Source: a virus
Reading direction: 5' to 3' (one strand)
Length of the DNA: 29,638 nt
Virus record (IMG/VR): IMGVR_UViG_3300025889_000659
Location: 1-29,638 of that record
Both the position numbers and the translations under genes were made by a program. Positions 1 to 29,638 of this stretch are shown in pieces. Below the pieces are notes generated by a model. The model saw only the letters and a program-made list of their open reading frames with translations. It was not told the DNA's origin and ran no database searches. How positions within the stretch are numbered: position 1 is the stretch's first letter; every line of letters starts with the position of its first letter.

Positions 1-1
1 G

Positions 2-1540
2 AGTTTATCGGATGTTATTGTCGTATCTGGGTCTAGTAATTTAGGTGCGGTTGATGCTGGGTCAGATAAACTTGCGTTTTGGGATGATTCTGAATCCAAA
101 CTTGCTTACTTAACTGTCGGCTCTGGGTTATCGATTAGTGGTACGGTAATTTCCAGTACGAGTACTGGTGGGGGTACTGCTAGCGCCAGTGGTATTAACG
201 GGTCGATTCAGTATTTTAGTGGCGGCATTCTCGCTGGTGATACAAACTTCCTGTGGGACTCTGGACTTGATTTACTGAGGGTTGTTAATACAACTGGTGT
301 TGTTGCTAGTGGTGGTATTTCTGTTACTAGTGGTAATCTCAATCTTAATTATGGTGACGCGGTTTTAAACGATGGCGGCACGTATACCACTACGTTACAA
401 TGTGTAACACCAACTGCAAATAGGACTATATCTTTTCCAGATAATACTGGTACTGTTGGACTTATTGGAGGCTCATCCTCGCAGTTAATTCACAACAACG
501 CTGGTGTTTATGCTGGTGTTAGTACGTTTACTGCTAACTCGTCTGGGGAGCTTACGCTCTCTTCGCGGTTTACTAATAGTTATACAAGCGTACCATCTTC
601 GCCTGCTCAGGCTTTTACGGGTGTTTGGTACGCTGGCGGTTCCGCGACTACAACAAAACCGCACTTCTTAGTTGAACCCGCAGGGGCTACTTCGACTAAT
701 TGGAGTACAGCGGGTACGGGTTTTGGTGTTAACGCAGCGGCCGGGTTTATAGGGAACTTAGCTGATCTGCAACTTAATGGCAGTAGCATATTCAATGTTC
801 TTTCAAGCGGTGTTAGAGCAAACGGAACTATTCAAGTAATCAGTGGCAGCCTTGCCCTCCTTAATAACAGCACAGCACTAGGTCTTACTTTAGGTAATAC
901 CTCCGATGTGTTTGTTGGGAGAGATGCGGCTAATACTCTTGCTCAACGAAACTCAGGTAACGCTCAAACACTGCGTGTATATAATACTTTCGTAAGCACG
1001 TCTGGGTATGAGCTAGGTAAGTCAGCATGGGAGCGCTCGAATGTTGTCGCTCTTGTCTCTGGTACTATTGCGACTACAACACTTACCGTATCCACGGTTG
1101 TAAGCGGTACTGTAGCCGTTGGTCAGATTATTACGGGTACAAATGTTCTTCCTGGTACTCGAATCACAGCTTCGGGTACGGGCACTGGCGGTACGGGTAC
1201 TTATACAGTTAGCCAATCCCAGACTGTTACATCTGGTCTGATTACCGGAGGTGTCCCGGCGTTCTGCGTGGGCACGGAGCGAGGCACGACGGGTAGCACT
1301 GCTCGCGACATGGCTTTCGTTACAGACGATATTCCTCGTTTTGTTCTGGATACTACAGGGTCTGCGCGTGTCGTAACTGGGCTTACTGTCGCAACTCTTC
1401 CTAGTCCCCCCGCAGTAGGGATGATTGCCCGTGTTACAGACGCGAACTCACCGACAACGGGTTCTGCCGTTGCTAGCGGAGGGGCTGCCGCTGCCCTTGT
1501 CTGGTACAACGGCGCTGCCTGGAACGTTATCGGAGTTTGA
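2..1540 (+). CDS. tail fibre protein, C-terminal part (5' end outside window)
   Basis: The frame is open from base 2, so the gene begins before the window; 512 codons are visible. The sequence is rich in Ser, Gly, Thr and Val, with short beta-strand repeats such as [10 protein letters not shown] and [11 protein letters not shown], typical of trimeric phage fibre shafts. About residues 380-425 (near 1140-1270) form the Thr/Gly repeat region ([17 protein letters not shown]) common in phage fibres. The last 50 residues ([18 protein letters not shown] ... [15 protein letters not shown]) match a C-terminal tip domain shared by many tail fibres of aquatic phages. An internal GTG at 908 could be mistaken for the start, but upstream codons are open and continue the same composition. 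The likely role is host recognition at the virion tail. The fibre class is clear; the receptor cannot be read. Confidence 0.85.
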
Positions 1541-1543
1541 CTC

Positions 1544-1813
1544 TTGGACTACTTGATCACCATCCCTGACGAATTAACCCCAGGCATCATCGCCATTGGG
1601 TATGCCGAGGGCCGCACTCCTGAGGAAGTTGTCTCTACCTACGCAGAGGCTGCTGCAAGGAAGGCTTGTCAGGATCTTAAAGTTGGCCCTTATTACCAAG
1701 GACCTATTCCGCCGCAGTTTAATGCTGATGGCACACCGTACACACCGCCTCCTACTGAAGAAGTTCTTGTTGAAGAACCTATTGGCGGGGAGACACCCGT
1801 GGGGGAGTCATGA
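1544..1813 (+). CDS. small hypothetical protein of the tail-fibre cluster
   Basis: This 89-residue protein starts at a TTG with a CGGAG Shine-Dalgarno-like site nine bases upstream, four bases after the fibre gene stops. It opens with DYLITIPDELTPGIIAIGYAEG, a pattern seen at the start of small phage proteins next to tail-fibre genes, followed by an acidic helix and a Pro/Glu-rich tail. No catalytic motif or membrane segment is visible. Its stop overlaps the next start (ATGA at 1810), so the genes are probably translationally coupled. A role in fibre assembly or attachment is inferred from position only. Confidence 0.7.
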   Translation: MDYLITIPDELTPGIIAIGYAEGRTPEEVVSTYAEAAARKACQDLKVGPYYQGPIPPQFNADGTPYTPPPTEEVLVEEPIGGETPVGES

Positions 1814-1950
1814 CGGGTTCTGACACAGCTTTAGTCAGAGCCCGTAACGAGTTAGGGCAGTTTGCCGGTGATGACCCCACGACTCCCGAAGTCGACGAAG
1901 CGTGGGTGGCAATAGATGTCAACGACACTACGACGGGAGGTGAGGCATGA
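1810..1950 (+). CDS. 46-residue hypothetical protein between adhesin genes
   Basis: The gene is bounded by ATGA overlaps on both sides, with stop 1811-1813 upstream and start 1947 downstream, which is strong evidence that it is translated. The sequence contains RARNELGQFAGDDPTTPEVDEAW, a motif pattern seen in small phage structural proteins. Its last codons (ACT ACG ... GAG ... TGA) reappear, in the same frame, in two much shorter ORFs at 2711 and 3579, each just before another adhesin gene. These may be shortened copies of this gene. Function unknown. Confidence 0.7.
   Translation: MTGSDTALVRARNELGQFAGDDPTTPEVDEAWVAIDVNDTTTGGEA
1926..1949 (+). repeat. adhesin junction motif, copy 1
   Basis: CACTACGA is followed by GGAGG and TGAGGC, then the ATG of the gene at 1947. 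The motif starts 21 bases before that ATG. The same arrangement occurs at 2734 and 3605. It provides the ribosome binding site of the downstream adhesin and the end of the upstream small ORF. Confidence 0.6.
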
Positions 1951-2714
1951 CGCTGATTGTGCGGCCCGGCTTCAATGGGATGACTGATGCTGACGCGATT
2001 GCGTACGTCAATGCAGTCGAGGCCGCTGATGGTCAGTTGCTGGAGTTTGCCGTAGGCAAAGCCATCAACGATTTTGTGGTGGGCTGCAAACTGGATGGGA
2101 TCTGGAGCGCGATCAAGGCAAGCTGCATTCTTGCTGGCGCTCGGACACTGGCCGGAGCTTTGGTGCCTTTGGCCGGACCTGCGCCAACCAACAACAATTT
2201 TGTCTCTGGTGATTACAACCGGAAGACGGGGCTAGTGGGAGACGGAAGTACGAAGTATCTAAATACTAACTACGCCGCTTCGTCTAACACAAATTATTTA
2301 CAGAACACACACGTTTCAGTGCATCGTGTTACAACGGGTGCATCGGGATCTTTGCTAGGAGTTGGCGGTCCAAGCAACGCTTTATTGATATTTTGGAATG
2401 GCAGTTGGCTTATGAGAAGCCTAGCCGGTGGTGGCGGCGTGGGAGGAGGTGATGTAGTTAATCTTCTCGGGACATCACGCGCTAGCTCCTCTAGCTATAC
2501 ATATAGGTTTGGGGGGAGCAGCGGGACCGTAGCTACTACATCGACCGCAAACACAGAAAATGTTTTTGTGTTTGCTAGAAATGAAACCGTTACCACGTCG
2601 CAGTTCTCATCGTCGCGAATAGACTTTTACTCCATTGGCGAGGCGCTAGACCTCGCCCTCCTTGATACCCGCGTTACTACCTTGATCACCGCCTTCGGAG
2701 CCGCTATACCATGA
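1947..2714 (+). CDS. phage adhesin, concanavalin-like beta-sheet protein
   Basis: This 255-residue protein follows a strong GGAGG site. Its N-terminal 60 residues form a helix-rich cap (TDADAIAYVNAVEAADGQ), followed by PLAGPAPTNNNFVSGDYNRKTG and GDGSTKYLNTNYAASS, a pattern recurrent in phage tail proteins with a lectin-like jelly roll. It ends with IDFYSIGEALDLALLDTRV, a helix typical of this group, in which it follows the last strand. No signal peptide or enzyme motif is visible. It lies between two other adhesin-type genes with unrelated folds, each behind the same junction motif, so it is probably one of several exchangeable surface-binding proteins of the tail. Receptor unknown. Confidence 0.7.
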   Translation: MTLIVRPGFNGMTDADAIAYVNAVEAADGQLLEFAVGKAINDFVVGCKLDGIWSAIKASCILAGARTLAGALVPLAGPAPTNNNFVSGDYNRKTGLVGDGSTKYLNTNYAASSNTNYLQNTHVSVHRVTTGASGSLLGVGGPSNALLIFWNGSWLMRSLAGGGGVGGGDVVNLLGTSRASSSSYTYRFGGSSGTVATTSTANTENVFVFARNETVTTSQFSSSRIDFYSIGEALDLALLDTRVTTLITAFGAAIP

Positions 2715-2755
2715 CACCCACCGAAAATTTTAACACTACGAGGAGGGCTGAGTAA
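2711..2755 (+). CDS. tiny linking ORF (14 residues)
   Basis: ATG at 2711 overlaps the stop of the preceding gene (ATGA) and its TAA overlaps the next start (TAATG at 2753-2757). The peptide would be MTPTENFNTTRRAE. Its end shares nucleotide sequence and frame with the end of the 46-residue gene at 1810. It may serve as a coupling leader or be a worn-down copy of that gene. Confidence 0.35.
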   Translation: MTPTENFNTTRRAE

Positions 2756-2757
2756 TG
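2734..2757 (+). repeat. adhesin junction motif, copy 2
   Basis: CACTACGA runs directly into GGAGGGCTGAGTA and the ATG at 2755, again starting 21 bases before the ATG as in copy 1. The downstream gene has a completely different fold from the one behind copy 1. Confidence 0.6.
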
Positions 2758-3582
2758 CCTATTTATGTACCGGGAAGACTAATCTTGGCCAAAGGTATTG
2801 CCACGCCTGCCATCGGCGGCGATGAAATTTTTGACATAAATGTCAGCGGCACCAACTATCGCGTACACAAATTTACTGCTGTTGGCGTTTCTTCTTTTAC
2901 AATGTATATCGACATGAATGTTGAATATCTGGTTGTTGGTGGTGGTGGTGCCGGTGGCCGCTACGGAGCCGGTGGTGGTGCCGGTGGACTTTTAACCAAT
3001 CTTGGATCCGCTTTAATCAATGTTACCAAAGGATATCATGAAATACGTGTAGGCGCTGGCGGATTAGGTATTGATGTTAACGTCATACCAGGAGGCAATG
3101 GAGGCAATAGTAGTGCGTTTGGTCTTACGGCAGTAGGCGGCGGCGGCGGTGCTAGCAGAACAAGTGTCGGTGGCCAAAACGGTGGTTCGGGCGGCGGCGG
3201 GTCAAACAACATTGGTGATCCCACTAGACGAGCTGCTGGCCTAGGCACTGCCGGACAAGGCAACAATGGAGGCGCGGGCAATTCAAGCACTAACAATGGC
3301 GGGGCCGGTGGTGGTGGCGCAGGAAGCGTTGGGCTTGGATCAACTTCAGATGGGGTAACAGGCGGGAGCGGAGGCAATGGTATTCTCAATTCAATTACTG
3401 GAATCAATGTCGGCTACGCAGGTGGTGGCGGGGGCGCTGGCAGCAGTAGTAGTGGTAGCAGCACATCTGGAGGAGGCAGTGGATCTAGTGGAGCTGCCAA
3501 TACAGGTGGAGGCGGCGGCAGTGATACCGCTACGTCCTATGGCGGCGGCTCCGGCATCGTCATTGTGAGGTACGTGATATGA
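2755..3582 (+). CDS. glycine-rich phage adhesin
   Basis: This 275-residue protein has a strong GAGGAGG site. Residues 1-60 are a beta-rich head, and VEYLVVGGGGAGG near residue 62 opens a long glycine-rich domain with dozens of GG, GGG and GGGG runs separated by Ser, Asn and Ala. It closes with the signature GGGSGIVIVRYVI. This layout is common in phage receptor-binding proteins; in the T-even gp38 family such runs form packed polyglycine-II helices. Repeated GGT/GGC codons at about 2937-2997 form near-perfect DNA repeats that could favour recombination. It is probably a tail tip adhesin, with receptor unknown. Confidence 0.75.
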   Translation: MPIYVPGRLILAKGIATPAIGGDEIFDINVSGTNYRVHKFTAVGVSSFTMYIDMNVEYLVVGGGGAGGRYGAGGGAGGLLTNLGSALINVTKGYHEIRVGAGGLGIDVNVIPGGNGGNSSAFGLTAVGGGGGASRTSVGGQNGGSGGGGSNNIGDPTRRAAGLGTAGQGNNGGAGNSSTNNGGAGGGGAGSVGLGSTSDGVTGGSGGNGILNSITGINVGYAGGGGGAGSSSSGSSTSGGGSGSSGAANTGGGGGSDTATSYGGGSGIVIVRYVI

Positions 3583-3635
3583 ACCACCTCACACAAGACA
3601 CTGCCACTACGATTGATTTGGAGGTGATGCAATGA
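3579..3635 (+). CDS. tiny linking ORF (18 residues)
   Basis: ATG at 3579 overlaps the stop of the glycine-rich gene (ATGA), and its TGA overlaps the start at 3632 (ATGA). The peptide would be MNHLTQDTATTIDLEVMQ. It shares the in-frame ACT ACG segment and GGAGG site with the small ORFs at 1810 and 2711. It is either a coupling leader or a remnant. Confidence 0.35.
   Translation: MNHLTQDTATTIDLEVMQ
3605..3634 (+). repeat. adhesin junction motif, copy 3
   Basis: CACTACGA is followed after seven bases by GGAGGTGATGCA and the ATG at 3632. This copy is six bases longer than the other two, but the GGAGGTGA segment matches copy 1. Confidence 0.55.
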
Positions 3636-4306
3636 GCTGGCTGATTACGCCTCAACTCAAAGTGCTCAATGGCGTTCCCCAGGAGAGCATCCTTGGCATC
3701 CCGTTTGGTGGCGGCTACTTTGCTGGCTACATCAGTCACACTGCTGACGGCAACCCGACCCATGCGTTGATTGTTGCGCCACGAGCGACTGGTGCAACAG
3801 GGACGGGATACACGCAGACCACTAGCCTGCGATGGAAAACAACGCAAACAGATACAACGGGAACTGCTAGCACATTTGATGGCGTCTCAAACACAAGTGC
3901 AATCACAGCCGCTGGAATCAATGACCATCCTGCCGCTAAATTTTGTACAGATTTGACAATAGGAGGCTTTGCTGATTGGTATTTGCCATCACGACTAGAG
4001 CTTGACATTGCTTATTTTAACCTAAAGCCTACAACGGCTTCCAATAACATTAGTTTTCCTGCTGGCGGCAATGCTTACTCTGTGCCCAAGCGAGTCACTT
4101 CTAACTCAGCCTCATATCCTGCGCAGACCGCTGTAGCTGACTTTACGACTACGGCAGAAAGGTTTGAACCAATTAATCATTGGTCTTCTACAACAAGCAA
4201 TGCAACCCAGGCTAATAATGCTATCTTTAGCACTGGGTGGAACCCGGCAAATAATAATAAAGACTCGTTGCTCGCTGTCCGCGCCTTCCGCCGCATAGCC
4301 CTCTAA
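3632..4306 (+). CDS. DUF1566 / Lcl-like C-type-lectin-fold adhesin
   Basis: This 224-residue protein has a GGAGGTGA site. It shows the DUF1566 (Lcl C-terminal) pattern in order: FGGGYFAGYI near residue 25, an ADGNPTHALIVAP segment, GGFADWYLPSRLELD near residues 110-124, WSSTTS near 184, and the closing VRAFRRIAL. Proteins with this fold bind sugars or collagen, and phages use them as tail adhesins. It is the third adhesin in a row behind the same junction motif. Asn codons are frequent near its end (ANNAIF, PANNNKD), but no reverse transcriptase or template repeat is seen in the window. Binding partner unknown. Confidence 0.75.
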   Translation: MSWLITPQLKVLNGVPQESILGIPFGGGYFAGYISHTADGNPTHALIVAPRATGATGTGYTQTTSLRWKTTQTDTTGTASTFDGVSNTSAITAAGINDHPAAKFCTDLTIGGFADWYLPSRLELDIAYFNLKPTTASNNISFPAGGNAYSVPKRVTSNSASYPAQTAVADFTTTAERFEPINHWSSTTSNATQANNAIFSTGWNPANNNKDSLLAVRAFRRIAL

Positions 4307-4342
4307 GCCACACAAGTGTCCCCGTTTTCGGCGGGCCCTGAA

Positions 4343-4564
4343 ATGGCGCGGCAGTGCTACCGTAACGACATGAACAATCAGATCATCACCGCCTCTGGTC
4401 AAGTGCCACCTGCGATTAAGCAGCCGACCACGACGCTTGCTGCGTTCTCCATTGGACCCGCCTGCGACCTAGCCAAGCTGGATGACGAGTTTCGCGCATG
4501 GTTGAAAACACCGTGGCGCTCAGACGAGATCGTGGCACCGCGTGGACAAAAGTTGTATACTTGA
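4343..4564 (+). CDS. small hypothetical protein
   Basis: The frame opens at a GTG at 4316 and offers ATG codons at 4343 and 4370; none has a convincing ribosome binding site, so the start is uncertain. The conserved-looking part runs from NNQIITASGQVPPAIKQP to GQKLYT. It has an acidic helix (CDLAKLDDEFRAWLKTPW) and no known motif. It follows the adhesin cluster on the same strand. A TTGTATACT sequence overlaps its stop codon and also occurs near 25697. Confidence 0.45.
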   Translation: MARQCYRNDMNNQIITASGQVPPAIKQPTTTLAAFSIGPACDLAKLDDEFRAWLKTPWRSDEIVAPRGQKLYT

Positions 4565-4707
4565 GTCGTCCCCGCTCTGCTTCGGCATCGGGCTCAACAC
4601 CCCTCATGCTTAGCTCCGGGACGCCGGATGACGCACAAACAGAGGGGTCACTATGACAGAGCCCAAGCCCCTGTGCGTTCTTGAGACGTTTCACGCTTGG
4701 GCCATCT

Positions 4708-4783
4708 CACCCAGTCCGAGACAATTGGACAGTACGGCTACTGCTGCTGCAGGGCGATGTGGGTTCGAATCCCACCTGGGTGA
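4708..4783 (+). tRNA. tRNA-like sequence, possibly degenerate; candidate phage attachment site
   Basis: The outer arms are perfect: seven acceptor pairs (4708-4714 with 4776-4782), then a five-pair T arm GTGGG-TTCGAAT-CCCAC at 4759-4775. Total length is 76, as in a normal tRNA. The inner part is poor: no seven-base anticodon loop with U33 and a five-pair stem fits, so no anticodon can be assigned. It lies about 200 bases from the 3' end of the integrase gene. Integrases often use the 3' half of a host tRNA gene as target, so this could be attP rather than a working tRNA. An ORF read through it (from 4653) gives the residues usually seen when a tRNA is translated. Confidence 0.4.
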
Positions 4784-4804
4784 TTCTATCTTTACCAGAG
4801 TCTC

Positions 4805-4942
4805 TCAGTTCCGGTTAGGCGAATCCTGCTTGACCGGAACACAGTTCGGCACTTTTCGGCCGTCTTTCATCTTCATGCCGATAGCTTGATACCCCTCCCA
4901 GCAAGCCTGAGCCAGCTTTTTGTCGGCCATGCGTGGGGCCAT
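4805..4942 (-). CDS. small conserved-type phage protein (45 residues)
   Basis: On the minus strand an ATG at 4942 (or 4930, four codons later) opens a 45-residue frame with the core WEGYQAIGMKMKDGRKVPNCVPVK. This GMKMK-x-GR-x-VPNCVP pattern recurs in small proteins of many aquatic phages, so the gene is probably real although very short. It lies downstream of the integrase on the same strand, 50 bases after that gene's stop, and could share its transcript. Function unknown. Confidence 0.65.
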   Translation of the reverse strand: MAPRMADKKLAQACWEGYQAIGMKMKDGRKVPNCVPVKQDSPNRN

Positions 4943-4992
4943 CGGGTTACTGAGAGAGATCTTTATCTACTATAACTGCTCCTAAAACGGCG

Positions 4993-5835
4993 TCATAGCA
5001 CAGGAATTGTATATTCTTGACTTACGCCTGCATAGTGCTTCCAGATCACTTCGGACGAATTCCCGCACCACGCCGAGATCTGAGCAATTGGGATTCCGGC
5101 TTCGAGAAAACGACTGATTGCGGTGTGGCGTAGATCGTACGGACGGTACCTCCGCTCCACGAGACCGTTAGTGTGCGCGTCGATCATACGTTCATAGAAA
5201 TAACTCTGGAACGTGTAACGGTTCCATGGGAATAGAAATTCACTTCGCGTGTCGAGTTGCGTCAGGATGTTCTGGGCGCGTTCGTTTAGCGGCACCCAAC
5301 GCTGACGGTTTGTCTTCGTACTGTTCTTGAGACCGTGGGTAAGCGTGTAGTTTCGATGGACGAGGATCTTGTTGTCCTTGATATCGTCCCATTTGAGCGC
5401 TCTAACTTCCCCAGTTCGCATCGCGGTTTGGAGCATCCATTCGGCGTACAGCGACCAGTCCGGAGATTTGTCTCGTTGCAGCGCGGTCAGCACCACGGGA
5501 ATTTTGCTCCGTGGGATCACCACGATTTCGTCCTCGCCCTGCGGCGGTTTGGGCATTCGGAAATTCGTTACCGGATTCCGTTCGAGTAATGCGACATCTT
5601 CGCTGGACGCCCAGCGGTACATCGACTTAACGTACATCGCCACGCGCCGTGCGGTTTTCGGCGGACGTTGCCCAAACACCCATGTCATGATCTGGCGTCC
5701 TTGAGTGAGGTCTGTTATCGGACAACGTTTAATCCACTTAGTTACCATGGAGTAATCGCTAGCCAAACTGGTAGCACACAAACTTACAGAACGCTCATTG
5801 CGAAACTGTTCCCAGGCAGTTACAAGATCAGTCAC
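4993..5835 (-). CDS. int: tyrosine recombinase / phage integrase
   Basis: This 280-residue protein starts at GTG. Residues 1-85 resemble the helical SAM-like core-binding domain, and residues 105-280 the catalytic domain. Visible active-site elements are Arg140 (MLQTAMRTGEVRAL), a beta-hairpin Lys near 174 (STKTNRQRWVPL), Arg236 in PYDLRHTAIS, and Tyr268 in WKHYAGVS. The box III His of the usual GH pair is Asn259 (CGNSS), and the first box II His is Tyr233; both replacements occur in some relatives, so activity is not excluded. It would catalyse integration and excision between attP and a host attB. A tRNA-like sequence beyond its 3' end is the natural attP candidate. Its presence suggests a temperate phage or temperate ancestor. 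Confidence 0.9.
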   Translation of the reverse strand: MTDLVTAWEQFRNERSVSLCATSLASDYSMVTKWIKRCPITDLTQGRQIMTWVFGQRPPKTARRVAMYVKSMYRWASSEDVALLERNPVTNFRMPKPPQGEDEIVVIPRSKIPVVLTALQRDKSPDWSLYAEWMLQTAMRTGEVRALKWDDIKDNKILVHRNYTLTHGLKNSTKTNRQRWVPLNERAQNILTQLDTRSEFLFPWNRYTFQSYFYERMIDAHTNGLVERRYRPYDLRHTAISRFLEAGIPIAQISAWCGNSSEVIWKHYAGVSQEYTIPVL

Positions 5836-6022
5836 GGGTTGTTGTCGGGGTTATCCATTATGCAGCATTGCGCTCTGATTGGCGCGACGGGGCGGAATTT
5901 ACAATACGTAAGTATTTAACTAAGCGAAATCGCCGTCAGGTTTTTTGGCGGCAAGCAATTATTAAGACAACCTTACGCGAAGGTATTCGCTGCTATGCTT
6001 GCTGTGCCTTCACATCAGTATC

Positions 6023-6157
6023 GTGGCAGTTAAAGCTAAGGCAGGTCTGAGCGGTACGGTTCGTAAAGAACCCGTTTGCCACAAGACGACGCAAGGGAAC
6101 GGGCGTGGGAGCAAGCCAAAGAGAGGGCGGAAAGCTTATCGCGGCCAAGGTCGCTGA
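6023..6157 (+). CDS. small basic conserved-type phage protein (44 residues)
   Basis: A GTG at 6023 opens a frame reading MAVKAKAGLSGTVRKEPV and ending KPKRGRKAYRGQGR. The Lys/Arg/Gly-rich sequence with TTQGNGRGS followed by GRKAYRGQG is a pattern common to short proteins of marine and freshwater phages. It is very basic and could bind nucleic acid, but this is only inferred from charge. A longer frame from 6076 overlaps it and is less likely to be used in that part. No strong ribosome binding site is visible. Confidence 0.65.
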   Translation: MAVKAKAGLSGTVRKEPVCHKTTQGNGRGSKPKRGRKAYRGQGR

Positions 6158-6180
6158 CTTCTCTACTTGTTGAATTTCTC

Positions 6181-6390
6181 ATGACTGCACCTAACTCAGA
6201 TCCTGCTCACGTTGTTTCAAGTCTTGTTGCTGAGTACACGAGGCGACGCAAAGCCAGTCTTTTGCACTCGTTTAATGCGGAGCTTAAGGAGTTCACAGAT
6301 TATTTCTCTTCTGGAGATACTGAGTCCTGGCACGATCTTTGCACTAAAGAAGGCAAGTACTGGACTTTGCAACTAAAGTTGCCGGAGTAG
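6181..6390 (+). CDS. small hypothetical protein
   Basis: This 69-residue protein starts at the ATG at 6181 (MTAPNSDPAHVVSSLVAEY). The frame is open from 6067, with a TTG at 6076, but that part lies over the basic protein at 6023-6157, so the ATG is preferred. The protein is mostly helical, with a basic patch TRRRKAS and an aromatic C-terminus (CTKEGKYWTLQLKLPE). No domain is recognised. Confidence 0.5.
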   Translation: MTAPNSDPAHVVSSLVAEYTRRRKASLLHSFNAELKEFTDYFSSGDTESWHDLCTKEGKYWTLQLKLPE

Positions 6391-6414
6391 AATTCCTTAG
6401 AGTCTCGTTACACC

Positions 6415-6666
6415 ATGGGCACTGCGGACGCACTGATGGCAAACATGCCTGACTTTGAGAGGATGAAAATCGGCCCTCGCAAGCCGTCCGCTCCTGCTCC
6501 ACAACCCGGCGAAGACCGTGGGATGACAATCGAAGAACTGCAGGAGATTTACAATCGTCTGTATCCCGGTGGTAATCCCCAGGTTCGCGACGCCTACAAG
6601 CTTCCTGGTACTAAGACGCCCGAAGCTCTGCTGGCTGAGACTCTCGGTGGTATTCTCGGCGGTTGA
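6415..6666 (+). CDS. small hypothetical protein, probably virion-associated
   Basis: This 83-residue protein has a Pro/Ala-rich middle (KPSAPAPQPGEDRG), a short helix (MTIEELQEIYNRLYPGGN) and a Gly-rich end (ETLGGILGG). Its stop is directly abutted by the stop of the minus-strand gene at 6667. Composition resembles the small proteins in the virion gene run further right. Function unknown. Confidence 0.6.
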   Translation: MGTADALMANMPDFERMKIGPRKPSAPAPQPGEDRGMTIEELQEIYNRLYPGGNPQVRDAYKLPGTKTPEALLAETLGGILGG

Positions 6667-7551
6667 TTACAGCAACGCAATCCGTTTCTCGAATTCTTTT
6701 TGCCACAAGGCGACGTAAAACTCCCAAAAGTGTTTGCATTGTCGCCTTACTTTGCTGATCTCATTGTTATCCCTAATCCGCTTCATCTCTGTAGCGGCTT
6801 CCTCCCACGTGTCTGTGCAAACGAACGGCAGCGTCCCTGCGCCGACAAACACGCCATGCCAGTAACTCGGCTCAATCTTCATCGAAGATGAGTTCTTTAA
6901 AGTTACAGGAATCGAATTAGCTTCTAACGCTTCATAGATTCTGAACGAATCGAGGATCGCACCCCCTTGTGGGCAGGGGATGAATGTGCTGGATTCCACC
7001 AGACGGGCGTACCCCTCGGCGTTAAAGTGTTTCGGATCATTGAATTTCTCAAAGATAAAAACAGGGTTCTTAGGGAAATTCTCGTTAAGTACTCGCAAGC
7101 ACTCCGAACGATCCATTTTCAGCGATCCCGCGAAGGACCAATCGAAGGCTCGCCGACCCGGAACCACAGAGGTGTTGCCGATGTACTTTTCAAAGTCTTG
7201 CTTGTAGCCAAGCCCGAAAACAAAAACCTTAGGGTGTTCGTAGTACCCAGGATGGAAGTAAGTACGAGCTGCGAATTTACAGTTCGGGTCTTCCAGGTAG
7301 AACATGGGTTCTACCAAGCACTCGTCTGAGAGCAACACAACACCGAAGGACTTTTTATCTTCTTGTAGTTGTTCGATGTAGTCGTATGAAGCGCTGGTAT
7401 TTGTGACAACAATGCACTTATCGTACGACTGTAGGTTCTTAGTAGTCTTTACAAACTTATAATTTACATCTACTCTTTGTAGCATACACTCCATCCAACT
7501 GCGGCCCCAATCGAGACCTGCCGGACCTTCCCAGACGACCGTGGGTTTCAT
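6667..7551 (-). CDS. exostosin-like glycosyltransferase
   Basis: The start chosen is MKPTVVWEGPAG at 7551, because its ATG overlaps the stop of the upstream methyltransferase (ATGA); a start at 7566 is possible. The 294-residue protein has the exostosin (GT47-like) pattern in its C-terminal half: FAGSLKMDRSECLRVL near residue 140, then RLVESSTFIPCPQGG and DSFRIYEALEANSIPVTL near 183-218, which is the donor-binding region. It would transfer a sugar from a nucleotide sugar. The acceptor could be phage protein, host surface glycan or lipid. It is translationally coupled to a methyltransferase, so the two may build or cap the same glycan. Confidence 0.75.
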   Translation of the reverse strand: MKPTVVWEGPAGLDWGRSWMECMLQRVDVNYKFVKTTKNLQSYDKCIVVTNTSASYDYIEQLQEDKKSFGVVLLSDECLVEPMFYLEDPNCKFAARTYFHPGYYEHPKVFVFGLGYKQDFEKYIGNTSVVPGRRAFDWSFAGSLKMDRSECLRVLNENFPKNPVFIFEKFNDPKHFNAEGYARLVESSTFIPCPQGGAILDSFRIYEALEANSIPVTLKNSSSMKIEPSYWHGVFVGAGTLPFVCTDTWEEAATEMKRIRDNNEISKVRRQCKHFWEFYVALWQKEFEKRIALL

Positions 7552-8189
7552 CGACGCACTGCCCAAAGTTGACCTGCTCCTGTAGCCAAAGCGTACCGCA
7601 GATCAAGAAACCCTTGAATGCAGCTATTTACAGCTCTCTGTACATCGGGATGTCCGTAGTCATCAAAGATAATTGCACCTCCGGACTTTACATGAGGTGC
7701 GTACAGCGACGTATCTCGCACAACTTCTTCGGGTTCGTGCGCTCCGTCAATGTAAAGAATGTCGATTCCCTCTTCAAAGTCAGGGCGAAGTTTGGCATAA
7801 ACTTCCCAGCTATACCCACGCACAACCTCAACTTTGCCCGGCTGCGCGGAGTAAGCGATGTTATTTCTTGCGGTGAATTCCAGAGTCTTTAAAGGTTCTT
7901 CGTATTTCTTGTCGGCATGATGTTCAGACGAACCTGTAAAAGGATCAATTGAGATCAGTTTGCTGTACGGGTGCTCAAGGAAATTGTCGGACCACCAGCA
8001 GGATGAAGCGCCTTGAAAGACTCCAATTTCGACAATGAGCCGTTTTTCAAGTTTGTCAAATTTAAGTTCTTTAGCTTTATCCTCCGCTTCGATCGCAGCG
8101 TGGGAATTTAAGAGTGCGTTATACCAGTGTTCTGTTAAGACATACTTCTTGTTCATGGTGTGCACAGCGTTTCCAATCTTAAGTGTCAT
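7548..8189 (-). CDS. class I SAM-dependent methyltransferase (Methyltransf_24 type)
   Basis: This protein of 213 residues has the SAM-binding loop at residues 51-63 (LIVEIGVFQGASS), an acidic strand 2 end (LISIDPFTG), and DILYIDGAHEPEEVVRD at about 143-159, followed by GGAIIFDDYG. This is the class found in sugar and natural-product methyltransferases. The next gene on the strand is a glycosyltransferase joined by an ATGA overlap, which supports glycan methylation. A TATAAT-like element on the minus strand covers the ATG itself, so the internal ATG at 8156 (MNKKYVLTEHW) is an alternative start. Confidence 0.8.
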   Translation of the reverse strand: MTLKIGNAVHTMNKKYVLTEHWYNALLNSHAAIEAEDKAKELKFDKLEKRLIVEIGVFQGASSCWWSDNFLEHPYSKLISIDPFTGSSEHHADKKYEEPLKTLEFTARNNIAYSAQPGKVEVVRGYSWEVYAKLRPDFEEGIDILYIDGAHEPEEVVRDTSLYAPHVKSGGAIIFDDYGHPDVQRAVNSCIQGFLDLRYALATGAGQLWAVRR

Positions 8190-8219
8190 TATAGTATCAG
8201 AGCCACTAGCCTCGCAAGG

Positions 8220-8480
8220 ATGACCATCTCCGGTATTGATAAAGAACGTATGGATCTGTTTTGGCGCGTCGCCTGCAGTTCATCATTGGAGGTTCATGAA
8301 AGCGCCCACGCGTTGTTTGCTAAGGCCGTGGGTCATGAACTTGTGAGGCGACTGGACTCAGCGGGCGTAGTTCCGCAGGCTTATGTTAACGATGTGCAAG
8401 TATGGGTTCTTAAGCAGCTTGGGTCGTCGTTAGATCCTTCTATGGTCTTGAAAATCGAGTCTACCCCGCCCGAGGGTTGA
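8220..8480 (+). CDS. small hypothetical protein
   Basis: The start chosen is the ATG at 8220 with AAGGA just upstream; an in-frame GTG at 8160 would overlap the divergent methyltransferase start. The 86-residue product (MTISGIDKERMDLFWRVACS) is helical, with HESAHALFAKAVGHELVRRL, which slightly resembles an HExxH helix but lacks that motif. No domain is recognised. Confidence 0.55.
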   Translation: MTISGIDKERMDLFWRVACSSSLEVHESAHALFAKAVGHELVRRLDSAGVVPQAYVNDVQVWVLKQLGSSLDPSMVLKIESTPPEG

Positions 8481-8535
8481 CACACCCTCTCCATGGGTGT
8501 ACGCTACAATAGTCCAGCACACACCATAGAACATC

Positions 8536-8859
8536 ATGCGATCCAACACTCGCAGAGCTTTGCCCAAGTCCAGCAATATAAATTTCTCAGGGCGTCATGT
8601 TGTAGGAGCGGCAGCGGCTTGGCAAATCCCCGGAATCATTACTGCTTCTGTCGTCGCAGCCGTTGTCGGCGTGGGGGGATTTATGGCGATCTCGGTTTTT
8701 TCCGGTGTTTCTAACAGCATCAAAGAATCGACTCCGGTAAATAAACTGCGCTCGAACTACTACGACCAGTGTTACAACCGCTTGCGACAGCAAGGTTTTT
8801 CTACCTATGTAGCTTTTGATCGCTGCATCACCGCTGCTCGTGCCGCTATCCCTAACTGA
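8536..8859 (+). CDS. small membrane protein
   Basis: This 107-residue protein has a single strong transmembrane segment at about residues 31-57 (GIITASVVAAVVGVGGFMAI), preceded by a basic N-terminus (RSNTRRALPKSS) and followed by a polar helix with two Cys (YYDQCYNRLRQQ, FDRCITAARAA). Basic residues before the segment suggest the N-terminus lies inside the cell. Upstream, TTGACA (8477) and TACAAT (8505) are 22 bases apart, too far for a normal sigma70 promoter. Function unknown; small phage membrane proteins can act in lysis or exclusion, but nothing here shows it. Confidence 0.65.
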   Translation: MRSNTRRALPKSSNINFSGRHVVGAAAAWQIPGIITASVVAAVVGVGGFMAISVFSGVSNSIKESTPVNKLRSNYYDQCYNRLRQQGFSTYVAFDRCITAARAAIPN

Positions 8860-8861
8860 TC

Positions 8862-9029
8862 ATGACTGTTGCTGAAGCTCCTGAGTACCGCCGTCGTGCT
8901 CGCTTTCGTGACCCACATTGGGTTTTAGAGATCTACATGCCTTTTTGTGGCTGGATTGAACTAGCCGGTACTGACGGCAAAGTGCGAATTTTCCCTACAC
9001 GACAGGAGGCCGAAAACTACCGCTTGTAA
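8862..9029 (+). CDS. small hypothetical protein (55 residues)
   Basis: This begins two bases after the previous stop and reads MTVAEAPEYRRRARFRDPH, then WVLEIYMPFCGWIELAG and PTRQEAENYRL. The alternating hydrophobic pattern with a final helix suggests a small beta-beta-alpha fold. Tight spacing and coherent composition support translation. Function unknown. Confidence 0.6.
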   Translation: MTVAEAPEYRRRARFRDPHWVLEIYMPFCGWIELAGTDGKVRIFPTRQEAENYRL

Positions 9030-9055
9030 ACTGTACAAACTGACTCTTCGGCCAA

Positions 9056-9223
9056 GTGCAACATCTGCTCGACACCATCGAAACGACTCAACTTGACGAC
9101 GGTTCCATCCGTATCCACGCCCCGTGGGGAGTTTCGTGTGTCGTCAGCAGTTGGCACTTGGTCGAGGAGAAAAAGATTTACATGTGCAGGAATAGAGAGA
9201 TTGCGGAGTGTGCTACTCTATAA
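9056..9223 (+). CDS. possible small protein (55 residues)
   Basis: A GTG at 9056 opens a 55-codon frame (MQHLLDTIETTQLDDGSIRI, then WGVSCVVSSWHLVEEKK) ending at 9223. It has plausible amphipathic strands but no clear ribosome binding site. Its stop codon lies inside a TATAAT element that could be the promoter of the downstream tRNA. It is the only frame that explains this stretch. Confidence 0.4.
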   Translation: MQHLLDTIETTQLDDGSIRIHAPWGVSCVVSSWHLVEEKKIYMCRNREIAECATL

Positions 9224-9224
9224 T
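9219..9224 (+). promoter_or_regulatory. candidate -10 element upstream of tRNA-Leu
   Basis: TATAAT lies 43 bases before the tRNA. No good -35 is found at 16-18 bases; TTGCGG is only 12 bases away. Support is limited to the perfect -10 match and position. Confidence 0.35.
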
Positions 9225-9267
9225 CGACCCGCACCCAACTGCTACAGACTGTCTGTAGTGCACTGAA

Positions 9268-9348
9268 GCCCCTGTGATGGAACGGTAGACATACCGCACT
9301 TAAAATGCGGAGGCTTAGGCTGTACGAGTTCGAATCTCGTCGGGGGCA
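9268..9348 (+). tRNA. tRNA-Leu (anticodon UAA)
   Basis: A full cloverleaf can be drawn: a seven-pair acceptor stem (9268-9274 with 9341-9347, one G-U), D-arm region with TGGAACGGTAGAC, anticodon stem CCGCA/TGCGG with loop CTTAAAA (anticodon TAA at 9301-9303), a long class II variable arm, and T arm ACGAG-TTCGAAT-CTCGT. The discriminator is A9348 and CCA is not encoded. It reads the UUA leucine codon. Phage tRNAs commonly supplement codons that are rarer in the host. Confidence 0.95.
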
Positions 9349-9363
9349 TTATTCTAGTTTAAA

Positions 9364-9570
9364 ATGTCTAATTTTGTACAACGCTGCTTAGATATTTATT
9401 GGTCGTCTGAGTTTAATGACGACACTATTGACGCACCCATTCGTATGAAGGCTGTGTTGCATTTTATTGCGCAGGAAGTGACACCTGAAGAATTGTGTAG
9501 AGAAGACAGGAACGGATTGTACACAGAGGCTCGCGCTATATTGGTAGATGCAATTGATGAGGTTGTGTAG
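9364..9570 (+). CDS. small hypothetical protein
   Basis: This 68-residue acidic protein (MSNFVQRCLDIYWSSEFND ... ARAILVDAIDEVV) sits 15 bases after the tRNA and two bases before the dCMP deaminase gene. It is predicted helical throughout, with no motif. Tight linkage to the deaminase suggests a shared transcript. Confidence 0.55.
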   Translation: MSNFVQRCLDIYWSSEFNDDTIDAPIRMKAVLHFIAQEVTPEELCREDRNGLYTEARAILVDAIDEVV

Positions 9571-9572
9571 CT

Positions 9573-10025
9573 ATGTCGGACTGGGATGGTCGTTTCCTGC
9601 ATTTAGCTAAGCACATTTCATCGTGGTCTAAGGACCCGTCGACAAAGGTTGGTGCCGTTGCGGTTCGAGACCGGCGGATCCTTGCTACGGGTTACAACGG
9701 ATTCCCGCAGGGTATTGACGACACTTTGTCTCGATTGAACAACCGCAGTGAAAAGCTGTTACGTACGGTCCACGCGGAGGCCAATATCGTTGCTCAGGCC
9801 GCGTGTAACGCTGTCTCGCTGCGTGGTTCGACTGTCTATATTTGGCCTTTCCTGCCTTGCAGTTCGTGCTGCACCCTGCTGATCCAAGCTGGTGTAGTCC
9901 GAGTTGTGGTTCCGCCGACACCTATTCCCGATCGATGGGCGGAGAGCTTCCGTATGTCTGTTGATCTGCTTAGCGAAGCGGCGGTTCGACTGACGCAGTT
10001 GAACGACAAATCACTGCTACCATAG
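9573..10025 (+). CDS. deoxycytidylate (dCMP) deaminase
   Basis: This 150-residue protein has the zinc deaminase signature: His67-Ala-Glu69 (TVHAEANIV) and Pro94... Cys96-x2-Cys99 (LPCSSCC). Early residues (WSKDPSTKVGAVAV, GYNGFPQGIDD) match the dCMP deaminase branch rather than cytidine deaminase. It converts dCMP to dUMP in the cytosol and so feeds thymidylate synthesis for phage DNA replication. Its length is typical of phage and bacterial dCMP deaminases. It is the only nucleotide metabolism enzyme in the window. Confidence 0.9.
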   Translation: MSDWDGRFLHLAKHISSWSKDPSTKVGAVAVRDRRILATGYNGFPQGIDDTLSRLNNRSEKLLRTVHAEANIVAQAACNAVSLRGSTVYIWPFLPCSSCCTLLIQAGVVRVVVPPTPIPDRWAESFRMSVDLLSEAAVRLTQLNDKSLLP

Positions 10026-10044
10026 TGGCAGTTGATCACGAGTA

Positions 10045-10812
10045 GTGGCGATCTCTGTTCTTGGGACTGCGGTAGTTAATGAGCCTTATTGGCTCTACCG
10101 TATGTTTATGAGCATTGACTACCCCGTAGATAATTTTGTAGTCTTTAACAACAACGGGCGTGGGCAGATTACGGAACAGGTAGACGCGCTCAAGAGCGTT
10201 CCGCACCGGTACGTCAAGAATGTACATGTCTGTCATTTGCCAGCGAACGTCGGGTGCTCGGGTGCTTGGAACCTGATTATCAAGTGCTTTATGCAGTCCC
10301 CGCATTGGCTGATCGTCAATCACGACGTGATGTTTACGCCGGGATTTTTGGAGAAGTTAGCTAAAGAAGCTGAGAACGAAGATGTTGGCGTCGTCCACGG
10401 GGATGGTGGAGGCTGGGACATTTTTCTTCTCAAGGACTGGATGGTACAGAAGTACGGGTTGTTCGACGAGAACCTGTATCCCGCGTACTGCGAAGACATG
10501 GACTACGGGATGCGTTTTATCCACGACGACGTGAAACGTGTTCTGTCTGTCGGGGTACCGTATTACCACGGGGCAAAGACAGGGAGTTACGAGGACGGAA
10601 GCCAAACCTGGCGTTCAGAACCGGAGCTTGCCGAGTCGATTCATATAGCGCACGAGTTGAACAAGACATACCTACACGCCAAGTGGAATGAAGCTTGGCA
10701 AGGCCACGTGGACGGCGAGACGTATTCAAACCCATTCGACAACCCTTCGTTTCCTGTGTGTCTCACGACGTACAATCTGTCTTTTGTTCGTGCTAAGCAC
10801 CTTGGGTTCTGA
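10045..10812 (+). CDS. GT-A fold glycosyltransferase (GT2-like)
   Basis: This 255-residue protein starts at GTG. The N-terminus AISVLGTAVVNEPYWL and VDNFVVFNNNGRG form the nucleotide-sugar side of a GT-A fold, with ANVGCSGAWN near residue 68. IVNHDVMFTPGFL (residues 90-102) has the position of a DxD-type metal site, and CEDMDYGMRF (149-158) supplies the catalytic acidic pair typical of rhamnosyl-type GT2 enzymes. It probably adds a sugar to a phage or host surface glycan. The TGATG overlap couples it to the cysteine-cluster gene. Confidence 0.75.
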   Translation: MAISVLGTAVVNEPYWLYRMFMSIDYPVDNFVVFNNNGRGQITEQVDALKSVPHRYVKNVHVCHLPANVGCSGAWNLIIKCFMQSPHWLIVNHDVMFTPGFLEKLAKEAENEDVGVVHGDGGGWDIFLLKDWMVQKYGLFDENLYPAYCEDMDYGMRFIHDDVKRVLSVGVPYYHGAKTGSYEDGSQTWRSEPELAESIHIAHELNKTYLHAKWNEAWQGHVDGETYSNPFDNPSFPVCLTTYNLSFVRAKHLGF

Positions 10813-11144
10813 TGGGTGCTCCTGTTTTTCCGTGTACTGGATGCGGTTTATGCTGTCAACGTATGCACGAAGTCTTTGATAATTTAAAGGAACTTAGAAA
10901 ATATCCTGTTATGTTTAATGCGGTTGTAGAGTTTCCGCATGACATTAGAAAAGACGGGAGCTGTAGTAAGTTTATTGACGGTAAATGCTCTGTGTACGAA
11001 GCCAGACCTTTACTTTGCAATGTACAGAAGCTCGGGGAAATTATGCAAATCGATTTAATGGAATGGTATAAGGCAAACGCTACAGCGTGTAATGCAATGA
11101 TTCGAGCCGCAGGGATTGACGAAGCTTATTTAGTCGATGTATAA
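10812..11144 (+). CDS. YkgJ-family cysteine cluster protein
   Basis: This 110-residue protein has Cys8-x2-Cys11-x2-Cys14-Cys15 at the start and later GSCSKFIDGKCSVYEARPLLCN, giving eight or so metal-ligand Cys. This is the YkgJ/UPF0153 pattern, thought to bind zinc or an iron-sulfur cluster; the biochemical role is not settled. Its start overlaps the stop of the glycosyltransferase (TGATG). Phage copies are known, but their job is not. Confidence 0.8.
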   Translation: MGAPVFPCTGCGLCCQRMHEVFDNLKELRKYPVMFNAVVEFPHDIRKDGSCSKFIDGKCSVYEARPLLCNVQKLGEIMQIDLMEWYKANATACNAMIRAAGIDEAYLVDV

Positions 11145-11145
11145 G
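11116..11145 (+). promoter_or_regulatory. possible sigma70-type promoter for the HTH gene
   Basis: TTGACG at 11116-11121 and TATAAG at 11140-11145 are 18 bases apart, ending about 30 bases before the GTG of the HTH gene. The element lies inside the end of the YkgJ-type gene. The match is moderate. Confidence 0.3.
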
Positions 11146-11175
11146 TTAAAATAGCGTCAATATAGTGCCAGGGCA

Positions 11176-11454
11176 GTGCCTTTTTACTCCTCTTACACCT
11201 CGTGCAGTCGTTTGGTCAACGAGTTGAAGGATGTTCTGGACGCCCGTGGGCTTTCGTCGTTCAAGTTGAGTAAGCTCTCTGATCTCTCGCCCACGACAGC
11301 GCGTAAGATTTACTCTGATAAGCACTATATCCCCTCTCCAGATGTGCTGGAGCGCATTTGTTTGACGTTAGATCTCCAACCTGGCGATATATTGCGGATT
11401 ACGCCTAAGATGGATACAACGTTAGGGGTCTGTTCGGGTGTTTTCTCCTGCTGA
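11176..11454 (+). CDS. Xre/Cro-type HTH transcriptional regulator
   Basis: This 92-residue protein starts at GTG. Residues 13-77 form a Cro-like helix-turn-helix: LVNELKDVLDARGLSSFKLSKLSDLSPTTARKIYSD, then PSPDVLERICLTLDLQPGDIL. Helices 2 and 3 (FKLSKLSDLSPTTARKIY) are the DNA-contacting pair. It is the only recognisable regulator in the window. Together with the integrase it is compatible with a lysogeny switch, though it could also control late genes, since it sits directly before the virion gene run. Its end overlaps the next gene by 17 bases. Confidence 0.8.
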   Translation: MPFYSSYTSCSRLVNELKDVLDARGLSSFKLSKLSDLSPTTARKIYSDKHYIPSPDVLERICLTLDLQPGDILRITPKMDTTLGVCSGVFSC

Positions 11455-11941
11455 TTATGAGTTAGCGGCGCGTATTTTGGGCCTTCCTGTGCCTCGGACC
11501 CCTGCTGAGTGCGCTGCTGCCGCCCCTTTAACTGCTTCTGTGCTCAGAAACTACCACAGGGCGGCGCCCCCGATGCCGGGTTTTGAGGAAGAGGGCATTA
11601 ACACCTCCGCTACTCGGTCTCTTAACGCGTATCCGGACGTTCGCCAGCCCGAAGCACGTCGGCAGATGCAACACAGGTTGCAGGCAGGCATTCAAAACAC
11701 CGACGATCAAGCGGAACTGGCTGAGTTGTTTCAAGTCATCATGAACGATCCTGCACTTCTGCAGCAGTTCATGGATTTTGTGCAAAACACTCAACAAAAC
11801 TCAGATGACGGGGCAGAGTACCTGAGTCGGCAGCGCCCTGCTGAATTTGATATGCCGAATTATGGGGGTCAGTACTCGATGCTGAACGCTCCTACTAATT
11901 CGACGATCCCTGCGTCTGTTGCATACCAAGCTTTAGGCTAG
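11438..11941 (+). CDS. hypothetical protein, probably virion or assembly
   Basis: This 167-residue protein starts at GTG within the end of the HTH gene. The N-terminus (FSPADYELAARILGLPVPRTPAE) is compact, the middle is Gln/Ala-rich helical (QAELAELFQVIMNDPALLQQFMDFVQ), and the end is polar and Asn-rich. No enzyme motif is seen. It opens a run of seven co-directional genes with start-stop overlaps or short gaps that look like internal virion or neck proteins. Confidence 0.65.
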   Translation: MFSPADYELAARILGLPVPRTPAECAAAAPLTASVLRNYHRAAPPMPGFEEEGINTSATRSLNAYPDVRQPEARRQMQHRLQAGIQNTDDQAELAELFQVIMNDPALLQQFMDFVQNTQQNSDDGAEYLSRQRPAEFDMPNYGGQYSMLNAPTNSTIPASVAYQALG

Positions 11942-11943
11942 AT

Positions 11944-12183
11944 ATGTCTGATCGACTTCAACAACTACGGGAAAATGACGTTCGCGACAGTTCCGGAGCG
12001 CCAAAGCTGGACCCTGTTTCGTTTCTGTCGCTTTACTTAGCTTCTAATTTTCCTCAAACCGCAGCTATTCCTTCTAAAGAGCAATTAGCTGCCGGAGTTT
12101 ACCCTAACGTCAACCCCGTGGGTGTAGACTTAGCTAAGAAGCCTTTATCAGGCACATCTTTCGATAATCCCGCTGCAGGTTAA
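11944..12183 (+). CDS. small hypothetical protein of the virion gene run
   Basis: This 79-residue protein (MSDRLQQLRENDVRDSS ... GTSFDNPAAG) has a helix with LDPVSFLSLYLASNFPQ and a Pro/Gly tail. It begins two bases after the previous stop and its own stop shares a base with the next start (TAATG). Function unknown. Confidence 0.6.
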   Translation: MSDRLQQLRENDVRDSSGAPKLDPVSFLSLYLASNFPQTAAIPSKEQLAAGVYPNVNPVGVDLAKKPLSGTSFDNPAAG

Positions 12184-12794
12184 TGGTCGCTCCTGTCGTT
12201 CCCGCTGCTGGTGGTGGTCTCGGTTCCGCTTTTCTCCAAGGTCTCGGCGGTTTAGGCCGTGAAGTTGCTGCTGAAGCAATTATTGGCGGCGTGCAGACGG
12301 GTCTTCGCGGTGCGGGTGGTGCTGTAGCTCCATCTAGTTACGAATCTGCAGATCCAAATCAAACTAAACCGTACTTTCAGGGCGCCGCTCCTGACATTGC
12401 GTACCGTCAGTGGTATGCCAATGAAGTTTTTAAGATTCAGTCGATTAACAACATCCTGAAAAACTTCGGGATCGAACTTCCGCTGCCCGCCGCACCTGAA
12501 GAGTTCATTTCTGGTGTTGAAAGTAGGGTTGAGCGTCAAGCTGAGAGCTTGGGTGCTCGTGAGCGGAAGCTCGAATCACTTAAGCGGCAGTATGACTATT
12601 TAAATTCGTTGATGCAGGCCCAGTCCGCTGTTAAACAACAAGAACTTACGTCTCTTGGTGAGATTCAACGAACTCGTGTGGGGTCAAGTTACGACATGGC
12701 TGGGAAAGTGTTGGATACTGCTCTCAAGGAAATCCTTCAACAAGATAGACTTGAGAATAGTTCCACCCTCTCTGCTTTAGCGTCACCAACTTAA
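12183..12794 (+). CDS. hypothetical virion-type protein with coiled coil
   Basis: This 203-residue protein has a Gly/Ala-rich N-terminus (VVPAAGGGLGSAFLQGLGGLG) that could be membrane-active, and from about residue 110 a charged coiled coil (VESRVERQAESLGARERKLESLKRQYDYLNSLMQAQS). This pairing is common in phage internal or ejected proteins. No enzyme motif is visible. Role inferred from composition and position only. Confidence 0.6.
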   Translation: MVAPVVPAAGGGLGSAFLQGLGGLGREVAAEAIIGGVQTGLRGAGGAVAPSSYESADPNQTKPYFQGAAPDIAYRQWYANEVFKIQSINNILKNFGIELPLPAAPEEFISGVESRVERQAESLGARERKLESLKRQYDYLNSLMQAQSAVKQQELTSLGEIQRTRVGSSYDMAGKVLDTALKEILQQDRLENSSTLSALASPT

Positions 12795-12803
12795 GGAGTT
12801 GAC

Positions 12804-13634
12804 ATGGACCCTTTGAATTTCCTAAATCAGACGATTACGCAAATTACTGGCGGCGAGAGTGTTGGTAATGTTTTATATGATACTGCAAATCAATTGATGT
12901 CTAATGTGCCTGGTATGACATCGCCGCGCTATTCTGGCGGAACGCTTAATAAAGGTAAGCCGCGTGCTGGCGAATCGACTGTCGGCCGTAAATTAGGACA
13001 GCCGGCTATCTTAGGTGGTAAAACGGTGTACTGGGCCGGACCTACTTACGAGTGGCAAACTCCAGAATCTTACAAAAATCTTTACGGTTCAGCTCCCTCG
13101 TCTGCTCCCACGCTTCCGCAAGTTAAACCTGGGGACCTTCCGATGCCTTCCGGCGGCTCGATTACGGAAGCTGCTTCGTCTCCCCCACTGCCCGGTGCGA
13201 CCGACATCTCCGGCTCGACAGCTACCGAGGCGCAGCCCCCTGGCGGCGTTCAGCAGCCCGGCGTGGGAACAACAATTCCTCAAACACAGGAGCCGGTCGC
13301 TGAGCGAGCCTTTGAGCAGATCAAACAACTCAGCGATCCTGATTATCTTGCCAGGCTTGGTCAGGATCGTCTGCGTCGACTGTTAGCTGCTGAGTTTGTT
13401 ACCAGCGAGCTTCGTAGCGCACGAGAAAAAGATAAGTACGCTAAAGAGGTCGAAATTAAGAACATCGAAAGCTGGCGTGATCTTCAGGTAGCGACTACTG
13501 AAGCTAACGCTCGTAAAGAGGTTGCTCTGGCTTCGACTATTGCAACTGCTATGGCTCCGAACACGGCGTTAGCGCAGGCGATGACTCAGCAGTATCAAGC
13601 CGCTATGGCCCCCTTCACAATCCGGAGAGGATAA
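12804..13634 (+). CDS. hypothetical virion-type protein
   Basis: This 276-residue protein follows a GGAGTTG site. Residues 45-100 hold a distinctive segment (LNKGKPRAGESTVGRKLGQP, VYWAGPTYEWQTPESYKNL), then about 70 residues of Pro/Gly/Ser linker, and a helical C-terminal third (EQIKQLSDPDYLARLGQDRL, EKDKYAKEVEIKNIESW). The linker plus helix layout fits an extended internal or tail-associated protein. Not recognised beyond that. Confidence 0.6.
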   Translation: MDPLNFLNQTITQITGGESVGNVLYDTANQLMSNVPGMTSPRYSGGTLNKGKPRAGESTVGRKLGQPAILGGKTVYWAGPTYEWQTPESYKNLYGSAPSSAPTLPQVKPGDLPMPSGGSITEAASSPPLPGATDISGSTATEAQPPGGVQQPGVGTTIPQTQEPVAERAFEQIKQLSDPDYLARLGQDRLRRLLAAEFVTSELRSAREKDKYAKEVEIKNIESWRDLQVATTEANARKEVALASTIATAMAPNTALAQAMTQQYQAAMAPFTIRRG

Positions 13635-13638
13635 TTCG

Positions 13639-14319
13639 ATGATCATTGCTCCTATGGTTGCCGCTGCTGGTATTTCTGCTGCGGGTAACTTAGCTGGGTC
13701 TCTTTTTGGTGGAGGCGGCGGAGGCGCGAAGACCGATTACGCTTCTCTATACGCACCGTTAGTTGCAGGTCAGCAACAACTGACGCCTGCGTACTTGGAA
13801 CTTGCGAATGCGATGGCTCCTTATACGGGAGTCAAAGGTTCCTTAGTTGGATCTGCGCAAGAGCTTGCGACCGGTCGTCTCGGTGAAGCTCTAGCAACGC
13901 AAGCGACTCAGCGTGGGTTACAAGCAGGAGAACTCGGTAAACTCATGGAAGCTGACATTGGTCTGAAGACAGCAGCGGCGCAAGGTCGACTCGCTACGGA
14001 AATGCTTGCTTCCGAAACTGGAGCGGACATTACTAAGAAGTACGCAGACGCTGTGGGATCTCTTGGTGCTAAAGAAATCGAGCTGACCGGGCAACAACTC
14101 CTCCCCACGACTACGGCGGCGGCGCAAGCTGGATTAAGTGCAGCGACTACACGCAACCAGCAAGTTATGGCCACAACTCAGGCCAATTTGGATATTGCCA
14201 AGATGCAGGAGAACACCCGTAACCAGCTTGCGCTTCAGCGTGGGCAGATCGAAGGTCAGCTTGCACTTAAGCGCTTTGGCGCTGGTATGGCATTAGCTGG
14301 ACAACGGTCGTTTGCTTGA
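13639..14319 (+). CDS. hypothetical virion-type protein, Ala/Gln-rich helical
   Basis: This 226-residue protein starts with MIIAPMVAAAGISAAGNLAG, a hydrophobic Ala/Gly helix that can enter membranes, then a GGGGGG hinge and a long Ala/Gln helix (LATEMLASETGADITKKYADA, TTRNQQVMATTQANLDIAKMQ). A hydrophobic N-terminus with a long alanine-rich coil resembles phage proteins ejected with DNA. Its TGA overlaps the next ATG (TGATG). No homology is claimed. Confidence 0.6.
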   Translation: MIIAPMVAAAGISAAGNLAGSLFGGGGGGAKTDYASLYAPLVAGQQQLTPAYLELANAMAPYTGVKGSLVGSAQELATGRLGEALATQATQRGLQAGELGKLMEADIGLKTAAAQGRLATEMLASETGADITKKYADAVGSLGAKEIELTGQQLLPTTTAAAQAGLSAATTRNQQVMATTQANLDIAKMQENTRNQLALQRGQIEGQLALKRFGAGMALAGQRSFA

Positions 14320-14849
14320 TGATCACTTCAACAATCGGTAACTCGGCCACGGTCGCTACCTGGCTCGCCTCGTTAGATAAATCCAACGCAGACGCATTTG
14401 CTTACTATGCCAAGAACGCTACTAGCGATATTGAGGCGTACCTTTACGCACGGTTTCTGCATCCTGCTTACGGCGGCAGCATCTCTGACCTGACCGCGTG
14501 GGTTCAAGAGAAGTATCCCAAAGTAGATCTACGTAAAGTTCTGTTAGATGAGATCGACCAAGTAAAACAAGATATCGCTAATGTACGCACCATGGTCGTT
14601 AATCAGGCGCTAGATCATGCGACTGCCGCAACTAAAATCGCGGTGCTTCAAAAAGAGCTTAGGAGTCACATTCAGGCGGTACGGGCTATTTCGGACGGTC
14701 TTGATCGCCGTGGTTTACTGCTTGCTGGCGCTGATCGCTGCCTTCGCGAACTTGTTAGCACTTTTGATGGGCAGCCCGGTATCCAAGCTCTGCTCGAAGA
14801 TTCATCTCGCCTTGTCTGGTCGACTTTAGAGAGGGAGGAGAAGTCCTAA
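14319..14849 (+). CDS. hypothetical protein, possibly terminase small subunit
   Basis: This 176-residue protein starts at the ATG at 14319, which overlaps the previous stop; a TTG one codon earlier is also in frame. It has an N-terminal helical domain (TVATWLASLDKSNADAFAYY) and a central coiled coil (RKVLLDEIDQVKQDIANVRT). The first part could be a DNA-binding domain and the coil an oligomerisation domain, the usual plan of small terminases. It is the last plus-strand gene before the minus-strand pair that precedes the large terminase. The assignment is weak. Confidence 0.5.
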   Translation: MITSTIGNSATVATWLASLDKSNADAFAYYAKNATSDIEAYLYARFLHPAYGGSISDLTAWVQEKYPKVDLRKVLLDEIDQVKQDIANVRTMVVNQALDHATAATKIAVLQKELRSHIQAVRAISDGLDRRGLLLAGADRCLRELVSTFDGQPGIQALLEDSSRLVWSTLEREEKS

Positions 14850-15928
14850 GCGACTTTCTCCATGCGTCCCAAAATAGACTCCAGCGGGCATCGGAAGATC
14901 CCCATAAAGTCGTCGTTGACGCCCAGGCTCATAACAAGCTGATTGTCTTCAACCAGAGCGCCGAACGGAAGGATTACTGCAGGCTGACACGACACGACGG
15001 ACCCCCACGAGTCTGTCCAGCGGATGATCTTACCGTGGGGATTACCCGAGAACAGAGGTTTGCGGTCGATATAAAGGAGTCTACTAAACTCTTTATCTAC
15101 GATATACGACGCTAAGTGATATACAAGAATCGGCCGTTCGGCGGTTTGCACTAAGTGCTTCCAGTGGTAGAACACAAGGAAGCCGTAACCGATGTCAATA
15201 GGCGCTGTGGAATTGAAAGTGGGAGCCCCGCCCGTGACTGAATCAAGAACATCTGTATTGACACTCAGCGGTGAGCCAGACTCGCGCTCAATAATCAGCG
15301 GACGCGTTGCGTACAGGCAGTTAAGTTCCTCGTTGTGGCTGAAGAAGCACCAGTTCTTTTCTGTTTCAGAGGGAACTTGGTTTTTGCCAATGGGTGGAAT
15401 TGCAGCGTGAACCGCATCAAAGTTTTCGTTGACGTGACATACGACTACCTTGGGTTTATGAAACAGGTTGGTTTCGTCTGAGTCATACTTACTGGCGTAC
15501 GTAGAGCCAACGAACTGAACGTAGAGTTCATCGTCCGGGCCAATGAACAAGCGTGGGTCTTCGTAACTAAGGCGGTGCGGTTTGTTTCGCAGTTTCTTAG
15601 TGCCTAAAAGCGTTTCGTCGTCAGCTAAACACCCAATGTAGATTTCAGTAGGTTTTCCGTTTAGGTAAAAATACTTCATGTCGTGCCGGAACCCAAAGGG
15701 CTCGGGCTGCGACCTCCACGCAACGTAGTAGTTGTCGTGATACTTAACTAAGCTCGGGCTGAAGTTGGCGACGGACCCGTTAGGCAAGCCTTTGGAAATT
15801 CGCGTGAAGTTACCGCCCAATGCGCGAGCTTGGCTGTAGACGTCAGTCTCACCGAGGCGTGTTCTGTCGATAGGGAGCAGAACACTGTCGTAGAACGTGG
15901 CGTAGCGCGTTGAAGTTTGTAAAGTCAT
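14846..15928 (-). CDS. GH130-like five-bladed beta-propeller glycosidase or phosphorylase
   Basis: This 360-residue minus-strand protein has beta-propeller features: FSPSLVKYHDNYYVAWRSQ near residue 57, SYEDPRLFIGPDDELYVQF near 121 with the EDPRL motif typical of GH130 mannoside phosphorylases and relatives, and later GGAPTFNSTAPIDIGYGFLVFYH and GSVVSCQPAVILPFGALV. Such enzymes act on beta-mannosides or related sugars; some are inactive binders. It lies four bases downstream of a GT4 glycosyltransferase, so both probably handle the same glycan. Its stop overlaps that of the converging plus-strand gene by three bases. Confidence 0.65.
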   Translation of the reverse strand: MTLQTSTRYATFYDSVLLPIDRTRLGETDVYSQARALGGNFTRISKGLPNGSVANFSPSLVKYHDNYYVAWRSQPEPFGFRHDMKYFYLNGKPTEIYIGCLADDETLLGTKKLRNKPHRLSYEDPRLFIGPDDELYVQFVGSTYASKYDSDETNLFHKPKVVVCHVNENFDAVHAAIPPIGKNQVPSETEKNWCFFSHNEELNCLYATRPLIIERESGSPLSVNTDVLDSVTGGAPTFNSTAPIDIGYGFLVFYHWKHLVQTAERPILVYHLASYIVDKEFSRLLYIDRKPLFSGNPHGKIIRWTDSWGSVVSCQPAVILPFGALVEDNQLVMSLGVNDDFMGIFRCPLESILGRMEKVA

Positions 15929-15932
15929 CAGT

Positions 15933-17135
15933 TCACTCCGCGAGTTCGGTTACTGCTTTGCTGAATGCTTTAGCGACTGATTCCCATCGGTACTCAGAGC
16001 GTTGCGTTACGGCGTAGCACGTTTCGGAAATCTCGTTGTACAACTCCTTGTCTGTGTAAAGGTCGGTCAGGAGTTGTGCCGCGTGGGAGGTGTCGACTAA
16101 CCCACGCTCGGCCCCAAGATCTTTCTCCGTGACCCACGTTGCGATATCGGCGAGCAATCCGGCTTCCTCCCAGATGTCTTTACAAGCTGTGTGATTGGGG
16201 ACAACTTGAGGTTTCTTGCAGCTCGCGTGTTCGAAGCTAACTAAACCCCATCCTTCGCCTTCGGCTGTATTGATGCCGACATCACATGCGTTGTAGATGT
16301 CGTTAAGGAATTCGTCTGGGGGTGCGGCAAGATAGTTCAGATTCTCGCTGGTGAGGATCAGTCGTTTACTTCCGTCAAGCCCGCGTTTTTCCATCTCCCT
16401 CTTAAAGAGAGGCATGACGTCCCAACCCATATCCTTGACGCCCATGTGCAAATACAACACGGTGTCGGGCTTATCGACGGCGAACTCAGCAAACGCCTGA
16501 ATTGTTAGGTCGATGCGTTTGCGAGGCTGGTTCCTATTGGCATTCAGGACGATAAATTTGTCAGTCGGCAGTCCAAGGCGCCCACGGGCTTCGTTTTTGT
16601 CGATTGGGTAGAACTTGCCCGTGTCAACCCCGTGGGGGAGGATCCCGATTTCGGTGTTCTCAATTTTGTGCCGCAGGATCCGTCGCGCAGATCCTTCCGT
16701 AAAGGTGACTGCCAGATCCCAATGCGGGATGTTCTTGAGCATGTCTTGGTAGTACCACTCGCTGTCTACCGGGAAATATGCAACGAATTTGAAATCCTGC
16801 TGCTGTTTCATGAACTGGCAGCGCTCCCAGAACTGATTTAGGATCCAGAGATCGTTGAGGCAGATGATTACGTCAGGTTTCTCTCGATCTAAAATCTCAG
16901 GGATCCTGCCGATACCAAAACGATCTGACGAACCGCCACTGCAAGTCGGGTAGATCTTGAAAGGGTAATCGTGAGGATCTCCTGTGTAGTTAATGCCGTA
17001 AACAACGATTTCGTGGTCGTCCTTTAGGCGATCGAGGACACTGTGGGTGACACGGGCAAATCCAGTGTTACTACAAGCGTCTCCATACCACAGGATTTTT
17101 GCCACGGATTTGTCGATAGGTTCAAGTACAATCAA
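15933..17135 (-). CDS. GT4-family glycosyltransferase (GT-B fold)
   Basis: This 400-residue protein has the GT-B plan. The N-terminal domain begins at AKILWYGDACSNTGFARVTH. The C-terminal domain contains NANRNQPRKRIDLTIQAF (Arg201 and Lys206 contact the nucleotide phosphates) and the EX7E motif Glu294-Glu302 (GEGWGLVSFEHASCKKPQV). It transfers a sugar from a nucleotide sugar with retention. The longest frame starts at a TTG at 17135; a GTG at 17105 just before AKILWYGD is an alternative. It is co-transcribed with the GH130-like gene and divergent from the terminase. Confidence 0.85.
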   Translation of the reverse strand: MIVLEPIDKSVAKILWYGDACSNTGFARVTHSVLDRLKDDHEIVVYGINYTGDPHDYPFKIYPTCSGGSSDRFGIGRIPEILDREKPDVIICLNDLWILNQFWERCQFMKQQQDFKFVAYFPVDSEWYYQDMLKNIPHWDLAVTFTEGSARRILRHKIENTEIGILPHGVDTGKFYPIDKNEARGRLGLPTDKFIVLNANRNQPRKRIDLTIQAFAEFAVDKPDTVLYLHMGVKDMGWDVMPLFKREMEKRGLDGSKRLILTSENLNYLAAPPDEFLNDIYNACDVGINTAEGEGWGLVSFEHASCKKPQVVPNHTACKDIWEEAGLLADIATWVTEKDLGAERGLVDTSHAAQLLTDLYTDKELYNEISETCYAVTQRSEYRWESVAKAFSKAVTELAE

Positions 17136-17161
17136 TATACCAGCACTGCCAGCTTAGTACC

Positions 17162-19696
17162 ATGCCGAGTCGGGAAAGTTTTGCGTATCGGCGCCGCGCT
17201 CAGTTTCAGGCTGAGCAAGCGATGGACAATAGCGGTAGCGGACAAATTGATACTATTTATTCTAAAGCTGCTCACGATTTTCATACGTTCTGTACACTCT
17301 TAGATAAACCCCCTGCCCAGCATATGCTGGAGTGGCACAGACATCTTATTACTGGTAAGAGCAATAGGTATCTCTTAGATATAGCTGGCCCTAACGTTGA
17401 TATCCTGAGTCCTCGCGGTAGTGCAAAATCTACAGCTTTAAACTTGTTTACAGCTTGGTGTATCGGCAGACATACAGCGGCACAACGTCCGCTTCAGATT
17501 ATTTACGTTTCGTACAACATCGCCACCGCTATTCCTAAGAGTCGAATTATTAAACAGATCGTTGACAGCCTTACGTTTAAGCGGATCTTCCCGACGTGTC
17601 GGCTGAAACCGGGAATGCAGTCCGATATCGGTTGGTCTATCGACTTTGACTACGCCAACATTCCCCGCGTGGGTGACGAAGAGTTCACCCTACGTGCGGC
17701 GGGCCTTCGCGGTTCCATTACGTCAAAACGGGCGCACTTGTGCCTCACAGGTGATACGCTTGTGACGACCGATCAAGGTCTGCGTCCTATTTCAGAGTTA
17801 TATGAACACCCAGAACGATACCGTGTCGCTGTCCGCAACCAGAGGACAGGTGACGTTGACTGGAGCTACCTGGGAGCAGTTACACGACGTTGTGCCCACG
17901 AAGTTGTTCGAATTAGAACAAGCTGTGGTCGTGAAATTTCCGCAACTCCCGAGCACCCTTTCCTTACGTCAGCGCGAGGGTATCAACGGGCGGGAGATAT
18001 TGATCGGGGGGAAACCCTTGTCGGATTACCCGCCGTGTTGGCAGATTTTCCGTTGTTTGGGCTGTGGGGGGACGAAGAAGGATACGCAGCGAATCTGCTC
18101 AACGTGCTGGTCGAAGCTGGGGAAGTTCGAAGTAGAGATCAAGTGTTTCGTCTGCGGGAACTTCTTTTCAGTGATGTCGTCTCGACTGACTCAGCGGCTA
18201 TCGACGGGTCACAAGAGGTTGGCGTGTTCGCGGCAGTGTGCGAAGGACGCTCAGCGTACGTTGAGGCCGAAAATTTGTCCTCAGTGCGGGGACGTGTTTC
18301 GCCCTCTTTCGCACTTGACTCAGTATTGCTCAAAAGTCTGCTCGGATCGTGGTCACTCGCAAGAGATGACTGGTATCCGAAACTCGAATTATCGGCACGG
18401 GAACTACATCGGGGATTTCAAAAAGCTACGGAAGATTGTTCTACATCGGGACAATTTGACTTGCGCCGGATGCGGTACGAAGGAGATGAAGTCAGCTATA
18501 AGCTCAGAGTCGTCCCGAACGAATCTTTGTGCGCATCACATCGATCACGACAAGAGCAACAACGTTCTGGAGAACTTGATTACTTTGTGTCGACAGTGCC
18601 ATGTGGCGCATCATCAGATTACGGACAAGGCTGGCAGGCCCTCACCGTTTCCCGAGTTGAAAGAACTCGCTGTGAGTCGGAGTACGTCTACGATTTAGAG
18701 ACAGAACACCCCGATCATAACTTTATTGCTAATGGGTTTGTTGTTAGCAACTGTATAGTTGATGACCCTATTAAGTCATCTACAGATATTCGAAACCCTG
18801 CTATTCGCGAGGAACAAAATAATAACTGGAGTAGCGTTATCGCTCCCATTATCTTTGAGGGCGGACGTTCTATTTGTCTGGGTACGAGATTCCACCCTTT
18901 AGATATTCACAAAACTATGTTTGTCCCTGAGAAGGGGTGGAAGCAGGTTGTGCAGGAGGCTATTACGTATGACGACCACGGGCAGCCTGTGAGCTATTGG
19001 CCCGAGCAGTGGTCGACAGAATATCTGCTGCAGCAGAAAGAGCTTGATCCGGTCGCTTTTGCGTTCCAATATCAGCAGCAGCCGGTTATGACTTCTGATC
19101 TGGTTGTCTCTCCGGATCTCTTGATTAAGGGCGAGGTCGTAACTGAGTTCGATACGTTGGCACTGGGCGTGGATCTTTCGGCGAGCCGTAACGAGACCAG
19201 CGACTACACAGCTTTCGTGCTAGGCGGTCGACTCAAAGACAAGTACTACATCATTGATTCCCATCAGTGCCGCTCTATCGGCAACTTAGAGAAGATAGAT
19301 CTACTGTGTGACATGTTGTTAGAGTGGGGTATCCTAGGTAAGGAAGGTGACACGTATCTTCCTACGTACTCTACAGTAACGCTGGTTGTGGAGTCGGTTG
19401 CGTATCAAGCGTCGCTGGCAGCGGACATTCGGCGCGTCCTCTTGAACGAGCGTGGACTCAGCAACATCCACATCCACGAAGTTAAAGGATTCAGGGGCGA
19501 CAAGATCGCGCGGTTCAGGGGCACGTTGGGTCTGCTGGAAAACAAGAAAGTTACATTCAACAGATATCGAAAGTTTGACGCGCTGTTTGAGCAGTTGATC
19601 AACGTGGGTTCTACGTCTCATGACGATATGCTCGATGCCTACACATGGTTGATTACATTCCTACAGCGGCGTGGGAACTTCTCGATCGAGTATTGA
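17162..19696 (+). CDS. terminase large subunit, interrupted in frame by an intein
   Basis: The precursor is 844 residues; removing the 337-residue intein leaves 507, a normal large terminase. Walker A is SPRGSAKST (83-91). Walker B is rebuilt by splicing: AHL (191-193) joins CIVDD (531-535), so the intein splits the ATPase active site and blocks packaging until removed. The RuvC-like nuclease domain shows Asp671 (GVDLSAS), Glu744 (VVESVAY) and Asp821-Asp822 (HDDMLDAY). The enzyme cuts concatemers and pumps DNA through the portal. A second gene lies in the +1 frame inside the intein part. The ATG at 17162 gives a natural N-terminus. Confidence 0.95.
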   Translation: MPSRESFAYRRRAQFQAEQAMDNSGSGQIDTIYSKAAHDFHTFCTLLDKPPAQHMLEWHRHLITGKSNRYLLDIAGPNVDILSPRGSAKSTALNLFTAWCIGRHTAAQRPLQIIYVSYNIATAIPKSRIIKQIVDSLTFKRIFPTCRLKPGMQSDIGWSIDFDYANIPRVGDEEFTLRAAGLRGSITSKRAHLCLTGDTLVTTDQGLRPISELYEHPERYRVAVRNQRTGDVDWSYLGAVTRRCAHEVVRIRTSCGREISATPEHPFLTSARGYQRAGDIDRGETLVGLPAVLADFPLFGLWGDEEGYAANLLNVLVEAGEVRSRDQVFRLRELLFSDVVSTDSAAIDGSQEVGVFAAVCEGRSAYVEAENLSSVRGRVSPSFALDSVLLKSLLGSWSLARDDWYPKLELSARELHRGFQKATEDCSTSGQFDLRRMRYEGDEVSYKLRVVPNESLCASHRSRQEQQRSGELDYFVSTVPCGASSDYGQGWQALTVSRVERTRCESEYVYDLETEHPDHNFIANGFVVSNCIVDDPIKSSTDIRNPAIREEQNNNWSSVIAPIIFEGGRSICLGTRFHPLDIHKTMFVPEKGWKQVVQEAITYDDHGQPVSYWPEQWSTEYLLQQKELDPVAFAFQYQQQPVMTSDLVVSPDLLIKGEVVTEFDTLALGVDLSASRNETSDYTAFVLGGRLKDKYYIIDSHQCRSIGNLEKIDLLCDMLLEWGILGKEGDTYLPTYSTVTLVVESVAYQASLAADIRRVLLNERGLSNIHIHEVKGFRGDKIARFRGTLGLLENKKVTFNRYRKFDALFEQLINVGSTSHDDMLDAYTWLITFLQRRGNFSIEY
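17741..18751 (+). mobile_element. intein in the terminase Walker B motif
   Basis: The element has 337 residues. Block A is CLTGDTLVTT with Cys1. Block B is GREISATPEHPFL with Thr69 and His72. Block F is YDLETEHPDHNFIANG. Block G is FVVSN with Asn337, followed by extein Cys+1. The penultimate residue is Ser instead of the usual His, which is tolerated in some inteins. Residues about 95-315 show no LAGLIDADG or HNH motif in this frame and look like filler; the same bases encode an HNH nuclease in the +1 frame. Splicing should be autocatalytic. Insertion into the most conserved ATPase motif is typical of inteins in large terminases. Confidence 0.93.
18018..18698 (+). CDS. HNH homing-type endonuclease in the +1 frame inside the intein
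   Basis: The frame is open from an ATG at 17802 (298 codons), but the recognisable protein begins near a TTG at 18018 that has GGGGGGA five bases upstream, giving 226 residues. In the 298-residue numbering, zinc-finger Cys sets are 85/88/99/102, 115/118/142/146 and 159/162/176/180. After NSNYRHG comes the HNH domain: Cys221/Cys224, His245-His246, Asp248-His249, Asn254 and Asn258, then Cys263/Cys266-His267 (LCRQCHVAHH). This is a complete metal-dependent nickase or nuclease fold of the homing type. The gene starts where block B ends and its TAG lies within block F (bases of Asp-Leu), so it exactly occupies the usual nuclease slot but out of frame. It would need its own translation start. Confidence 0.88.
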   Translation: MSDYPPCWQIFRCLGCGGTKKDTQRICSTCWSKLGKFEVEIKCFVCGNFFSVMSSRLTQRLSTGHKRLACSRQCAKDAQRTLRPKICPQCGDVFRPLSHLTQYCSKVCSDRGHSQEMTGIRNSNYRHGNYIGDFKKLRKIVLHRDNLTCAGCGTKEMKSAISSESSRTNLCAHHIDHDKSNNVLENLITLCRQCHVAHHQITDKAGRPSPFPELKELAVSRSTSTI

Positions 19697-19697
19697 C

Positions 19698-20573
19698 ATG
19701 CGTAAGAAACTCTGGTTGGCGGTCACGGCTCACAATCCGCTAAAGCGCATCGGCTCAACACTTAAGGTGCTTTCTAATTACTGTGCGTTTGACTGTGACG
19801 TTACAGCGAACGTGTACATCAATTATGAAGCACAAGCTGCTGTAGGTGAGTTAGATACTCTGTTTGATCAGTTTCGTAAATCTATTCAAGTCAACGTTGT
19901 TGTCGCATCGCCTGGATACTCAGATTGGTATCTGACTTGGGCGCATAAGAACGACCTCGCTTTAGCGACATTACGTAAGGAGTATGACTACTATATTTAT
20001 CAAGAGAACGATATGTTGTTGTGTAAGTACCACTTCAATTACTGGGTTGCTTGGGAGAAACGTCTTGAGCCTCATAACCTTGAGCCCGGTTTTGTGCGCT
20101 ACGAGTATGCGCAAGGTAAAAAGATTGCTTTTGATAATCACCTAAGGCACTCATTAGTTGCCGAGACGCCGAAAATTTGGGGCGAGCGTGGGTTTAAGAG
20201 TCCCGTTGTTTTGGTTGTCGATCACGACATTAAGTTGTTCTCGCAAGTCTCAAACCCGTATTACGGTGCAATGATTTTGAGCCAGCGGACGGCGGACCAG
20301 TACATACGTTCGCAGAGTTTTGATCCCCACGGCAGCTACGAACGGGTTGGGTGCCGCAACTGGCCAATTGCCGATAGAAGCTCTATGGGACTAGCTTTTG
20401 AGGAGGTTCCTGACGGTCTGGATCACCGTCGCTGCGTCCCTTTGGTAAAACGGAACGGTCAGTATGTTGTGCCTGATTATGCTTTGATTCAACATGACGA
20501 TACCAAATATACAGAGGATCTTATAAATCAGAGATTTGAGTTGATCGAGTGCAAGAATTTATTTGTCCTGTAA
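19698..20573 (+). CDS. GT-A-like glycosyltransferase
   Basis: The start chosen is the ATG at 19698, one base after the terminase stop; an earlier frame opening at 19671 lies inside the terminase. The 291-residue protein begins MRKKLWLAVTAHNPLKRIGS and has VTANVYINYEA and YDYYIYQENDMLLCKYHFNYW, where Glu103 and Asp105 sit as a DxD-like metal site. This pattern resembles GT-A glycosyltransferases, but the family is not certain. It lies directly behind the terminase in the same transcript. Confidence 0.6.
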   Translation: MRKKLWLAVTAHNPLKRIGSTLKVLSNYCAFDCDVTANVYINYEAQAAVGELDTLFDQFRKSIQVNVVVASPGYSDWYLTWAHKNDLALATLRKEYDYYIYQENDMLLCKYHFNYWVAWEKRLEPHNLEPGFVRYEYAQGKKIAFDNHLRHSLVAETPKIWGERGFKSPVVLVVDHDIKLFSQVSNPYYGAMILSQRTADQYIRSQSFDPHGSYERVGCRNWPIADRSSMGLAFEEVPDGLDHRRCVPLVKRNGQYVVPDYALIQHDDTKYTEDLINQRFELIECKNLFVL

Positions 20574-20609
20574 CTAAAAGGCGTTTATTCGAGATCCGAG
20601 TGAGCGCTT

Positions 20610-20945
20610 GTGTTTTTCAATATGGGCGGTATTCTGGCTTTGCTTCTAGTGACGACCATGCCTATTGGATCTGGCGGTACGCCTTTGCCCGGTGATGAAG
20701 TGCGTACGCTCGTCTGGCCTAGTACTGACGATATGGTAAATCACCCACCGCATTACACTCAAGGCGACATCGAGTGCATCGATGCGATCCATTCCGCTTT
20801 GGGTTCCGATGGATTCAAGGCTTATTGTCGCGGTGCGTGTATCAAGTATTTGTGGCGCACCGACTACAAGAACGGTGTAGAAGATCTTAAAAAGTGCGAT
20901 TGGTATCTAGATAGGCTTATTCAAGAGAACGAACGTACGGCGTGA
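20610..20945 (+). CDS. DUF3310 family protein
   Basis: The conserved part starts at MVNHPPHYTQGDIECIDAI (ATG at 20733) and continues with GFKAYCRGACIKYLWRTDYK and VEDLKKCDWYLDRLI, the full DUF3310 signature found in many phages; its function is not established, although such proteins are often near nucleotide metabolism genes. The frame is open from a GTG at 20610 and adds 41 residues with a hydrophobic stretch (GGILALLLVTTMPIG) unusual for this family. The real start may be 20733. Confidence 0.8.
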   Translation: MFFNMGGILALLLVTTMPIGSGGTPLPGDEVRTLVWPSTDDMVNHPPHYTQGDIECIDAIHSALGSDGFKAYCRGACIKYLWRTDYKNGVEDLKKCDWYLDRLIQENERTA

Positions 20946-20987
20946 CAACGTGCGTTGAGCTAGACTGTTTTTGATAAAAGCTTAGAT

Positions 20988-21275
20988 ATGGACGTCAGAG
21001 CATTTGGGTCTATTTACGGACAGACCTCTAGCTTGCCGTACGCAAGCGGAAATACTGTCAACGCGTCTGGCACGAACGTAAGGTTTCCCGCCTGTCGTGG
21101 GATTTACGTCGAAACTGCTACGAAAACCGCTGATTCGGTCTTGGTTTGCACCTTGGCTGATTCTCCTGCGTCTCCTGTAACTCTGTCCAACATTCGGAAC
21201 GACGTTCTGCTGCCGTGGTCGATTACGTCGATTAGCGGCACGTCGACCGTTGCTCGGGTAACTCTGCTTTACTGA
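20988..21275 (+). CDS. small hypothetical, probable virion protein
   Basis: This 95-residue, beta-rich protein (MDVRAFGSIYGQTSSLPYAS ... TSISGTSTVARVTLLY) is rich in Ser, Thr and Val, like phage head decoration or stopper proteins. It begins a run of four small genes ahead of the portal. No ribosome binding site stands out. Function inferred only from composition and place. Confidence 0.6.
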   Translation: MDVRAFGSIYGQTSSLPYASGNTVNASGTNVRFPACRGIYVETATKTADSVLVCTLADSPASPVTLSNIRNDVLLPWSITSISGTSTVARVTLLY

Positions 21276-21280
21276 TCGTC

Positions 21281-21490
21281 ATGGACGCTACTGAAGCGCT
21301 GACAAAGTATCTCTCTGGCGTTACTCGTTACAGTGAGTCACTTCCTGAGTATGAAGATTATAGAAAGTCGTTGATTTCACCTATTACTGGTGGCATCGCT
21401 GACAGTCTTATAAGTATGGCTCAGAACAAAATGTTGGCCGAGGGTCTTAGGGCGCAAGCCATGGGAGGTAGACCCGCCGTAAAGGTCTAA
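21281..21490 (+). CDS. small hypothetical protein
   Basis: This 69-residue helical protein (MDATEALTKYLSGVTRYSES ... GRPAVKV) starts five bases after the previous stop. Its last codons and stop lie in the first copy of a 14-base repeat (21481). No domain is recognised. Confidence 0.55.
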   Translation: MDATEALTKYLSGVTRYSESLPEYEDYRKSLISPITGGIADSLISMAQNKMLAEGLRAQAMGGRPAVKV

Positions 21491-21530
21491 CTCTTGGATT
21501 TGTTTCTCACTAAGGCAAAGGTCTAACTCT
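21481..21530 (+). repeat. 14-base direct repeat flanking a gene boundary
   Basis: AAAGGTCTAACTCT occurs at 21481-21494 and 21517-21530, 36 bases apart. The first copy contains the stop of the gene at 21281; the second ends immediately before the ATG of the next gene. A short duplication of the intergenic junction explains this best. Confidence 0.7.
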
Positions 21531-21869
21531 ATGGCTGATCCGTTCTCGCAAGCTGGTGAATACTTCTCTGGCGTTTTTAACGAGCAGGGTAGAGCTGCTA
21601 GGCGGCAGGTTATGCGGGACCGGCCTGGTCTTGAAAATGATCTGTACGGACCACAGATTGAAACAGCGTCGACAGTGGGCGCGGTTCCCCCCGAGATTGC
21701 GACCTCAGCCCCCGTGGGAGAGAACGACTTCAACGTAAGTCCTGTCGAAACTGAGAGTGTCAAGGACGAACTGATTCAGATGGCTAAGTCTCGGCGTAAC
21801 GGTTCCTCCGGAGATGTTTCGATCCGCGCCGGGGGCGGGTATAACCCCGCCGTTAAACAGGTAACATAA
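21531..21869 (+). CDS. hypothetical protein
   Basis: This 112-residue protein starts with MADPFSQAGEYFSGVFNEQG, followed by an Arg-rich helix (RAARRQVMRDRPGLE) and a disordered acidic middle, ending GGGYNPAVKQVT. The ATG follows directly after the second copy of the 14-base repeat. Its composition is that of small virion or assembly proteins. Function unknown. Confidence 0.55.
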   Translation: MADPFSQAGEYFSGVFNEQGRAARRQVMRDRPGLENDLYGPQIETASTVGAVPPEIATSAPVGENDFNVSPVETESVKDELIQMAKSRRNGSSGDVSIRAGGGYNPAVKQVT

Positions 21870-21890
21870 TGGCAGTCGTTCACTGTCTCC

Positions 21891-22730
21891 ATGCTGGTTG
21901 ACTGTTTTACATATTTCAACGAAAAAGAGCTTCTTGAACTTCGAGTCAAATTACTTAAAGATCACGTAGACGGTTTTATTATCGCTGACGCAAATCGTAC
22001 GCACCGTGGGGATCCTAAGGAGTTCACTGCGGTAAATACGATTCGCGAGTTGGGTCTACCGGAGGAGAAGATTCAAATCCTCCACGTTGAGTTACCTGAT
22101 TTCGAGACGATTAAGGATCCGTGGATCCGCGAGCGTGGGCAAAGAGACGCCATCGGCGTTGGGCTTCATATGCTCCCCGACGATGCAATTTTTATAATCT
22201 CTGACTGTGATGAAATTGTTAACCCAGAATACTTGCCCGAGATTACAAAATATCTAGAGGAAAATCCCGGAGAGTTTGCGAACGTGAGCATGTCGTTTCA
22301 CGTCGCCCGTGCTGATCGTCAACTTGTAAGTTCATCCGGCGAAGAGTTTGAATGGGTGTCTCCGATCGTCTGTCAAGTAGGCACTTTAAAAGAGATGTCT
22401 ACTTTGTCTTCGCTGCGGGCTACGCCAGGTGGTCGCAAGTTTGGCAATCGCGATGCGGGCTGGCACTTTAGCTGGATGGGCGACGGAGATCGGCTGAAGG
22501 AAAAGCTTCAGGGATTTGCTCACTGCTGGGACGTTATTGGGAACGCCCACGCTCCGTTGTTTAGCGAAGAGATGAAAGAGCGCATGTCAAACTATAATCC
22601 TGAAATTGGCGGCAACGATCCTTTGGGGCGCGATGACCACATTATTGCTCCCTATCCGATTGAAAAGCTTCCGTCGATTTTATTTGAGCTAGAGTCTGTT
22701 CGGAAGTACCTGCTGCCCTCTGAAGATTGA
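21891..22730 (+). CDS. GT17-family glycosyltransferase
   Basis: This 279-residue protein begins MLVDCFTYFNEKELLELRVKL, then VDGFIIADANRTHRG, the diagnostic start of Glyco_transf_17 (relatives of N-acetylglucosaminyltransferase III). FIISDCDEIVNP (residues 101-112) carries the DxD metal site Asp105-Asp107. GWHFSWMGD near residue 189 and an acidic helix complete the family pattern. It is likely to add a sugar to a phage or host surface glycan. It sits alone between small structural-type genes, like the other glycan genes in the window. Confidence 0.85.
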   Translation: MLVDCFTYFNEKELLELRVKLLKDHVDGFIIADANRTHRGDPKEFTAVNTIRELGLPEEKIQILHVELPDFETIKDPWIRERGQRDAIGVGLHMLPDDAIFIISDCDEIVNPEYLPEITKYLEENPGEFANVSMSFHVARADRQLVSSSGEEFEWVSPIVCQVGTLKEMSTLSSLRATPGGRKFGNRDAGWHFSWMGDGDRLKEKLQGFAHCWDVIGNAHAPLFSEEMKERMSNYNPEIGGNDPLGRDDHIIAPYPIEKLPSILFELESVRKYLLPSED

Positions 22731-22801
22731 TTTTGCTTAAGGGTTCTCTTCCATAGAAATCCTTTACGAAGTAGAATTCAAGGACAGCGTTACTCGTTGC
22801 C

Positions 22802-22960
22802 GTGGCTGATTTAATGACTCGCGAGATCCAAAAGACCTTTTCTGGTCAACAGGGTCAGGGATCTTCTGCTGATGGTTCTTCTGATCGCAAGGAAGCTCGT
22901 CGCGAAGCCCTTCGTAAAGCCACTAAAGCCAAGGCTATGCGTCAACAGTCCGACGACTGA
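22802..22960 (+). CDS. small basic hypothetical protein (52 residues)
   Basis: A GTG at 22802 with AAGGACAG about 12 bases upstream opens MADLMTREIQKTFSGQQGQG. The C-terminal half is highly charged (DRKEARREALRKATKAKAMR), predicted as one long helix. It precedes the portal gene by 25 bases. Function unknown; it could assist head assembly or bind nucleic acid. Confidence 0.6.
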   Translation: MADLMTREIQKTFSGQQGQGSSADGSSDRKEARREALRKATKAKAMRQQSDD

Positions 22961-22985
22961 TCTAAAAAGCTGAGGCTCACTCTCA

Positions 22986-25217
22986 ATGCCTGCGGATAAT
23001 CTTGGTATTAGGCAGCGGTTTGCCGAGATCTTAGAGGCTTCTAGGACTCAAGATCGGAGCAAACAGTCTGCCACGATGGTTGTTCTCAGCCATTTGCAGC
23101 AGATGGTGCTGCTCATGATGAAGAAGGGCCTCTTTTTCTACTGTGAGCAGGACACCTACAAGAGCCGTACGAAGTTTTTAGACGACTTAATCAGCTTAAA
23201 CAAGCTTGATATTCGTTTTCCGTCGATTATCCGGAATTTCCTGATCGACGGCTGTGGGTTGTTCTACTTTCGGCCCGATCCCAAACTCAAGTACCAGATT
23301 TACTTCTTCAACAAGAACCAATACCGGGTTTATCACGACGTAAACGGCGAAATTGAGGAGGTTGTGCTCCTCTACAGCTATAAAGTTCGCAACTCGACCA
23401 TCGGCTTGCCGGATGCGTCGTACGGACAGAACAAAAGATACGTCCGAGTATCGATTACGGCTGACCGAATCTCGGAGTCGGACTCTGATACCGAACTCAG
23501 CTTCGAATTGGACTCTGGCGCGGTCCTCACACCTCTAAATAGCCGCGAGAATCCGTTCAAATTCATTCCGGCGGTCGAAGTCTTAAACAAACCCAACGCC
23601 AGCGGCACCGAAGGCGAGGGTGAGTTTGAGCCTTTTATGGAACAGATTGTTCTGCACGATCAAATGATGCAGAACATTGCCAAGAACATCGAGTTCTTTG
23701 GTAATCCCACGCTGATCAGCTCGCGTCCTCGTAGCGATCTGGTCGAAGCATCGGATTCTGACCGGAGCTTCCGCCCGACCATCAGTAGTCAGAGCGGATT
23801 TGCCGGGATCGACACTCCGTCGACCCGTGTTTCGGAACCGTTTGGGTCTAGTTCGTCGATTGGCGGACTGCGAGTGCCTCGGATCATCGCGAACGTGGAG
23901 CCGAGCGACCGCGTGGGCTATATGACGCCCGACCCGGTTAACGGCGACATGAATCGTTACGCTCTGTTACTGCGGGAAGAGATTCGTACCGCTCTGGGCG
24001 GCGTTGACGAGATTTCTATCAGTGCAGGCGCAACCGCGACGGAAATCAAGGGTCTTATGGGCCGAGCGCAAGCTACAGCGCTCCGTAAGAACAAGAGTTT
24101 CTTGACTTACGGTTTCTGTCGTTTGTTAGAGATGATTCTGTTCCATCAGGAGCAGGTTTTCCGCGAAAGTTTCGCTGCCGTCTCCGGGCTGAATCCTCCC
24201 ACGCCGCCTGAGGAACAAACTCCGGAAGATCAAGAGAAGTTTCAAGCAAAATTTGCTAAGTACGAAGCGAAACTTGATCAGTCGATTCAAAAAGCTCTAC
24301 AAGAGAACAAAGTCCCCCGTGGGGTGTACGGACTGCCGCCGGATGGCGATCGGCAAGTCACTTATAGATTCCAAGGTGATGTCTACGAAGACACTGCGTA
24401 TGACATTAACCAAAAGTCTATTGTTGTACGTAATTTGCAGGAGTTAGGTGTAGATTCTGTAGAGGCGCTGAAGTATCTATTCCCCGACAAGACGGATCTG
24501 GAGCGAGCAGAAATGCTCAAAGGATTTCCGTTCAGAATGATTCAACAAACGCAGGGCGCGATGCAGCAATTTCTACTATTATTGAATCAGATGTTGCAAG
24601 CGCCACATCCTCTTGCGCCGAATCAACCGCTTGCGGCTGACCCTCGGCTAAACCTGACGCCCTTGCTCTATAGGACGTTTGACCACCTCGCGCAAGAACT
24701 AACCTACTCGGGCAGCTATGAGCCAGCAGATCCCAGCTTCGATCCCGAGCCCGGTCTCCCCGGCGGTAGCAGCCCCTCAGGCGGCGCCCTCCGTGGAAAT
24801 GGGCTCCCCAACAGCCTACCCGCAATGGGTAGTCAATACCCCGGTGGCAGCTTCGGCGCCTATGCCCCAAATGCCGTCGCAGGCAGTACAGGGTATGGCC
24901 CCTACTACCAGCAACCAGTACAGCCAGTCTCCGTCCGTCTCCTCCCCGGCGAACCCGTGGGAAGCGGCTATGGGCAGCCTGGAGCGGATGGTGTCCCGTC
25001 TGTCGCCGTCCCCCAGCCAGGCAGCATCGTATCCGCAAGCCCAAGTAGCGGCTACTCCCGCTTACAGTCAGCCTTCACCGGCCCAACCGTGGGCGTACCA
25101 ACCGGTTACGGATCCGCAGACCTCGTACAGCAGCGCCTCTACGACCCAGCCTTCCTTTCCGACTTCTACGGAAAGTCAGCCAAACCAGTTAAGTCCCGAA
25201 ACCGCCGCCGTAGTTAA
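22986..25217 (+). CDS. portal protein
   Basis: This 743-residue protein has features of the portal family: an N-terminal helical region (SATMVVLSHLQQMVLLMMKK), a beta-rich wing (LIDGCGLFYFRPDPKLKYQI, YRVYHDVNGEIEEVVLLYSY), a stem/clip region with FEPFMEQIVLHDQMMQNIAKN, and a crown with EIRTALGGVDEISISAGATATEIKGLMGRA. Portals form a 12-subunit ring at one capsid vertex through which the terminase packages DNA. The core ends near residue 577. Residues about 579-743 are a Gly/Pro/Ser-rich extension ending KSRNRRRS, and this extension is encoded on bases that also encode the next gene in the +1 frame. Confidence 0.85.
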   Translation: MPADNLGIRQRFAEILEASRTQDRSKQSATMVVLSHLQQMVLLMMKKGLFFYCEQDTYKSRTKFLDDLISLNKLDIRFPSIIRNFLIDGCGLFYFRPDPKLKYQIYFFNKNQYRVYHDVNGEIEEVVLLYSYKVRNSTIGLPDASYGQNKRYVRVSITADRISESDSDTELSFELDSGAVLTPLNSRENPFKFIPAVEVLNKPNASGTEGEGEFEPFMEQIVLHDQMMQNIAKNIEFFGNPTLISSRPRSDLVEASDSDRSFRPTISSQSGFAGIDTPSTRVSEPFGSSSSIGGLRVPRIIANVEPSDRVGYMTPDPVNGDMNRYALLLREEIRTALGGVDEISISAGATATEIKGLMGRAQATALRKNKSFLTYGFCRLLEMILFHQEQVFRESFAAVSGLNPPTPPEEQTPEDQEKFQAKFAKYEAKLDQSIQKALQENKVPRGVYGLPPDGDRQVTYRFQGDVYEDTAYDINQKSIVVRNLQELGVDSVEALKYLFPDKTDLERAEMLKGFPFRMIQQTQGAMQQFLLLLNQMLQAPHPLAPNQPLAADPRLNLTPLLYRTFDHLAQELTYSGSYEPADPSFDPEPGLPGGSSPSGGALRGNGLPNSLPAMGSQYPGGSFGAYAPNAVAGSTGYGPYYQQPVQPVSVRLLPGEPVGSGYGQPGADGVPSVAVPQPGSIVSASPSSGYSRLQSAFTGPTVGVPTGYGSADLVQQRLYDPAFLSDFYGKSAKPVKSRNRRRS

Positions 25218-25629
25218 TCACTTCGGTATCGAGGCGCCTGGCATTCTGAATCAGTATGCCGTGACGCTGGAGGATGCGCTGATTCAGCAGCATCAGGCTC
25301 TGGAGAATGTGACTCAGCGCAGTTCTGCTATGCAGCATCTGCTGACTGATCCCGACCAACTCGCCGATTACACCAATCGGTTCTTCACCGAGGTTTACCC
25401 CGTGGACGAAGTTCAGCCCACGCAGGGTCAACCTTATGACCTTCGCTACGATCAGCTCCCCGCTGTTCCTGCGTCGGCCACTGGCAACGCTCAAGCCGCT
25501 AACCCCGACCTTCACTGGCAGAACTTCGGCCAAGTGATGAACAACAACCCCGAGCAGGCTTGGCGTTATCTGTCTCAGATGGGTCCTGAGACCTTCCGCA
25601 GCAAGCTGCTGTTCCTCGACAACGCCTGA
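24718..25629 (+). CDS. scaffold-like capsid assembly protein overlapping the portal gene
   Basis: This 303-residue protein starts at an ATG inside the portal gene and reads in the +1 frame for 500 bases before leaving it. The N-terminal 170 residues are Pro/Ser/Gln-rich with one helix (PWEAAMGSLERMVSRLS). The unique C-terminal part has QYAVTLEDALIQQHQALENV, HLLTDPDQLADYTNRFFTEV and QVMNNNPEQAWRYLSQMGPE, helical pieces like those of capsid scaffolding proteins in aquatic phages. Position directly after the portal supports this, but a capsid gene is not seen next to it. A strong terminator follows, so high expression is likely to end here. Confidence 0.75.
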   Translation: MSQQIPASIPSPVSPAVAAPQAAPSVEMGSPTAYPQWVVNTPVAASAPMPQMPSQAVQGMAPTTSNQYSQSPSVSSPANPWEAAMGSLERMVSRLSPSPSQAASYPQAQVAATPAYSQPSPAQPWAYQPVTDPQTSYSSASTTQPSFPTSTESQPNQLSPETAAVVNHFGIEAPGILNQYAVTLEDALIQQHQALENVTQRSSAMQHLLTDPDQLADYTNRFFTEVYPVDEVQPTQGQPYDLRYDQLPAVPASATGNAQAANPDLHWQNFGQVMNNNPEQAWRYLSQMGPETFRSKLLFLDNA

Positions 25630-25662
25630 TTTGCGCTAAGCTCTACGAGCTGTTGTCACAAC

Positions 25663-25691
25663 AAGCTCCGCTCTCGGGCGGGGCTTTTTTT
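25663..25691 (+). terminator. rho-independent terminator after the scaffold-like gene
   Basis: A nine-pair stem (AAGCTCCGC with GCGGGGCTT, one G-U) with a six-base loop is followed by seven T residues (25685-25691). It lies 34 bases after the stop at 25629. Confidence 0.88.
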
Positions 25692-25728
25692 ATGCTTGTA
25701 TACTGGCGGTGAGTCGAGTTTACAGATT

Positions 25729-26439
25729 ATGCAGATGATCCAGCGTGGGCCGGTCAGTCACGTTGAGCAGCCTCGTCACGTTATCCCTGAGACTGCCCTG
25801 GTCTCGGTAGACGATGATCCCTCTACACAGGTGTTTGATGACTACGGGCTTGTTTGTGCTGCGGTTTTAAAAGCTAGTCGTACCCGGCTGAAACGTAAGT
25901 TTACGTTTGGCGATGTGTTTCCTGGCGATCACTATCGCCTTCTGGCTGGTTTAGTTGAATTTATCCAGCCGCGTCTGGTTGTAGATATCGGTACAGCTGC
26001 TGGTTACTCGGCGCAAGTCTTTATCGACCACGGGCATCCTGATGCGGTTACGCATACGTTTGACCTTACGTCGATTTCGGAGTTTAAAGAGACGACATTA
26101 ACAGCAGAGGATTTCGATAAAGGCCGTGTCGTTCAACACCTCAAAGATCTTAAAGATCCAATTGTGTTTAATGAGTATCGTGATTTACTTAGGGACGCAG
26201 ATTTCATTATGTGCGACGGCCCGAAAGACGGGGAGTTTGAGTATCGCTTTATTGAGTTATTGAGTCAACTTTATGGTCCTGAGAAACCTCGTTGGTTGTT
26301 CTTGGACGACATTCGGTTTGGGAACATGCTCGCGTTGTGGAGGATGATTAAATCTCCCAAAATTGATTTGACATCGTTTGGACATTTTTCTGGCTCTGGA
26401 TTGGTTAATATAAGGAGAGGTCTAGAACTCCATAGTTAG
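25729..26439 (+). CDS. SAM-dependent methyltransferase (Methyltransf_24 type)
   Basis: The start chosen is the ATG at 25729, giving 236 residues; a TTG at 25696 is in frame but lies against the terminator. RLVVDIGTAAGYSAQVF (residues 82-98) is the SAM-binding motif, HTFDLTSISEF follows as strand 2, and DADFIMCDGPKDGEFEYRF plus KPRWLFLDDIRFGNM are the later class I motifs. The target is likely a sugar or small molecule linked to the glycan genes, although protein methylation cannot be excluded. It follows a terminator, so it needs its own promoter; TATACT at 25699 is a candidate -10. Confidence 0.75.
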   Translation: MQMIQRGPVSHVEQPRHVIPETALVSVDDDPSTQVFDDYGLVCAAVLKASRTRLKRKFTFGDVFPGDHYRLLAGLVEFIQPRLVVDIGTAAGYSAQVFIDHGHPDAVTHTFDLTSISEFKETTLTAEDFDKGRVVQHLKDLKDPIVFNEYRDLLRDADFIMCDGPKDGEFEYRFIELLSQLYGPEKPRWLFLDDIRFGNMLALWRMIKSPKIDLTSFGHFSGSGLVNIRRGLELHS

Positions 26440-26440
26440 T

Positions 26441-27022
26441 ATGGCTCGACAACGAACATCTCGGGCTGTGGGGGTAAACCCAAGGACGCGACGTGAAGCT
26501 CATCGTCAAGCACTGAATAAAGCTCAGGCGTACATGAGCGGTGAAGGAGCGGAGCGGAAAGCGTTCGAGCGTGGGATGATGGAAAAACTCGGTGCTGTAG
26601 GTTACGGAAGTCAACAAACCATGGATCGCTTAACTGCGCTTCAGGGTGAGTTTGCGGCTAAGGAAAGTGAGTTCCGTTCTCAACTTGCTGGGCAGCTAGC
26701 TGAAAACCAAGGATTCCGTACTGAGCTTGCTAAGCAACAAGCGTACAATCAAAGTCTTGCGAGTCAACTTGCATCCAATCAGAGCCGTCCTCAAGCACCT
26801 AGTCCTGCTCCTTCGGCTCCTGCCCCGGCACCTCAGCCAAGTCCGCCTAAAGTCGCACCCCCTCCGACTGCAGCATCCCCTGCTTTAACTAAACCTGCAG
26901 GCGCCCTTCACATCGGCGCTGGGAGCGGCAATAGAGTCAGTTACCCTGCTCCTGTAAAAGGTGGGTTTAAGAACAGCAGAGAAGAAGCGCTTGCTCGGGC
27001 CCGCGTCAAAGCTTCTTTTTGA
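26441..27022 (+). CDS. hypothetical virion-type protein, coiled coil plus proline-rich linker
   Basis: This 193-residue protein has a basic N-terminus (ARQRTSRAVGVNPRTRREAH), a coiled coil at about residues 60-110 (GEFAAKESEFRSQLAGQLAE, KQQAYNQSLASQLASNQS), then a Pro/Ala linker (APSPAPSAPAPAPQPSPP) and a short C-terminal patch. Its ATG is one base after the methyltransferase stop. The layout suggests a structural or assembly role. Not recognised. Confidence 0.6.
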   Translation: MARQRTSRAVGVNPRTRREAHRQALNKAQAYMSGEGAERKAFERGMMEKLGAVGYGSQQTMDRLTALQGEFAAKESEFRSQLAGQLAENQGFRTELAKQQAYNQSLASQLASNQSRPQAPSPAPSAPAPAPQPSPPKVAPPPTAASPALTKPAGALHIGAGSGNRVSYPAPVKGGFKNSREEALARARVKASF

Positions 27023-27057
27023 CTTAGGTGAGAAGTAGCAACTAACGGAATCCGCAG

Positions 27058-27237
27058 ATGCCTTTCAAGAGCGAAGCCCAACGTCGCAAGTTCTACGCTA
27101 TGGCCGAGCGTGGAGAGATCTCGCGGGCCAAGGTTCGAGAGTACGAAGAAGAAACGGAAGGCAAACTTCCAAAGCGTACTGAGGCTAAGCGTAAAGCTGC
27201 CAAGTATATTAAGCAGAAGAAAGAAGGTTCTCGCTGA
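27058..27237 (+). CDS. small conserved phage protein (59 residues)
   Basis: It begins MPFKSEAQRRKFYAMAERGE, the hallmark of a very widespread family of small phage proteins, and continues with charged helices (REYEEETEGKLPKRTEAKRK). Function is not established. Its TGA overlaps the next ATG (TGATG), so translation is coupled to the tail fibre gene. Confidence 0.8.
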   Translation: MPFKSEAQRRKFYAMAERGEISRAKVREYEEETEGKLPKRTEAKRKAAKYIKQKKEGSR

Positions 27238-28160
27238 TGCCTAATACACTTGGTAATCGCCACGCGTCTGCCCGTGGGGCACTGCCGTTAACTGGTGGCA
27301 CTATTACTGGAAATTTAACGGTAAGTGGTGACTTTCGTGCGGATACAGTAGTCGTCAGCGGTGCGATTGTTGCGTCCGGGGCGGCTATTGCAGGCAACGT
27401 CAATATCGAAGGTGATGTCGGTATTAGTGGAGATCTTACTGTTCGGAGTTTAAATGAGGGACCGTTAGCGGGTTTTAGGAATCTACTTATTAACGCCAAT
27501 CCCGTTATCAACCAACGGGGGTACGTATCTGGGACAGCTACTACGGCCACCAACCAGTACACACTTGATCGTTGGCGCGTAGTTACATCCGGTCAGGCTT
27601 TATCTTGGACAGAAGTAAGCGGGATCCGTACTGTTACCGCGCCTTCGCAAGGCGTGGTTCAAGTCGTTGAGTCAGGAAACAACCTTGGAGGTATTCATAC
27701 TTTAAGTTGGACAGGAACCGCTAGGGCAACCGTTAATACAATCCCTGTTGCTGCTGGCACATCTGTATCGCTTCCTCCGGGAACAAACGTAACTGTGTTA
27801 TTCAGTGGAGGTACTTTTGAATTGCCTCAGTTAGAGCCAGGCCCTGTTGCAACACCGTTTGAGCGTAGACCACTTTCAACAGAGATCAATCTGTGTAAAA
27901 GGTATTACGAAAATGTTTATACAGTTGCCGCCGCTACTGCCGCTGCTGGTAATGCTTTATCTGCTTCTACTGTTAATTATCAAGTAGAGAAGCGTGTCGC
28001 TCCCACAGCAGCAACTTTAGTTTCTGGTTTGTCTACCGTAAACTCAAATAGCGCCACCAATGATTTTTTCACTGTCAATGGGCATCGGTTTGCTGTTTTG
28101 TCGGCACTAGCAGGGAATTTTGGTGTAGCCGGTATTTATTCTGTATCTGCTGAGTTATAG
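27237..28160 (+). CDS. tail fibre protein
   Basis: This 307-residue protein has LPLTGGTITGNLTVSGDFRA near residue 16, the standard phage fibre repeat, followed by further TVSG/IVASG repeats. RNLLINANPVINQRGYVSG near residue 80 and QLEPGPVATPFERRPLSTEI with LCKRYYE near 200-225 are domains common in tail fibres of aquatic and soil phages. The C-terminal 80 residues form a tip domain of unknown fold. It probably binds the host surface and complements the adhesin cluster at the left end of the window. Confidence 0.85.
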   Translation: MPNTLGNRHASARGALPLTGGTITGNLTVSGDFRADTVVVSGAIVASGAAIAGNVNIEGDVGISGDLTVRSLNEGPLAGFRNLLINANPVINQRGYVSGTATTATNQYTLDRWRVVTSGQALSWTEVSGIRTVTAPSQGVVQVVESGNNLGGIHTLSWTGTARATVNTIPVAAGTSVSLPPGTNVTVLFSGGTFELPQLEPGPVATPFERRPLSTEINLCKRYYENVYTVAAATAAAGNALSASTVNYQVEKRVAPTAATLVSGLSTVNSNSATNDFFTVNGHRFAVLSALAGNFGVAGIYSVSAEL

Positions 28161-28182
28161 TTGTTTTTGAGCTTATTGAATC

Positions 28183-28368
28183 ATGCCAAATCCGCCTGGT
28201 CGTCGCCGCTCTACTCCCGCCGCTCCTGTAAATTCAGGGGAAGTGCAGCGTCTTCAAGCAGAATTAAATGAGCTTAAAGCAGCTTATGCGCGAGACGTCA
28301 CTTTAATCAGCGAAGACATCCACGCGCTCAACGCTCAGATCAACCCTGAACAAGTTCCCGACGCGTAA
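28183..28368 (+). CDS. small coiled-coil protein
   Basis: This 61-residue protein has a disordered basic start (PNPPGRRRSTPAAPVNS) and a helix with heptad spacing (VQRLQAELNELKAAYARDVT, LISEDIHALNAQI). Similar small coils follow phage fibre genes and may be linkers or chaperones. Role inferred only. Confidence 0.55.
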   Translation: MPNPPGRRRSTPAAPVNSGEVQRLQAELNELKAAYARDVTLISEDIHALNAQINPEQVPDA

Positions 28369-28392
28369 AATAGAGATAACTGCGAGACCCGC

Positions 28393-29142
28393 GTGGTATA
28401 CGCTCCGTTATCTAATTACAAATACGATACCGGAACGCACCGGATTCAGAGCGGACCTGCGCATGAAGGTTATCTGGTCGTTAGTTCCGGGATCGTTGAC
28501 ACCGGGGCTGATCTCGGCGTAATCACGGACGGGTCGCCTAACAGCAGCGGATGGTATCAATCACCAGAATGGCGTTCCGTTCCCGTTGCCCCTTCCGGTT
28601 TTTGGACGAATTACAGCGATGCGGAGTACAGCACCGGGGAGGGCCTTAGTGTTTATCAGGGCTACCGTGGGCTGACAACTACCACGATCGCGAACGCTAA
28701 AGTCTCTACCTCGTCTGGACCTACGTACGGTCTGCGAGACTCTGGCAAATATACATACTTCGGTGGTGCTGCACCTACGAGTCAGAGCTACACACCGTAC
28801 AACACCCCGGCTGGAAACTCCGCTGCGGAAGGTTCAACGGGTGGCACTGTTACCCACGGTCGCTATGAAAACAGTATCCTCACAAACGTTTTAGGTTCGC
28901 AGGGGACTTCCAATCGTAGTGAATGGGTCTACAACCCCCCGGTGTACTGCCGTACCTACACGGAAATCTCTAGGTCGCAGAGCCCCGGTCTGATGTCCTC
29001 GTTTGTAAGTTCCGTTTATCGGGGCGGCGCTGCTCAGTACACGTACAACTATGGCGCTGGTTATTACCAACTGCCTGAAAGTGTGCGTTCAATGGTTCGC
29101 ACATACAGCACATCTGTTAACAGCAGCAACCAGCGCGGTTGA
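28393..29142 (+). CDS. hypothetical protein, probable virion component
   Basis: This 249-residue protein starts at GTG (MVYAPLSNYKYDTGTHRIQS). It is rich in Tyr, Ser, Gly and Thr, with short beta segments and no helix-rich region, membrane segment or enzyme motif. This composition fits a fibre, head fibre or decoration protein. It precedes the intron-split gene by 83 bases. Not recognised. Confidence 0.55.
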   Translation: MVYAPLSNYKYDTGTHRIQSGPAHEGYLVVSSGIVDTGADLGVITDGSPNSSGWYQSPEWRSVPVAPSGFWTNYSDAEYSTGEGLSVYQGYRGLTTTTIANAKVSTSSGPTYGLRDSGKYTYFGGAAPTSQSYTPYNTPAGNSAAEGSTGGTVTHGRYENSILTNVLGSQGTSNRSEWVYNPPVYCRTYTEISRSQSPGLMSSFVSSVYRGGAAQYTYNYGAGYYQLPESVRSMVRTYSTSVNSSNQRG

Positions 29143-29225
29143 TAACGCTACAAATGCAACGCTTTTTTGAGTTACTTACGCAAATCTAGTTATATTGAGT
29201 AGGTAGTTTTTCGGAGGTTGACGCT

Positions 29226-29638
29226 TTGTTCGTCGATTGGCGCTCATAGGCTGAGAGGCTTATGTAGTAATCGGGTGAATTGCTGGAACCCTTCTAACAG
29301 CACACAAATCAGGATCCGTCCTGAGAACCTTGACAATTAGAGCCAGCGATAGCTGGAAGTATTTATTGATTCGACTTGTGCAGTCGGATCGAGGGAATCA
29401 GCAGCGAAGCCGCGTGGGAACATGCGGAACGTTCAGAGACTAGATCGTACAATCCAGAACGGATTATGAGGATCCAAGAGCGCCCGACACCCTACACATG
29501 AGGGTGGTGATATAGTCCGAGCTGCATCGATAGCAAAGATGCAGAACTAAGGGATAAAGAGCCCTTAGGGTAACACAACTGCGACAATGATTTTCCGAAG
29601 CTGCTCGGCGCAGAACTCTACCGTCCGCACCCTGCGTA
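29226..29638 (+). CDS. intron-split gene, 5' part only (product unidentified)
   Basis: A TTG at 29226 has GGAGG eight bases upstream and reads MFVDWR before meeting a TAG inside the intron. After the intron, bases 29584-29638 read NDFPKLLGAELYRPHPA in a frame that joins cleanly if the 5' exon ends at T29244 and the intron ends at G29583, giving R-Y-N across the junction. The gene runs off the window. The coherent downstream sequence and the strong ribosome site support a real gene, probably structural by position, perhaps the capsid protein, but nothing visible proves this. Exact splice points are not certain. Confidence 0.55.
29245..29583 (+). ncRNA. group I self-splicing intron without an internal ORF
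   Basis: The catalytic core is recognisable: AATCAGCAGCGAAGCC before a hairpin at 29410-29427 (P6 region), TTCAGAGACTAGA at 29432-29444 (5' strand of P7), a six-pair P8-like hairpin (29488-29493 with 29501-29506), and GATATAGTCC at 29509-29518 (3' strand of P7). Two further perfect seven-pair hairpins follow (29522-29544 and 29547-29568), which fit P9 elements. GGGTGAATTGCTGGAACCC near 29273 is a typical 5' core segment of phage group I introns. The intron is about 340 bases long and encodes no homing endonuclease. Both ends are estimates; P1 could not be settled. Confidence 0.85.

Follow-up and report, generated by a model that had tools for sequence, protein, structure and literature searches.

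A terminase (TerL) gene in viral DNA raised the question of how one stretch of sequence can keep an intein-bearing precursor open and, in the +1 frame of the same intein, hold a complete HNH endonuclease gene. The locus lies in a stretch of 29,638 nucleotides (IMG/VR record IMGVR_UViG_3300025889_000659, positions 1 to 29,638), the whole of which is called the window below. The answer that we consider likely is a mobile TerL intein with its homing endonuclease encoded not by an in-frame domain but by a zinc-finger HNH gene of its own that overlaps the intein in the +1 frame. In this reading, splicing and homing are inferred, as are the cutting of the empty site and the production of the HNH as a separate protein. 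The computation shows that both frames are coding, at a fixed +1 offset and with stop avoidance; that empty sites exist and the distribution is patchy; that the element has spread across lineages; and that the HNH gene decays while the intein frame is kept.

Organization of the terminase locus

The TerL frame is stop-free from 17120 to 19696 and contains the following features.

17162-19696, + strand: TerL ORF, 844 aa (phrog_38, 2.5e-65; Pfam Terminase_6C, 8.4e-6)
17162-17740, + strand: TerL N-extein, 193 aa, ATPase part (ORF; phrog_4758 terminase, 5.2e-20)
17741-18751, + strand: intein, 337 aa (Pfam Intein_splicing, E = 5.7e-15; TIGR01445 intein_Nterm, 1.1e-12; TIGR01443 intein_Cterm, 1.6e-5)
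17802-18698, + strand: HNH endonuclease gene, 298 aa, ATG to TAG, +1 frame, wholly within the intein (PHROG phrog_1271 HNH endonuclease, 1.4e-18)
17801-18031, + strand: dual-coded region, intein codons 21-97, covering the N-terminal splicing part with block B and the HNH N-terminal domain (both frames conserved)
18032-18628, + strand: HNH-driven region, intein codons 98-296, with zinc fingers and HNH core in +1 and the intein frame open, mostly as a disordered loop (wobble divergence, pLDDT of the intein model)
18054-18602, + strand: three zinc-binding CxxC..CxxC/CxxxC modules and the CxxC pairs of the HNH core, HNH frame (translation, alignment)
18752-19696, + strand: TerL C-extein, 314 aa, starting with C-IVDDPIK (Walker B), nuclease domain after it (phrog_38, Terminase_6C)

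The N-extein ends with ...TSKRAHL, immediately 5' of Walker B. The intein opens with Cys1 (CLTGDT), carries TPEHPF as block B and VYDLETEHPDHNFIANGFVVSN as blocks F/G, and is followed by Cys+1. Blocks A, B, F and G were invariant or almost so in the close-group alignment. The block A nucleophile and N-terminal motif were represented by invariant C1, G4, D5 and T6, the TxxH motif of block B by T69-P-E-H72 (T69 and H72 invariant in 14 sequences), and block G by the terminal Asn followed by Cys (N337/C338, invariant). The usual, though not obligatory, penultimate His was absent from the window's intein, where Ser precedes the terminal Asn; this residue is Ser, Leu or Gly across the close group, and the HN pair is present in L046, L050, Gordonia phage Clown and others. 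By its motifs, profiles and empty homologues the whole insert is an intein; protein splicing itself is inferred from the motifs and the fold.

The HNH frame runs from stop to stop over 17766-18698. The earlier note had described, at 17741-18751, a complete HNH protein with three Cys zinc fingers and an HNH core in the +1 frame of an intein, which held by profiles and translation. Its estimate that the two frames are open together over about 680 nt was too low, as the dual-open stretch is the entire HNH gene, 897 nt. Residues H245, H246, N254, N258, H267 and H271, together with most Cys pairs, were invariant in 21 relatives. The HMM comparison that the earlier note had proposed gave intein families in the TerL frame and HNH families in the +1 frame. 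No endonuclease domain was found in the splicing frame, which matched only intein-splicing and terminase families, and the claim that this frame has no nuclease motif of its own thus also held.

AlphaFold models were obtained for both products. The HNH protein folded well (mean pLDDT 83). The intein adopted a Hint fold with pLDDT of about 76-92 in the splicing parts and below 50 at residues 101-129, 131-237 and 259-295. In a Foldseek search the intein model matched mini-inteins, including the Ssp DnaB mini-intein (E = 2e-7). The fold search with the HNH model returned no significant PDB match (best ScoMcrA, E = 0.09), and HNH membership therefore rests on sequence profiles.

Other genes and inserts were noticed in the window. 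A group I catalytic intron lies near its right end (29224-29544, +; Rfam RF00028, 63 bits, E = 6e-14), and a tRNA-Leu gene with anticodon TAA at 9268-9348 (+). Pfam identified a family 2 glycosyltransferase gene (10045-10812, +) and the gene of a glycoside hydrolase family 130-like protein (14846-15928, −); the adjoining ORF (15933-17135, −) looked glycosyltransferase-like by eye.

Recurrence of the nested arrangement

A protein search of 50,697 phage records revealed the same nesting in Synechococcus phage S-EIV1, with 56% identity to the window in the HNH and 36% in the intein frame, and in phage Clown. Each of these two records annotates one single terminase gene. The IMG/VR scan yielded 47 viral contigs (L004 and L006-L051) with an HNH match that lies in +1 relative to a long host frame; wherever enough of the locus was present to be read, this host frame was TerL with intein motifs. 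Further scans added more divergent nested TerLs (L166, L169-L171, L187-L190, L193-L195, L197-L199, L201 and L202). Ten of these were tested. The host frame of each matched Intein_splicing, with seven scores above the curated cut-off and three below it, and the +1 frame of each matched HNH families. An earlier profile scan of genome contigs with alignment A1 found no relatives; the scan with alignment A10 recovered 12, four of them nested, in bacterial-genome contigs of Streptomyces glaucescens, Actinobacteria bacterium OV450, Fictibacillus arsenicus and a Bacteroidetes MAG.

The offset was +1 and the insertion lay just before TerL Walker B (C[IL][IV]DDP and variants) in every nested case, and the intein was exactly 337 aa long in the fifteen close-group representatives. 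The nesting is real, neither an assembly error nor chance, and dozens of phages infecting very different bacteria share this double reading.

Signs of additional inserts were seen in some of these terminases. Besides the Walker B intein, L022 (host ORF 2104-5862), L047 (1-2568), L048, L046 and L050 have a second insert with intein-like features at TerL Walker A (P-loop); it is large and LAGLIDADG-like by eye in L022 and L050, and shorter or cut in L046 and L047. The C-terminal part of TerL gave a Hint_2 match at residues 840-875 of L195 (ORF 3184-6777), an intein-like C-terminal end around residue 771 of L201, and an intein-like N-terminal start from about residue 590 of L166, so that two inteins seem to be present in some terminases.

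Stop avoidance and selection on both frames

The wobble base of the HNH codon is the first position of the intein codon, so a stop in the intein frame requires T at the HNH wobble followed by AA, AG or GA. Every NNT codon has an NNC synonym. It follows from the genetic code that each such T can be removed and the host frame kept open at no cost to a nuclease protein read in +1, which is how the two frames can coexist.

The sequences obey this rule. When the HNH protein was fixed and its synonymous codons were resampled, 15-18 intein-frame stops were expected and none was observed in any of the 15 representatives (L037, with one HNH nonsense codon, was left out). Resampling with the intein protein fixed predicted 4-9 HNH-frame stops, against none observed in the ten sequences tested. 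The 29 nested HNHs had no intein-frame stop in 4,051 aligned codons, compared with 327 in 2,937 codons of 21 freestanding relatives, which carry about 16 stops per 140 codons in the corresponding frame. Among HNH codons with a T-ending synonym, wobble T before AA, AG or GA was found in 0 of 1,686 cases in nested genes, versus 31.5% before other dinucleotides in the same genes; freestanding HNH genes had T at 40.6% of wobble positions before AA, AG or GA. The avoidance was confined to the HNH wobble bases.

Constraint beyond the absence of stops differed along the intein. At codons 21-97, divergence at the three codon positions was 0.32/0.19/0.24, as compared with 0.575 at C-extein third positions. 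Amino acid identity averaged about 61% in both frames, and in all 90 pairs the intein frame scored higher than a null with matched synonymous-difference sites. Some 77 intein codons around block B are therefore under constraint in both frames. At codons 98-296, divergence at HNH positions 1 and 2 was 0.33 and 0.26, versus 0.56 at position 3, which is as free as silent extein sites. The intein frame was only 33% identical there, near the null, with a weak excess (66 of 90 pairs). These remaining ~200 intein codons encode the HNH and a merely open intein loop; the low conservation and the structure model predict that the intein frame over most of the HNH gene is disordered filler, kept only stop-free.

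The calculations show purifying selection on each frame. The per-frame analysis of constraint across relatives, also proposed in the earlier note, thus found both frames constrained at codons 21-97 and HNH-driven evolution at 98-296. The contention that the same DNA must keep the terminase precursor open and encode a separate nuclease was supported, both constraints being measurable, with the qualification that only codons 21-97 are truly dual-coded; the freestanding state of the nuclease and its role in homing are inferred.

Mobility, empty sites and decay

An empty site, with SKRAHL joined directly to VIVDDPIK or a close variant, was found in 77 of the 80 closest TerLs. We must note that this sample comprised only the 80 TerL C-exteins most like that of the window and did not include the S-EIV1-like clade. 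Intein presence needed at least 5 changes on the extein tree. Moreover, two TerL clades were separated by a C-extein distance of 2.99 substitutions per site (0.22 within), whereas their HNHs differed by only 1.22 (0.80-0.98 within). The HNH distance is small relative to that of the exteins, indicating that the element crossed lineages after the exteins had diverged. For L022 taken alone, an AU test gave no significant conflict between HNH and extein (p = 0.38), and the case for mobility therefore rests on the distances and the empty sites. Patchy presence and spread between host-gene lineages, both hallmarks of homing elements, were thus found; cleavage of the intein-free allele is inferred. 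In the tree with freestanding HNHs, the nested ones grouped (3 changes, against a shuffled mean of 16.8). This tree is compatible with one origin of nesting, although two long-branched members could not be firmly placed.

Two intein-free TerLs, L091 3210 and L118 3064, have a Cys in place of the Val at extein position +1 (SKRAHL/CIVDDP, SKRAHL/CLIDDP), and each adjoins an intein carrier on the extein tree. These residues might be scars of precise intein loss or, equally, pre-adapted sites.

Decay affected one frame only. L037 has an HNH nonsense codon that is a mere missense in the intein frame. In L047 and L048, a 126-aa deletion leaves the intein in frame, and the HNH additionally carries a stop. 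No broken intein frame was found in any member examined. The earlier note had held that relatives in which either frame was broken by stops without consequence would refute the dual reading; such breakage was seen in the HNH frame of these three contigs and never in the intein frame, as predicted if the host gene is essential and the selfish nuclease dispensable.

Proposed mechanism

In the mechanism that we propose, the intein frame would be translated with TerL, and the intein would excise itself by means of its Hint fold; between blocks B and F, the intein frame would contribute no more than a disordered linker, which is the HNH gene read in the other frame. The nuclease would be made separately, most likely by internal initiation at the ATG at 17802. 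It would then cut intein-free terL at the empty Walker-B site, and repair would copy the whole unit in.

The ATG, at intein codon 21, was present in 12 of 15 close representatives and missing in L018, L019 and L023, in which GTG/TTG or another start would be needed. The N-terminus with Met and KSxQ was common to L046, L050 and L166. Neither a Shine-Dalgarno sequence nor a sigma-70-like promoter was found near the HNH start, and the promoter/terminator scan was empty.

Alternative explanations

The main rival for the expression step is +1 programmed frameshifting from the TerL/intein frame, giving an N-extein/intein-N/HNH fusion that would still act in homing. In its favour, no offset other than +1 was seen, the start of the open HNH frame falls between intein codons 1 and 9 in members of the close group, and some members lack the ATG. 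Nevertheless, no conserved slippery site was seen, HNH-frame stops occur just upstream in most members, and the codon-21 ATG in most representatives and the shared Met and KSxQ N-terminus argue against it. We consider frameshifting unlikely and retain internal initiation as the preferred reading. A sequencing or assembly error, in which one indel would hide an in-frame HNH domain, was named in the earlier note as a refutation and is all but excluded: a second contig (L004), dozens of independent, diverged relatives and two isolate phages share the +1 relation, and no support for an error was found. Chance overlap was rejected on the 15-18 stops expected by resampling where none exists. A group I intron as the carrier of the HNH gene was likewise rejected, with no Rfam intron match at the TerL intein locus.

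Two further rivals concern function, and both appear very unlikely. The HNH could be a packaging nuclease that aids the terminase, the intein being incidental. It lies within terL in every nested case, and in some phages packaging is aided by HNH proteins whose genes adjoin those of the terminase (Kala et al. 2014, cited in PMC12613952). However, all but three of the 80 closest TerLs lack both the intein and the nested HNH, some loci that are otherwise intact have a broken or deleted HNH, and the HNH moves across TerL lineages. Alternatively, one reading could be non-functional, either with the HNH as a relic or with the entire intein frame as a passive open frame, which would fit the HNH decay in three contigs and the poor conservation of the mid-intein frame. 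This is contradicted on the HNH side by the excess of divergence at codon position 3 and the invariant catalytic residues, and on the intein side by the (almost) invariant blocks A, B, F and G and the absence of an intein-frame stop in any member.

Comparison with known systems

The work on the ShiLan domain (PMC11855218, 2025) showed that phage genes can conceal an HNH gene in another reading frame. The ShiLan element resembles the TerL element in its zinc-finger HNH, placed out of frame in an in-frame phage-gene insertion, in its patchy spread and in the same puzzle of start codon and expression. It differs in having no intein or intron splicing domain, in its host gene and in its HNH frame, which is the third (offset 2 in Mantra) and not +1. 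With a splicing domain and an HNH in +1, the window element is not of the ShiLan type, and on the HNH tree the ShiLan HNH fell outside the main nested clade, among freestanding HNHs.

The earlier note knew of no described intein with this arrangement, a claim that cannot be certified. Our literature search, which did not cover the preprint of the ShiLan group, turned up no intein whose endonuclease lies out of frame; apart from the ShiLan paper, it returned just one genome announcement, which cites an out-of-frame HNH within a methylase. ShiLan is close prior art, and its paper cites that preprint (Gosselin/Arsenault/Gogarten, 2025; non-canonical architecture of actinobacteriophage inteins) in connection with overlapping frames in such phages, which leaves priority uncertain. 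Judging by title and citation, the preprint may describe out-of-frame endonucleases and overlap with our findings; Clown would then fall within its scope. A bolder reading, for which we see the case as evenly balanced, is that of a widespread intein class, probably with a single origin, that occupies the terminases of phages infecting cyanobacteria, actinobacteria, bacilli and other bacteria. Its homing endonuclease would have turned into an overlapping +1 gene, enabled by the general rule of cost-free stop removal at the nuclease wobble, and the class would not have been described before beyond the splicing-free ShiLan elements.

Canonical inteins of the PI-SceI and PI-PfuI type share with the TerL element the Hint blocks A, B, F and G, insertion into an essential gene at one of its conserved active-site motifs, patchy occurrence and an endonuclease between blocks B and F. 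Unlike theirs, the endonuclease of the window element is a separate +1 gene, and the in-frame B-F sequence has no nuclease motif and is predicted to be disordered. The two activities of a mobile intein are thus split by reading frame rather than by protein domain, and splicing and homing can therefore decay independently, as in L037, L047 and L048. A large conserved gene overlap governed by a simple measurable rule, the avoidance of wobble T, also provides a clean natural model in which overlapping genes and selection on two frames can be studied.

Group I introns with homing-endonuclease ORFs likewise carry the endonuclease gene inside a self-removing element without fusing it to the splicing part, whereas the TerL element would be removed at the protein level and its host frame reads on across the insert without a stop. 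Mini-inteins (Ssp DnaB mini-intein, NrdJ-1) were the best structural and sequence matches and also have a splicing domain without an in-frame nuclease; L047 and L048 appear to be true mini-intein derivatives. The TerL element differs from mini-inteins in keeping its homing nuclease in another frame. In consequence, annotation pipelines that report one terminase gene, as for S-EIV1 and Clown, miss a nuclease family, and intein surveys limited to in-frame endonucleases misclassify such elements as endonuclease-less.
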